Source of the DNA: Clostridia bacterium | GTDB lineage: Bacteria > Bacillota > Clostridia > Oscillospirales > CAG-382 | Assembly (NCBI GenBank): GCA_017381715.1 | Contig: JAFOBR010000067.1 | Span: 1-55,533 of the forward strand | Direction: 5' to 3' | Length of the DNA: 55,533 nucleotides | Shown: positions 1 to 55,533 of the stretch, piece after piece | Position numbering within the stretch: the first letter of the stretch is position 1 | Layout: every line of letters starts with the position of its first letter | Notes under the pieces: model-generated | What the model was told of the DNA's origin: nothing | Seen by the model: the letters and a program-made list of their open reading frames with translations, nothing else | Database searches by the model: none | Made by a program: the position numbers and the translations under genes

Positions 1-94
1 AAATGGGTACCGTAACTCCTCCCGAAGGATGGGTTAAGGTAATAAAATAACTGAATAATTTTTCAAAAAAACAGAGTATCATATACATTTTCAC

Positions 95-123
95 TTGACA
101 CATTATAGGTTTAGTGGTATAAT
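95..123 (+). promoter_or_regulatory. sigma-A promoter of the ilv-leu operon
   Basis: TTGACA at 95-100 and TATAAT at 118-123 with a 17-base spacer, a perfect consensus. Transcription should start near 130, about 147 bases before ilvA. This is the only clear promoter seen before the operon. Confidence 0.85.
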
Positions 124-139
124 CTTTCAATACTATATA

Positions 140-193
140 ATGCAGGAATTTTTAGTTTTCACGGCAAACAGAATGGTATTGACTGTTTATTAA
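140..193 (+). CDS. possible leader peptide, 17 residues
   Basis: A short frame between the promoter and the leader terminator reads MQEFLVFTANRMVLTVY and then TAA. Five of 17 residues are Leu or Val, which would suit ribosome-sensed attenuation of a branched-chain operon. Against it, the ATG lies only about ten bases after the expected transcript start with no visible ribosome site, and no clear antiterminator partner for the terminator stem is present. Treat as a candidate only. Confidence 0.3.
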   Translation: MQEFLVFTANRMVLTVY

Positions 194-202
194 TTATCAG
201 CT

Positions 203-237
203 CCCTCTCTCTTTGCACAAGAGAGAGGGCGTTTTTT
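203..237 (+). terminator. intrinsic terminator in the leader (attenuator candidate)
   Basis: Stem CCCTCTCTCT (203-212) pairs with AGAGAGAGGG (220-229), followed by a run of six T. Because it lies between a consensus promoter and ilvA, it probably stops a fraction of transcripts in the leader, so operon expression is likely set by termination control. The first 94 bases of the window hold nothing I can assign. Confidence 0.75.
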
Positions 238-276
238 ATAGTTTAAGAATTCTGCTTGAAAGGATTTTTTATACAT

Positions 277-1479
277 ATGGTTACGATCGATAAAATATTT
301 CACGCATCTACAGTGCTTAAAAAAATCATACGTCCCACACCGCTTGCAAAGGCATACGGTATAGCTCCTCAGTGCGATCTGTATTTCAAGCCTGAAAATC
401 TGCAGAATACCGGCTCCTTCAAGCTGCGCGGTTCGGGATATAAAATAGCAATGCTATCCGAAGAAGAAAAGGCAAAAGGCGTTATCGCCTGCTCTGCGGG
501 CAACCACGCTCAAGGCGTTGCGCTGGCGGCTTCCAAATGCGGAATTTCCTCGCTTATCTGCCTGCCCGACAATGCACCCATTTCCAAGATAGAGGCTACC
601 AAGAACTACGGCGCAAAGGTATGTCTTGTGGAAGGCTGTTATGATGATGCGTATAATAAAGCAATGTCTTTAAAGGACGAGCTGGGACTAACCTTTGTTC
701 ATCCTTTTGATGATGAAAACGTAATTGCGGGGCAGGGTACTATCGGTCTTGAGATAGTAAACGATATTGACAATATAGATGCGGTTATCGTTCCCATCGG
801 CGGCGGCGGACTTATTTCCGGCGTTGCATACGCAATAAAAGCCATTAATCCTCGCATAAAGGTTTACGGTGTTCAGGCGGCAGGAGCTCCCAGTATGTAT
901 AATTCCGTAAACAGCGGTTCAATACAGACTTTGCCTTCTGTTTCCACCATTGCAGACGGTATCGCAGTAAAGCGTCCCGGCGATAACACCTTCGATATGG
1001 TAAGCAAATATGTGGATGATATCGCTCTTGTTACCGAAGATGAAATTTCTTCCGCTATCCTTGCTTTGATCGAAAAGCAAAAAATGATTGCCGAAGGTGC
1101 GGGCGCAGTCTCCGTTGCGGCGGCTATGTTCAATAAATTCCCCGTAGAGGGCAAGAAGGTAGTAAGCGTAGTTTCCGGCGGTAATATAGACGTTACAAGC
1201 CTTTCGCGTGTAATAGAGCGTGGTCTTATGAAATCGGGCAGAAGCTCCAGCTTGCTTATCGAACTTGTTGATAAACCCGGCCAGCTTAAGGATGTTTCCC
1301 GTATTATCGCAGATTGCGGTGGTAATGTAACCAGCGTTCATCATGAGCGCAACGGAAATACCGAAAGCATTAACGGCTGTTATCTACGTATCGTTATGGA
1401 GACCCGTGATTACGATCACGTTCAGCAGATAACCGAAGCATTAAAGAGCGAAGGCTTTAAAATCGTGTCAAAGGAGTAA
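277..1479 (+). CDS. ilvA: threonine dehydratase with C-terminal ACT domain
   Basis: PLP enzyme that deaminates threonine to 2-oxobutyrate, the first committed step to isoleucine. The PLP lysine is Lys49 in GSFKLRG, and the phosphate-binding glycine loop GGGGL is at residues 175-179. A single ACT domain (about residues 325-400, starting LLIELVDKPGQ) is the likely allosteric site. The length of 400 residues fits the short IlvA form with one ACT domain. I chose the ATG at 277, preceded by GAAAGGA; an in-frame TTG at 256 would add seven residues that overlap this ribosome site. It is first of a tightly packed operon, with RidA seven bases downstream. Position at the head of the leucine/valine genes argues for a biosynthetic rather than catabolic role. 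Confidence 0.93.
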   Translation: MVTIDKIFHASTVLKKIIRPTPLAKAYGIAPQCDLYFKPENLQNTGSFKLRGSGYKIAMLSEEEKAKGVIACSAGNHAQGVALAASKCGISSLICLPDNAPISKIEATKNYGAKVCLVEGCYDDAYNKAMSLKDELGLTFVHPFDDENVIAGQGTIGLEIVNDIDNIDAVIVPIGGGGLISGVAYAIKAINPRIKVYGVQAAGAPSMYNSVNSGSIQTLPSVSTIADGIAVKRPGDNTFDMVSKYVDDIALVTEDEISSAILALIEKQKMIAEGAGAVSVAAAMFNKFPVEGKKVVSVVSGGNIDVTSLSRVIERGLMKSGRSSSLLIELVDKPGQLKDVSRIIADCGGNVTSVHHERNGNTESINGCYLRIVMETRDYDHVQQITEALKSEGFKIVSKE

Positions 1480-1485
1480 ATTTTT

Positions 1486-1878
1486 ATGAATTACATATAC
1501 ACAAAAAATGCGCCGGACGCTATCGGTCCTTATTCTCAGGCCACGGTAGTCGGTAATATAGTATTTACCTCAGGTCAAATAGCTATAAACCCCGCCAGCG
1601 GCGCTGTTGAAGCAACCGATATCCGTGAACAGACCGAGCAGGTATGTAAAAATCTTTCCGCAGTCCTTGAAGCGGCGGGAAGCAGTATTGAAAAGGTTGT
1701 AAAAACCACCTGCTTTTTGAGTGATATGGGTGATTTTGCCGTTTTTAACGAAGTATACGGCAAATATTTCGTAAGCAAGCCCGCTCGTTCCTGCGTTGCC
1801 GCAAAAACTTTGCCCAAGAATGTTTTGGTAGAAGTAGAGGCGATTGCAGAGATCGGCACCTCGGATTCCAAGGAGTAA
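1486..1878 (+). CDS. ridA: RidA family enamine/imine deaminase
   Basis: Small (130 residues) trimeric RidA/YjgF/UK114 protein that hydrolyses reactive 2-aminoacrylate and 2-aminocrotonate enamines released by PLP dehydratases. Family marks are the N-terminal DAIGPYSQA, FTSGQI, and the C-terminal PARSCVAAKTLPK segment whose arginine binds the substrate carboxylate. It starts seven bases after ilvA with an AAGGAG site overlapping the ilvA stop, so it is translated together with the enzyme whose by-product it removes. The neighbourhood makes the role almost certain. Confidence 0.95.
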   Translation: MNYIYTKNAPDAIGPYSQATVVGNIVFTSGQIAINPASGAVEATDIREQTEQVCKNLSAVLEAAGSSIEKVVKTTCFLSDMGDFAVFNEVYGKYFVSKPARSCVAAKTLPKNVLVEVEAIAEIGTSDSKE

Positions 1879-1881
1879 ATA

Positions 1882-3543
1882 ATGGATAACAGCAAATACA
1901 GTGTAGGCTATTTTCCGCCTCCCGGTTCACATTTTAAATGGGTGAGTAAGGATCATATAGAAAAAGCGCCCCGTTGGTGCAGCGTTGACCTGCGTGACGG
2001 TAATCAATCCCTTGTAATTCCCATGAGCCTTGAGGAAAAACTGGAATTTTATAAACTTTTACTTGAAGTAGGCTTCAAAGAGATAGAAGTGGGATTTCCA
2101 GCCGCATCAGAAACCGAATACGAATTTCTGCGCACTCTCATAGAGAAAGATATGATTCCTGCGGACGTTACCGTTCAGGTGCTTACCCAGTGCAGAGAGC
2201 ATATTATCCGCAAGACTTTTGATGCCTGCAAGGGCGCTCCCAATGCAATTATCCATTTTTATAATTCCGTGAGCGTTGCTCAAAGAGAGCAGGTTTTCAA
2301 AAAATCCAAAGAAGAGATAAAACAGATTGCAGTTGACGGTGCAAAGCTTGTTAAACGTCTTGCTTCCGAATACGAGGGTAATGTCCGCTTTGAATACTCT
2401 CCCGAAAGCTTTACGGGCACGGAACCTGAATATGCTTTGGAAGTGTGCAACGCTGTTTTGGACGTTCTTGAGCCTTCCGAAACCAACAATGTTATTATAA
2501 ACCTTCCCGTTACCGTAGAAATGAGCTTGCCGCACGTTTATGCGAATCAGGTTGAGTATATGAGCGAAAACCTGAAATACCGTGAATTCGTGACCCTTTC
2601 GCTTCATCCTCATAACGATAGAGGTACAGGCGTTGCGGATACGGAGCTTGCTCTCCTTGCAGGAGCAGACCGTGTTGAGGGTACCTTGTTCGGCAACGGC
2701 GAGCGTACTGGAAATGTTGATATAATCACACTTGCAATGAATATGTATTCCCACGGTGTTGATCCCGAGCTTGATTTTTCAAATATGCCCGAAATAGTGG
2801 CAACTTATGAAAAGTGCACTCGTATGCACGTGTACGAAAGAAGCCCCTATGCAGGCTCTTTGGTATTTGCCGCTTTTTCCGGCAGCCATCAGGATGCAAT
2901 CGCAAAGGGTATGAAATGGCGTGAAGAAAAGGGACTTAACATCTGGTCGGTGCCTTATATTCCTATCGACCCCAAGGATATAAGCCGTACTTACGATGCT
3001 GACGTTATCCGTGTGAATTCCCAAAGCGGAAAAGGCGGTATCGGATATCTGATTGAGCAGACGTACGGTTATGATCTTCCCGCAAAAATGCGTGAGCATT
3101 TTAGCTATGCTTGTAAAAATGTATCTGATCACGACCACCGAGAGCTTAAACCTCACGACGTTTTAAAGGTGTTTACCGATAATTACCTGAATCTTGAAAG
3201 CCCTGTGGCGATTTCCAATATGAGCTTTGTTCAGAAGGACGGTGGGGTGGACGCATACGTTACCTTTGTGCGTGACGGCAAGAAAAATACCGTTCATACC
3301 CAGGGCAACGGCTCTCTTGACGCTGTCAGCAATGCTTTGAAGGAATACACGGAAGATAATTACAGTCTTAAGGTGTATACCGAGCACAGTCTTGAAGGCA
3401 AGAGCTCTGATGCAACTGCTGCCGCTTATATCGGCGTAGAAGATAAAAACGGTAAAACTTATTGGGGTGCGGGTACGGATACAGATATTATCCGTGCAAG
3501 TATCCACGCATTGTTAAGTGCTTATAACAATATGATCAGATAA
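1882..3543 (+). CDS. leuA: 2-isopropylmalate synthase (long, yeast/actinobacterial type)
   Basis: Condenses acetyl-CoA with 2-oxoisovalerate, the first step of leucine synthesis. The N-terminal TIM barrel of the HMGL family has the RDGNQSL catalytic segment, EVGFP, and the metal-binding LSLHPHNDRG. The C-terminal 150 residues fit the LeuA dimer/allosteric domain that senses leucine. At 553 residues and with an N-terminal arm (PPGSHFKWVSKDHIEKAPRW) it belongs to the longer LeuA class, not the 510-residue enterobacterial one. Start ATG is three bases after the ridA stop with AAGGAG upstream. Confidence 0.94.
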   Translation: MDNSKYSVGYFPPPGSHFKWVSKDHIEKAPRWCSVDLRDGNQSLVIPMSLEEKLEFYKLLLEVGFKEIEVGFPAASETEYEFLRTLIEKDMIPADVTVQVLTQCREHIIRKTFDACKGAPNAIIHFYNSVSVAQREQVFKKSKEEIKQIAVDGAKLVKRLASEYEGNVRFEYSPESFTGTEPEYALEVCNAVLDVLEPSETNNVIINLPVTVEMSLPHVYANQVEYMSENLKYREFVTLSLHPHNDRGTGVADTELALLAGADRVEGTLFGNGERTGNVDIITLAMNMYSHGVDPELDFSNMPEIVATYEKCTRMHVYERSPYAGSLVFAAFSGSHQDAIAKGMKWREEKGLNIWSVPYIPIDPKDISRTYDADVIRVNSQSGKGGIGYLIEQTYGYDLPAKMREHFSYACKNVSDHDHRELKPHDVLKVFTDNYLNLESPVAISNMSFVQKDGGVDAYVTFVRDGKKNTVHTQGNGSLDAVSNALKEYTEDNYSLKVYTEHSLEGKSSDATAAAYIGVEDKNGKTYWGAGTDTDIIRASIHALLSAYNNMIR

Positions 3544-3555
3544 GGAGTCGAAACT

Positions 3556-4818
3556 ATGGGCATGACTATGACTCAAAAAATACTTGCCGCCCACGCGGGA
3601 CTTGAAAGCGTTAAAGCCGGTCAGCTTATCAGCGCAAAGCTTGATATAGTTCTCGGCAACGATATTACCACCCCCGTAGCAGTAAATGAATTTAAAAAAG
3701 CCGGTTTTGATACCGTGTTCAATAAAGATAAGATCGCAATCGTTCTGGACCATTTTGTTCCCAATAAGGATATAAAAGCTGCAGAACAATCCAAGCAGTG
3801 CCGCGAATTCGCTCTTGCTCACAGCGTAAGTCATTTTTATGACGTGGGAAAAATGGGTATAGAACACGCGCTTCTTCCCGAGCAGGGTGTTGTTACCGCA
3901 GGTGATTGCATTATTGGTGCAGATAGCCATACTTGTACATACGGTGCGTTGGGTGCTTTTTCCACCGGCGTTGGCAGTACGGATATGGCGGCAGGAATGG
4001 CTACCGGGACTGCGTGGTTCAAGGTGCCTTCCGCTATCCGATTTGAGCTTAAGGGAAAACTTCCCGAGCATTGCAGTGGTAAGGACGTTATACTAACCAT
4101 CATCGGTATGATCGGTGTTGACGGCGCATTGTACCGCAGTATGGAGTTTTCCGGTGAGGGCGTTGCCACTCTCAGTATGGATGACCGCTTGTGTATATGT
4201 AATATGGCTATTGAAGCAGGCGCAAAAAACGGTATTTTCCCTGTGGATGAAGTTACTAAGCAGTATATGGAAGGCAGATGTGAGCGCACTCCCGTCATTT
4301 ACGAAGCTGACGAAGACGCTGAATACGAGCGCACGATCGAGATAGATCTCGGTGCGATCGTTCCTACCGTTGCTTGTCCTCATCTTCCCGAAAATACCCA
4401 TCCCGCAGAGGGGCTTGGCGATATAAAGATAGATCAGGTGGTTATCGGAAGCTGTACCAACGGCAGAATGGAAGATATGGAGGCCGCCTACAATATACTT
4501 AAAGATAAAAAAATTGCAGATAACGTGCGTTGCATAATCATTCCCGGTACAATGCAGATACTCCGTGAATGTGTTCAGCGTGGATATGTTACTGCATTTA
4601 TAGATGCGGGTGCAGTGGTGTCTACACCTACTTGCGGTCCTTGTCTTGGTGGTTATATGGGTATTCTTGCCGCAGGCGAACGTTGTATCGCCACCACCAA
4701 CCGTAATTTCGTAGGCAGAATGGGACACGTGGAGAGTGAGGTTTATCTTGCTTCTCCCGCAACAGCCGCCGCAAGCGCACTAACTGGATATATTACAGAC
4801 CCTCGGAGGAACAGTTAA
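3556..4818 (+). CDS. leuC: 3-isopropylmalate dehydratase large subunit
   Basis: Aconitase-family subunit that, with LeuD, isomerises 2- to 3-isopropylmalate using a [4Fe-4S] cluster. Cluster cysteines are Cys300 (GSCTNGR), Cys360 and Cys363 (CGPC). The length of 420 residues marks the short LeuC/HacA type common in archaea and Clostridia, not the about 466-residue enterobacterial type, and it matches the equally short LeuD that follows. Its stop overlaps the leuD start by one base (TAATG), so the two subunits are translationally coupled. Confidence 0.95.
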
Positions 4819-5306
4819 TGGAAACCAAAGGAAAAGTTTTTAAATATCCGGATAACGTTGATACAGACGTTATTATTCCTGCCCGTTATCTTAATACCTC
4901 CGATGCAAACGAGCTTGCCAAGCATTGTATGGAGGATATTGATAACACCTTCGTATCCCGTGTAAACAAGGGTGACATTATAGTTGCAGGTTGGAATTTC
5001 GGCTGCGGTTCTTCCCGTGAACACGCCCCTCTGGTTATTAAGACCTGCGGCACCGGTTGCGTTATTGCAAAAAGCTTTGCTCGTATTTTTTACCGCAATG
5101 CCATTAATATCGGTATGCCTATATTGGAATGTGAAGCGGCGGCGGAAGAGATCGAAGACGGAGACGAAGTCAGCGTTGATTTTGGCACAGGCGTGATAAC
5201 CAATATCACCAAAGGAAAAACCTATAAAGCAGAGCCTTTCCCCTCGTTTATTCAGAATATAATTGGGAAGGGCGGCTTGCTCGCTTCGCTTAAGGAAGGT
5301 TGTTAG
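4818..5306 (+). CDS. leuD: 3-isopropylmalate dehydratase small subunit
   Basis: Swivel-domain partner of LeuC. Visible marks are the N-terminal [14 protein letters not shown], then [12 protein letters not shown], which contacts substrate, and the [17 protein letters not shown] segment. The length of 162 residues fits the short LeuD class. ATG shares its A with the leuC stop; GGAGG lies eight bases upstream. Confidence 0.95.
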
Positions 5307-5307
5307 T

Positions 5308-6393
5308 ATGCAAAAAAACATAGCAGTAATCCGCGGTGACGGTATAGGTCCCGAAATAGTGGAGCAGGCACTTAAGGTGCTTGATAAAATAGCAGAGCTT
5401 TTCTGCCATAACTTTGAATATACCGACGTGGATATGGGCGGTTGCGCCATAGATAAATGGGGAGATCCTCTTCCCGAAGAGATGCTTGCAAAGTGCCTTG
5501 CTTCCGATAGCGTTCTTCTTGGTGCCGTTGGCGGTCCCAAGTGGAACGATGTTCCCGGTAATATGCGGCCCGAAAAAGGTCTGTTAAGGCTCCGCGCGGG
5601 AATGGGAGTTTACAGTAACAACCGTCCTGCGAAGATATGGCGTCAGCTTTCCAGTGCATCTCCTTTAAAGGCATCTATTGTAAATAAAGGTATTGATTTT
5701 ATTATCGTTCGTGAGCTTATCGGCGGAATTTATTTCGGTACTCACAAAACAGAATTTGCAGACGGTCAAAAGGTGGCTGTTGACGAGCTTAAGTATTCCG
5801 AAGCCGAGATAGAGCGTATCGGAAGAATTGGTTTTGAAACCGCTATGAAGCGTGGTAAAAAGCTTTGCTCGGTAGAAAAAAGCAACGTGCTGGATTCCAG
5901 CCGTCTTTGGAAATCCGTTATGCACCGTCTTGCCGATGAATATCCCGAAGTTGAGCTTTCCGATATGCTGGTGGATAACTGTGCAATGCAGATAGTGAAA
6001 GATCCTTCCCAGTTTGACGTTGTTGTTACCGAGAATATGTTCGGTGACATTTTGTCCGACGAAGCTTCTATGATCACCGGATCTATCGGTATGATACCTT
6101 CTTCCAGCCTTGGTGCTACCAAGTGCGGATTATACGAGCCTATACACGGCTCCGCCCCCGACATTGCGGGAAAGGATATAGCAAACCCCATCGGTACAAT
6201 TCTTTCTGCGGCAATGATGCTTCGGTTCAGCTTTGATATGGAAAATGAAGCAGACGCTATAGAAGATGCGGTGTCCCGTGTGCTTGATGCAGGCTACCGT
6301 ACGGGAGATATATTCTCTTCCGAAGAAGGTCTTACCCTTGTGGGATGCAGTGAGATGGGCAGACTTATTATAGAAAATATACAGAAAGGATAA
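5308..6393 (+). CDS. leuB: 3-isopropylmalate dehydrogenase
   Basis: NAD-dependent oxidative decarboxylation of 3-isopropylmalate. The protein starts MQKNIAVIRGDGIGPEIV and shows the substrate loop RPEKGLLRLRAGMGVYSN, the metal-binding VTENMFGDILSDEASMITG, and the cofactor loop IHGSAPDIAGKDIANPIG. The length of 361 residues is typical. I place the start at 5308 (AAGGAAGG site, one base after the leuD stop) rather than an in-frame upstream codon at 5263 that would overlap leuD by 44 bases. Confidence 0.95.
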   Translation: MQKNIAVIRGDGIGPEIVEQALKVLDKIAELFCHNFEYTDVDMGGCAIDKWGDPLPEEMLAKCLASDSVLLGAVGGPKWNDVPGNMRPEKGLLRLRAGMGVYSNNRPAKIWRQLSSASPLKASIVNKGIDFIIVRELIGGIYFGTHKTEFADGQKVAVDELKYSEAEIERIGRIGFETAMKRGKKLCSVEKSNVLDSSRLWKSVMHRLADEYPEVELSDMLVDNCAMQIVKDPSQFDVVVTENMFGDILSDEASMITGSIGMIPSSSLGATKCGLYEPIHGSAPDIAGKDIANPIGTILSAAMMLRFSFDMENEADAIEDAVSRVLDAGYRTGDIFSSEEGLTLVGCSEMGRLIIENIQKG

Positions 6394-6398
6394 CGTGA

Positions 6399-8066
6399 AT
6401 GTTACTTTCAGGCGCAGATATTATCGTACGCACGTTGATAGAGCAGGGGTGTGACGTAGTTTTCGGCTACCCCGGCGGTCAGATAATCAACGTTTACGAT
6501 TCATTATACAAATACAGAGATGAGCTTAAGCACGTGCTTACCGCTCACGAACAGGGTGCGGCTCATGCAGCAGACGGATATGCGCGTTCCACGGGTAAGG
6601 TCGGCGTTGTTATCGCAACATCCGGTCCCGGTGCAACGAATCTTGTTACGGGTATCGCTACTGCTTACATAGATTCCGTTCCCCTTGTTGCCATAACGGG
6701 CAACGTACCTAATTCTGTTATCGGTACGGACGGATTTCAGGAAATAGATATTACCGGTATCACGCTTCCCATTACAAAGCACAACTACTTTGTAAGCTGT
6801 ATAGAGGATCTGGCAGGTACCATACGCGAGGCGTTTAAGATAGCTTCTTCCGGCAGACCCGGTCCTGTGCTTATCGACGTTCCCAAGGACGTGCAGATAG
6901 CAAAATACGAGTACGAGCCTATGCCCAAGGTAGAAAAGGATGCAAAGAACGCTGCAAAGGACATTCGTGTTCAGCAGGCTGCAGAGTGTATAAATAACGC
7001 AGAAAAGCCTTTTATTTATTTTGGCGGCGGTGTTCTTTCCTCAGAAGCGAGAGAAGAAGTTCTTGAGCTGGCAGAGCTTATAGATGCTCCTATCGGATGC
7101 TCTATGATGGGTATTTCAGGTGTTCCCACAGACCATCCCCGTTTTCTCGGAATGCAGGGTATGCACGGACATTACGCATGCTCAATGTCGATGCACAACG
7201 CAGACTGCATTATAGCGTTGGGTGCAAGATTTAATGACAGAGTTACGGGAAACCGTGCAAAGTTTGCGAAAAAAGCAAAAATAGTCCATATAGATATAGA
7301 CGGTGCAGAGCTTTCCAAAACAATTGAACCTGCTCACGGACTTCGCGGCGACGTAAAGCTTACGTTGCAAAAACTTATTCCCTTACTCAACAAAGTAAAC
7401 CGTCCCGAAAGGCAGGCTGTTGTAGATAAATTCAGAGTTGAGGAAGAGGTAGGACTTGATAGCAGAGAGGGAATGACTCCCAGAAATGTTATCAATACGC
7501 TTAATAAATATCTTGATGCGGATACTCCCGTCGCTACAGACGTTGGTCAGCATCAGATGTGGTCGGCTCAGTATCTTAACTTTAAAAACAGCCGCAGATT
7601 TATAAGCAGCGGCGGTCTTGGTACTATGGGATTCGGACTCGGCGCAGCGATCGGCGCTCAATTGGGTACCAAGCAGAGAAGCGTTCTCGTAACGGGTGAC
7701 GGAAGCTTCGGTATGTGTCTTAACGAAATGGCAACAGCAGTAAGCGAAAATCTGCCCGTAGTCATTCTTATAATGAATAACGGCGTTTTGGGCATGGTTC
7801 GCCAATGGCAGACCTTATTCTTCGATAAGCATTATTCAAATACCGTTCTTGACAGAAAGACCGATTTTGTAAAGTTGGCAGAGGCTTTCGGTGCAAAGGC
7901 AAGCAGTGCGTTTACGCTCGAAGAGCTTGATGCGGCTTTGAATCAAGCCTTTAATCACGACGGACCGTATCTTATTGATTGCGCTATTGATAAAGACGAG
8001 TTCGTTCTGCCTATGCTTCCTCCCGGCGGCTCTATGGATGATATCATTGTAAAGATAGGAGACTGA
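6399..8066 (+). CDS. ilvB: acetolactate synthase catalytic subunit
   Basis: ThDP- and FAD-dependent enzyme making acetolactate or acetohydroxybutyrate. The N-terminal ThDP-activating glutamate is in LTAHEQGAAHAADGYAR, the FAD/central domain follows, and the C-terminal ThDP/Mg motif begins GDGSFGMCLNEMATA and ends with MNN. The length of 555 residues is normal. AGAAAGGA precedes the ATG, six bases after leuB. The regulatory subunit follows two bases after its stop. Confidence 0.95.
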   Translation: MLLSGADIIVRTLIEQGCDVVFGYPGGQIINVYDSLYKYRDELKHVLTAHEQGAAHAADGYARSTGKVGVVIATSGPGATNLVTGIATAYIDSVPLVAITGNVPNSVIGTDGFQEIDITGITLPITKHNYFVSCIEDLAGTIREAFKIASSGRPGPVLIDVPKDVQIAKYEYEPMPKVEKDAKNAAKDIRVQQAAECINNAEKPFIYFGGGVLSSEAREEVLELAELIDAPIGCSMMGISGVPTDHPRFLGMQGMHGHYACSMSMHNADCIIALGARFNDRVTGNRAKFAKKAKIVHIDIDGAELSKTIEPAHGLRGDVKLTLQKLIPLLNKVNRPERQAVVDKFRVEEEVGLDSREGMTPRNVINTLNKYLDADTPVATDVGQHQMWSAQYLNFKNSRRFISSGGLGTMGFGLGAAIGAQLGTKQRSVLVTGDGSFGMCLNEMATAVSENLPVVILIMNNGVLGMVRQWQTLFFDKHYSNTVLDRKTDFVKLAEAFGAKASSAFTLEELDAALNQAFNHDGPYLIDCAIDKDEFVLPMLPPGGSMDDIIVKIGD

Positions 8067-8068
8067 TT

Positions 8069-8578
8069 ATGGATAACAGATTTACAGTAGCAATTCTTGT
8101 TAACAACCAGTTCGGTGTCCTTAACCGAGTTACAAGTATGTTCAGACGCAGGCAGTTCAATATAAGCGCACTTACGGTAAGCGAAACCGAATCTGCAAAA
8201 TATTCCCGTATCACCGTACTTTCCGAAGGTGACGAGATAAGCAAGCAGCAGCTGATAAACCAGCTGTACAAGCTTCCCGATGTTTGCTCTATCGTAGAGC
8301 TTAATCCTGCAGAAACGGTCAGCAGAGAGCTTTTGCTCGTAAAGGTGGCAAACTCTGGAGAAACGAGAAATGACGTACGCGCCGCCGTAGACGCGTTTGA
8401 GGGCAAGATTGTAGACTATACCCGCGAAACCACTATGATCCAGATGGTAGGGGATAGTCACAAAATAGATGCTTTTATAGATTTGCTCAGAGATTTCGAA
8501 ATACTTGAAATATGCCGTACCGGCGCCGCATCCCTTGAACGGGGCAATACAACCATACGCAAAGTTACAAACTTATAA
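8069..8578 (+). CDS. ilvN: acetolactate synthase regulatory subunit
   Basis: ACT-domain protein (NNQFGVLNRVTSMFRRRQFNI at the N-terminus) followed by the small-subunit C-terminal domain (RELLLVKVANSGETRNDVRA). It binds valine and modulates IlvB. The length of 169 residues fits the IlvN/IlvH family. The start is two bases after the ilvB stop, with ATAGGAGA upstream. Confidence 0.94.
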   Translation: MDNRFTVAILVNNQFGVLNRVTSMFRRRQFNISALTVSETESAKYSRITVLSEGDEISKQQLINQLYKLPDVCSIVELNPAETVSRELLLVKVANSGETRNDVRAAVDAFEGKIVDYTRETTMIQMVGDSHKIDAFIDLLRDFEILEICRTGAASLERGNTTIRKVTNL

Positions 8579-9625
<1,047 letters not shown>

Positions 9626-9639
9626 TTATTGTGAATATC

Positions 9640-9664
9640 CCCGGAGAGAAATTTACTCTCCGGG
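9640..9664 (+). other. stem-loop between ilvC and ilvD
   Basis: CCCGGAGAG (9640-9648) and CTCTCCGGG (9656-9664) form a perfect 9-bp stem with a 7-base loop in the 70-base ilvC-ilvD gap. No T-run follows (ATTTCCCG), so it is a poor terminator and more likely a processing or mRNA-stability element. Confidence 0.6.
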
Positions 9665-9695
9665 ATTTCCCGTTTAAACAAAAAGAGGAATTAAT

Positions 9696-11345
9696 ATGGA
9701 AAAAATAATTAAAGGCGTAGGTAACGCTCCTCACAGATCACTTTATCACGCTTTGGGCATGACAAACGAAGAATTGAATAAACCTATGATTGGTATTGTC
9801 AGCTCATATAATGAAATAGTTCCCGGTCATATGAATCTTGATAAGATCGTGGAAGCGGTTCGTATGGGTGTGGCAATGGCAGGAGGAAATCCCGTTGTGT
9901 TTCCTGCTATCGCCGTGTGCGACGGTATAGCTATGGGACACGAAGGAATGAAATACTCCCTTGTTACCCGTGATCTTATTGCAGATTCCACTGAAGCTAT
10001 GGTTCGTGCTCACGGATTTGACGCTCTCGTTATGGTGCCCAACTGCGATAAAAACGTACCCGGTCTCCTTATGGCGGCGGCACGTCTTAATATACCCACC
10101 GTTTTCGTCAGCGGAGGTCCTATGCTTGCAGGCAGAGTTGGCGGCAAAAAAAGAAGTCTTTCCAGTATGTTCGAAGCTGTAGGTCAGTACAACGCAGGCA
10201 AAATAGGGGAATGTGAGCTTGAAGAATTCGAGTGTAAAGTGTGTCCCACTTGCGGTTCCTGCTCGGGTATGTATACCGCAAACTCCATGAATTGTCTTAC
10301 CGAAGTTTTAGGTATGGGACTTAAGGGCAACGGAACTATTCCCGCTGTATACTCTTCCCGTATCGAGCTGGCAAAGCACGCAGGCATGGCGGTTATGGAA
10401 ATGCTTGAAAAGAATATCCGCCCTCTGGATATTATGACAGAAAAAGCATTTATGAACGCTCTTGCCGTTGATATGGCATTGGGATGTTCTACCAACAGTA
10501 TGCTTCATCTTCCCGCAATCGCCCACGAATGCGGAATAGATATAGATCTTGATATTGCAAACGGAATTAGCGCAAAAACTCCCAACCTCTGCCACCTTGC
10601 TCCCGCAGGACCTACCTATATGGAAGACCTTAACGAAGCTGGTGGTGTTTACGCCGTTATGAACGAGCTTACCAAAAAGGATCTGCTGTATACCGATTGC
10701 ATTACCGTCAGCGGTAGAACCGTAGGAGAGAATATTAAAAACTGCGTTAATCTCGATCCTGAGGTTATCCGTCCCATTGAAAATCCCTACAGCGCGACGG
10801 GCGGTATCGCAGTACTTAAAGGCAACCTTGCCCCCGAAGGAAGCGTTGTAAAACGCTCTGCCGTACTTCCCGAAATGCTGGTACACGAAGGTCCCGCACG
10901 GGTATTCGATTGTGAAGAGGACGCACAGGCGGCAATAGACGCAGGTAAAATCAACACCGGTGACGTTGTTGTTATCCGCTACGAAGGACCCAAGGGAGGT
11001 CCCGGTATGCGTGAAATGCTTAACCCCACCTCCGCAATTATGGGAATGGGCTTGGGCAGCTCCGTGGCTCTTATTACTGACGGACGCTTCAGCGGTGCAA
11101 CCAGAGGCGCTTGTATCGGTCACGTTTCTCCCGAAGCGGCTTCCGGCGGCGCTATCGGTATTGTAAAAGAAGGTGATATCATCAGTATAAATATCCCCGA
11201 AAACACGCTAGAGCTTAAAATCAGCGAAGAGGAATTTGCTTCCCGTATGGCATCCTTTGAGCCCAAAACAAAGCCTCTTTCCGGTTATCTCAAACGCTAT
11301 GCCGCGTTGGTTTCCAGCGGTGCGAAAGGTGCGATACTTAACTGA
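9696..11345 (+). CDS. ilvD: dihydroxy-acid dehydratase
   Basis: Iron-sulfur dehydratase that gives 2-oxoisovalerate and 2-oxo-3-methylvalerate, the last shared step of the valine and isoleucine pathways. Cluster cysteines are seen in [22 protein letters not shown] and [19 protein letters not shown]. The C-terminal swivel domain has the [13 protein letters not shown] motif. The length of 549 residues is typical. The stop overlaps the next gene's start by one base (TGATG). Confidence 0.95.
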
Positions 11346-12538
11346 TGAGAGCAGTAAAATTAAAAGAAATATATACAAATCTTCTCTCTCTAGCGGTTTT
11401 TCCGAAATTGTTGGAAGATAGCGTTGTTCTCGCCCTTTGCGAATATCTCTGCGCAGAAGACGATACAGACATGCGTGTTTCAGAGTATGCAAACTTCGTT
11501 TCAAAGGTTTTTTCCTGCGGAAGCTCTTTTGCAAAGCATTTGCAAAATCTTGTTAATGACGATGAAAACGTGTATATCCGTACCATCGGTGCAGGGAAGA
11601 CCCCGTCTGTTGCTTTGGAAAAAGCGGTTAACGCAGAGCTTGATATTCTCCAAAGTGTTTCGGAAATAACTCCGGAATTGCTTAAAGCAAATATCGATTA
11701 CTGCGGTTATCTGCCTGATTTCGATGTTGAAAAGGTGAATATACCCGATGAATACAGATACCGTTGTAACAACGTAAACAGATTCGGATTTGGTATTTAT
11801 TCCAAATACAAAATGTTTTATCTTGATGATGATCGGTGTATCGTTCCCGTTAAAAACCCTGATAGCATCACACTTTCCGAACTTGTGGATTACAAAAACG
11901 AGCAAAATGTGATTATAGAAAACACATTAGCTCTTCTTGAAGGAAAGCCTGCCGCAAATATTCTGCTTACGGGTGATGCGGGTACCGGTAAATCCTCCAC
12001 CATTAAAGCCGTGGCAAATGAGCTGTACGGAAAAGGACTTCGTATCCTTGAGGTGCGTAAGGAACAGCTTTATGCCCTTCCCGAAATTTTGGATCAGTTA
12101 AGCGAAAATCCTTTGAAATTCATTATTTTCGTTGATGATCTTTCCTTCCGTGAGGATGACGATAACTTCGGCGCACTTAAAGCAATTCTGGAAGGCAGCG
12201 TTTCCGCACGTTCGGGCAACGTGGTTATATACGCCACCAGCAACCGCAGACATCTGGTTAAGGAAACCTTTTCCGGCAGAGAAGGGGACGATGTTCACCG
12301 TAACGATACTATGCAGGAAATACTCTCGCTTTCTGCCCGCTTCGGAATTCATCTTTCCTTCTACAAGCCCAACAGGGAAACATATCTGCACATTGTTACC
12401 CATCTTGCTAATGAAAAAGGAATTTCCGTTCCCAAGGACGAAATGTACGTTCTGGCAGAACGCTTCGCTCTTGAAAAGGGCGGCAGAAGCGCAAGAGCGG
12501 CAAAACAGTTTGTGGATAGCCTCATTACAAAACGATAA
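11345..12538 (+). CDS. DUF815-type AAA+ ATP-binding protein
   Basis: AAA+ ATPase of the DUF815 family, cellular role unknown. The N-terminal 190 residues are helical and unassigned. The ATPase part has Walker A GDAGTGKSST, Walker B FIIFVDDLSF, and a sensor-1-like YATSNRRHLV, followed by a helical lid and the family-typical FSGREGDDVHRNDTMQE region. At 397 residues it fits the family. It overlaps ilvD by one base and ends at a strong terminator, so it is the last gene of the branched-chain operon, although no metabolic link is evident. Confidence 0.85.
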   Translation: MRAVKLKEIYTNLLSLAVFPKLLEDSVVLALCEYLCAEDDTDMRVSEYANFVSKVFSCGSSFAKHLQNLVNDDENVYIRTIGAGKTPSVALEKAVNAELDILQSVSEITPELLKANIDYCGYLPDFDVEKVNIPDEYRYRCNNVNRFGFGIYSKYKMFYLDDDRCIVPVKNPDSITLSELVDYKNEQNVIIENTLALLEGKPAANILLTGDAGTGKSSTIKAVANELYGKGLRILEVRKEQLYALPEILDQLSENPLKFIIFVDDLSFREDDDNFGALKAILEGSVSARSGNVVIYATSNRRHLVKETFSGREGDDVHRNDTMQEILSLSARFGIHLSFYKPNRETYLHIVTHLANEKGISVPKDEMYVLAERFALEKGGRSARAAKQFVDSLITKR

Positions 12539-12542
12539 ATAA

Positions 12543-12580
12543 AAAGCTTTTCCTTAATTACGGGGAAAAGCTTTGTTTTT
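12543..12580 (+). terminator. terminator of the ilv-leu operon
   Basis: AAAGCTTTTCC (12543-12553) pairs with GGAAAAGCTTT (12564-12574), followed by GTTTTTT. It directly follows the DUF815 gene and ends the operon. Confidence 0.9.
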
Positions 12581-12591
12581 TGTAATAACTA

Positions 12592-12620
12592 TTGAAACAG
12601 CGGTATGTTAATGATATAAT
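12592..12620 (+). promoter_or_regulatory. sigma-A promoter
   Basis: TTGAAA at 12592-12597, a 17-base spacer, and TATAAT at 12615-12620, just after the operon terminator and 23 bases before the next gene. Confidence 0.8.
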
Positions 12621-12642
12621 ACCAATATAAAGGGGTTTGAAA

Positions 12643-13329
12643 ATGAATCAAAATAGCGATAAAATTACATATACAACCTTTAAACACGATATAAAGCTTT
12701 CCGTCATCTTCGGAATCTGCTTTACTCATTTAATCGCGTTTACTTCGCTTATGCTGTACGTTTTGATCTTCATATTACCCGAAGAGATAAACCTTGCTCC
12801 GGGCAGAGCCGCTCTTGCGGTAGTTACTGTTTTTATAGGCGCTTTTCTCGTTGCGGTTACCGTATATTCGGGATGGCAGTTTGCGTATTATTGCGGCATA
12901 TTAAGAACTGATTATATTTTTGATTCCGATGGAATTCACGCAAAAGGTCTGTTTAAAAGACAGTTTATGCCTTGGTCACAGATAAAGGATTTCGGATTTA
13001 CATTTGTAATGTACCACAGAGAACTCAGACATTATTCCCGCTATTCAAAAGCAAAAGTGTTAAGAAAAACGGGCAGAATATTCAAAGCGTATTTTTCAGA
13101 TACGGCTTGCGAGACCTTGACCAACGCGCAAAAGGAGATCAAGGGAAAACGCATAAACTTTTACATTATCTTTCCTTTGTCAACGCCGACAATCGAACAC
13201 TACGAAGGTATGACATGGGTGCGTGAATTTGTTGATCTTACCGAAGAAAAGACAGGTATCAAGCCTCACGTTCCGGGGAAAATTCATTCGTTTCTGTATC
13301 CCGAAAAAATATATGATATTACCGAATAA
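12643..13329 (+). CDS. membrane protein with cytoplasmic PH-like domain, function unknown
   Basis: A 228-residue protein with two predicted membrane segments (about residues 20-45 and 60-85), followed by a soluble part. The first soluble stretch (TDYIFDSDGIHAKGLFKRQFMPWSQIKDFGF) has the strand pattern of bacterial PH-like/YcxB-like domains, often seen just after a two-helix membrane anchor. I do not recognise a specific family. Start ATG at 12643 has AAAGGGG seven bases upstream. It has its own promoter; the GLUG protein follows after 14 bases, so the two may be co-transcribed. Confidence 0.75.
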   Translation: MNQNSDKITYTTFKHDIKLSVIFGICFTHLIAFTSLMLYVLIFILPEEINLAPGRAALAVVTVFIGAFLVAVTVYSGWQFAYYCGILRTDYIFDSDGIHAKGLFKRQFMPWSQIKDFGFTFVMYHRELRHYSRYSKAKVLRKTGRIFKAYFSDTACETLTNAQKEIKGKRINFYIIFPLSTPTIEHYEGMTWVREFVDLTEEKTGIKPHVPGKIHSFLYPEKIYDITE

Positions 13330-13343
13330 AGGACGAATTTGAT

Positions 13344-14591
13344 TTGAACAATAAAAAGGTTCTGTATTTAATAATTGCTGTGCTGTTTATTTTGGCAGCG
13401 GTACTTGCAATTATGCTTGTTTTACCCGAAAACGAAGAAAATTCAAAAGCGGAATCGGATATTTCACAAACGTTTGATATAAGCGAAATTTCCCGGGAAA
13501 TAAGCGAAAGCAGCAGTGAAGAAATCTCCGAAAGTGTTTCGGCGGAAATTTCGGAAGAAAGTATACTTCCGGATATCTCTTTCGTTCCCGCTGTTTCCGA
13601 TGAAGTCAGCGAACCTGCAGATACGCCTTCTTTACCGCCTGAAGAGGAAACGAGTACTCTCGACGAGGTTTCCGAAGAACCGCAGGTACTTATAACCGTT
13701 CCGCAGATCACCGTTCCGCAAGTTACAGGCAGTGCCTGGGACGGAAGCGTTTCCTCAGGATTTGAAAAGGGAAGCGGTACACAAAACGATCCGTACGTTA
13801 TTTCCAATCCCGCACAGCTTGCTTTCTTTCGGGATAGCGTGAATTCGGGCAATGATTACGAGGGAAAATATATTTTGCTTTCACAAAGTATCAGAATTTC
13901 TGATATCGATGGCACAACAGTTCCCGATACATCTGATATACTCTGGGAAGGTATAGGCACAGAATTCAACCCCTTCCGCGGCAGCTTTGACGGTAGCGCA
14001 AACGCAGTTTTCGGTTTGTACGGTGACGGGCTGTTCGTTGTTATAGAAGGTAATGTAAAAGATGTAATTATTGCAGATTCATACATAACCTCCGGCGGCG
14101 CTGTGGTTGCAACCGCTATGAAAAACTACGAAATTTCCGATCACGACCCCATAATTTCGGGCTGCGCTGTTATTAACAGCACGGTCTGCGGCATTGGCGG
14201 TGTTGTCGGTTATGCCGACGGATACAGCATTATTTCATGTTCTAATTTTGCACCCGTTAACGGTAACAGCGAATGGGTAGGCGGAGTCGTGGGCGAATTT
14301 GCACACGGCACAATGAAAAATTGCTATAATGTCGGAAGTGTTTCCGGCGGTGCAATGTGCGGCGGTATCGTAGGTAACGGCTTTAATTGTAGCTTTGAAG
14401 ATTGCTATAATGTCGGTACGGTAGAAGGCAAAAAGTTTTCCGGAGGCTTTGCTGCGGTTGATTACACAAGTACTTATAAATCCTGCGGATATCTTGAAAC
14501 TGTTTCCGAATACGCATATTCTTCGGCAGATGGCGCTTTTGTAAAAAACGTAAAAGGTATACTTATTTTTTCAAACAATGATATTGGATAA
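13344..14591 (+). CDS. GLUG-repeat surface protein with Ser/Glu-rich stalk
   Basis: A 415-residue protein. An N-terminal membrane anchor or uncleaved signal (residues 6-26, LYLIIAVLFILAAVLAIMLV) is followed by a low-complexity stalk (about residues 33-115) built from Ser-Glu/Asp-Ile/Val repeats such as ISEISREISESSSEEIS. Then comes a segment starting GSGTQNDPYVISNPAQLAFF, typical of the opening of GLUG-repeat surface proteins, and tandem GLUG-like units (GGVVGYADG, GGVVGEFAHG, GGIVGNGF, each followed by a CxNxGxV turn) at about 285-375. The start is TTG at 13344 with AAAGGA upstream; no ATG is suitable. Probably cell-surface exposed; ligand unknown. Confidence 0.8.
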   Translation: MNNKKVLYLIIAVLFILAAVLAIMLVLPENEENSKAESDISQTFDISEISREISESSSEEISESVSAEISEESILPDISFVPAVSDEVSEPADTPSLPPEEETSTLDEVSEEPQVLITVPQITVPQVTGSAWDGSVSSGFEKGSGTQNDPYVISNPAQLAFFRDSVNSGNDYEGKYILLSQSIRISDIDGTTVPDTSDILWEGIGTEFNPFRGSFDGSANAVFGLYGDGLFVVIEGNVKDVIIADSYITSGGAVVATAMKNYEISDHDPIISGCAVINSTVCGIGGVVGYADGYSIISCSNFAPVNGNSEWVGGVVGEFAHGTMKNCYNVGSVSGGAMCGGIVGNGFNCSFEDCYNVGTVEGKKFSGGFAAVDYTSTYKSCGYLETVSEYAYSSADGAFVKNVKGILIFSNNDIG

Positions 14592-14597
14592 TAGTAT

Positions 14598-14624
14598 GGC
14601 AGGATTAATCCTGCCGTATTTTTT
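14598..14624 (+). terminator. terminator after GLUG gene
   Basis: GGCAGGA (14598-14604) pairs with TCCTGCC (14609-14615), followed by GTATTTTTT. It separates the GLUG gene from the blaI-like operon. Confidence 0.85.
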
Positions 14625-14633
14625 GAATACATA

Positions 14634-14686
14634 TTGACAAAACGTGTTTAATGTGTTAGACTAATGTTGTCGATTGGATTAGACAA
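14634..14686 (+). promoter_or_regulatory. promoter and two operator-like dyads before the first blaI-like gene
   Basis: TTGACA (14634-14639), a 17-base spacer, and TAGACT (14657-14662). Two imperfect inverted repeats overlap or follow it: 14646-14661 (GTTTAA...TTAGAC, covering the -10) and 14667-14686 (TTGTC...GACAA). This fits autorepression by the BlaI-type protein encoded next; binding is inferred. Confidence 0.65.
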
Positions 14687-14705
14687 AATAGAAAGGGGTA
14701 TCATT

Positions 14706-15068
14706 ATGGAAAACACACCAAAAGTTTTTGAAAGCGAATACAGATTTTGCCTTATTCTTTGGGAAAACGAGCCTATCTCTTGCTCTGCGCTTGCCGCTAT
14801 ATGCAAGGAAAAACTGGAATGGTCCCGTACAACCACATATACGGTTATAAAGCGTCTGTGCGAGCGTGGTGTTGCCATTAATGAAAATTCTATTGTCCGT
14901 TCTCTTGTAAGTAAGGACGAAGTTCAGGTTTCCGAACTTGACGAATTATTTGAAAAACGCTTTGAAGGTTCTTTGCCTGCGTTTATTGCCGCCTTTGCAA
15001 AGCATCAAAAGCTTTCTCAAAAGGATGTGGACGATATCCGCAAGATTATTGAACGTGGAGATAAGTAA
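14706..15068 (+). CDS. BlaI/MecI/CopY family transcriptional repressor
   Basis: A 120-residue winged-helix repressor. The N-terminal wing-HTH reads ESEYRFCLILWENEPISCSAL...TTTYTVIKRLCERG, and the C-terminal dimerisation helices (LFEKRFEGSLPAFIAAFAKHQKLSQKDV) are where M56 proteases cleave in BlaI. I use ATG at 14706 (AAAGGGG upstream) in place of an in-frame codon at 14664 lying inside the operator region. The stop is two bases before the M56 gene, the usual blaI-blaR1 pairing. It probably represses its own operon; the signal is unlikely to be a beta-lactam given the partner. Confidence 0.9.
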   Translation: MENTPKVFESEYRFCLILWENEPISCSALAAICKEKLEWSRTTTYTVIKRLCERGVAINENSIVRSLVSKDEVQVSELDELFEKRFEGSLPAFIAAFAKHQKLSQKDVDDIRKIIERGDK

Positions 15069-15070
15069 AA

Positions 15071-17233
15071 ATGTCAAAGTTTTTTCTTGATATATTAAAT
15101 TTAAGCATTACCGCAAGCTGGCTTATAGTTGCGGTAATAGCTACGCGCTTTATTTTCAGAAAACGCGCCCCTAAATGGGTGAACTGCTTGCTTTGGTCTT
15201 TGGTAGGACTTCGTTTGCTCTTACCCTTTACAATCGAAAGTCCATTTTCTCTTTCCGTTAACAGGGAAGTGATCAACACAGATGCGGTTTACGGTGAGGC
15301 TCCTGAGGATACCGTTCCCCCTGTAGATGACACTATCGTTCCTCCCTCAGTTAACGAAGGAGGTCAATCACAGCAAAAACCCGAAACGGAGAACGATACC
15401 CAAAATCCGGATGTAGTTCCCGAACCCGCGCCCGAAACAGATAAGGATAAAGAATACATTCAAAGCGGTTTGGACGTTTTGGATGACCGTATTAATCCCG
15501 TTATTAACGGCGCCGTTTCTTCTGTTTCCAAAACAGAAAAAGACCCTGTACACAAGCTTGTAAGCGTGCTTTGCTATATTTGGCTTGCGGGTGTTGGGGC
15601 AATGCTTACCTATGCCGTTATCGTTTACTTTTTACTTAAGCGCCGTGTTTCCGCTTCCGTTCCTTGTGAAAATTCCGTAAGAAAGAGCGAAAGGGTGGAT
15701 ACCCCGTTTATTCTGGGCATATTCCGCCCCAGAATTTATCTTCCTTTCGGTCTGTCAGAACAAACGGAAGAGTGCGTAGTATCTCACGAGATTGCCCATC
15801 TCAAAAGAAAAGACCATTTAATAAAACCGCTTGGATATGCCATTCTTTCGGTTTATTGGTTTAATCCTCTGGTGTGGGTAGCCTATATCCTTCTGTGCCG
15901 TGATATCGAAAGTGCTTGCGACGAGAAGGTTATAAAGAATATGGACACTGAAGCAAGAAAGGCTTATGCAACCGCACTCCTTGAGTGCAGTTTGCGTAAA
16001 AACTATATATATGCTTGTCCTCTTGCCTTTGGTGAGACAGGAGTGAAAAACAGAGTGAAAAACACAATAAATTATAGAAAACCTGCATTCTGGGTCATTA
16101 TTTCCGCCCTTTTGGTTTGTGTTACAGTTTCTGTATTGTTTCTTACAAGCCCTGGAAAAGCGGAAAATGATATTTCCGAAACCATTTCCGAAGATTCACG
16201 CCAAACCGAATCTTCAGATACTTCCGTCACCGATGTTTCCGATGATGTTACTTCATCAGACGTCAGCGAATACATCGGTGAGGTTTCGGTAAGTGATGAA
16301 GTTTCTTCCGAATCTTCGGATACCGACGTGAGCGAAGAAATATCCGATGAAGTGAGCGAGGAAGAATCTGGAGAAGAGTCAACGCCTGTAGAAGATGAAG
16401 ATGTTTCCCACGAACATTCTTTTGAATTGGCGTACGATGAAACCGGGCATTGGCAGCAGTGTGGGTGCGGTGAGGAACAAGACTTTTCAGCACATTCCTA
16501 TGCAACGGGCGAGCTTAATAGCGATGGTACGAAGAAACAGTGGTGTACGGTTTGTTATCTTTCGAAAATCGTAACATATGCATTCCCCGCGCCATCTACC
16601 TATATGAAATTTGAACTGAGTAGCGACGGATCCTATTATAGTATTGTTGAATATAATGGTGATGTTGTCGATCTTATTATACCTTCAGTTCATAATGGAA
16701 AGCCGGTGAAAAAAATTGGCTTTTCTGCTTTTAGAGAAAAAGGGTGGTTTAACAGCGTCTATATACCTGGCAGCATAACGCATATTGGTGCTCGTGCTTT
16801 TGAAAGTACCGAAATTGACAATCTTTATTTTTCTTTTGGATTAAAAGAGATTGGAGAAAGCGCTTTTGCATATTGCTACTTAAAAGAACTCAAATTACCT
16901 AATAGCTTAGAGAAAATTGGTCCGTATGCTTTCAGATCAAATTGGTTAATAACCCAATTATACATCCCCGGCAGTGTAGTTCAAATTGACACAGGAGCTT
17001 TTTACCAGATAGATAGCTTGAGATTGATTTACATATCTAAATCTGTTCAGATTATAGGAACTGATGCGTTTTTCTCACACATAGGTCTAACCAAAAGAAT
17101 TCTGTGTGAAGCAGATGAAAAACCTGACGGGTGGCACGATGGCTGGAAGGCCGGTTGCTACGGAAACATTGAATGGAACTGTGCTTATTCAAGATATAAA
17201 TATTTTGTAGATAATTTTGATTACTGGTTTTAA
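15071..17233 (+). CDS. M56 (BlaR1-like) membrane protease with LRR ectodomain
   Basis: A 720-residue sensor protease. N-terminal membrane helices (about 8-28 and 37-55), an acidic/proline-rich loop, and a third helix near 165-188 precede the zinc motif H239-E-I-A-H243 and the SACDEK motif of the M56 family. A fourth helix (about 337-357) leads outside to a Ser/Asp/Glu-rich stalk (about 365-450), a small Cys/His module (HEHSFELAYDETGHW, CGCG, CTVC), and BspA-like leucine-rich repeats (about 525-690, repeats such as IPGSITHIGARAFE). BlaR1 has a penicillin-binding domain at this place; none is seen here. It likely senses a surface or peptide signal and cleaves the upstream repressor. Confidence 0.88.
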   Translation: MSKFFLDILNLSITASWLIVAVIATRFIFRKRAPKWVNCLLWSLVGLRLLLPFTIESPFSLSVNREVINTDAVYGEAPEDTVPPVDDTIVPPSVNEGGQSQQKPETENDTQNPDVVPEPAPETDKDKEYIQSGLDVLDDRINPVINGAVSSVSKTEKDPVHKLVSVLCYIWLAGVGAMLTYAVIVYFLLKRRVSASVPCENSVRKSERVDTPFILGIFRPRIYLPFGLSEQTEECVVSHEIAHLKRKDHLIKPLGYAILSVYWFNPLVWVAYILLCRDIESACDEKVIKNMDTEARKAYATALLECSLRKNYIYACPLAFGETGVKNRVKNTINYRKPAFWVIISALLVCVTVSVLFLTSPGKAENDISETISEDSRQTESSDTSVTDVSDDVTSSDVSEYIGEVSVSDEVSSESSDTDVSEEISDEVSEEESGEESTPVEDEDVSHEHSFELAYDETGHWQQCGCGEEQDFSAHSYATGELNSDGTKKQWCTVCYLSKIVTYAFPAPSTYMKFELSSDGSYYSIVEYNGDVVDLIIPSVHNGKPVKKIGFSAFREKGWFNSVYIPGSITHIGARAFESTEIDNLYFSFGLKEIGESAFAYCYLKELKLPNSLEKIGPYAFRSNWLITQLYIPGSVVQIDTGAFYQIDSLRLIYISKSVQIIGTDAFFSHIGLTKRILCEADEKPDGWHDGWKAGCYGNIEWNCAYSRYKYFVDNFDYWF

Positions 17234-17240
17234 AGTAAAA

Positions 17241-17277
17241 AAAGACCACCGATTTTATTTCGGTGGTCTTTTTTTAT
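17241..17277. terminator. bidirectional terminator between M56 gene and argF
   Basis: AAAGACCACCGA (17241-17252) pairs with TCGGTGGTCTTT (17260-17271), T-rich on both strands. It serves the M56 gene (+) and the arginine operon (-). Confidence 0.9.
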
Positions 17278-18263
17278 ACAAGTGTTGCTGCCATTACGGC
17301 TTTAATGGTGTGCATACGGTTTTCTGCTTCGTCGAAGACGATTGAATTTTCGCTTTCAAATACCTCGTCGGTAACCTCCATACAGTCGATACCGAACTTT
17401 TCGTATATTTCCTTGCCGGTGGTGGTCTTAAGATCGTGGAATGCGGGGAGGCAATGCATAAAGCGGCACTGCTTGCCTGCAATATTCATAAGTTCGGTTG
17501 TAACGCGGTATGGGGTAAGCTCCTCAATACGCTCTTTCCAGACTTCGTCGGGCTCACCCATAGAAACCCAAACGTCGGTATATATTACGTCTGCGTTTAC
17601 AACAGCTTTTTTAGGGTCGGTGATAAACTCAAGCACCGCACCCGTTTCGGAAGCAATTCTTTTACATTCATCAACAAGTTCGGGGTTAGGGAAGTACTTC
17701 TCGGGTGCGCAGGCAACAAAATGCATACCCATCTTGGCACATCCCACCATAAGGGAATTACCCATATTATAGCGGGCGTCACCCATATAAACCAGCTTTT
17801 TTCCCTTAAGATCGCCGCAATGTTCTTGAATAGTAAGAAAATCCGCCAGTATCTGGGTGGGGTGGAATTCGTTGGTGAGTCCGTTCCAAACGGGCACTCC
17901 TGCGTAGCGCGCCAGTTCTTCAACGATCTCCTGTCCGTATCCGCGGTATTCGATACCGTCAAACATTCTGCCAAGCACTCTTGCCGTGTCTGCAATACTT
18001 TCCTTTTTGCCTATCTGGGAACCTTTAGGGTCAAGATAAACGGGGTGCATACCAAGATCAGCCGCCGCTACTTCAAAAGCACAGCGGGTTCTGGTGCTGG
18101 TTTTTTCAAAAACCAGAGCTATACTTTTTCCCTCACAAAGTCTGTGGGGAATACCTGCTTTTTTCTTTGCCTTAAGCTCTGCGCTTAATTTAAGCAGTTC
18201 GTTTATTTCTTCTGGTGTATAATCAAGTAATTTTAAAAAGCTTCTGTTTTTAAACTGTTCCAT
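17274..18263 (-). CDS. argF: ornithine carbamoyltransferase
   Basis: Makes citrulline from ornithine and carbamoyl phosphate. The phosphate-binding [11 protein letters not shown], the DxxxxNDL-type region ([18 protein letters not shown]) and the catalytic MHCLPAF are present. The length of 329 residues is normal. I set the start at the ATG at 18263, which shares a base with the argD stop and has AAGGAG upstream; the longer frame would add six residues inside argD. Last gene of the arginine operon. Confidence 0.94.
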
Positions 18264-19435
18264 TATTTTTTCTCCTTGCATACGGATTTAATAACTTCAA
18301 TAGCCTTTTTAAGGGAATCCATAGGAATATTAAGGGGAGGGAGCAAACGAACCTTGTCCTTTGCGGTAAGGCAAAGCACGCCTTGGTTTATACATTCGTT
18401 AACTATCTCTTTTGCGTTGCCGGTAGTTTTAATTCCTATCATAAGTCCCATACCGCTTACGCCTTCAACACCTTCCGCACCGCAGAGTTCGCCAAAAATA
18501 TAAGCGCTTTTTTCCTTTACTTCGGAAAGAAAGCTTTCGTCCAGTCTGTTAATAACTGTCAAAGCGCCTGCACAGCATACGGGGTTTCCTCCGTATGTAG
18601 AGCCGTGGTCGGAGGGGCCAAGCACGTTCTGCATTTTTTCACTCATCATAGTGGCGCCGATAGGAAGTCCGCCACCCAAGCCCTTTGCGGTGGAAACTAT
18701 ATCGGGTGTGATTCCAAACTGCATATATGCATACAGAGAGCCGGTTCTTCCGTTTCCGGTCTGCACCTCGTCGATAATAAGGGGAATATTATTTTCTGTT
18801 GCAAGACGCTGTGCCGCCATAACAAATTCTTTGTCAAGGGGGATAACTCCGCCTTCGCCCTGCACCATTTCCAGCATTATTCCCGCAGGCTTAAGGGTTT
18901 CTACGGCATTAATAAGCTGGGCGGTATCATTCGCCGTTACGTGGGCAAAACCCGGTGTAAGGGGATTAAACAGCTTGTGGAACACGTCCTGTCCCGTAGC
19001 GGAAAGGGTGGTAAGAGTTCTGCCATGGAAGCTGTTTCTAAGGGTGATAATTGTATAGAATTCATCGCCCTTTTTCTCTGCGGAATATTTTCTCGCAACC
19101 TTTATGGCGCATTCGTTTGCTTCTGCGCCGGAGTTGGAAAAGAAAACCTTTTTCATTCCCGTCTTTTGGCACAAAGCCTCTGCAAGCAAAGCGCAAGGCT
19201 CGGTATAATAAAGATTAGAGGTGTGCTGTAATCTGCAGGCTTGGGCAGTAACAGCCTTTGCCCATTCTTCGTCGGCATAGCCGAAAGCGGTAACGCCGAT
19301 TCCCGAACCCATATCAATATATTCTTTGCCGTTAATATCCTTAACGATACAGCCTTTTCCTTCTGTAAGTTCAAGGGGGAAGCGTCCGTAAGTTCCTGCA
19401 ACATATTCTTTATCTTTTAAAAGAAAGCTGTTCAT
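18263..19435 (-). CDS. argD: acetylornithine aminotransferase
   Basis: Class-III PLP aminotransferase making N-acetylornithine. [20 protein letters not shown], the PLP aspartate in [14 protein letters not shown] and the PLP lysine in [15 protein letters not shown] are visible. The preferred start is ATG at 19435 (GAAAGG nine bases upstream, 390 residues); an in-frame TTG at 19444 overlapping the argB stop is an alternative. Followed directly by argF. Confidence 0.94.
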
Positions 19436-19440
19436 TTGGT

Positions 19441-20310
19441 TCAACCTTTCGTAACCATAGTACCGGCACCTTCGTCGGTAAGAAGCTCCATAAGTATGGA
19501 GTGGGGAATACGTCCGTCCATTATAACCACGTTGTTTACGCCGTGGTTAAGTGCATCTATACAGCAATCAACCTTGGGGATCATACCGCCGGAGATAACG
19601 TTTTGTTCATAAAGAGACTTTGCTTCTTCCACGGTTATCTTGGGAATAAGGGTGGAGGGATCGTCTTTATCACGAAGAATTCCCGCGATATCTGTCATCA
19701 TTATAAGACGCTCTGCTTCAAGAGCGCCTGCAACACGTGCGGCAGCAGTATCGCCGTTAATATTATACGTGTTACCGTTTTCATCGCAGGCAACGGTGGA
19801 AACAACGGGAATATAGCCCTTTTCCAAAAGGTCGGTTACGGGCTGAATGTTAACGTTGGTAATATTTCCAACATATCCCAATCTTTCGTCCTTGAAATCG
19901 GCTTCTATCAATCTTCCGTCGATACCGGAAATACCCATGGCCTTTCCGCCCTTCATTTCCAGCATATTAACAAGAGACTTGTTTACTTTGCCCGCCAAAA
20001 CCATTTGAACAATATCTACGGTTTCTTTGTCGGTAACACGCAATCCGTCCACAAATTCGGGCTTTTTGCCCAGTTTTGCCATGGTTTCGCTTATTTCGGG
20101 ACCGCCGCCGTGTACCAATACCACCTTAACACCGATAAGCCATAAAAGAACTATATCTTCCATAACCTGTTCTTTTAACTGCTGGTTTATCATTGCGTTA
20201 CCGCCGTATTTTACAACAACGCACTTTCCGTTATAACGGCGTATATAGGGCAGAGCCGCAGTAAGCACTTCGGCGCGCTGTGCATTGGAAAAAATATTAT
20301 CGTTATTCAT
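19441..20310 (-). CDS. argB: acetylglutamate kinase
   Basis: Phosphorylates N-acetylglutamate, the usual feedback-controlled step. KYGGNAM near the N-terminus, VLVHGGGPEI and the C-terminal GGMIPKVDCCIDALNHGV with DGRIPHS are family marks. The length of 289 residues and an N-terminal helix (residues 1-20) before the kinase core resemble arginine-sensitive hexameric enzymes, so arginine inhibition is likely. Start ATG has GGAGC upstream. Confidence 0.95.
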   Translation of the reverse strand: MNNDNIFSNAQRAEVLTAALPYIRRYNGKCVVVKYGGNAMINQQLKEQVMEDIVLLWLIGVKVVLVHGGGPEISETMAKLGKKPEFVDGLRVTDKETVDIVQMVLAGKVNKSLVNMLEMKGGKAMGISGIDGRLIEADFKDERLGYVGNITNVNIQPVTDLLEKGYIPVVSTVACDENGNTYNINGDTAAARVAGALEAERLIMMTDIAGILRDKDDPSTLIPKITVEEAKSLYEQNVISGGMIPKVDCCIDALNHGVNNVVIMDGRIPHSILMELLTDEGAGTMVTKG

Positions 20311-20319
20311 AAAAGCTCC

Positions 20320-21534
20320 TTATGTGCGGTAATCGCCGTTTATCTTAACGTAATCGTAGGTAAGGTCACAGCCCCAAGCTGTAGCTGAAAATTCTCCATC
20401 ACCTACGGAAATAAGTATATCTATCTCTGTTTCAAGCAGGATTTCCATCGCCTTTTCTTCGGAGAAGGGCACGCCTGCACCGTTTTGGCAAACAGTTATT
20501 TCGCCCTTGTTGCTTTTAAAAGAAACGTCAATCTTAGTAACGTCAACAGAAGCGCCGCTGTAACCGATAGCGCACAGCACACGTCCCCAGTTTGCGTCTG
20601 CGCCGAACATAGCGGCTTTAAGCAGGCTGGAGCAAATAACGCTCTTTGCGCATATCTTTGCGGTTTCTTCATCCTCTGCGCCGGTTACAACGCATTCCAA
20701 AAGCTTTGTTGCGCCTTCGCCGTCCCCTGCGATCATTCTGCAGAGATTTACCGTAAGGGTGTTCAATGCCTTCATAAACACGGTGAAATCTTGGTTTTCT
20801 TCGGTAATAACTTCGTTACCCGCCATTCCGTTTGCAAGAACGGTTACCATATCGTTGGTGGAGGTGTCACCGTCAACGCTAACCATATTGAAGGTGTTTT
20901 TTATATCCCCGGAAAGTGCTTTCTGAAGCATATCGGGTGCAATAGCGCAGTCGGTGGTAATAAATACCAGCATTGTAGCCATATTGGGATGTATCATTCC
21001 GCTTCCCTTTGCAATACCGCCCATACGGCAGATTTTGCCGCCGATTTCAAATTCAACCGCAACTTCCTTGGAAACGGTGTCGGTGGTCATTATAGCGGTA
21101 GCGGCATCGTTGCCGCCTTCGTAGGAAAGCTCGGAAACAAGCTGTGTCATTCCGTTTGCAATAGGGGTAATATCCAAGGGCTGACCGATAACACCGGTGG
21201 AAGCAACCACAACGTCGTTTGCGGGAATACCCGTAGTCTTGGATACAAGTTCGCACATTTCTTTTGCTATCTGAATTCCGTTAGCGTTGCAGGTATTTGC
21301 GTTGCCGCTGTTGCAAATAACAGCCTGCGCCTTTCCATCGGAAAGGTTTCGCATATTAAGAAGCAGGGGAGCGCCTTTAACAAGGTTGGTAGTATATACA
21401 GCAGCGGCACTGGCGGGAACATCGCTCACAATAAGAGCAAGATCTTTCTTTGTACGGTTTTTGCGGATACCGCAGTGCACACCGCTTGCTTTAAATCCTT
21501 TTGCGGCACAAATACCGCCGGAAATAAGTTTCAT
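20320..21534 (-). CDS. argJ: ornithine acetyltransferase / N-acetylglutamate synthase
   Basis: Transfers acetyl from acetylornithine to glutamate, closing the acetyl cycle. The autocleavage site and nucleophilic threonine are in KGSGMIHPNMATML; the precursor is processed there into two chains. At 404 residues the length is typical. The presence of argJ and absence of argE or argA in the operon indicate the cyclic pathway. The start overlaps no neighbour; AAGGAG lies upstream. Confidence 0.95.
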   Translation of the reverse strand: MKLISGGICAAKGFKASGVHCGIRKNRTKKDLALIVSDVPASAAAVYTTNLVKGAPLLLNMRNLSDGKAQAVICNSGNANTCNANGIQIAKEMCELVSKTTGIPANDVVVASTGVIGQPLDITPIANGMTQLVSELSYEGGNDAATAIMTTDTVSKEVAVEFEIGGKICRMGGIAKGSGMIHPNMATMLVFITTDCAIAPDMLQKALSGDIKNTFNMVSVDGDTSTNDMVTVLANGMAGNEVITEENQDFTVFMKALNTLTVNLCRMIAGDGEGATKLLECVVTGAEDEETAKICAKSVICSSLLKAAMFGADANWGRVLCAIGYSGASVDVTKIDVSFKSNKGEITVCQNGAGVPFSEEKAMEILLETEIDILISVGDGEFSATAWGCDLTYDYVKINGDYRT

Positions 21535-21547
21535 TTATATAATCTCC

Positions 21548-22477
21548 TTAATCGTTTACACAAAGTCCGTGTTTTTCATCAATTCCCAACAGAATGTTCA
21601 TATTCTGTATGGCGGCGCCGGAAGCGCCCTTGCCCAAATTATCAAATCTGGCAGTAAGAATAATTCTTTCATCGTTTCCGTGAACGCTTATGCACATATC
21701 GTCTCTGCCTGAAAAACGGTTGGCGGATAACATTCCCGTTTCGTCTTCGCTGTCGTCAACAAAAACAAGACCTTCGTTATAATACTCGGCGTAAAGTCTG
21801 CGGATATCGTCAATATTACCGTTTACGTCCTTTGCAAACAAAGAAACGGAAACCTCCATTCCGCTGTAAAAATCGCCTACAATGGGGCAGAACACGGGCA
21901 TATTCTCAAGTCCGCACAGATGCGCCATCTCTTTTAAGTGCTTGTGCTGCTGTGAAAGAGCGTACTGTCTGGGAGCCTTAAGCAGGGGAGAACGGTTTTC
22001 GTCCTCGTATTCCGCAATCATCTTTTTTCCGCCGCCGGAATATCCGGTAAGAGAAAAGCAGGAAAGCTGTGCATCTTTACCGATCAAACCCCTCTGGGTA
22101 AGAGGTGCAACCAATGCTATAAATCCACTTGCGTGGCATCCGGGGTTTGCAATACGAGTGCTGCTTTTTATCTTGTCACGCTGACCTTTAAGCTCGGGAA
22201 AACCGTATGTCCAGCCCTCGGAAACTCTGTGGGCAGTGGAAGTGTCAATAATTTTTGCCTTTGAATCTTTTGCAAGCTCAACCGCTTCGATCGCCGCCGC
22301 ATCGGGCAGGCAAAGGAAAACGATATCTGCATTTTGTATAGCTTCTTGTCTTGCGGTGGTGTCTTTTCTTTTGTCTTCGGAAAGGCGAATAAGCTCAATA
22401 TCTTCTCTTTGCGAAAGTCTTTCCGCAATACGCAGACCGGTTGTGCCTGCGCTTCCGTCAATAAATACTTTTGTCAT
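21548..22477 (-). CDS. argC: N-acetyl-gamma-glutamyl-phosphate reductase, short (type 2) form
   Basis: NADPH-dependent reduction of acetylglutamyl phosphate to the semialdehyde. The Rossmann start is VFIDGSAGTTGLRIAERL, and the catalytic cysteine is in IANPGCHASGF. At 309 residues and with this sequence it matches the short ArgC type 2 family rather than the about 345-residue type common in Firmicutes. Its ATG overlaps the argH stop by four bases (ATGA), so it is coupled to argH. Confidence 0.92.
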   Translation of the reverse strand: MTKVFIDGSAGTTGLRIAERLSQREDIELIRLSEDKRKDTTARQEAIQNADIVFLCLPDAAAIEAVELAKDSKAKIIDTSTAHRVSEGWTYGFPELKGQRDKIKSSTRIANPGCHASGFIALVAPLTQRGLIGKDAQLSCFSLTGYSGGGKKMIAEYEDENRSPLLKAPRQYALSQQHKHLKEMAHLCGLENMPVFCPIVGDFYSGMEVSVSLFAKDVNGNIDDIRRLYAEYYNEGLVFVDDSEDETGMLSANRFSGRDDMCISVHGNDERIILTARFDNLGKGASGAAIQNMNILLGIDEKHGLCVND

Positions 22478-23850
22478 TTTTTTAATATCTCTTTCACGTA
22501 GTTTATCTGCGCCTTTACCGAATCAACGGATGTTCCGCCTTCGGATATGCGTTTTTCAACACAGACCATAAGGTCGATTTCGTTATATAAATCGGTTTCA
22601 AACAAGGGAGAATATTCCTTGTATACTTCAAGGGGAAGCTCTTCCAAAACCGTGTCGTTTTCAATACAGTGCGCCACCAACGAACCCGATATCTTATAAG
22701 CGCTTCTGAAAGGCATTCCTTTTTTAACCAGATAATCTGCAAGATCGGTAGCGTTTATAAAACCTTTTTGTGCGGCGCGCTTCATGTTTTCGGTATTTGC
22801 TTTAAGAGTTTTTATCATACCCGTAAACACCTTAAGGCACATTACAACCGTATCGGAGGCATCGAATACACTTTCTTTGTCCTCCTGCATATCCTTGTTA
22901 TAGGCAAGGGGAAGCCCCTTCAAGGTGGTGAGCAACGCCAAAAGGTCGCCGTAAACTCTGCCCGTCTTACCTCTTACCAGCTCTGCCATATCGGGATTTT
23001 TCTTTTGGGGCATAATAGATGATCCGGTTGTATATGCGTCGGATAGCTCTACAAACTTAAACTCCCAGCTTGACCAAAGGATTATCTCTTCGGAAAAACG
23101 GGAAAGGTGCATCATAAGGATAGCAACCGCACTCATAAATTCAGCGCAGAAATCACGGTCGGAAACACCGTCAAGGCTGTTAAGGTAAATTCCGTCAAAT
23201 CCAAGCTTTTCAGCTTCAAAGCATCTGTCGGTGTTATAAGTCGTTCCCGCAAGTGCGCAACAGCCGATAGGGGAAAGATTCATTCGCTTTCTGCAGTCAT
23301 TAAATCTTTCAATATCACGTAAAAGCATCATAGCGTACGCCATAAGATGATGACCGAAGGTTATGGGTTGTGCTCTCTGCAAATGTGTATAACCTGGCAT
23401 TATTGCGTCTTTGTAGGTGTTTGCTTTTTCGGTAATTTCGGAAACGAGCTCTTTAAGCAGAGAAACAATATCGTCAGTCTCTTCGCGAAGATACATGCGG
23501 ATATCCAAAGCAACCTGATCGTTTCTGCTTCTAGCTGTGTGAAGCTTTTTGCCCGTGTCACCTATACGTTCTGTCAGTACCTGCTCAACAAACATATGTA
23601 TGTCTTCGCAGGACATATCTATTTTCAAAGCGCCGGATTCAAGATCCGCAAGTATTTCTTCAAGTCCGTTTATAAGCATGTCAGCATCCGCTTTGGAGAT
23701 TATGCCCTGTTTGGAAAGCATTTGAGCGTGAATTATACTACCGGTGATATCCTGTCTGTACATTCTGCTGTCAAAATGTATAGAAGAGTTGAAATCATCA
23801 GCAATTTTTTCTGTTACACCGTCAGTACGGCCTGCCCACATTTTAGCCAT
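22474..23850 (-). CDS. argH: argininosuccinate lyase
   Basis: Cleaves argininosuccinate to arginine and fumarate. The fumarase-superfamily signature GSSIMPQKKNPD, HTARSRNDQVA and the substrate loop GYTHLQRAQP are present. I start at the ATG at 23850 (MAKMWAGRTDG, AAGGAG nine bases upstream), giving 458 residues; the longer frame adds 15 non-conserved residues. Placed directly after argG, from which it is separated by a large hairpin. Confidence 0.95.
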   Translation of the reverse strand: MAKMWAGRTDGVTEKIADDFNSSIHFDSRMYRQDITGSIIHAQMLSKQGIISKADADMLINGLEEILADLESGALKIDMSCEDIHMFVEQVLTERIGDTGKKLHTARSRNDQVALDIRMYLREETDDIVSLLKELVSEITEKANTYKDAIMPGYTHLQRAQPITFGHHLMAYAMMLLRDIERFNDCRKRMNLSPIGCCALAGTTYNTDRCFEAEKLGFDGIYLNSLDGVSDRDFCAEFMSAVAILMMHLSRFSEEIILWSSWEFKFVELSDAYTTGSSIMPQKKNPDMAELVRGKTGRVYGDLLALLTTLKGLPLAYNKDMQEDKESVFDASDTVVMCLKVFTGMIKTLKANTENMKRAAQKGFINATDLADYLVKKGMPFRSAYKISGSLVAHCIENDTVLEELPLEVYKEYSPLFETDLYNEIDLMVCVEKRISEGGTSVDSVKAQINYVKEILKK

Positions 23851-23895
23851 TTGTCTGTTCTCCTTAAACTTGAATATATACGTAACATACGCCAA

Positions 23896-23933
23896 ATACC
23901 GGCTGACCGTTTTTAAAGACGGTCATCCGGTAT
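23896..23933 (-). other. long hairpin between argG and argH
   Basis: Arms 23896-23910 and 23919-23933 pair at 14 of 15 positions around an 8-base loop. On the mRNA strand no T-run follows, so it is not a classic terminator. It may stabilise the argG message, lower readthrough to argH, or mark a processing site. Confidence 0.65.
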
Positions 23934-23946
23934 CTTAAATTATATA

Positions 23947-25161
23947 TTATTTGCCGTCTACCATTGCCTGAACCTTTATGGGAAGACCATAGAGGTTTAT
24001 AAAGCCCTTGGCATCTGTCTGGTCATAATCACTTTCACCGAAGGTTGCGATCTCTTCGCTGTAGAGAGAGTATTCGCTCCAAACACCTGCGTTGATCATA
24101 TTGCCCTTATAAAGCTTTAACTTAACCTTACCGGTTACGCGCTCCTGGGTCTTATCAACAAAAGCGGAAAGAGCTTCACGGAGGGGAGTGAACCACTGAC
24201 CGTTGTAAACCAGTTCTGCAAAGGTAATGGAAAGACGCTGTTTTTCGTGCAGAGTCATCTTGTCAAGACAGATGCTTTCAAGCACGCTGTGCGCTTTATA
24301 AAGAATTGTTCCGCCGGGAGTCTCGTATACACCGCGGCATTTCATACCTACAAGACGGTTTTCAACGATATCTATAATACCGATACCGTTCTTGCCGCCG
24401 ATCTCGTTAAGCTTTAAGATAATGTTCTTTGCGCTCATTTTTTCATCGTTGAGAGCAACGGGAATACCCTGAACGAAATCAAGAGTTATGTAGGTAGGCT
24501 CATCGGGAGCCTGAATAGGGGAAACACCCATTTCAAGGAATCCCTCTTTTTCGTACATGGGCTCATTACCGGTATCCTCAAGATCCATGCCTTCGTGGGA
24601 AAGATGCCAGAGGTTCTTGTCTTTGGAGTAGTTGGTTTCACGGTTTATCTTCAAGGGGATGTTGTGAGCCTCTGCGTATTCGATCTCCTCTTCGCGGGAT
24701 TTGATATCCCATTCACGCCAAGGAGCGATAATAGGCATATTGGGGCAGAAGTGCTTGAGCGCCAGTTCAAAACGAACCTGATCGTTACCCTTACCGGTAC
24801 AACCGTGTGCAATGGCGTCTGCATTTTCTTTAATAGCTATTTCAGCAAGACCTTTTGCGATGCAGGGACGTGCGTGGCTGGTACCAAGCAGATATTCCTC
24901 GTAAACAGCGCCTGCCTTCATAGTGGGGATGATGTATTCATCAACATATTCGTCGGTCTGATCAAGAACGTAAAGCTTGGAAGCTCCGGTCTTGAGTGCT
25001 TTTTCCTCAAGTCCTTCAAGCTCGTCTGCCTGGCCTACATTGCCGGAAACCGCAACAACTTCACAGTTGTTGTAGTTTTCCTTAAGCCAGGGAATGATGA
25101 TAGATGTATCAAGACCGCCGGAATAGGCGAGTACTACCTTTTTGATATTTTCTTTGTTCAT
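23947..25161 (-). CDS. argG: argininosuccinate synthase
   Basis: ATP-dependent joining of citrulline and aspartate. The PP-loop AYSGGLDTS (about residues 12-20), [14 protein letters not shown] and [21 protein letters not shown] match the family. The start is ATG at 25161 with GGAGG nine bases upstream, giving 404 residues; an upstream in-frame codon at 25209 would lie on the promoter -10. First gene of the arginine operon, 38 bases from the -10 element. Confidence 0.95.
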
Positions 25162-25200
25162 AATTAATGCCTCCGAAAAATTACTGTAAATTTGTGAAAT

Positions 25201-25229
25201 ATTATACAATAAAGAGGCTGATTTGTCAA
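25201..25229 (-). promoter_or_regulatory. sigma-A promoter of the arg operon
   Basis: On the minus strand TTGACA (25229-25224), a 17-base spacer, and TATAAT (25206-25201), a perfect consensus. The sequence just upstream and over the -35 (about 25238-25225, CGAATAATAATTGA) matches an ArgR/AhrC-type ARG box (TGAATAATTATTCA) at 11 of 14 positions, so arginine repression is likely but unproven. Confidence 0.75.
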
Positions 25230-25520
25230 TTATTATTCGGCTTTATATCCACTTTTTTACTTTTTATATAATAAAACCTGTGTTTTTAATGTTTAGTTAT
25301 GCAAATGCACAATAAATGAGACGAGTCTGTAAAAAATCTGTTAAAATGATTGATTTTCCTTAATATTACTGTTATATTATATGTGAGGTATTTTTGGCTA
25401 AAACACATACGTTTTTTTGCTTTGTGTGAATTTTTTTGCTTTTTACTTCTTTATGTTAATTTTTGGTTTATAAACTGTGCATAATATGTCAGTACGAAAA
25501 AGCATAAAGAGGTAAAAGCT
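25230..25520 (+). promoter_or_regulatory. AT-rich intergenic region between argG and ftsH with a probable ftsH promoter
   Basis: Within the about 360 bases between argG (25161) and ftsH no gene is seen. A candidate promoter is TTGATT (25350-25355), a 17-base spacer, and TATATT (25373-25378), giving an about 140-base leader. The leader has several T-runs but no convincing hairpin or riboswitch. Confidence 0.45.
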
Positions 25521-27332
25521 TTGAAAGAAGTAAAAAGACCCCGCAAACAAATAATTTTATTTTATGCGGTTGCCATTACGGTGTTACTGTTATTTAATCT
25601 TATTGCAATGCCGCGCATTACGGAAAACCGTATTACAGAGGTTGATTACGGTACCTTTATGACCATGACCGCCGCAGGCGATATAGGAAAAGTGGAAATT
25701 AGCCCTAGCTATATTGTATTCACTGATAAAGCCGAAGAAAATATATACAAGACCGGTGCACTTAACGATCCCGAGCTCATACAGCGTCTGCACGAATCAA
25801 ACGCCGTGTTTTCCGGTGAAATATCCGAAGAAGCATCACCAATTCTGTCCTTTGTGCTGTCTTGGGTATTTCCCATCCTCTTTTTCATAATTCTGGGTAA
25901 TATACTGTCCAAAGCGTTTATGAAAAAAGCGGGCGGAAATAATTCCATGATGTTCAACATGGGAAAAAGCAACGCAAAGATATACGTCAAATCCTCGGGC
26001 GGTATCAGATTTTCCGACGTTGCGGGAGTGGACGAAGCAAAGGAAAGTCTGAAAGAAGTAGTGGATTATCTGGATAATCCCGAAAAATATTCTAAAATCG
26101 GCGCATCAATGCCTAAAGGCGTATTGCTTGTAGGACCTCCGGGCACGGGAAAGACAATGATAGCTAAAGCTGTGGCGGGAGAAGCTAACGTGCCCTTCTT
26201 TTCAATGTCAGGCTCCGAATTTGTGGAAATGTTTGTCGGAATGGGTGCTTCAAAGGTAAGAGACCTTTTTAAACAAGCAAAAGAAAAAGCACCGTGTATA
26301 ATTTTTATTGATGAGATCGATGCAATCGGTCAACGGCGCGACGGTCGTGCAGGCAGTAATGACGAAAGAGAGCAGACTCTTAACCAGCTTTTAACCGAAA
26401 TGGACGGTTTTGAGGGAAACGCAGGAGTTATTATACTTGCCGCCACAAACAGACCCGAAACCCTTGATCCGGCACTCACACGTCCCGGCAGGTTTGACCG
26501 CCGCATTCCCGTTGAATTACCGGATCTGAAGGGCAGAGAAGCCATACTGAAGGTTCATTCACAAAAGATAAAAAACGATGGCAAGATAAACTATCTTTCC
26601 ATAGCAAGAATGGCATCCGGTGCTTCGGGTGCAGAGCTTGCGAATATTGTCAATGAGGGTGCTTTGCGTGCTGTCAGAGCAGGAAGAGAAGAGGTTACGC
26701 AACCGGATCTGGAAGAAAGCATAGAAGTTGTTATTGCCGGATACCGTAAGAATAATTCACTCCTTACAGATAACGAAAAACTTGTGGTTGCATATCACGA
26801 AATGGGACACGCCATAGTTGCCGCTAAACTACCGGGCTCCGCACCGATACAAAAAATCACCATCGTTCCCCGCACCTCGGGCGCTTTGGGCTATACTCTG
26901 CAGGCTGAAAAAGACAACAGCTATCTCCTTACCAAAAGCGAAATTGAAAATAAAATTTCCATTCTGACAGCGGGACGCGCCGCAGAGCAGGTCGGGGTAG
27001 GTACCGTTACCACGGGTGCATCAAACGATATTGTGGAGGCTACCAAGCTTGCCCGTGCCGCAATTATGCGCTTTGGGATGAGCACTCATTTTGGTATGAT
27101 GGCGTTGGAATCACAAACCAATGTTTATCTTGGCGGTGATTCCGTTTTGAATTGCTCTGCCGATACTATGGCTAAAGCAGATGCTCTTATATCCGATCTT
27201 ATAAAAAATCAATTTGATAAGGCCTTGAAAATTTTAACTGCAAACCGCGAAAAGCTCGATGAGCTCGCCTTGCATTTATATCATAATGAAACTGTTAGCG
27301 GAAAAGAATTTTTGGAAATTCTGGAAAGCTGA
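25521..27332 (+). CDS. ftsH: ATP-dependent zinc metalloprotease FtsH
   Basis: Membrane-anchored AAA protease that degrades misfolded membrane and regulatory proteins. Two membrane segments (about residues 12-29 and 108-130) flank a short periplasm-side domain. The AAA domain has Walker A GPPGTGKT (205-212), Walker [12 protein letters not shown] and the second region of homology [21 protein letters not shown]. The zinc site is H426-E-M-G-H430 with a third ligand near DIVEA. At 603 residues it is a normal short FtsH lacking the long variable C-terminus. The start is TTG, preceded by AGAGG. Confidence 0.93.
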
Positions 27333-27350
27333 CATTATACAGAGGATAAA

Positions 27351-27923
27351 ATGAACAGAATACTGAAAAAAGAACAGATTTTTACTTTGCCGAATTTATT
27401 AAGCATAATCCGGCTTTTGCTTATTCCCGTTATAGTTTATCTTTATTGCTTTGAGGAGCAATATATTGCGGCAGTTGCGATAATTCTTATTTCGGGGCTG
27501 ACAGACGTTGTGGACGGTATAATTGCGCGAAACTTTAATATGGTTTCCGATTTTGGTAAAATACTTGATCCGATAGCCGATAAGCTTACCCAGATTACGG
27601 TCATATTTTGCATTGCCACCCGAATAAAACATGTTTGGTTGTTGGTGGGCATGTTCGTTATCAAAGAGATAGTAATGCTGATAATGGGAATGGTGGCTAT
27701 TAAAAAATTTGATTCCGTTAACAGCGCAAAATGGTATGGAAAAGCCAATACCGTAATTCTCTATGCCGCCATGATACTGTTTATGATCTTTCCGGAGATG
27801 AACAGCGCTTTTTCTGCGTCGGTTGTGATCGTCTGCGCGGTTTCGTTGGTGTTCAGTCTCGGTCTTTATATCAGGTTTTATTATCGTTTGTTTATAAATT
27901 CCGCAGCGGAACATAATAAATAA
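27351..27923 (+). CDS. pgsA: CDP-diacylglycerol-glycerol-3-phosphate phosphatidyltransferase-like
   Basis: Membrane enzyme of phosphatidylglycerol synthesis. The CDP-alcohol phosphotransferase signature is complete: D52, D55-G56, A59-R60, G69, D73, D77. Several hydrophobic segments are predicted across 190 residues. The N-terminal FTLPNLLSIIRLLLIPV is typical of PgsA. It lies 18 bases after ftsH, so the two are probably co-transcribed. A related head group (for example cardiolipin synthase) cannot be excluded. Confidence 0.85.
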   Translation: MNRILKKEQIFTLPNLLSIIRLLLIPVIVYLYCFEEQYIAAVAIILISGLTDVVDGIIARNFNMVSDFGKILDPIADKLTQITVIFCIATRIKHVWLLVGMFVIKEIVMLIMGMVAIKKFDSVNSAKWYGKANTVILYAAMILFMIFPEMNSAFSASVVIVCAVSLVFSLGLYIRFYYRLFINSAAEHNK

Positions 27924-27974
27924 ACTGCACTCAATTTGAATTTAAAATTTCATATACATTTCCAGGAGGCTTGT

Positions 27975-30959
27975 ATGCTTGAACTAAAAAGTATTAAAAA
28001 AGAATACTCCGCAGGCGATACTAAGGTCTTTGCCTTAAGAGGTGTGGATCTTCAGTTCCGCGATTGCGAATTCGTTTCCATACTCGGACCTTCGGGATGC
28101 GGTAAGACAACCATGCTGAACATTATCGGCGGCCTGGACCGTTATTCCTCGGGTGATCTGTTTATTAACGGTAAGAGTACAAAGGATTTCAACGCCCGTG
28201 ATTGGGATACATACCGTAATCATTCTATCGGCTTTGTTTTCCAGAGTTACAACCTTATCCCTCACCAGAGCGTACTTCAAAACGTAGAACTTGCGTTATC
28301 TCTTTCCGGCGTTTCCAAGCGTGAACGCCGCAGAAGAGCAAAGGAAGCTTTGGAAAAGGTAGGTCTTGCAGACCATATCAAAAAGAAACCGGGTGAAATG
28401 TCCGGCGGTCAGATGCAGCGTGTTGCTATTGCCCGTGCAATCGTAAATAATCCCGATATTATCCTTGCGGATGAACCTACCGGTGCTTTGGATACCGAAA
28501 CCAGCGTTCAGGTTATGGACATTCTGAAAGAAATTGCAAGAGACCGTCTTGTAATTATGGTTACCCATAACCCCGAGCTTGCTGAAACCTATTCAACCCG
28601 TATCATCAGAATGGTAGACGGTACCATTCTTGGAGATACCGCACCTCTTACCGAGGCTGAAATTGATAGAGAGCGCGCTAAGGAAAAGGAAATGGCTAAA
28701 AAGAAAATTAAAATGCCCTCTCTTTCCTTTGCTACATCTTTTGTGCTTTCCCTTAAAAACCTTATCAGCAAAAAAGGACGTACTATGCTTACCTCGTTTG
28801 CAGGTAGTATAGGTATTATAGGTATTGCGCTTATATATGCTGTTTCCAACGGTATGACAGCGTATATAGACACCGTGCAGGAAGAAACCTTGTCATCTTA
28901 TCCTCTTACCATTCAAGCACAGCATCTGGATATGAGTACTCTGCTTACCACCTTTATGGGTCAGGCGGAATCTATAGAAGAACACGATAAAGACGCAGTT
29001 TACCAAAAGGCAATGCTTGCTGCTTTAATAAATGCCGTTAATAACACCGAAGCCACCGAAAATGATCTTAAAGCCTTTAAAGAACATATAGAAAATGAGA
29101 TGTCCGATGCTTCAGAAAACGAAAAACTTAAAGAAGCGCTTAACGGAGTTCAGTATACCTATAATCTCAACCTTTTGGTTTATACCAAAGACGAAACAGG
29201 AAAGATCATCGAGTCTGATACCCAAAAGCTTTTGGGCGAGCTTTTGCTTGAAAACTTCGGTATGGATATGTCCAATATGATGGGCGGCGGTATGTTTGGC
29301 GGTGCGTCGATTTCGTCTTCCAATACTATGTGGCAGGAGATGCTTCCCGGCGAAAAAGGTAAGCTCGTAAGCGAGCTTGTGGAAAAGCAATACGAGCTTG
29401 CGTACGGCACCTGGCCTACTGAATATAACGAGATAGTTCTGGTGCTTGACGAAAATAACGAGCTTGACGATATGACACTTTATGCCCTTGGTCTTCTTAG
29501 TAAAGAGGATATGGAGGCTGTATTTGATGCCGTTAAAAACGGTACCGAGCTTGAACTTCCCAACAACAGCTGGACCTATGAAGAAATATGCGATATGGAA
29601 TTCCGCACCGTGCTTAATTCCTCTTGCTATACTATTGATAAAGACACAGGTCTGTATATAGACCTCAGAGATACCGATGCAGGTATGCGTTATCTTTACG
29701 ATAACGGAATTTCCTTGAAGGTATCCGGTATCGTACGTCCCAACGAAGATTCCGTTTCCTCTATGCTTACCGGCGCTATCTGCTATACCAGCAAGCTTAC
29801 AGAGCATATTATAGAGCAGGGCGTTAAATCCGAAGCTGTTCAAAACCAGATCAAAACACCGGACATTGATATTTTCACAGGTCTTCCCTTTAAGGATTCT
29901 TCCGCAGATATTTCTCCCGAGAAAAAGGAAGCGGCGTTCCGTGCCCATATCGAATCACTTGATGAAGCAGGAAAAGCAAAGGCATATATCACCATTATGT
30001 CTATCCCTTCCGATACGGAAATCGCTCTTACGGTTAACACCATGCTTGAATCCATGACAATGGAAGAAATGCGCGAAAATCTTATAAAAGGTCTTGCACA
30101 GCAGATGGGTATGAGTGAAGACGGCGTTGCGGACTATATTGACGTAATGAGCGATGAAGAGATAAGAGAGATATTCTACTCTTTGCTGGCAGAACAGTTT
30201 ACCGCTCAATATGCCGCAAAAGTTCAGGCGCAGCTTGCAGGTATGGAAGCTTCCCAGCTTGCCGCTATGCTCGATGCTGCTATGCTTTCTTACACTACCG
30301 AACAGTGCGCAGATTATTACGAAGCGGTGCTTGAGTTTTCACAGTCCAATTACGAAGCAAATCTTCATAGACTGGGTTACGTTGATATAGAAACTCCTTC
30401 TTCCATAAATCTCTTTGCGTCTTCTTTTGAAAACAAGGATATTATTGAAGAAGCAATAGCGGAATACAACAATTCTGTTGACGAGCTTAAACGTATCGCA
30501 TATACCGATTACGTTGGACTTATGATGTCCTCCATAACCACCATTATCAACGCAATTACCTATGTTCTTATCGCTTTTGTTGCGGTTTCCCTTATTGTAT
30601 CTTCTATAATGATCGGTGTTATCACCCTTATTTCCGTTCAGGAGCGTACAAAAGAGATCGGTATTCTCCGCGCTTTGGGCGCATCAAAGCGTAATATTTC
30701 CACTATGTTTAATGCAGAAACAGTTATTATCGGTCTTGCATCCGGTTTGGTAGGCGTAATTGTTACCTACTTGCTTTGCATACCCATTAATATGATCCTG
30801 CATCATCTTACCGGTATCGGCAATCTCAGTGCGGCACTTCCCATACTTGCCGCTGTAATTCTGGTTGCTATCAGCGTTGTTTTAACAATGTTCTCCGGTA
30901 TTATTCCCGCAATAAGTGCCGCAAGAAAAGACCCCGTTGTCGCTCTGCGCACAGAATAA
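27975..30959 (+). CDS. ABC transporter, ATPase fused to FtsX/MacB-type permease
   Basis: A 994-residue fusion. The N-terminal ATPase has Walker A GPSGCGKTT (38-46), signature MSGGQMQRVAIARA and Walker B DIILADEPTGALD, the LolD/MacB type. A membrane helix near 275-295 (GSIGIIGIALIYAVSNGM) leads into an about 550-residue outside domain, then three C-terminal helices with the FtsX-family ISVQERTKEIGILRALGA loop. MacB-type proteins use mechanotransmission rather than membrane transport of their substrate; here the extracellular domain is unusually large. Start ATG at 27975 with AGGAGG five bases upstream. Substrate unknown; export of peptides or lipoproteins, or antimicrobial resistance, are possible. 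Confidence 0.9.
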   Translation: MLELKSIKKEYSAGDTKVFALRGVDLQFRDCEFVSILGPSGCGKTTMLNIIGGLDRYSSGDLFINGKSTKDFNARDWDTYRNHSIGFVFQSYNLIPHQSVLQNVELALSLSGVSKRERRRRAKEALEKVGLADHIKKKPGEMSGGQMQRVAIARAIVNNPDIILADEPTGALDTETSVQVMDILKEIARDRLVIMVTHNPELAETYSTRIIRMVDGTILGDTAPLTEAEIDRERAKEKEMAKKKIKMPSLSFATSFVLSLKNLISKKGRTMLTSFAGSIGIIGIALIYAVSNGMTAYIDTVQEETLSSYPLTIQAQHLDMSTLLTTFMGQAESIEEHDKDAVYQKAMLAALINAVNNTEATENDLKAFKEHIENEMSDASENEKLKEALNGVQYTYNLNLLVYTKDETGKIIESDTQKLLGELLLENFGMDMSNMMGGGMFGGASISSSNTMWQEMLPGEKGKLVSELVEKQYELAYGTWPTEYNEIVLVLDENNELDDMTLYALGLLSKEDMEAVFDAVKNGTELELPNNSWTYEEICDMEFRTVLNSSCYTIDKDTGLYIDLRDTDAGMRYLYDNGISLKVSGIVRPNEDSVSSMLTGAICYTSKLTEHIIEQGVKSEAVQNQIKTPDIDIFTGLPFKDSSADISPEKKEAAFRAHIESLDEAGKAKAYITIMSIPSDTEIALTVNTMLESMTMEEMRENLIKGLAQQMGMSEDGVADYIDVMSDEEIREIFYSLLAEQFTAQYAAKVQAQLAGMEASQLAAMLDAAMLSYTTEQCADYYEAVLEFSQSNYEANLHRLGYVDIETPSSINLFASSFENKDIIEEAIAEYNNSVDELKRIAYTDYVGLMMSSITTIINAITYVLIAFVAVSLIVSSIMIGVITLISVQERTKEIGILRALGASKRNISTMFNAETVIIGLASGLVGVIVTYLLCIPINMILHHLTGIGNLSAALPILAAVILVAISVVLTMFSGIIPAISAARKDPVVALRTE

Positions 30960-30972
30960 AAACTAAACTTCA

Positions 30973-30998
30973 AAGGGACTCTTTACATAGAGTCCCTT
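30973..30998 (+). terminator. hairpin after ABC gene, terminator-like
   Basis: AAGGGACTCT (30973-30982) pairs with AGAGTCCCTT (30989-30998). The T-rich tract after it is interrupted (GACATTTATTTT), and the right arm merges into the -35 of the next promoter. Confidence 0.65.
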
Positions 30999-31025
30999 GA
31001 CATTTATTTTGCATAGATATATAAT
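30997..31025 (+). promoter_or_regulatory. sigma-A promoter of the HAD-CARF-luxS operon
   Basis: TTGACA (30997-31002), a 17-base spacer, and TATAAT (31020-31025), a perfect consensus. The -35 overlaps the end of the preceding hairpin. The first codon follows 20 bases later. Confidence 0.85.
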
Positions 31026-31045
31026 TTTAGAGTACAGGTGAAAAT

Positions 31046-31804
31046 ATGAAATATAAGACAATAATTACAGATCTTGACAGAACTTTGCTTCGTACGGACA
31101 AAAGCATATCTGAGCGTACTCTGGCAGTAATGGGCAGATGTAAAGAAGAAGGTATTTTGTTGGTTGCTGCTACGGCAAGACCTTTCAGAAGTGTTGTTGA
31201 ATATAATAATCTTATCGGTTTTGATGCCTTGGTGTGCCTTAACGGTGCATACATTGCTTATAAGGATAAGATTATTGAGCGCTGCATTGACAAATCGGAA
31301 GGTGAAGAATTTTTGAGTAAGCTTTGTTCTGAATCTTCTCCCGTAATTTCTGTTGAATGCGGCGGTGTTTTGTATGCAAACACTGTGTTCGAGGAATGGG
31401 AATCCGTTTACTGGGATAAATTTCCCGCTTTACCGGAAGGACCTATACACAAAATTTTGATTACTTACAGCGAAAATGAAGAAATGCTGGTAAAGCGTTA
31501 TCTGCCCAAATCTTTGTACTATACCGTTGCAAACGGTCAGCTTTTGCAGATAATGAGTAAAGATGCCGCGAAAATGAAAGGTATTTCCACTTTACTGGAA
31601 ACTGTCGGTATTTCTGTGTCTGATTCCGTTTATTTCGGTGATGATAATGACGATATTGAGCCTATCCTTCAATGCGGATTGGGTATTGCCGTTGCAAACG
31701 GTATAGACAGAGTAAAAGCGTGTGCCGATATTGTTACCGAATCCAATGATTACGATGGCGTGGCAATAATTCTGGAAAAGCTTCTTTTAGGTGATATAAA
31801 ATGA
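31046..31804 (+). CDS. HAD-superfamily (Cof-like, IIB) phosphatase
   Basis: A 252-residue hydrolase. Motif I is TDLDRTLL with D9 and D11, motif II is in AATARPF, and the Mg-binding motif is FGDDNDDIEPI. A C2-type cap lies between. Cof-like enzymes dephosphorylate sugar phosphates, nucleotides or flavin precursors; the true substrate cannot be read from sequence. Its end overlaps the next gene by four bases (ATGA), linking it to the CARF-DUF1887 protein. Confidence 0.85.
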   Translation: MKYKTIITDLDRTLLRTDKSISERTLAVMGRCKEEGILLVAATARPFRSVVEYNNLIGFDALVCLNGAYIAYKDKIIERCIDKSEGEEFLSKLCSESSPVISVECGGVLYANTVFEEWESVYWDKFPALPEGPIHKILITYSENEEMLVKRYLPKSLYYTVANGQLLQIMSKDAAKMKGISTLLETVGISVSDSVYFGDDNDDIEPILQCGLGIAVANGIDRVKACADIVTESNDYDGVAIILEKLLLGDIK

Positions 31805-32898
31805 CATTTATCGAATTTTTTGATAAAACATGTGTGGAGAATATTTGTGCTTGCCTTTCTGCGATACCTGAACGGGTTATATTTTTTGGGGATAAGAAAA
31901 AAGAGCTTGAGGCCCACGCAACCCGTTATGAAAAGCTGTTTGCGGAAAGGGGACTAACTGTTGATTTTATCTGCAAAAGCGTAAACAGAAATAACCTTAA
32001 AAGCATTGTTGCCTTGCTTTCCGATATAGTGGAAAAATATGGCGATTGCGCTTTTGGTCTTACGGGCGGCGACGGTCTTTTCCTCACTGCCGCAGGCATT
32101 GTTTACGAGCGGTATAAGGATAAAAAGCTACAGCTTCACAGATATAATATTCATAACAACAAAATATACGATTGCGATAACGACGGTAACGTGCTTTCTG
32201 TAAATGAAAATTCCCGTCTTTCCGTTAAAGAAAACGTGCGTATCTACGGCGGTGATGTTATTGAGGGAAAAAGCTTTGAAGCAGAGAATGTATCTGATAT
32301 TCTCGGTGTCTGGGATATTTGCAGAAAAAACGTAAAGGCGTGGAATTCCGCTGTGAATAACCTTAAAACGGACAGCGGTATTTGCAAAGAACTTGTAAAA
32401 AGAGAACTTATCTCCTTCGACGGCGAAAAGATACTTTATAAAAACGAAACGGTAAAACACTGTCTTTCCAAAGCGGGAATGGCGCTGGAGATGATCGTCT
32501 TTCTTGCGGCAAAGCAGGCTGTTGATACTCAAGGCAATTTTGTTTACAACGACTGTATGAATGGCGTTTGCATTGATTGGGACGGGGCCGACGAAAAGTT
32601 CGATACAAAAAACGAAATTGACGTTATGCTTATGAGAGGAATGATGCCCATATTCATCTCTTGCAAAAACGGCGCTGTTGAAACGGAAGAGCTGTATAAG
32701 CTCAATTCCGTCGCCCAGAGATTCGGAGGTGCATATTCCAAAAAGGTTTTGTTCTCCAATGCTCTTTCGGGAAAAGGAGAGTTTTCAAAATATTTCAGGC
32801 AACGTGCAAAGGATATGGAGATAAGACTTATTGAAAATATTCAATATATGTCTTACGAAGAAATTAAAAATACGGTTAAAAACCTTTGGATAAGTTAA
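31801..32898 (+). CDS. orphan CARF-DUF1887 (Card1/Can2-like) nuclease-family protein
   Basis: A 365-residue protein. The N-terminal half (about 1-140) has a Rossmann-like CARF pattern with LTGGDGLF at 87-94, where CRISPR-linked relatives usually have a TGGTK-type ligand loop. After a linker the C-terminal half carries a PD-(D/E)xK-type core: E230, NEIDV with D274, and ISCK with K289. The usual Glu two residues before the lysine is Ser287. In the known Card1/Can2 proteins the CARF domain binds cyclic oligoadenylate and activates DNA/RNA cleavage. Here no cas gene or CRISPR array is in the window, and the protein is coupled to a HAD phosphatase and luxS, so its ligand and activity are open. Confidence 0.75.
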   Translation: MTFIEFFDKTCVENICACLSAIPERVIFFGDKKKELEAHATRYEKLFAERGLTVDFICKSVNRNNLKSIVALLSDIVEKYGDCAFGLTGGDGLFLTAAGIVYERYKDKKLQLHRYNIHNNKIYDCDNDGNVLSVNENSRLSVKENVRIYGGDVIEGKSFEAENVSDILGVWDICRKNVKAWNSAVNNLKTDSGICKELVKRELISFDGEKILYKNETVKHCLSKAGMALEMIVFLAAKQAVDTQGNFVYNDCMNGVCIDWDGADEKFDTKNEIDVMLMRGMMPIFISCKNGAVETEELYKLNSVAQRFGGAYSKKVLFSNALSGKGEFSKYFRQRAKDMEIRLIENIQYMSYEEIKNTVKNLWIS

Positions 32899-32908
32899 AG
32901 GAGTAATT

Positions 32909-33379
32909 ATGGAACGAATTGCAAGCTTTACAGTAGACCATCTTAACTTAATGCCGGGACTTTACGTTTCCCGCAGGGATAAAAGGGGAGATGTGGTTAT
33001 AACCACTTTCGATATGCGTATGACCGCACCTAACAGAGAACCGGTTATGGATATTCCCGCCCTTCATACTATCGAGCACCTTGGCGCTACTTATTTAAGA
33101 AATTCAAAATACAAAGAAGATATAGTTTATTTCGGACCCATGGGGTGCAGAACGGGTTGTTATATTCTCATGTTCGGCGATCTTACTTCCGAGGACATCG
33201 TTGATATGGTGCTGGATATGTGCGATTTTATTATTTCCTTTGAAGGTGATATCCCCGGTGCCGCTCCCGAACAATGCGGAAACTACAGTGAACAAAATCT
33301 TAATATGGCAAAATACTATATAAACAAGTATAAAAAACAGCTTTCGGAAAACAGATCTTTTGAGTACACTATGCTGTAA
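32909..33379 (+). CDS. luxS: S-ribosylhomocysteine lyase
   Basis: Cleaves S-ribosylhomocysteine to homocysteine and DPD, the AI-2 precursor. The metal ligands H53, H57 (HTIEH) and C123 (PEQCGNY), the catalytic C80 (GPMGCRTG) and E56 are all present. The length of 156 residues is typical. It has an AAAGGAG site and follows the CARF-DUF1887 gene by ten bases, so it is in the same transcript. Terminated by a strong hairpin. Confidence 0.97.
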   Translation: MERIASFTVDHLNLMPGLYVSRRDKRGDVVITTFDMRMTAPNREPVMDIPALHTIEHLGATYLRNSKYKEDIVYFGPMGCRTGCYILMFGDLTSEDIVDMVLDMCDFIISFEGDIPGAAPEQCGNYSEQNLNMAKYYINKYKKQLSENRSFEYTML

Positions 33380-33392
33380 TATACGTTAATGG

Positions 33393-33422
33393 TACGCCTT
33401 GTTAATTCAAGGCGTATTTTTA
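33393..33422 (+). terminator. terminator after luxS
   Basis: TACGCCTTG (33393-33401) pairs with CAAGGCGTA (33408-33416), followed by TTTTTAT. Confidence 0.9.
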
Positions 33423-33435
33423 TATGTACTTTTTG

Positions 33436-33464
33436 TTGAAAAACAGAGAAAAACGTGGTATACT
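33436..33464 (+). promoter_or_regulatory. sigma-A promoter
   Basis: TTGAAA (33436-33441), a 17-base spacer, and TATACT (33459-33464), 31 bases before the YwaF-like gene. Confidence 0.75.
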
Positions 33465-33494
33465 TTATAGTATCAAGTTTAAGGGGATGTTTGT

Positions 33495-34289
33495 ATGGAC
33501 AGTCTTTCTGATATTATAGAACGGTTTATAAATTTTACCGCTTGGGAAATGACAAAACCCAAAGCATACGGACCTTTTCATCTGATCTTCACCTTTGTGG
33601 GTTTGGCTGTTCTTATATTTCTGGCGTGGAAGCTGAGGAATATCGGGGAGAGGGGAAACAAGATACTTCTTATAAGTGTCAGCGTTTTCCTTATGGTTAC
33701 CGAGCTTTATAAACAGCTTTTTTATTACTACCATATGGAGGACCATAAATATAATTTCGGTATTTTCCCGTTCCAACTATGCAGCGTTCCAATGTACTTG
33801 TGTCTTATCGCCGCGCTGATAAAACCCGGAAAGATGCAAAACGGTATGTATGGGTTTATGACAACCTTCAACCTTTTGGGTGGAATTATGGCTTTTATTG
33901 AGCCTTCCGGTATTGTTCATGAGCATTTAACCTTGACTATACACGCATTTTTATGGCATCTCTCGCTCATTTTTATTGGCGCATATCTGCTTATGTCCGG
34001 CAGGTACGCCAAGACCATCAAGAATTATTTGGGTGCTGTTGCAACCTTTGTGTCTTTGTGTGCTTTGGCTTTTATTATAAATGTTTCCCTTTGGAAGGTT
34101 TCCGGAGGGGATATAAATATGTTTTTCGTCGGTCCCAGAAATTCTTCGCTTATAGTTTTTAAACAAATTTCCGAAATGTTCGGATGGTATGTAAGTACGT
34201 TGCTTTATATACCTACGGTATGTCTGGGTGCATATCTGATTTTCCTCCCCGCACATTTGCGGTATAAGAAAAAACAAAAAAGTCTTTAA
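33495..34289 (+). CDS. YwaF/TMEM164-like integral membrane protein
   Basis: A 264-residue polytopic protein with about seven hydrophobic segments. The FPFQLCSVPMYLCL, FNLLGGIMAFIEPSG and HAFLWHLSLI stretches, with conserved histidines inside membrane helices, match the YwaF (TIGR02206) / TMEM164 family. Human TMEM164 is an acyltransferase for ether lipids; the bacterial role is unknown. It has its own promoter and AAGGGG ribosome site. The GH13 gene follows after 65 bases without a clear terminator. Confidence 0.8.
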   Translation: MDSLSDIIERFINFTAWEMTKPKAYGPFHLIFTFVGLAVLIFLAWKLRNIGERGNKILLISVSVFLMVTELYKQLFYYYHMEDHKYNFGIFPFQLCSVPMYLCLIAALIKPGKMQNGMYGFMTTFNLLGGIMAFIEPSGIVHEHLTLTIHAFLWHLSLIFIGAYLLMSGRYAKTIKNYLGAVATFVSLCALAFIINVSLWKVSGGDINMFFVGPRNSSLIVFKQISEMFGWYVSTLLYIPTVCLGAYLIFLPAHLRYKKKQKSL

Positions 34290-34354
34290 CGCATAATTCT
34301 TTTAGAGCATTTAATAATATTCTATGTAAATATCTAGAAAAATCGGAGTTAATT

Positions 34355-35947
34355 ATGGATAAAAAACAGGAAGGGTTTCTTGATCTTGTAATATACCAAA
34401 TATATCCTCGCAGCTTTATGGATAGCAACAATGACGGTATCGGCGATATTCGCGGTATCATTTCCAAGCTGGATTATATTTGCGAACTCGGTGCAAACGC
34501 TATATGGCTTTGCCCTTGCTATAAGAGTCCCAATAAGGATAACGGATATGACGTTGCTGATTACCGTGAAATAATGGATGAATTTGGCACCATGGACGAT
34601 ATGCGTGAGCTTATCCGTGAAATGCATTCCCGCGGTATGAAGCTTATTATGGATCTTGTACCCAATCATACTTCGGATCAGCATAAGTGGTTTGTGGAAT
34701 CCAAAAAGTCCAAAGACAACCCTTACAGCGATTATTACTATTGGTTTGATAAGCCTATAAACGATTGGCGCGCGAGCTTTGGCGGTTCTGTTTGGGAATA
34801 CGTGCCCGAAAGAAACCAGTACTATCTCCATTCATATACGATCGGTCAGCCCGACCTTAACTGGGATAATCCCAAGGTGGTAAAAGAAATGCAGGACGTT
34901 GTGGATTTCTGGGTGGATTTGGGAGCAGACGGCTTCAGAATAGATGTTATTGACCAGATATCCAAGGATTTTGAAAAAGGCAGAAACTGCTTTGGTCCCA
35001 ATTTGCATAAATATATAAATCTTCTTTTCGGCAGGGAAAAGACAGCCCATCTCTTTACCGTAGGCGAATGCTGGGCAAACGATATTGAAGAGATAAAGCG
35101 CCATATAGATGCAGACAGAAACGAGCTTTCCACTCTGTTCCAGTTTGACCATCTTGAAGCGGGCAGAAGCGAAAAATTCACACCTATGGAAGATTCCCTC
35201 TGCACTGTAAGAGATGTTCTTGTGAAATGGCAGACGCTTACCGGACAGCACGGCCTTCTTTACTCTCTGTTTACCGATAATCATGATAATCCGCCCTTTA
35301 TTTCCCGTGCGGGCAACGATAAAGAGCTTCGTTATGAATCCGCCACTTGTATCGCAACCATGTTCTATCTCCTTAAAGGAGTGCCCTTTATTTATCAGGG
35401 GCAGGAATTTGGTATCACATCCTCTTCCTATGATGATATGTCATGTTTTGATGATGTTGAAAGTTTTGATATGTTTAACCGTCTTGTAGAGCAGGGATAT
35501 TCCAAAGAAGATGCGGTTAAGAAGATAAATTTCGGCGGCAGAGATAATGCGCGCCGTCCCGTTCCCTGGTCAAACGGTGTTGGCGGCGGATTTTCAGAGG
35601 CAAAAACGTGGATACCTTTGTCCACCCGTGTGAAGGAAATTAACCTTGAAAACGATCTCGCTTCCGAAAAATCAATTTTTCGTTTTTATAAGGATTTACT
35701 TTCTCTCCGCAAGGGAAGTAAAGCATTTATAAACGGAGAATTTGCTGTTGTTTCCAAAAATGAGGATAAATATTTCGTGTTTACACGGATTCTTGATGAT
35801 GAAAAGTTTACGGTAGTATGTAATTTCGAATGTGTTTCGGATATCGACTGCACAAACTTCGGTACTCTTGTTCTTTCGAATTATAAGGACCGCTTTGGAA
35901 CCGAAAAACTTTTCCGCCCCTATGAAATAGCTGTTTATAAAGGATGA
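34355..35947 (+). CDS. GH13 alpha-glucosidase (oligo-1,6-glucosidase-like)
   Basis: A 530-residue cytoplasmic GH13 enzyme with no signal peptide. The starting YQIYPRSFMDSNNDGIGDIRG and DLVPNHTSDQHKWF are followed by the nucleophile D197 (GFRIDVI), acid/base E238 (VGECWA) and D311 (NHDN). The sequence resembles the oligo-1,6-glucosidase/alpha-glucosidase branch (GH13_31), which cleaves short alpha-glucans or isomalto-oligosaccharides from the non-reducing end. AATCGGAG precedes the ATG. No sugar transporter or regulator sits beside it. A 54-residue frame follows three bases later. Confidence 0.88.
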   Translation: MDKKQEGFLDLVIYQIYPRSFMDSNNDGIGDIRGIISKLDYICELGANAIWLCPCYKSPNKDNGYDVADYREIMDEFGTMDDMRELIREMHSRGMKLIMDLVPNHTSDQHKWFVESKKSKDNPYSDYYYWFDKPINDWRASFGGSVWEYVPERNQYYLHSYTIGQPDLNWDNPKVVKEMQDVVDFWVDLGADGFRIDVIDQISKDFEKGRNCFGPNLHKYINLLFGREKTAHLFTVGECWANDIEEIKRHIDADRNELSTLFQFDHLEAGRSEKFTPMEDSLCTVRDVLVKWQTLTGQHGLLYSLFTDNHDNPPFISRAGNDKELRYESATCIATMFYLLKGVPFIYQGQEFGITSSSYDDMSCFDDVESFDMFNRLVEQGYSKEDAVKKINFGGRDNARRPVPWSNGVGGGFSEAKTWIPLSTRVKEINLENDLASEKSIFRFYKDLLSLRKGSKAFINGEFAVVSKNEDKYFVFTRILDDEKFTVVCNFECVSDIDCTNFGTLVLSNYKDRFGTEKLFRPYEIAVYKG

Positions 35948-35950
35948 ATT

Positions 35951-36115
35951 ATGGAACCGAAAGATTATACCTTAGTGCGTATAGAAGGCGAATACGCATA
36001 TCTCCGTCCCGATGACGGAACGGAAGAGGTTTTTATTGCCCTTGCGCTTTTGCCTATGGGTGCAGATATCGGCACAAGACTGCACTGCGAAATGTTTGAG
36101 TACTCTATTATTTGA
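35951..36115 (+). CDS. 54-residue protein, DUF3006-like pattern
   Basis: A short frame starting ATG at 35951, preceded by AAAGGATG and three bases after the GH13 stop. It begins MEPKDYTLVRIEGEYAYLRP and contains ALALLPMGADIGTRL. The pattern of a strand pair (VRIEGEYAYL), then LLP, then a GxRL turn is like small DUF3006-type beta-barrels. Codon use matches its neighbours and the reading frame is free of rare features, so it is probably real. Function unknown. Confidence 0.65.
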   Translation: MEPKDYTLVRIEGEYAYLRPDDGTEEVFIALALLPMGADIGTRLHCEMFEYSII

Positions 36116-36118
36116 CTA

Positions 36119-36147
36119 TTGATATTGATTTTTAATTGTGCTATACT
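36119..36147 (+). promoter_or_regulatory. sigma-A promoter of ddh
   Basis: TTGATA (36119-36124), a 17-base spacer, and TATACT (36142-36147), in the gap after the 54-residue gene. Confidence 0.65.
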
Positions 36148-36179
36148 TTTCCCATGTTTTTTGAAAGGTTGTTTTGAAT

Positions 36180-37160
36180 ATGAGCATCAGAATCGGAATA
36201 TTCGGTTACGGAAATCTTGGCAGGGGAGTGGAAGCTGCTATCAAGCAAAATCCCGATATGTCCCTTGTAGCGGTGTTTACCCGCCGCGATCCTTCTGCAC
36301 TTAAAATTAATACGCCGGAGGTTCCCGTCGTTAACGCAGATAATGTGGAGGATTACAAAGACGATATCGATGTTATGGTGCTTTGCGGAGGAAGCGCAAC
36401 GGATCTTCCCGTACAGACACCTGCACTCGCACGTATTTTTAACTGTGTTGACAGCTTTGATAACCATTCACGGATTCCACAGCATTTTGAAGCCGTGGAT
36501 GCTGTAGCACAAGAAAGCGGCAAGGTTTGTCTTATTTCCTGCGGTTGGGATCCCGGTATGTTTTCTCTTAACCGCCTTTATGCGTCTGCCATTCTGCCGG
36601 AGGGGAAGGATTATACCTTCTGGGGAAAAGGCGTAAGTCAGGGCCATTCCGATGCTATCCGCCGTATAGAAGGTGTTGTTGACGCTCGTCAGTATACCGT
36701 TCCCGTCGAAAATGCTGTAAATGCAGTAAGAAACGGCGAATATCCCGAATTCACCGCAAGAGATAAGCACACCCGCGAGTGTTACGTTGTTGTTGAAGAA
36801 GGCGCAGATAAAGCCCGTATCGAAAATGAAATAAAGACAATGCCCGCGTATTTTGCGGATTATAATACCACTGTTCATTTTATTTCCTTTGAGGAATTAA
36901 AAAGAGATCATTCGGGAATTCCCCACGGCGGTGTGGTTATCCGTACCGGTAAGACGGGCAGCGGTAACGAACACGTTATAGAGTACAGCCTTAAATTGGA
37001 TTCAAACCCCGAGTTTACTTCTTCTGTGTTGGTTGCTTTTGCACGCGCCGTATATCGCTTGAGTGAGCAGGGAATGTGTGGTTGTAAGACTGTTTTCGAT
37101 ATCCCTCCCGCGTATCTCAGTATGTATTCACCCGAAGAGCTTCGCAAAAATATGTTATAA
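36180..37160 (+). CDS. ddh: meso-diaminopimelate dehydrogenase
   Basis: NADP-dependent enzyme that makes meso-DAP directly from tetrahydrodipicolinate. The Rossmann GIFGYGNLGRGVEAAIKQNPD, the substrate-binding CGWDPGMFSLNRL and WGKGVSQGHSDAIRRIEGV, and the C-terminal IPHGGVVIRTG are diagnostic. The length of 326 residues is typical. The ATG at 36180 is preferred; an in-frame TTG at 36174 is six bases closer to GAAAGG and cannot be ruled out. It supplies cell-wall and lysine precursors. Confidence 0.93.
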   Translation: MSIRIGIFGYGNLGRGVEAAIKQNPDMSLVAVFTRRDPSALKINTPEVPVVNADNVEDYKDDIDVMVLCGGSATDLPVQTPALARIFNCVDSFDNHSRIPQHFEAVDAVAQESGKVCLISCGWDPGMFSLNRLYASAILPEGKDYTFWGKGVSQGHSDAIRRIEGVVDARQYTVPVENAVNAVRNGEYPEFTARDKHTRECYVVVEEGADKARIENEIKTMPAYFADYNTTVHFISFEELKRDHSGIPHGGVVIRTGKTGSGNEHVIEYSLKLDSNPEFTSSVLVAFARAVYRLSEQGMCGCKTVFDIPPAYLSMYSPEELRKNML

Positions 37161-37167
37161 AGATTTT

Positions 37168-37198
37168 TACCCTGCGTGATTTTTAGCAGGGTAATTTC
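37168..37198 (+). terminator. weak terminator after ddh
   Basis: TACCCTGC (37168-37175) pairs with GCAGGGTA (37186-37193), with a 10-base loop and a short T-rich tail (ATTTCTG). Confidence 0.55.
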
Positions 37199-37214
37199 TG
37201 TATGAGAGGTTTTA

Positions 37215-38078
37215 ATGAACATTAAAAAATGGCTTGATTCCAACGCCGAGTCACTTAACGGAAAAACCGTTGTTATTACCGGATCGACCGGGGGTCTGGG
37301 AAAAGAAATATGCAAAATTCTGGCATCGCTCGGCGCAGATCTTGTTCTGGTCGACCGCAGTTTACAAAAGTCCTCGGCACACAGAGATTCTCTTGTATCG
37401 CTGTTTCCGGATATAAAAGTTACTCTTTTAACTGCCGATATGGAGGATATCGAGTCTGTAAAAATTGCCTGCGAAATACTTAAAACTACCACGTTTGATT
37501 ATCTTATTCTCAATGCGGGCGCATACAGTATACCCCGCATAAAAACCGATATGGGGTACGATAACGTGTTTCAGATAAATTTTGTGTCCCAATATTATAT
37601 GGCACGTGCTCTTGCACCGGCAATTAAAGCTCGGGGTGGAAGGATAATAACTGTCGGAAGTATTGCTCATAATTATTCCGTTATCGATAAAAACGATATT
37701 GATTTTTCTACCAGAAGAAAATCAAATCTTGTGTACGGAAATTCAAAACGATATCTTATGTGCGCAATGTATAAGCTAAGTAATGATACCGGAGTTGATA
37801 TTTCGGTGGTTCATCCGGGGATTACGTTTACAAATATCACTGCTCATTATCCGCCCTTAATATTTGCGGTCATAAAACATCCAATGAAGGTGATTTTTAT
37901 GCCTGCACGCAAAGCTTGCCTTTCCGTTATCAAAGGTGTTTTTGATACTTGCGAAAAATATGAGTGGATAGGCCCCCGGATTTTTGATGTATGGGGTTTG
38001 CCGAAGAAAACAAAGCTTAAGACTATATCGGAAGACGAATTTTTCTTCATTTCATCAGTGTGCGATACTCTTTTTTAA
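37215..38078 (+). CDS. short-chain dehydrogenase/reductase
   Basis: A 287-residue SDR with cofactor motif TGSTGGLG, NAG (LNAGAYS), catalytic Ser in VGSIAH and YxxxK in YGNSK. Sequence between resembles WW-domain-oxidoreductase/retinol-dehydrogenase-like SDRs (long C-terminal part after the catalytic site). Substrate unknown. The first residues (MNIKKWLDSNAESLNGKTVVITG) suggest a soluble enzyme. GAGAGG precedes the ATG. No functional partner nearby. Confidence 0.85.
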   Translation: MNIKKWLDSNAESLNGKTVVITGSTGGLGKEICKILASLGADLVLVDRSLQKSSAHRDSLVSLFPDIKVTLLTADMEDIESVKIACEILKTTTFDYLILNAGAYSIPRIKTDMGYDNVFQINFVSQYYMARALAPAIKARGGRIITVGSIAHNYSVIDKNDIDFSTRRKSNLVYGNSKRYLMCAMYKLSNDTGVDISVVHPGITFTNITAHYPPLIFAVIKHPMKVIFMPARKACLSVIKGVFDTCEKYEWIGPRIFDVWGLPKKTKLKTISEDEFFFISSVCDTLF

Positions 38079-38089
38079 TCTATTGCTCA

Positions 38090-38118
38090 TTGACAATTTA
38101 TACATAATGATGTAAAAT
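38090..38118 (+). promoter_or_regulatory. sigma-A promoter of tldD-pmbA
   Basis: TTGACA (38090-38095), a 17-base spacer, and TAAAAT (38113-38118), 29 bases before tldD. Confidence 0.8.
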
Positions 38119-38147
38119 ATATGCAAAACAGTTAAGGAGGACAAAAT

Positions 38148-39530
38148 ATGCTTTCAAAAGCTTTATGCTCCGATATTATAGCAAAGGCTATGTCGACCGG
38201 AGCTGATTTCGCCGAAGTTTATCAGGAACTTACCCGCGGTAACGTGATCAAGCTTATCGGCGGTAAGATAGATGCTATCGACGATACAGTTATATCCGGT
38301 GTAGGCGTACGTGCTTTTCTCGGAACACGTACCGTTTATGCAACCACTACCGATCTTTCCCGTGAAGGTCTGCTTCGCTGTGCTTCTGCTGTGGCAGATA
38401 CTATAGCACAGTCAAATGCTCAGGTTTCCATTAACCTTACAGAGCGCATTTTCCCCAATATCCACGGTATAAAGCGTCTTCCCGGTGACGCTCCCGTTAA
38501 CGAGCGTATCGGAATACTTAAAGAAGCTTGCTTTGCCGCAAAGGAATATGACGAGCGTATCGCTCAGGTTCAGGGAAATCTTGTTTCTATTGATCATTCC
38601 ATTCTTGTTGCAAACAGCGAAGAGCTTTATACTACCGACCGCCACGTACGTACCCGTCTTGCAATTTCCGCAATTGCGTCCAATGGTACAGAAAACCAGT
38701 ACGGTTTCTTTGGCCCCGGCAGAGCTATGGGACTTGAAATGTTTGACACCGTAAATCCCGCCCAGACAGGTATACGTGCCGCTCGTCAGGCTATTGTAAA
38801 TCTTGGTGCGGTTCCTTGTCCTGCGGGACAGATGCCCGTAGCCATTGATAACGGATTCGGCGGCGTTATATTCCACGAAGCCTGCGGACATTCGCTTGAA
38901 GCTACCTCGGTTGCTATCGGTGCATCCCAAATGTGCGGTAAGATGGGTCAGAAGATCGCCAACGAAAAGGTTACCGCTATAGATGATGGTACAATTCCCA
39001 ACGCTTGGGGTTCTATTAATATTGACGATGAAGGACATCCTTCTCAGAAAAACGTTCTTATTGAAAACGGTGTACTTAAATCTTATATGGTTGACCGTCT
39101 CGGTTCCCGCCGTATGGGCGTTCCCTCCACCGGTTCGGGCAGAAGACAAGGCTATATGTACGAGCCCACTTCCCGTATGACAAACACTTATATCGCCAAC
39201 GGACCCGATAAAAACGAAGATATCATCGCTTCTATCGAATACGGTCTGTATGCGGCAAGCATGGGCGGCGGAAGCGTAAATCCCGTAAACGGTGCCTTTA
39301 ACTTTGCTGTAAACGAAGGATATATTATCCGCAACGGTAAGATCTGCGAGCCCGTACGCGGAGCATCTCTTATCGGTACCGGCAGCCAGATCATTCAGGA
39401 TATAGATATGGTTGGTCAAAACCTTGAGCTCGGTCAAGGCATGTGCGGTTCAAGCTCCGGCAGCGTACCTACCAATGTCGGTCAGCCTCTTATCAGAGTA
39501 TCCAAAATTACTGTCGGCGGCGTAGGTTAA
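38148..39530 (+). CDS. tldD: TldD metalloprotease subunit
   Basis: Active subunit of the TldD/TldE heterodimeric zinc protease. The HExxxH motif is H243-E-A-C-G-H248 in FHEACGHSLEATSV. The C-terminal GSCGSSSGSVP-like end (QGMCGSSSGSVPTNVGQP) is typical. At 460 residues it fits the family. AAGGAGG precedes the ATG. In E. coli the complex trims unfolded peptides, including leader peptides of modified peptides. Its partner lies 17 bases downstream. Confidence 0.93.
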   Translation: MLSKALCSDIIAKAMSTGADFAEVYQELTRGNVIKLIGGKIDAIDDTVISGVGVRAFLGTRTVYATTTDLSREGLLRCASAVADTIAQSNAQVSINLTERIFPNIHGIKRLPGDAPVNERIGILKEACFAAKEYDERIAQVQGNLVSIDHSILVANSEELYTTDRHVRTRLAISAIASNGTENQYGFFGPGRAMGLEMFDTVNPAQTGIRAARQAIVNLGAVPCPAGQMPVAIDNGFGGVIFHEACGHSLEATSVAIGASQMCGKMGQKIANEKVTAIDDGTIPNAWGSINIDDEGHPSQKNVLIENGVLKSYMVDRLGSRRMGVPSTGSGRRQGYMYEPTSRMTNTYIANGPDKNEDIIASIEYGLYAASMGGGSVNPVNGAFNFAVNEGYIIRNGKICEPVRGASLIGTGSQIIQDIDMVGQNLELGQGMCGSSSGSVPTNVGQPLIRVSKITVGGVG

Positions 39531-39547
39531 TAAGGGGGTAAAATACG

Positions 39548-40873
39548 ATGACATTTGAACAAATTAAATCCGTTGTAGCAAACGCCGCAAAGCTATACGG
39601 CGTTACTCAGTACGAAGTATATTATTCCGAAAGCGAAGGAATGAGCACCGAGACCCTCAAGGACGAGATCAGCTCTTTCACCTCAGAAAATGCTTCTTCG
39701 GTAGATTTCCGTTGCATTATAAATGGCAGAGCAGGATATGCTTCCACCCAGCTTCTTGAAGAAGACGAAATAGCAGACCTTGTTAAAAAGGCTGCTGCAA
39801 ATGCCGCTGTATGTGAAAGTGACGATGAGCTTGAATTCTTTGCGGGAAGCAATTCCTACGGCGAGGTGGATATGCCTGAACCCGTTATTCCTTCTGCATC
39901 CGAATTGCGTGAAGCTGCTCTTGCCCTTCAGAAAAAGACATATTCTCTTTCCGATAAAATTGCAGACGGTACCCAGTCCGCAGTAGGCGCCGCGATAAGC
40001 GGAAGCCATATGTACAATTCCCACGGACTTGAATTATCACAGCGTTACGGAGTAAACTACGGTTACGTTTCCGTTGTGGTACGTGACGGTGAAGAAAGCG
40101 TTTCCGCATTCAAGGGCGCTAACGGTTCCACCTTTGAGGAATTGGAAAGCGCATGCGATAAAGCTGTAAACAAGGCTCTTTCTCAGATAGGCGCAGAACC
40201 TGCACCTACCGGTGAATATCCCGTCATTATCGCAAGTGAAACTATGAGAAGCCTGCTTTCTACCTTCGCTCCCGTATTCTCCGCAAAGAATGCAGAAAAG
40301 GGACTTTCCCTTTTAAAGGGCAAAGAAGGGGAAGTGATCGCCGCTGATTGCGTTTCTATTGTCGACGATCCTTTCAGACCCGGCTCCGTTCAGTCTGCTT
40401 TTGACGGTGAGGGTGTTGCAACCTACACTAAGAACGTTGTTGAAAACGGCGTGCTCAACACCTTGCTTTACAATCTTTCTTCCGCAAAGAAAGCAGGGAA
40501 GACCACTACCGGTAACGGTAACCATTCCAACGGCATCAGATTCCATAGTTTTTATATTAAGCCCGGTTCATACACCCGTGATGAGCTCCTTAAAACGGCA
40601 GATGGCGGTATTTTCATTACCGAGTTCAAGGGATTGCACGCAGGCGCAAACGCCGCTACAGGCGATTTCTCGGTAGAGAGCGCAGGATATATGATCGAAA
40701 ACGGTGCTTTAGGTAAGCCCGTTAAATCCTTTACCATTGCAGGTAATTTCTTTAATTTGCTTAAAGACGTTGCCGCTTTGGGTGATACGGTTGATTTTGG
40801 ACTTTCCACTTCTCCCACAGTTTTCGCTTCACCCGATATTTATCTTCCCAAAATGCCCGTTGCAGGTAAATAA
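39548..40873 (+). CDS. pmbA: PmbA/TldE protease partner subunit
   Basis: A 441-residue TldD-related protein without the HExxxH motif, as expected for the non-catalytic TldE/PmbA subunit. Family segments are YGVTQYEVYYSESEGMSTETLKDEI near the start, NSHGLELSQRYG, and GDFSVESAGYMIENG at the end. It follows tldD in the same transcript and ends at a strong terminator. No candidate peptide substrate gene was seen next to the pair. Confidence 0.92.
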   Translation: MTFEQIKSVVANAAKLYGVTQYEVYYSESEGMSTETLKDEISSFTSENASSVDFRCIINGRAGYASTQLLEEDEIADLVKKAAANAAVCESDDELEFFAGSNSYGEVDMPEPVIPSASELREAALALQKKTYSLSDKIADGTQSAVGAAISGSHMYNSHGLELSQRYGVNYGYVSVVVRDGEESVSAFKGANGSTFEELESACDKAVNKALSQIGAEPAPTGEYPVIIASETMRSLLSTFAPVFSAKNAEKGLSLLKGKEGEVIAADCVSIVDDPFRPGSVQSAFDGEGVATYTKNVVENGVLNTLLYNLSSAKKAGKTTTGNGNHSNGIRFHSFYIKPGSYTRDELLKTADGGIFITEFKGLHAGANAATGDFSVESAGYMIENGALGKPVKSFTIAGNFFNLLKDVAALGDTVDFGLSTSPTVFASPDIYLPKMPVAGK

Positions 40874-40879
40874 AATTTA

Positions 40880-40907
40880 AGCCCTCGATAAATTCGAGGG
40901 CTTTTTC
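40880..40907 (+). terminator. terminator after pmbA
   Basis: AGCCCTCGA (40880-40888) pairs with TCGAGGGCT (40894-40902), then TTTTC. Confidence 0.9.
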
Positions 40908-40910
40908 ATA

Positions 40911-40946
40911 CTAAAAAAGTAACGGACGGGATATTTCCCGTCCGTT
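40911..40946 (-). terminator. terminator of the secreted anchored protein gene
   Basis: AACGGACGGGA (40921-40931) pairs with TCCCGTCCGTT (40936-40946). On the minus strand a T-run (ACTTTTTTAG) follows. Confidence 0.9.
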
Positions 40947-40963
40947 TAAATTATTAAGTTATA

Positions 40964-42529
40964 TTATGCCTTTTTCTTTTTAAGGATAACTACAACTACT
41001 ACGATAGCAATTATAGCTACAACGCCTGCAACGATACCGATGATAAGACCGGTGTTGCCGCCTTCGGAATCATCTGCGGTAGTAGAATCTTCTACAACAG
41101 GAGTGGATTCGGTAGCGGGAGCGGATTCATCTTCGGGTTCAGATTCTGCATCGGGATCCTCGGAAGGAGCTTCGGAGGGATCATCGGGTTCAACAACGGG
41201 GGGAACGTAGGAGGGATCAAGCTTAAAGGTGTTGAAAGTGATCTCTGCGCCGTCAACGGTGAATACGGTCATATCGGTAATAGCAACAAGACCGTCTTCG
41301 TTTGCACCGAGAAGCTCAACAAGCTGTTCATAAGAGATAGCGCCGGAGAAAGAACCGGGAAGAAGGTCATTAGTGTTGGCTTCGAGGTTGTCGCTCATAA
41401 ATGTGTGAATGTAGTTTTCGCCGTTAAGACGTATGCTGGTCTTACCAACGTCAAAGGAGAGATCGTATACGAGATAGGTTCCTTCGCCAACATAGATGGT
41501 GTTGGGGAACACAGCCTTTGCAGAAGGATATTTACCTGCAGAACTGCCGTTGATAACGGTCTTGCCCTGAGAATATTCTATGTTAATAGAATCACCTTGA
41601 TTGTCAGTCTTTACCCAGAGACCGTCAAGGGTGGGAAAGATATCGCAAACGGTGTCGATAGCTTCGGGAGCTGCGGGTTCGGTAGTGCTTTCTTCCTGGC
41701 TGGGATCCTTAGCAATGTCGGAAACGAGCTTGCAGTAAGCCATACCAACAACCTTCTTAGCGCCGGTAAAGTAATCGGAATAATAAACGTAATCGTTATA
41801 GTCGCCATCGGGACCTACGGTTGCATAGCCGGTACCATAATCAGAAAGACCGATCTGGAAGCCGAAACCGAAGAGAGAACCTACCTGGCCCTTAACGCCG
41901 TTGGGAGCTTCGGAAGTAGTCATCTTGGAAAGGGGAATCTTCTGTTCGTAAACGTCGAAGCCGCCTTCGGTAACTACTTTGTATTCATAGCCTTCAAGTC
42001 CGGACATACCGCAGAAGTGGTCAGCGATGTCGGACTCGGTTGTCTGAGAAGGATTGATGATGGTCCATTCATAAATGAACTGCTTGTTGTAAAGACCGAC
42101 CCAAGACCAGGAACCGTCCTCGTTATCGCCTACGTAGCAATCCTTATAAGGATCGTCGGGGCAGATACAAGTCATCATGTGATGTGCGTTGAAGATGAAG
42201 TGCTCGCCTGCGTTGTCCATATAAGCAACGTGTTCGCCGTTACAAACAACCTTGATAGCGATGTAAAGGAAATCGCCCTTCCAGCAAGCCCAAAGCTCCA
42301 TGGAATCGTCAACAGTACAGCCTTCCCAAGTGTTAAGGTATCCTGTAGTATCAGCGCCGGTCTTACAAACAAGTCTGTAGCCTTCGCTGTCTACAACACC
42401 GTCAACAACGGGATCTTTTGCAGCTTCGTAAATGGAAACGATACCTGCAGCAGAGCTTTCAAAAGCAAAAGCAGCGGTAAGACCAAGTACGAGGGTCAAA
42501 GTGATTAAAATGCTTAAGAGTTTTTTCAT
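40964..42529 (-). CDS. secreted, C-terminally anchored protein with CBM9/DOMON-like domain
   Basis: A 521-residue protein with a clear signal peptide (KKLLSILITLTLVLGLTAAFA, cleavage near residues 25-28). The next about 240 residues start with DPVVDGVVDSEGYR and a WKGDFLYIAIKV strand, the opening pattern of CBM9/DOMON-like carbohydrate-binding domains. A second beta-rich domain follows at about 290-450, then an acidic Pro/Ser/Glu stalk (about 455-490) and a C-terminal helix plus KKKK (495-521) that anchors it in the membrane. AGGAGG precedes the ATG. Probably a surface glycan-binding protein; the ligand is unknown. Confidence 0.75.
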   Translation of the reverse strand: MKKLLSILITLTLVLGLTAAFAFESSAAGIVSIYEAAKDPVVDGVVDSEGYRLVCKTGADTTGYLNTWEGCTVDDSMELWACWKGDFLYIAIKVVCNGEHVAYMDNAGEHFIFNAHHMMTCICPDDPYKDCYVGDNEDGSWSWVGLYNKQFIYEWTIINPSQTTESDIADHFCGMSGLEGYEYKVVTEGGFDVYEQKIPLSKMTTSEAPNGVKGQVGSLFGFGFQIGLSDYGTGYATVGPDGDYNDYVYYSDYFTGAKKVVGMAYCKLVSDIAKDPSQEESTTEPAAPEAIDTVCDIFPTLDGLWVKTDNQGDSINIEYSQGKTVINGSSAGKYPSAKAVFPNTIYVGEGTYLVYDLSFDVGKTSIRLNGENYIHTFMSDNLEANTNDLLPGSFSGAISYEQLVELLGANEDGLVAITDMTVFTVDGAEITFNTFKLDPSYVPPVVEPDDPSEAPSEDPDAESEPEDESAPATESTPVVEDSTTADDSEGGNTGLIIGIVAGVVAIIAIVVVVVILKKKKA

Positions 42530-42565
42530 TTTTTTCCTCCTAAAATGGTTATTAACTCTGCGCTC

Positions 42566-42594
42566 ATAATAACATCAAACTTTAAAAATGTCAA
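42566..42594 (-). promoter_or_regulatory. sigma-A promoter of the secreted anchored protein gene
   Basis: On the minus strand TTGACA (42594-42589), a 17-base spacer, and TATTAT (42571-42566), 36 bases before the start codon. Confidence 0.8.
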
Positions 42595-42701
42595 TACTGT
42601 GAACAAATAATAAATATTATAAAATGAATTTGAGCAATACGCACAAAAAACACATATGCGGTTTGTTCATAAGTATCAAAGCCTTTGTGCAAAAAATACC
42701 A

Positions 42702-42729
42702 TTGAAAAATTATAAATCTGTGTTATAAT
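42702..42729 (+). promoter_or_regulatory. sigma-A promoter of the DtxR-type gene
   Basis: TTGAAA (42702-42707), a 16-base spacer, and TATAAT (42724-42729). It is divergent from the previous promoter, with about 110 bases between them. Confidence 0.75.
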
Positions 42730-42750
42730 ATGTTTAAAGGAGGCGATATT

Positions 42751-43119
42751 ATGCTTTTACAGGAATCAGGCGAAATGTATCTCGAAACAATATACGTGCT
42801 TACGCTTAACAGCGCTTATGTCCGCGCCGTTGATGTGAGCGATAAGCTGGGGTATTCAAAGCCCAGCGTTTCCCGTGCAATGGGGCTTTTGAAAAACGGC
42901 GGATATATTAATATCGCACCTGACGGGAATATTACCCTTACCGAAATCGGTAAAGAAACGGCAGAGAAGATATATGACCGCCACAGCACTTTAACGGATT
43001 TTTTGTTGCATCTGGGCGTAGATAAAGATACCGCTTCTGCAGACGCCTGCCGTATAGAGCACGTTATAAGCGATACGGCTTTTGCCGCAGTAAAAGAATT
43101 TATAAAAAAACAATGTTAA
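42751..43119 (+). CDS. DtxR/MntR-family metal-dependent regulator, short form
   Basis: A 122-residue HTH plus dimerisation protein lacking the C-terminal SH3/FeoA domain. The HTH (VRAVDVSDKLGYSKPSVSRAMGLL) and the metal region (YDRHSTLTDFLLHLGV, then ADACRIEHVIS) fit the family. By alignment with MntR and DtxR from memory, the ligand positions hold Glu8, Glu11, His, Cys, Glu and His; the Cys in ACRIEH resembles iron-type DtxR (EACRWEH) rather than the Glu of manganese-type MntR. I start at ATG 42751 with AAAGGAGG upstream. Confidence 0.88.
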   Translation: MLLQESGEMYLETIYVLTLNSAYVRAVDVSDKLGYSKPSVSRAMGLLKNGGYINIAPDGNITLTEIGKETAEKIYDRHSTLTDFLLHLGVDKDTASADACRIEHVISDTAFAAVKEFIKKQC

Positions 43120-43126
43120 CATAAAG

Positions 43127-43161
43127 AAAAATTCCGCACACGTAAAGTGTACGGAATTTTT
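43127..43161. terminator. bidirectional terminator between DtxR-type gene and tRNA-Thr
   Basis: AAAAATTCCG (43127-43136) pairs with CGGAATTTTT (43152-43161); A/T-rich on both flanks, so it can serve the regulator gene (+) and the tRNA (-). Confidence 0.8.
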
Positions 43162-43170
43162 AAATATAAA

Positions 43171-43246
43171 TGGAGCTGGTAATGTGACTCGAACACACGA
43201 CCTGCTGATTACGAATCAGCTGCTCTACCGACTGAGCTACACCAGC
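43171..43246 (-). tRNA. tRNA-Thr (anticodon CGT)
   Basis: A 76-base cloverleaf on the minus strand: acceptor GCTGGTG pairs with TACCAGC, D-arm TAGCTCAGTCGGTAGAGCA, anticodon stem GCTGA/TCAGC around loop TTCGTAA, T-arm GTGTGTTCGAGTCACAT, encoded CCA. Anticodon CGT reads ACG. Confidence 0.97.
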
Positions 43247-43256
43247 GACGGCAGTA

Positions 43257-43285
43257 ATTATAGCAAAAAAATTAAAGTATGTCAA
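43257..43285 (-). promoter_or_regulatory. tRNA-Thr promoter inside the 3' end of cca
   Basis: On the minus strand TTGACA (43285-43280), a 17-base spacer, and TATAAT (43262-43257). The -35 lies within the last codons of the CCA-adding enzyme gene, the -10 just before the tRNA. Confidence 0.8.
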
Positions 43286-44324
43286 CTACCTTTTGAAGCA
43301 ATATTTCTCTTTTGTTTTGCATTTTTTTGCTCATTACTTCATCTAACAATGTGTTAAGAATTTCGTGTATTCTCGTCTTGTCTTCAACCAAAGGCAAAAG
43401 GTCATTTCCGTTAATTGCAAGCATAGATACGGTATACGGAGTACCTTCCGAAATCACCGCTTCAAGCTCTTTCGCAATTCCTCTTTTTGCACAAATATAC
43501 AAAGCATTTTCTTTCCCACAGTTTTTAAGCATTTCTATGGGTTTGCAATTATAATAGGTAAAATAATCTTTTGCAAGCTTTACGGATTTCTTGTCTGCTT
43601 TCAGGGTTTGCAAAGCGTTAACAGCATCTTGTGCGTTTTTAAATACGCTTTTTACCGGAGCGGCTAACGGAATAAACAGCTTAAAAATATCATAATATTT
43701 TTCATAAACTTTTGTAAAGTGGTTTCCCGCTGCGGCTTTTTTGAATTCGGTAAATATTCTCTCTGCGGAAACGGTGTTAATATCGAATGCGTGTCTTTCC
43801 ATTGCGGCAAGCGTTTCGGGTTCGATTTCAAACCCCAGAACAGATGCAAACCTCAATCCGCGCAATATTCGTAATGCGTCTTCCGAAAATCTCTTCTCGG
43901 GATCTCCCACGGCACGTATTATACGGTTTTCGATATCTTGTATTCCGCCGTGGCGATCGATATATTTTTCGCCGTCATAGCAAATTGCGTTTATAGTGAA
44001 ATCCCTGCGCACGAGATCATCTTCAAGTGTGGCGCCGAAAATCACTTTATCGGGATGTCTGTGGTCGGAATATCCCGTTTCTTTTCTGAATACAGTTATT
44101 TCAAAGGGGATATCTTTGTATAAAAGCGTAACCGTGCCGTGCTTTATTCCCGTTTCAAAAATCTTTTCTTCACTAAAAACCTTATATACTTCCTTTGGAA
44201 GGGAAGAGGTGCAGATATCGTAATCGAATATCTCGCGTCCCATTATCATATCTCTCACGCTTCCGCCCACGAGATAAGCTTGGTATCCCGCAGCGTTAAA
44301 GCGTTTTATTACTTCTCTGTACAC
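43272..44324 (-). CDS. cca: CCA-adding tRNA nucleotidyltransferase
   Basis: Adds or repairs the CCA end of tRNAs. The pol-beta nucleotidyltransferase head has GGSVRD (20-25), DYD metal residues D34 and D36, and RRDFTINAI; the neck FSEDALRILRGLRFASVLGFEIE follows. At 350 residues it lacks an HD domain and has a shorter tail than most bacterial class II enzymes. A poly(A) polymerase role cannot be excluded by sequence alone. All five tRNAs in the window encode CCA, so repair is the likely main task. Start codon is GTG with AAAGGAGGG eight bases upstream. A tRNA-Thr gene follows directly. Confidence 0.88.
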   Translation of the reverse strand: MYREVIKRFNAAGYQAYLVGGSVRDMIMGREIFDYDICTSSLPKEVYKVFSEEKIFETGIKHGTVTLLYKDIPFEITVFRKETGYSDHRHPDKVIFGATLEDDLVRRDFTINAICYDGEKYIDRHGGIQDIENRIIRAVGDPEKRFSEDALRILRGLRFASVLGFEIEPETLAAMERHAFDINTVSAERIFTEFKKAAAGNHFTKVYEKYYDIFKLFIPLAAPVKSVFKNAQDAVNALQTLKADKKSVKLAKDYFTYYNCKPIEMLKNCGKENALYICAKRGIAKELEAVISEGTPYTVSMLAINGNDLLPLVEDKTRIHEILNTLLDEVMSKKMQNKREILLQKVVDIL

Positions 44325-44345
44325 AATTTTCCCTCCTTTTAATAT

Positions 44346-44374
44346 ATTTTAACATATAGGACACCGTAAATCAA
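44346..44374 (-). promoter_or_regulatory. sigma-A promoter of cca
   Basis: On the minus strand TTGATT (44374-44369), a 17-base spacer, and TAAAAT (44351-44346), 21 bases before the GTG start. Confidence 0.7.
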
Positions 44375-44388
44375 TCAAGGAGTTAAAA

Positions 44389-45591
44389 ATGAAAAAAATT
44401 ATTTTACTGTTGCTTATAATATTAATATTTTTGTGCTCCTGCGCAGCGGAAGACAGAGATTTTTCTTCTGTTACAGAAGTGTCCGAGGAATCTAAAGTTT
44501 TTGTGCCGTATCCTGATGATCTTGAATTAAAAGAGGAGGAATCCTTTGTGTATACACCCGATGCTTCGGAAAAATTAAAAGCCGTGTGGATCTCTCAATA
44601 CGATATAACCAAGGCTATGTGCTCCAAGGAAGGGCAAAATCCCGCAGGAGATTATGCCGCATATATTGATAATATGTGTAAAGAGCTTAAAAATAAAGGA
44701 TATAACGCCCTTTTCGTTCAGGTCCGTCCTTTTGGAGACAGCTTTTATCCCTCTGAATATTATCCTCCCTCCAAATATGCTGTCGGTGCTTACGGCAACA
44801 GCTTTGAATACGACCCTATTGAACTGTTGGTTTCCGCTGCCCGCACATACGGGTTGGAGTTTCACGCTTGGGTAAATCCTTTTCGTCTTATGGAAGAAAA
44901 AGAGCTTTCTTTGATTCCCGAAGATTCGCCTATCCGTCAGCTTCATTCTTGGGGTAAACTAAGCCTTCACGGCGGCAGATATTATCTCCGTCCTTCAGAT
45001 GAAGCGGCCTGCGCTTTAATTCTTAACGGAATAGAGGAGATCATTCGTAAGTATGATGTGGACGGTATCCATTTTGATGATTACTTTTATCCCACAACGG
45101 ACCCTGCTTTTGACAGCGAAGATTTTGCCGCTTCGGGCGAAACTCGTCTGCAGATGTGGAGAAGAAATAACGTAAGCGAATTTGTAAAACGTGTGTATGC
45201 TCTGGTGAAATCTTTGGATACCGAGTGCGTGTTCGGTATTTCTCCCGCCGGAAATATGCATTATACCTATGCAACCTGCTGTACCGACATATATAAATGG
45301 TGTTCAACCGATGGTTATGTGGATTACATAATGCCGCAAATATACTTTGGATATATTCACTCCACAGCGCCTTTTTCCCAAATGGTATCCAAATGGGCAG
45401 ATGTTATCAAAACACCCTCTGTAAAGCTGTATATCGGGCTTGCCGCATATAAACAGGGCGCAACGGACAATAACGCAGGGGACGGAAAAAACGAATGGAT
45501 AACGGATAAAGCGCTTTTGTCAAAGCAGGCGGAAGAATGCCTTGTAAGAAGCGATGGATATAATATGTTTTCCTATGCATATATAAATTAA
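44389..45591 (+). CDS. GHL10-type (DUF187) glycoside hydrolase-like lipoprotein
   Basis: A 400-residue secreted lipoprotein. The signal ends in a lipobox-like FLCSC (Cys near residue 19), followed by a short Ser/Glu-rich linker (FSSVTEVSEESK). The catalytic-like domain starts LKAVWISQYD and contains GYNALFVQVRPFGDSFYPS, GLEFHAWVNPFRL and DGIHFDDYFYP, the hallmarks of the GHL10/DUF187 TIM-barrel family. Members act on peptidoglycan-like or cell-surface glycans; the exact substrate is unknown. AAGGAG precedes the ATG. Confidence 0.88.
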   Translation: MKKIILLLLIILIFLCSCAAEDRDFSSVTEVSEESKVFVPYPDDLELKEEESFVYTPDASEKLKAVWISQYDITKAMCSKEGQNPAGDYAAYIDNMCKELKNKGYNALFVQVRPFGDSFYPSEYYPPSKYAVGAYGNSFEYDPIELLVSAARTYGLEFHAWVNPFRLMEEKELSLIPEDSPIRQLHSWGKLSLHGGRYYLRPSDEAACALILNGIEEIIRKYDVDGIHFDDYFYPTTDPAFDSEDFAASGETRLQMWRRNNVSEFVKRVYALVKSLDTECVFGISPAGNMHYTYATCCTDIYKWCSTDGYVDYIMPQIYFGYIHSTAPFSQMVSKWADVIKTPSVKLYIGLAAYKQGATDNNAGDGKNEWITDKALLSKQAEECLVRSDGYNMFSYAYIN

Positions 45592-45595
45592 ATTG

Positions 45596-45630
45596 AAGGC
45601 TGTCTCTTTTTGGGACAGCCTTGATGTTTT
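45596..45630 (+). terminator. terminator after GHL10 gene
   Basis: AAGGCTGTC (45596-45604) pairs with GACAGCCTT (45614-45622), then GATGTTTTATT. The stem may also serve spoVFB from the other strand. Confidence 0.75.
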
Positions 45631-46192
45631 ATTCGATGCAGGGTTGGGTTTGTATGCCTTTTACTGCGTTTTCAGCCGAAACCGTTATCAGTTTAAAATC
45701 GCATACCAGCGAATCCGGCTTCTTTATATAATCGTCCTGAGCGAGAGGAACAAAATATACGTTTTTTCTTACCGCAAGGGTTCCGATATTTTTCAATGTC
45801 ATACCCAGAGCATCGTTGGTTGCAAGTGCGATAAGCACCGCTTTTCTGTTTCTGAAAAATATTTTCGCTGTCATTGTTACCGTGGAATCGGTAATTCCGT
45901 TTGCTATCTTTGCCAATGTGTTTCCCGTGCAGGGACAGATGATAAGCAGATCGTATTGTCCGGGCGTGAGTATTTCTTCGGCTTCTTTTATAGAGGTTAT
46001 TACTTTTTTACCGCACATAGCTTCAATATTAAGAATAAAAGCATCCTTGTTTCCGAAGCGAGTGTCGGTGTTGCAAACAATTTCGGAAAGCACGGGAGTA
46101 ACTTCGTGCCCTTTGCTTATAATCTCTTTCAGTGCATTAAGTGCATTTTTGTGGTTGCAAAAGGAACCGCACACGGCAAATACTATTTTCAT
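45629..46192 (-). CDS. spoVFB: dipicolinate synthase subunit B
   Basis: A 187-residue flavoprotein-like (DFP/UbiX-fold) subunit of dipicolinate synthase, active in the mother cell during sporulation. Marks are AVCGSFCNHKNAL, the CPCTGNTLAKIANGITDS flavin-site-like loop, and a C-terminal CDFKLI segment. Its ATG overlaps the spoVFA stop by four bases. Presence shows that the organism can make dipicolinic acid for spores. Confidence 0.94.
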   Translation of the reverse strand: MKIVFAVCGSFCNHKNALNALKEIISKGHEVTPVLSEIVCNTDTRFGNKDAFILNIEAMCGKKVITSIKEAEEILTPGQYDLLIICPCTGNTLAKIANGITDSTVTMTAKIFFRNRKAVLIALATNDALGMTLKNIGTLAVRKNVYFVPLAQDDYIKKPDSLVCDFKLITVSAENAVKGIQTQPCIE

Positions 46193-47058
46193 ACTATTAC
46201 TCCTTTCTCGTTTAAAAGAGAAACAACCGTATTATAAATAATTCTTCCCGCAGTAACAGGTGCAACCTTTCCGGGTAACGAGAGCGCCCAGATTATTCGC
46301 TTGCCCGTGTTTTTTCCATATTCAAAATCAACTCCACCCGGACGTGACGCAAGATCGATTATTACGCCTTTTTCGTTAAACACATCCAGCTCTGTCTTAC
46401 CGACCACAAGAGCGGGAACTGTGTTGAACAGAATATCCGTTAAGGGGAGAATTTCTTTTAGCTTTTCAAAGTTACACACCTTAATACCCTGAGTTTCCCA
46501 ATACGCTCTGTCAGATTTTTTTCTTGCGGCTACCGTAACTTCTGCGTTCAAGCCTTTTAATCTGGGTACCAATGCCTTTGATATCCTTCCACTTCCCAAC
46601 ACCGTGCAACGGGCTCCGTCCACGGTAAAGGGAGTTTCCTGCATTGCTATCATTATGGCGCCTTCGGCGGTAGGTACGGCGTTGCCCGTTTGCAGCAGTT
46701 CGTCTTTGTAATAATCTATACATTTGCAGAAGCTTTCGGTAATATCCGTCGGCAATAATCCTCCGCATATTATGGCGTCTTTTGGAGTTGCCGACATAAG
46801 ATCGCTTATTTTTATTGCCATATCGCAAAGCGGTGCGGCGATAACCTTACCGTCGGGAGAGCAGGGAAGTCCCAATAACACAATATCCGCATTTTTTACC
46901 GCATCTTCCAATCTTCCGCATGGCATTATATTATCGCAAACATCGGGACAGTTATCCCAACCGTAGCACAACACGGTATTATCACGGGCAAACCGCCGTG
47001 CCGCTTCTACCAAACGTCTGTCGCCGCCTATTGCGGCAATTATCTTTTTTTCCGACAT
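46189..47058 (-). CDS. spoVFA: dipicolinate synthase subunit A
   Basis: Converts the dihydrodipicolinate-pathway product to dipicolinic acid with subunit B. The N-terminal AAIGGDRRLVEAARRF, and the NAD-binding VLGSGRISKALVPRLKGL, fit the family. The length is 289 residues from ATG 47058, chosen because AAAGGAGGG lies seven bases upstream; the longer frame reaches into the inverted repeat. That ribosome site lies in the right arm of a perfect 12-bp inverted repeat, described separately. Stop overlaps spoVFB. Confidence 0.94.
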   Translation of the reverse strand: MSEKKIIAAIGGDRRLVEAARRFARDNTVLCYGWDNCPDVCDNIMPCGRLEDAVKNADIVLLGLPCSPDGKVIAAPLCDMAIKISDLMSATPKDAIICGGLLPTDITESFCKCIDYYKDELLQTGNAVPTAEGAIMIAMQETPFTVDGARCTVLGSGRISKALVPRLKGLNAEVTVAARKKSDRAYWETQGIKVCNFEKLKEILPLTDILFNTVPALVVGKTELDVFNEKGVIIDLASRPGGVDFEYGKNTGKRIIWALSLPGKVAPVTAGRIIYNTVVSLLNEKGVIV

Positions 47059-47062
47059 AAAA

Positions 47063-47101
47063 CCCTCCTTTGTCTTTTTATCAGTATATGACAAAGGAGG
47101 G
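47063..47101 (-). promoter_or_regulatory. 12-bp inverted repeat containing the spoVFA ribosome site
   Basis: CCCTCCTTTGTC (47063-47074) and GACAAAGGAGGG (47090-47101) are exact complements around a 15-base loop. On the mRNA the spoVFA Shine-Dalgarno lies in the downstream arm, so transcripts coming from the upstream gene would hide it. Followed by only four T, so it is at best a weak terminator for the upstream gene. The loop holds CATATACTG (minus strand), which could be part of a sporulation-sigma -10. Confidence 0.7.
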
Positions 47102-47109
47102 CGTATGTT

Positions 47110-48636
47110 TTATTTTTTTATAATTATAGGCAAACGGCTGGTGAGTTCACCTATAGCGTTGAAAGTCTCAGGATTATCGTTTCGCAACGCATCGGGATTT
47201 ACAAAATATCTTTTTGCAATATTCCACAGATCGTCTTTGCCGGAAGGGTAACAAAAAATAAGATTATAACCGTCTTTTTCCTCGTCATCGTCAGCTATTA
47301 TGTCTGTTACGGCAGAAAAAGAAACATATGCATTGGGTGTTAATTTCATACTACATACTACCTTTGCTTCGATTTTTCCGTCTGTGGAAAAATTGACATT
47401 CGTTTCCAACGCACTGCAGTCTATGTCCCATATATCAAAATTTGAGTCAATATCGGGAATTGCCTCTTCAAAGCTTTCTGTCAGATCAATATTCTCGTAC
47501 CTTTCATCTGACCTGCATAACAGAGAAACCGTATAAGTACCGTAAAGTATAACGGCTCTGTCATCTTTTTTTAATCTGCATTCGTTAATTTTTGAAGTGT
47601 GGTCTATTATTTCTGCAATTTTTGTGTCGGTAGCAAACTTTCCTTCCAAAGAAAAAATACGTGAAACTGTATCTTTTGTTGTGAGTGTTGTGAATTTCTG
47701 TGAAACGGGATAATTTCTGCAACCGGAAGCAAAACCATCGGTTGCGAATTCTGTTTCGCAGTTTTTGTACTGTGTAATCTTTGCTTTTACTGTGAATCTG
47801 ATATGAACCACTCTGTTTTCACCGTAGGAATCCACATCTATCGAAGTTTCTGCGGAAACTACCGAAGCCTCACAGCAAACGGTTACGTTATCCTCAATAT
47901 CCGTATCGTCAAATGTCATACTAACGGGAAAGCTTTTCTTGGAGATTATACATTTTCCGTCTCCCCCTTCTCCCGTGTATAACATTTTACTTGTTACAGA
48001 GGTCTTTAATTCAGCTTTTCCGTTTGATAAAAAGCATTCCGGCTTTTCCGCACAAAAGTAATTCATTATTACGTCGTCAACGGGTACGGATTTTTCGTTT
48101 AAGTTGTAGCTTTCCTCAAAAGAAAATTCATTTGTTTTTTCATCAATCTTCCCTTTGTATGTATAGCTGTCTTTTTTAACGTGTACGTTTTGGGGCAATA
48201 GGGAAGTATCGCATATTTTCACTCTTTCGATACCTTGGACAGAAAGACTCAGTGCGGTTTTTATCCTAACCGAAAATTTTCTGGGATTAATTATTTTGCA
48301 GCCGATCCGTTTGATTTTTGCTTTGCAATTTACCGTGCCTTCCTTTACTGCGGTTTTTATTTCGATCCTTTCGGTAAAAGGAACGTTAAATGTTGCAAAA
48401 GATAAAGATACGCTTTCGCTGCGTTCATAAAGCATAGAGAATAAGTAAACGCCGTTTATTATACACTTGTCTCCGTTAATAATTGCGCTTTCCACGTAGG
48501 GGGTTGCGTCGAGCTTTATAAGCCTTGATATATCCGGGCTGTAATCCGCAAGTGATGTTTCCTTTTCAAATTCTCTGTCTACGTCTCCGCAAAATACGCT
48601 TTTGAACAAAGGTATTTCCTTTGTGTATATTTCCAT
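47110..48636 (-). CDS. SPOCS (DUF3794) and LysM domain protein, spore-coat type
   Basis: A 508-residue protein. The starting region (KEIPLFKSVFCGDVDREFEKETSL) and repeated beta-rich units match the SPOCS/DUF3794 domain, with at least two copies (about residues 30-120 and 320-420 plus a degenerate middle part). The last 50 residues (YNLIFCYPSGKDDLWNIAKRYFVNPDALRNDN) form a LysM peptidoglycan-binding module. No signal peptide, as for mother-cell spore-coat or cortex-associated proteins. It is upstream of spoVFA on the same strand. Its exact role is unknown. Confidence 0.85.
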   Translation of the reverse strand: MEIYTKEIPLFKSVFCGDVDREFEKETSLADYSPDISRLIKLDATPYVESAIINGDKCIINGVYLFSMLYERSESVSLSFATFNVPFTERIEIKTAVKEGTVNCKAKIKRIGCKIINPRKFSVRIKTALSLSVQGIERVKICDTSLLPQNVHVKKDSYTYKGKIDEKTNEFSFEESYNLNEKSVPVDDVIMNYFCAEKPECFLSNGKAELKTSVTSKMLYTGEGGDGKCIISKKSFPVSMTFDDTDIEDNVTVCCEASVVSAETSIDVDSYGENRVVHIRFTVKAKITQYKNCETEFATDGFASGCRNYPVSQKFTTLTTKDTVSRIFSLEGKFATDTKIAEIIDHTSKINECRLKKDDRAVILYGTYTVSLLCRSDERYENIDLTESFEEAIPDIDSNFDIWDIDCSALETNVNFSTDGKIEAKVVCSMKLTPNAYVSFSAVTDIIADDDEEKDGYNLIFCYPSGKDDLWNIAKRYFVNPDALRNDNPETFNAIGELTSRLPIIIKK

Positions 48637-48738
48637 GGCTTAGATCCTTTCTGTTTTTGATATACTTATATGCGGGTAATATAAATTTTAGTACCGTTTA
48701 CAGCATTCGTGCATAAATTAATATCAAGAGGTGGTAGC

Positions 48739-48891
48739 TTGAAGTTAAAACATAGAAATAGATCATCGGGAGGCTGTGTTATCGCTTTTGGAATAGGGAT
48801 AATAGTGGCCTGCCTGCTTCCGTGGGTAGCGGTCAGCTTTACTGTTGCTGCGGCAGCCGTCATCGCCGGTCTGCTCTTATATTTGAATTAG
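48739..48891 (+). CDS. 50-residue hydrophobic membrane protein upstream of spoVM
   Basis: A short frame starting TTG at 48739, with AAGAGGTGG five bases upstream. A basic N-terminus (KLKHRNRSSGG) is followed by two hydrophobic stretches (about 13-27 and 30-48) split by Pro28-Trp29, predicting a membrane hairpin. Its TAG stop is part of the spoVM ribosome site (TAGGAGG), so the two are coupled. No family recognised; a sporulation membrane role is inferred from context only. Confidence 0.6.
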   Translation: MKLKHRNRSSGGCVIAFGIGIIVACLLPWVAVSFTVAAAAVIAGLLLYLN

Positions 48892-48904
48892 GAGGTAATG
48901 GGTT

Positions 48905-48985
48905 TTGAAAATAGTCGTATTAAAATCACCTAAGCTGTTACGTCCTCTTATGAGGCGTATTTTCGGAGCAAAAAACAGCAAGTAA
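48905..48985 (+). CDS. spoVM: stage V sporulation protein M
   Basis: A 26-residue amphipathic peptide that in B. subtilis recognises the curved forespore membrane and recruits SpoIVA to start coat assembly. Frame starts TTG at 48905, with GGAGG nine bases upstream. It shares the length of 26 and M1, K2, K7, P9, K10, L12, R17 and G21 with B. subtilis SpoVM (recalled sequence), and begins MKIVVLKSPKLL as in clostridial versions. Pro9 is functionally important in B. subtilis. It lies 13 bases after the 50-residue gene. The gene is so short that automatic annotation commonly misses it. Confidence 0.85.
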   Translation: MKIVVLKSPKLLRPLMRRIFGAKNSK

Positions 48986-49013
48986 AAAAATACTTGAATT
49001 TGATAAAAAGTAC

Positions 49014-49042
49014 TTGACAAACAGCATCGTGTGTGATAGAAT
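49014..49042 (+). promoter_or_regulatory. sigma-A promoter of the tRNA-CAT/tRNA-Thr pair
   Basis: TTGACA (49014-49019), a 17-base spacer, and TAGAAT (49037-49042), 44 bases before the first tRNA. Confidence 0.8.
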
Positions 49043-49086
49043 AACCAAGCTGTCTGCGAAAGCACAGTTAAAGGTTCTTTCAATGT

Positions 49087-49163
49087 GGGCCATTAGCTCA
49101 GTTGGTTAGAGCAACCGGCTCATAACCGGTCGGTCCGGGGTTCGAGTCCCTGATGGCCCACCA
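49087..49163 (+). tRNA. tRNA with anticodon CAT, probably Ile2 (lysidine type)
   Basis: A 77-base cloverleaf: acceptor GGGCCAT/ATGGCCC, anticodon loop CTCATAA, T-arm GGGGTTCGAGTCCC, encoded CCA. The C4-G69 and C5-G68 pairs are TilS identity features of Ile2 tRNAs, and the body closely resembles Bacillus tRNA-Ile(CAT). Elongator tRNA-Met remains possible. Confidence 0.9.
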
Positions 49164-49180
49164 CACATTTTAATATATAT

Positions 49181-49256
49181 GCTGATGTGGCACAGTAGGT
49201 AGCGCACATCCTTGGTAAGGATGAGGTCACGGGTTCGACTCCCGTCATCAGCTCCA
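49181..49256 (+). tRNA. tRNA-Thr (anticodon GGT)
   Basis: A 76-base cloverleaf: acceptor GCTGATG/CATCAGC, anticodon stem CATCC/GGATG around TTGGTAA, T-arm CGGGTTCGACTCCCG, encoded CCA. Anticodon GGT reads ACC and ACU. Complements the CGT isoacceptor at 43171-43246. Confidence 0.97.
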
Positions 49257-49260
49257 TATA

Positions 49261-49292
49261 AAACCGTACTTCAAAGTACGGTTTTTGTTTTT
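49261..49292 (+). terminator. terminator after the tRNA pair
   Basis: AAACCGTACT (49261-49270) pairs with AGTACGGTTT (49275-49284), then TTGTTTTTC. Confidence 0.9.
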
Positions 49293-49310
49293 CTGTGGCT
49301 GAATATAAAG

Positions 49311-49338
49311 AAAAAACGGCTTTTTCAAGCCGTTTTTT
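49311..49338 (-). terminator. terminator at the end of the second BlaI-M56 operon
   Basis: AAAAAACGGCTT (49311-49322) pairs with AAGCCGTTTTTT (49327-49338), T-rich on both strands. The right arm overlaps the last codons of the lipoprotein gene. Confidence 0.85.
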
Positions 49339-50611
49339 CCACTTTTTCAAAATTCAATCCGTTTTCGTCAACAGTAACCTTATATATTACCGTTTCGGTA
49401 TATGGCACCGGATTGTCAGGAAGGTTGACACCGCTGTAATGATGCTTCCTGTATTTGATTTCGTCTACCTCTGCAAACAGCTCACCGTTTTCACTCTCGT
49501 AAAACCGTATTCCGCTTACAATGTTATCAAACGGAAGGAAAACAAAATGTTTTATTTCGCCGTTTTCCCATACGGCAACATTGATTTTGTACGGGGGAAC
49601 CAACAAGTCTTCGATGCGTGAAACAATCCTTGATTTAAAATTCTTGAAACGGTGGAATGTAATTTGCTCTTGGATGCCGTCGCCGTTAAAATCAGCACGC
49701 CAAGTATCAAAGCATCCTGAATTTTGGTTAAGTATAGTATAATATTCGCCCGCTTTTTTCAAATCGTTTCCCGTGCCCACGGTAATATTTTCGCCGAAAT
49801 TTATTTTTTCGGGTGATTCTGCGGTAAAATGCATATTGTCGCTATCTGTATGAACGGTTAATTTATATTTACCGTCATTGCTTTCCAACAAATAACCGTC
49901 AGTCGTTTCGGTAACTTTACCGTGTATTCCGCCGCTGTTGTTTTCCGCGCATTGCAGGAAAAACTCGGTTCTGTCGTTATAAAAACACAGTACGTTTTTT
50001 TTGAATACCATATATTCTTCTGCGGTACCGGATACAGAGAAGGTAAACACCTCAAACGAAGGTCTTTGTATATCTTCATAATAACTGATTTCCGTTTCTT
50101 CCAACAGAAAAATACTTTCGTTACTCCTTGAGCTTACAGAAAGATAAACTGTTTTATCCTTTAAAAATATAAGCTGTAATTTTACGTTATTGTCCTTGTT
50201 TATGGAATAGACACATTCAAGGTTATCTGTAATATGCTGGAATGAATGTCCGTTTTTCCAGTCGGAGTCCGAATTTATGATCTTTAAATCAAACGAATCT
50301 TTAATCAGGACACCCAATTCTTTCCAAACTGACTGAATGTCCTCCTCATATCTTACGGTTGAAAACAGGTGCATATCAGGAGTAACGTATAATGCTTCTT
50401 TTTTCTGACTAAGTAATACTGATTCTGTGAGCACATAGGATAAGTAAGGATCTACGCTGCTCAAAGCAAGTGTTTCACTGCATACAAACTCACCGCAGAC
50501 GTATTGTCTGCCTTTTTTGTCCGTATTTTCCGTGCTCCCGCAGGAATACATGGGTACACAAACAGCAGTAATACAAAGGATTAATAAAACTAAGGATATT
50601 ATTCTTTTCAT
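49325..50611 (-). CDS. lipoprotein of unknown function, third gene of the BlaI-M56 operon
   Basis: A 428-residue protein with a signal ending in a YSC lipobox (Cys near residue 24), followed by a hydrophilic, beta-rich body. A DFNGDGIQE loop (about residues 317-325) resembles calcium-binding FG-GAP or dockerin-type turns. No family recognised. Its ATG overlaps the stop of the M56 gene by four bases, so both are translated together. A similar DVDGDGQHE loop occurs in the M56 ectodomain, hinting at a shared or interacting surface module. Probably a surface co-sensor or effector of the system. Confidence 0.6.
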   Translation of the reverse strand: MKRIISLVLLILCITAVCVPMYSCGSTENTDKKGRQYVCGEFVCSETLALSSVDPYLSYVLTESVLLSQKKEALYVTPDMHLFSTVRYEEDIQSVWKELGVLIKDSFDLKIINSDSDWKNGHSFQHITDNLECVYSINKDNNVKLQLIFLKDKTVYLSVSSRSNESIFLLEETEISYYEDIQRPSFEVFTFSVSGTAEEYMVFKKNVLCFYNDRTEFFLQCAENNSGGIHGKVTETTDGYLLESNDGKYKLTVHTDSDNMHFTAESPEKINFGENITVGTGNDLKKAGEYYTILNQNSGCFDTWRADFNGDGIQEQITFHRFKNFKSRIVSRIEDLLVPPYKINVAVWENGEIKHFVFLPFDNIVSGIRFYESENGELFAEVDEIKYRKHHYSGVNLPDNPVPYTETVIYKVTVDENGLNFEKVEKTA

Positions 50612-52779
50612 TGTTTTATCCCTCCCATCTCGGAAAACGGCTTTTCTTCACCGGTTTCCGTGTTAGTGCAGATTATTCCTTCATCGGTAAGCCTGAAATC
50701 GTAATGTGTGTCTTCATTCCATAATTTAAGCCCTATGCTGCCGTCTGTGCCGATTTCAAATCGGACATCTTTAAATATTATTATTTCTTCAGCAACACGA
50801 TCACATCCATCGTAAATTGCAAGCACGTTTGCTGGTACGTCGGATGTAGGTACGGGTAATATAACACACAATTCGTGTTGTCCGTCGCCGTCAACGTCTT
50901 TGAACACGTTTTCGGTAGATATACAAGAAGTAATGTGGGCGTAATTGTGGGTGGTGCTTTCTTTGTCTTTAACAAAGAGCGTGTTGCGAGTAAAGTATTC
51001 AATCTCGTTTTCGGGATTGTCTTCTGATTTAGGTAACGAAGAAGACAGATCGAATATGTAATTTAAGCCCTCATCGGTCCGTTCAAAAACATAAGTGTTT
51101 TTTCCGTCAGCCGTTTCAAGGTACAGCTTGTCGCCGTCATAGCGGTAAGAGCCGTAAGGGCAATATTGCTGTGCAGAGTAGGCGCGGTATCCGTATGTAA
51201 AATGATCACCTTCTTTTTCCAAGAATATCGCTGCTTCAAATTTTGGGTATGATCTATTACTTTCCCTGTTAAAAGTGTATACTTCGTACTTCATTAACGG
51301 CAGAGTATAACCTTTGTTTACACTGTCAACTACGGAATATTCGACTATTGCCCTTATTGACGTATGAATTTTGGATTGATATTCAAATTCATAACCAAAT
51401 ACCATCAAAGTTACGCCGTTATTAAGGTAAAGTATATAATATATGCTTTTTTCTTCACCTCTGCACAAATATGCTTGCCGAACGTTCCGTCGAACAAACT
51501 CGGCGCTATAATCGTGATACCAGCTTTCAGTTGGAAGGTATTCATAGAAATTATCTGGGTAAAACTGTATATCAACTGCTTCGCCTACTACATACCAGAC
51601 TGGGTCTGAAGTCTTCGAAGTAAGCAGTTTGTTATCGGAAGTCAAGGCAAATTGTGGAAAGGTGTCATCGGTAAAGAATACAGATGAATAAAATGCGTTA
51701 TCAAATACAATTCTCTCTCCGGTGAACTGCACAACGTGAGTACTGTCATCATCGGGATAACCGTTTGAAATGTTGCCTGAATTATCGTTTGGTTGGGTAT
51801 CCAAAGGATCCGTAAGAAAGAATACCGATGTTGCTATACACGCCAAAACAGCAATAATTATTATCCAGAAAGCGGGCTTTTTGTAGTTAAGCACGCCCTT
51901 AATACGGCTTTTTACGGCGGTTTCCCCAAAGGCTACGGGACAAGCCGTTATCCACTTGCCCGAAGTGCTGCAGTTAAGTAATGCTTCGGAATACTGCTTT
52001 TTAATTTGTAGACCGTATTTTTTAATAACCTTTTCATCGCAGGCGGATTCAATATCCTTGCAAAACATAACGTACGCTACCCACAATAAAGGGTTAAACC
52101 AATATACGGTAAGCAATAAAAATCCAAAAGGTTTCCACAGATGGTCTTTGCGCTTGATATGCGCCTGCTCGTGAGCAATCACCATCTCCGCATCAGCTTC
52201 CGTAATAGAAGAGGGGAGATATATTTTCGGAAACAACACGCCCATAATAAACGGAGAAGTAACGTTATCGCATATAAATATGCTTTTTTCTTGCCTAACA
52301 GCTTCACGCACCTTGCGTTTTAACAAAACATAGCTTATTATACCGTAAACAGCCATAGCTGCTATTCCGCACAGCCATACTACAGTAGCAATATCGACAA
52401 TTTCTTGTGCGGGCGTTTTTTCGGGTATATTGATACTGCCCGTAAGCGTACCTTCGATTAAAATTTCTTCGGGAAATGGAGGGGCAAGTACGTCGGATAA
52501 ATATGGATTCACAAAGTGGTTGAAGGTTTCAAATCCTGTGTGGATTTTGGGAACATCCGTATAAACTATCTCCGGCGGTACGGTTTCCACGCTGGGAACT
52601 GCGCTTGTTTTGCTTTGAACCGAAACAGGGAGCAAAAGCCTTAAAGCAACAAGTGCCCAAAGTACACAGAAAATCCAGGCGGGAGCTTTTTTAAGCACAA
52701 GACGCAATAGCATAACCATAACCACAAGCCATCCTGCGACTATACTCATATTAAGAAGTTTTATAAAAATGTCTGTCAT
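50608..52779 (-). CDS. M56 (BlaR1-like) membrane protease with unknown ectodomain
   Basis: A 723-residue sensor protease paralogous to the protein encoded at 15071-17233. Helices near 8-28, 37-53, 130-155 and 310-330 surround the zinc motif H203-E-Q-A-H207 and SACDEK. The about 390-residue C-terminal outside part has no penicillin-binding motif and no leucine-rich repeats. It contains a DVDGDGQHE calcium-type loop near residue 620. The start shares a base with the blaI-like stop (TAATG). It likely senses an extracellular cue and cleaves its repressor partner. Confidence 0.85.
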   Translation of the reverse strand: MTDIFIKLLNMSIVAGWLVVMVMLLRLVLKKAPAWIFCVLWALVALRLLLPVSVQSKTSAVPSVETVPPEIVYTDVPKIHTGFETFNHFVNPYLSDVLAPPFPEEILIEGTLTGSINIPEKTPAQEIVDIATVVWLCGIAAMAVYGIISYVLLKRKVREAVRQEKSIFICDNVTSPFIMGVLFPKIYLPSSITEADAEMVIAHEQAHIKRKDHLWKPFGFLLLTVYWFNPLLWVAYVMFCKDIESACDEKVIKKYGLQIKKQYSEALLNCSTSGKWITACPVAFGETAVKSRIKGVLNYKKPAFWIIIIAVLACIATSVFFLTDPLDTQPNDNSGNISNGYPDDDSTHVVQFTGERIVFDNAFYSSVFFTDDTFPQFALTSDNKLLTSKTSDPVWYVVGEAVDIQFYPDNFYEYLPTESWYHDYSAEFVRRNVRQAYLCRGEEKSIYYILYLNNGVTLMVFGYEFEYQSKIHTSIRAIVEYSVVDSVNKGYTLPLMKYEVYTFNRESNRSYPKFEAAIFLEKEGDHFTYGYRAYSAQQYCPYGSYRYDGDKLYLETADGKNTYVFERTDEGLNYIFDLSSSLPKSEDNPENEIEYFTRNTLFVKDKESTTHNYAHITSCISTENVFKDVDGDGQHELCVILPVPTSDVPANVLAIYDGCDRVAEEIIIFKDVRFEIGTDGSIGLKLWNEDTHYDFRLTDEGIICTNTETGEEKPFSEMGGIKQ

Positions 52780-53144
52780 TATTGCTCCTCCTTATATTCG
52801 TCGATCATATTCCTTAAAAGCAAAATTTCCTCTTTGCTAAGCTTCTTTCGTGCCGTGAAAGCGGCGATAAACGCAGGTAAAGACCCGTCAAAGGTATCCT
52901 CCACAAATCTCTCGCTTTGCAGGGAATAAAAATCTTGTTTTGATATAAGGGAGGACACTACACCTTTTTCGTTTTTAAACAGACCTTTATCGCAAAGTCT
53001 GCGCAAAACAGTAAATGTGGTGGATTTTTTCCATGTCAGCCTTTCTTCGCACAGCTTTACAAGTGCGGAAGAGGATAAGGGCTCGTTTTCCCAAATAATA
53101 TCCGCAAATTTGCTCTCGATAACTCCGAGCTGTATTTCATTCAT
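52779..53144 (-). CDS. BlaI/MecI/CopY family repressor (second copy)
   Basis: A 121-residue winged-helix repressor paralogous to the one at 14706. The HTH reads ESKFADIIWENEPLSSSALVKL...TTFTVLRRLCDKG; the tail (FVEDTFDGSLPAFIAAFTARKKLSKEEI) matches its paralogue closely. GGAGG precedes the ATG. It is followed directly by its M56 partner and a lipoprotein. Two matching palindromes lie in its promoter. Confidence 0.9.
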   Translation of the reverse strand: MNEIQLGVIESKFADIIWENEPLSSSALVKLCEERLTWKKSTTFTVLRRLCDKGLFKNEKGVVSSLISKQDFYSLQSERFVEDTFDGSLPAFIAAFTARKKLSKEEILLLRNMIDEYKEEQ

Positions 53145-53160
53145 TTTATTATCCTCCTTG

Positions 53161-53214
53161 GTTTACGTGTTGTAGACCCGTGTATAGTTTACAACATGTA
53201 AACCGATTTGTCAA
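53161..53214 (-). promoter_or_regulatory. promoter with two palindromic operators of the second BlaI-M56 operon
   Basis: On the minus strand TTGACA (53214-53209), a 17-base spacer, and TAAACT (53191-53186). Operators GTTTAC-N5-GTAAAC (53187-53203, perfect) and GTTTAC-N5-GTAGAC (53161-53177) are spaced 26 bases centre to centre; the first overlaps the -10. The TACA/TGTA-type core fits BlaI-family sites, so autorepression is likely. Confidence 0.8.
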
Positions 53215-53219
53215 TAGCA

Positions 53220-53243
53220 AAGCGCACAAAAATTTGTGCGCTT
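53220..53243 (-). terminator. hairpin after the unknown gene, weak terminator
   Basis: AAGCGCACAAA (53220-53230) pairs with TTTGTGCGCTT (53233-53243), with few T after it on the minus strand. It separates the unknown gene from the blaI-like promoter. Confidence 0.6.
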
Positions 53244-53250
53244 AAACTTT

Positions 53251-54768
53251 TTATATTTTTTCGGATGTAACCTTGGTTTCAAGTCCGCCGCAAGAGTTGG
53301 CGAGAATGATCGCATCGATACTTACACGGGCGGCTGATTTGGGCTGTAAGATGGTTTCGTAAACAAGAGTACGTTCTTCAAGTAATTCGGGAAAAGGCTG
53401 TCCGTTTGCCATTACGGGCCAATATCTGCCGTGGGAAAGGACAAGTCCATCCTTGTTGATACCCGCAAAGGCTTCTTCGGGCTTGTTAAAGGAATAGGGC
53501 TGTACGTTCATAAAAGCACGTTTAACGTTACCTTCGGTATCTCTCACTATCGTCGCCAGAACACCGCTTATAGAGCCTTTTTTGTATATTCTGAACTTCT
53601 TTTCGGCATCGGATGAATTAACCAATGTCAGGTTATCGGTATACTGTATCATCCAGTTACCGGTGTTTGCGGGCTTACCTGCGCCGTCCGCACGGTCGTT
53701 GTCTATAATAATGGGCTTGCCATCGATATCCACACACTCAAACACCATCATATCCGTGCCGATATATTTATCGTTTCCGTTGGGGTTTATAGCGTAATGA
53801 TATGCAGAACCGGTATAGGTAAACTTTTCTCTTTCATAAAGCTGGTAGGGTTGTTTCTTGCTTGCGCAGTTAACATCCGACCAGTAATCGTATGTAACGG
53901 GGATCGGTCCGTCAGCAGTGTTGTTACCGGAAACAAACACAGCCTCTGTTTCAATAAGACCTGCGGTGTGGTCGGTGCCCTTGTACTGTGCGGAATAATC
54001 TCTTCCGTCGCGGCTTACTATATATCCTTGCTGTACTTTTCCGTAAGGCACATTTTTAGGGTCGGTATAACAAAGGAAAGAGCCGGTCATTTCACCGTCG
54101 ATATTAAACTTGACCACGCCGTTTCCGCATTTGCCGACTTTAAGGAATTTATCGCCCGTATCGCCTACAGTAAATCCGCCGTAAGAATCATCGCTGGTAC
54201 CGCCCATTACGTATATGTACTTTCCGTCAGGTACGGTAATAGTTTGAGGAGTATAAAGGGTGGGTGTGTAATCGACAAAATCACAGCCGAAGTAGGCTTC
54301 GTGAACGCTTCCGTCCGCGTTGAAATAATCCTCGGGCAGATCGAATTTAAGAGAGTAATAGTCGCTCCATTCTTTCTGACCAAGCCATTCGCCCTCCCAT
54401 TGTACACCGATATTTGTTACGGTAACTGTGGCATCCTTGCCGGAATCGTTGTAAAGTCTGTATCCCATACGAAGGTCCACGCCGGAATGATTGCTGTTTT
54501 CAAAGGTGAAAACAACGTCACCGCTTAAGTATTTATCCTCCATAAGCACGGTATCGATATCGGGGGAAGCAAGCATTTCGGGATTATTGCAGTATACGTA
54601 TGTACCGCCCAAACGCTTTTTGCAGTCGATCTTAACAGGCTCTGTGCCCGCTTCGTCAACGACTACGGTATCGCTTGAAAAGGTGTTGTCAAAGGGCTGG
54701 TTGTTGAGCGAGTAACCATGTTTTTCAAAAGTAATGGTAGCTTTGCCGTTTTCAGAAACATATTTCAT
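53251..54768 (-). CDS. beta-rich protein of unknown function
   Basis: A 505-residue protein without signal peptide or membrane helix. The sequence is rich in Gly, Asp, Tyr and Thr with many short strands, such as VVFTFENSNHSGVDLRMGYRLYNDSGKDATVTVTNIG, so I expect one or more beta-sandwich domains. No family or catalytic motif was recognised. Starts two bases after the stop of the upstream membrane-anchored gene, with GGAGG inside that gene's end, so the two form an operon. Export by a leaderless route or a cytoplasmic role are both possible. Confidence 0.65.
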   Translation of the reverse strand: MKYVSENGKATITFEKHGYSLNNQPFDNTFSSDTVVVDEAGTEPVKIDCKKRLGGTYVYCNNPEMLASPDIDTVLMEDKYLSGDVVFTFENSNHSGVDLRMGYRLYNDSGKDATVTVTNIGVQWEGEWLGQKEWSDYYSLKFDLPEDYFNADGSVHEAYFGCDFVDYTPTLYTPQTITVPDGKYIYVMGGTSDDSYGGFTVGDTGDKFLKVGKCGNGVVKFNIDGEMTGSFLCYTDPKNVPYGKVQQGYIVSRDGRDYSAQYKGTDHTAGLIETEAVFVSGNNTADGPIPVTYDYWSDVNCASKKQPYQLYEREKFTYTGSAYHYAINPNGNDKYIGTDMMVFECVDIDGKPIIIDNDRADGAGKPANTGNWMIQYTDNLTLVNSSDAEKKFRIYKKGSISGVLATIVRDTEGNVKRAFMNVQPYSFNKPEEAFAGINKDGLVLSHGRYWPVMANGQPFPELLEERTLVYETILQPKSAARVSIDAIILANSCGGLETKVTSEKI

Positions 54769-54770
54769 AT

Positions 54771-55217
54771 TTATTTAACCTCCGGTTCTCCGTCATAATA
54801 CCATCTTCCGCCAATCCTTACCGTGGCGCATTCTCTCGTATACATCTTAACACCGTCTACGTATACGTTAAGCTTCACGTAGCCTGTGTCACCGCTTACG
54901 TATTCGTCTACCACAGTAAAGCTTATCTTTCTGCCTTCGTATCCGCTGGGGACACCGTCGTAGCTTTTGTTAAGCGCTTTTATCAGTTCTCTTACAGTGG
55001 GAATCTCTCCCGTATTATATAATTGCTGTCTTACCTTATCGGAAGCAGTGTTTGCCATTCCTTTTGTATCGTACCGCATAGAAGCTTCCAGATATTCTCT
55101 TGCTGCTGATACAGAATCTCCAGCTCCTTTGTTGCCTATAAAAGCCATTACTGCGACCGAAACAACAAGAATAGCCGAAATACAAGACACTAAAATAATA
55201 GTTTTTTTGTTTTTCAC
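54771..55217 (-). CDS. small membrane-anchored protein, DUF4878-like
   Basis: A 148-residue protein: an N-terminal membrane helix (about 6-26), then a helical linker (ARE YLEASMRYDTKGMA type) and a beta-rich domain ending VRIGGRWYYDGEP, as in DUF4878/NTF2-like lipoprotein domains. Starts GTG at 55217, with AGGAGG upstream; the ATG at 55224 is in another frame. Probably translated together with the next gene. Function unknown. Confidence 0.65.
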   Translation of the reverse strand: MKNKKTIILVSCISAILVVSVAVMAFIGNKGAGDSVSAAREYLEASMRYDTKGMANTASDKVRQQLYNTGEIPTVRELIKALNKSYDGVPSGYEGRKISFTVVDEYVSGDTGYVKLNVYVDGVKMYTRECATVRIGGRWYYDGEPEVK

Positions 55218-55237
55218 TGTGCATTACCTCCTAAAGA

Positions 55238-55266
55238 ATTATACCAAATGAGGTAAGTTTTGTCAA
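55238..55266 (-). promoter_or_regulatory. sigma-A promoter of the two-gene unknown operon
   Basis: On the minus strand TTGACA (55266-55261), a 17-base spacer, and TATAAT (55243-55238), 20 bases before the GTG start. Confidence 0.85.
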
Positions 55267-55301
55267 TGTGAGGAAAATTTCAATTTTTTTTAAAAAAGGT
55301 A

Positions 55302-55330
55302 TTGCAAAATGAAAAAAGATGTGTTATTAT
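55302..55330 (+). promoter_or_regulatory. promoter of the tRNA-Asp/tRNA-Gly pair
   Basis: TTGCAA (55302-55307), a 17-base spacer, and TATTAT (55325-55330), 27 bases before tRNA-Asp. Confidence 0.65.
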
Positions 55331-55357
55331 AAGCAAGCGCGCTGAGGCGCACAATGT

Positions 55358-55434
55358 GGTCCGGTAGTTCAGTTGGTTAGAACGCCAGCCTGTCACGCTG
55401 GAGGTCGTGGGTTCGAGCCCCATCCGGATCGCCA
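55358..55434 (+). tRNA. tRNA-Asp (anticodon GTC)
   Basis: A 77-base cloverleaf: acceptor GGTCCGG/CCGGATC, anticodon stem CCAGC/GCTGG around CTGTCAC, T-arm GTGGGTTCGAGCCCCAT, discriminator G, encoded CCA. Confidence 0.97.
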
Positions 55435-55442
55435 TATTTTCT

Positions 55443-55518
55443 GCGGATTTAGCTCATTTGGTAGAGCGCGACCTTGCCAAGGTCGAGGTGGCGGGTTCGA
55501 GCCCCGTAATCCGCTCCA
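55443..55518 (+). tRNA. tRNA-Gly (anticodon GCC)
   Basis: A 76-base cloverleaf: acceptor GCGGATT/AATCCGC, anticodon stem CGACC/GGTCG around TTGCCAA, T-arm GCGGGTTCGAGCCCCGT, encoded CCA. Eight bases after tRNA-Asp, so probably the same transcript. Confidence 0.97.
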
Positions 55519-55533
55519 AATATGCCTCTGTAG

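Follow-up and report, generated by a model that had tools for sequence, protein, structure and literature searches.

Our comparative analysis points to an intact, ligand-gated nuclease of the VC1899/Can2 type, probably homodimeric and working without CRISPR, as the product of the gene at positions 31801–32898 of the window, the whole 55.5 kb stretch of DNA from a gut-dwelling Clostridia bacterium that was analysed. The clade to which this protein belongs is often found in a non-CRISPR stress or defence module, of which the copy in the window would be a solo member; we give this reading, which draws on analogy with characterized family members, a probability of roughly one half. For the window protein itself we infer the dimer, the nuclease activity, the ligand gating and the biological role. 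CARF nucleases have so far been studied almost solely as outputs of type III CRISPR systems.

The gene lies on the forward strand and encodes a protein of 365 aa which profiles and a structure model assign to the CARF–PD-(D/E)xK proteins of the CARF4/DUF1887 (VC1899–Can2) type. PADLOC CARF4--CARF_PDDEXK profiles match it with a best E-value of 5e-30, one of these models covering residues 4–352, and Pfam Card1_endonuc scores 26.1 bits, just below its gathering cut-off of 26.4. An AlphaFold2 model, computed from 14 window and locus sequences (mean pLDDT 87, pTM 0.85), was compared with known structures using Foldseek and VIA-align and matched VC1899 (1xmx) with a Z-score of 30.2 (rmsd 3.3, 339 residues aligned) and Can2 with cA4 (7bdv) with a Z-score of 28.5 (rmsd 3.5, 324 aligned). 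Both matches run along the whole chain, residues 1–365, and other CARF proteins rank next. Profiles and model indicate an N-terminal CARF Rossmann fold fused to a C-terminal PD-(D/E)xK nuclease. Because of the profile matches and the end-to-end structural matches, we regard the finding as real and the product, as modelled, as a complete CARF plus PD-(D/E)xK protein. The initial annotation had described a full-length CARF-DUF1887 (Card1/Can2-like) family member from the sequence alone, and both profile and structure comparison place the protein in that family. When solved structures were queried with this one sequence, only chance matches to sulfotransferases came up, and a clade profile was required instead.

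The D...ExD...K nuclease motif is intact in the window protein (D259, E272, D274, K289) and near-invariant across 91 relatives. Its segments, all on the forward strand, are IDWDG with D259 (32572–32586), which is invariant or nearly so in the clade, NEID with E272 and D274 (32611–32622), the counterpart of the Can2 active-site pair Glu276/Asp278 (PMC7969007), and SCKNG with K289 (32659–32673). Since these catalytic residues are present, nuclease activity is predicted. The window genus is without about 45–50 residues between the CARF and nuclease domains (window 32340–32460, aa ~181–220), which are present in the relatives of ~415 aa.

The CARF pocket departs from that of the cA4-binding nucleases. 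The cA4 contacts common to Can1 and Can2 are Ser19, Thr42, Lys99 and Tyr118 (PMC7969007). At the first three sites the window protein has D8, D31 and G92, so that these contacts are not conserved; the counterpart of Tyr118 is R114 according to HMMER or D124 according to plain MAFFT, the two alignments disagreeing. By alignment, the TGGDG motif (aa 88–92; 32062–32076, forward strand) occupies the site of Can2 TGGTK, which holds Lys99. Of the 91 relatives, 84 have Asp or Glu at the Lys99 site and 82 at the Ser19 site. Acidic residues at the position chiefly responsible for phosphate binding suggest that the clade would bind its ligand in another way than Can2 binds cA4. A DxDxDG loop, DCDNDG in the window protein (aa 124–129; 32170–32187, forward strand), is common in the clade (DxDx[D/N]G in 74 of 91 members) and absent from Can2. 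This loop lies 3′ of the CARF core and could be a metal site.

One alternative is that the protein is a type III CRISPR effector which responds to a cyclic oligoadenylate made by a Cas10 which the draft assembly lacks or which only some strains carry. Here the most informative relative is encoded in genome G271 (L136:336–9432), where a clade member lies directly 3′ of Cas6-Cmr1-Cas10-Cmr3-Cmr4-Cmr5-Cmr6 and adjoins a CRISPR array of 13 copies; the type III-B locus is complete. The Cas10 of this locus carries a GGDD motif in its sequence, and the CARF protein that ends the operon is ~40% identical to clade members and has a similar acidic pocket (D8, N31, D92). Because the acidic pattern also occurs in this type III-B protein, an acidic pocket alone is no proof of a non-CRISPR ligand, and since one member sits in such a locus, the clade can still serve CRISPR. 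Moreover, a Lachnospiraceae contig (L065:75–11239) carries the type III-B genes Cmr4-6 ~8 kb from a group of VirD4/TraG-like genes, ClpP and CARF. The clade is thus not exclusively non-CRISPR, and its members have moved between CRISPR and non-CRISPR settings. The suggestion of the initial annotation that the protein may be a non-CRISPR effector agrees with a genome of origin that is free of detectable Cas10; it does not extend to the clade as a whole, which includes the G271 protein and the contig with Cmr4-6.

Against the CRISPR alternative stand the searches of the genome itself, a 95% complete draft of 1.80 Mb in 102 contigs. A check of the rest of the genome for Cas10 and other cyclic nucleotide synthases had been proposed together with the orphan status of the gene, and in this 95% complete draft we found no Cas10 palm, no Cas1 and no SMODS-type synthase; the orphan status thus held, and no type III system with a Cas10 was detected in the same genome. 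Cas10 was likewise found in none of the congeners G027, G028 and G029. All five genus genomes gave matches to mCpol (PF18182), which we discarded: the matching frame of the window genome is PhoH-like as judged by eye, and G028, which has no CARF gene, matches equally. The match in the window genome scored 22.8 bits, below the cut-off, and the mCpol cyclase of Panoptes systems was not encountered. Closer to the gene, the earlier statement that no cas gene or array is nearby was confirmed, as the 55.5 kb contain no CRISPR-like direct repeats and PADLOC detected no cas protein and no convincing defence match among the other window proteins. PADLOC matches elsewhere in the window (IetA, TRIP13, mad3/mad8, GlgB-like and similar) were judged to be generic cross-matches of housekeeping proteins, AAA and amylase proteins among them, and not defence.

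Co-occurrence across the order, assessed in a background of 297 genomes that are at least 85% complete, also speaks against a dependence on Cas10. The CARF clade is present in 34 of these 297 genomes and a Cas10 palm above the cut-off in 19, with an overlap of 3 genomes versus 2.2 expected (P 0.37). Full-length RyR-domain proteins, by contrast, occur in only 10 of the 297 and overlap with CARF in 6 versus 1.1 expected (P 2e-4). Among 50 other CARF-bearing genomes, full-length RyR was found in 25, compared with 10/297 in the background; the P value of 1e-16 is descriptive, because the sample consists of close relatives that are not phylogenetically matched to the background. Strong Cas10 matches were present in 2 of these 50 genomes versus 9/297, which is not significant. 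Across the order, the clade is found with Cas10 no more often than chance predicts but does co-occur with a rare module. With no Cas10 excess among CARF genomes, neither Cas10 nor Cas1 detected in the 95% complete genome of origin, and Can2 residues that contact cA4 not conserved, we consider a type III effector quite unlikely despite the G271 locus.

The genomic setting was analysed for the window and across the genus. A terminator-like stem-loop with a 10 bp stem (30973–30998) follows the ABC transporter gene, and a promoter-like TTGACA-17-TATAAT sequence (30997–31025), a perfect sigma-70 consensus (12/12), precedes HAD, CARF and luxS; both were located on the forward strand by consensus scan. 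The first gene encodes a HAD-IIB (Cof-type) phosphatase (31046–31804, forward strand; Pfam Hydrolase_3, 1.6e-44), and its stop codon overlaps the CARF start codon in an ATGA. The luxS gene (32909–33379, forward strand; Pfam LuxS, 1.4e-55) begins 10 nt downstream of CARF and has its own clear ribosome-binding site. The reported position of the CARF gene between a HAD phosphatase and luxS is therefore correct, and because all three genes come after the perfect promoter consensus, they are probably transcribed as one transcript, as judged from sequence.

This arrangement could be taken to indicate a housekeeping nuclease, ligand-independent or regulated by a metabolite and tied to HAD or LuxS, for example by sensing a product of the purine or methyl cycle. 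Such a role would fit the probable shared transcript and the translational coupling with HAD and luxS, the same gene order in G027, and the housekeeping-looking genes, such as ACT-domain, UPF0210 and Etf-like ones (names assigned by eye), that adjoin relatives in other genera. However, the gene has different neighbours in each of the other genera examined, and comparison of the five genus genomes, G000 (the window genome), G027, G028, G029 and G030, revealed that the junction itself is variable. The order HAD-CARF-luxS is found in G000 and G027. In G028, which has no CARF gene, luxS begins 54 nt after HAD with nothing between (L146). In G030, CARF directly follows the ABC gene, HAD is reduced to remnants, and the promoter sequence is kept upstream of CARF. 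In G029, the HAD/luxS gap holds ~10 kb of cargo that includes ClpP, VirD4 and CARF (L047:5584–16102). The VirD4-type gene is broken into two reading frames there, and genes for a 551-aa protein and a zinc-binding protein lie in the same gap; the downstream cargo resembles a metallophosphatase and an ADP-ribosylglycohydrolase, both named by eye. Because the content of the gap varies in G028, G029 and G030, the CARF gene is cargo inserted at a variable HAD/luxS site and no fixed member of a housekeeping operon. The description of the surroundings as a housekeeping operon applies insofar as CARF does lie in a HAD-CARF-luxS operon in the window; as a fixed part of that operon the gene fails, given the empty junction in G028, the large cargo in G029 and the lost HAD in G030. 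With HAD and luxS found without CARF in one genome and CARF without HAD in another, a housekeeping nuclease appears very unlikely.

The CARF gene is nevertheless under purifying selection, with dN/dS values of 0.09–0.17 for all genus pairs, lower than those of HAD in both comparisons that could be computed for both genes. These values, the intact catalytic motif and the retention of CARF in G030 despite the loss of HAD support a working gene.

Relatives outside the genus offer a different context for the nuclease. A scan of representative genomes yielded 316 relatives. We retained 80 loci, almost all of them from gut Clostridia and many of these from herbivores; no homologues were found in the plasmid, phage or viral contig collections searched for mobile carriage. 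A recurrent set of partner genes accompanies the nuclease. Of the 72 loci in which a CARF gene was called, 29 have a module gene directly next to it, on the same strand and no more than 300 nt away. A module member lies at most 9 kb away in 39 of 91 distinct loci, and in 27 of the 57 loci that extend for 4 kb or more to either side. According to Pfam, the module comprises an AAA_2 plus AAA plus peptidase M41 protein of ~1,160 aa, which is a Clp-FtsH fusion, membrane proteins, one of which matches TrkA_N weakly and below threshold, a RyR-domain protein of 95 aa (E 1e-35), YbjN-like proteins with a borderline score, and sometimes ClpP and an ATPase of the VirD4/TraG type. Sequence inspection adds two small proteins, one sigma-like and one zinc anti-sigma-like, to which Pfam assigns no family. 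In L073 (6551–10027), the ~1,160-aa fusion joins a Clp-type AAA ATPase and an FtsH-type AAA plus M41 protease in a single chain. The same locus (L073:2302–13122), as well as L051, L091, L057, L097 and L104, shows a YbjN-like pair, the CARF nuclease, TrkA_N-like membrane proteins, the Clp-FtsH fusion and RyR in a cluster. The L073 module consists of two YbjN genes, CARF, one TrkA_N-like protein, Clp-FtsH, a second membrane protein and RyR. A PrsW-like membrane protease gene, recognized by eye, lies beside or near CARF in L139 (6237–7160), L085, L095, L082 and L049, and fits the sigma/anti-sigma theme. This recurrent non-CRISPR association of the nuclease with RyR, TrkA_N-like, Clp-FtsH and YbjN proteins, which belongs to relatives and not to the window itself, appears to be new. 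We found no relevant paper among the open-access papers searched on CARF together with a RyR domain or with luxS; an earlier mention of RyR and CARF is possible in the subscription literature, including Makarova 2020.

In the window genome, G027 and G030, both RyR and the full Clp-FtsH fusion are absent, so that a module role is not directly applicable in the window genome; G029 has both, at loci other than the CARF gap. In a quick tree of the clade with SH-aLRT support, the window protein groups with G030 and G027 and then G029 (SH-aLRT 99), and module linkage is scattered widely in the clade that holds the window genus. Loss of the partners in the window lineage fits the tree and the distribution of the module, a fit that falls short of proof. 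The gene could accordingly be a relic, either of the module or of an earlier type III system, now without its triggering ligand, in line with the “cast adrift” reading for VC1899. The missing RyR and Clp-FtsH partners, the shared gap in G029 with its ClpP, 551-aa protein, frame-split VirD4 and zinc protein, and the poor activity of VC1899 (PMC7969007) are all consistent with such a remnant, which we still regard as unlikely, since purifying selection is genus-wide, the catalytic motif is intact and CARF outlasted HAD in G030.

For an intact nuclease working without CRISPR, the characterized Can2 protein suggests a possible mechanism. A small, probably nucleotide-derived ligand would bind the paired CARF domains (PMC7969007, PMC9704534), and binding across the CARF dimer would open a composite PD-(D/E)xK cleft. 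The opened site could then cut DNA and/or RNA and thereby slow growth or phage replication. Within gut Clostridia, nucleases of this clade would often act together with RyR, TrkA_N-like, Clp-FtsH, YbjN and small sigma/anti-sigma-like proteins as one module. The nuclease of the window species would stand alone in the HAD-luxS operon with apparently constitutive expression. As the gene appears to be transcribed constitutively, the protein should be inactive without its ligand, and since the nuclease stands alone and Cas10 and SMODS were undetected, the ligand would have to come from a source other than the tested cyclic-oligonucleotide synthases. We tentatively propose, as a somewhat less secure extension, that gut Clostridia possess a separate second-messenger stress or defence system in which a Card1-type CARF nuclease is combined with RyR, TrkA_N-like, Clp-FtsH, YbjN and sigma/anti-sigma-like proteins, and sometimes ClpP/VirD4, instead of Cas10, and that the window gene is a still-working solo descendant. 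A large Clostridial clade which is mostly without Cas10 and often beside one rare partner set provides a genetic handle on non-CRISPR CARF sensing. Furthermore, the type III-B member of G271 with its similar pocket offers a natural comparison of orphan and CRISPR-linked proteins.

Orphan CARF-DUF1887 members have already been described (VC1899, PMC7969007; PMC4012209), and the window protein is an orphan of this VC1899-like kind, having the DUF1887 fold and no linked or detected genome-encoded type III system. VC1899 of Vibrio cholerae (PDB 1XMX) is the solved orphan closest to it and showed only weak RNase activity that was not regulated by cA4 in vitro (PMC7969007), a point against our favoured reading. 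It is also the best full-length structural match of the window protein, likewise without a type III system and with an intact nuclease Glu/Asp pair. Both proteins have Asp at the Can2 Ser19 and Thr42 positions, Asp9 and Asp34 in VC1899 (PMC7969007) and D8 and D31 in the window protein. However, the two are only 17% identical, VC1899 has Arg at the Lys99 position where the window clade has Asp or Glu and the window protein Gly, and relatives in the window clade are linked to the RyR/Clp-FtsH module. With Can2 and Card1, ancillary nucleases of type III CRISPR systems, the window protein shares the CARF plus PD-(D/E)xK architecture and fold (Z 28.5 and 23.7) and the same catalytic motif, whereas no type III locus was found in the window genome and Ser19, Thr42, Lys99 and Tyr118 are not conserved. 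VC1899-family genes in Type-VII/Ter clusters (for example Daci_4198, PMC4012209) provide a further parallel, a CARF-nuclease gene inside a non-CRISPR cluster; there the companions are Type-VII secretion and Ter genes, while the partners of the clade described here are RyR, TrkA_N-like, Clp-FtsH, YbjN, sigma/anti-sigma-like and ClpP/VirD4 proteins.
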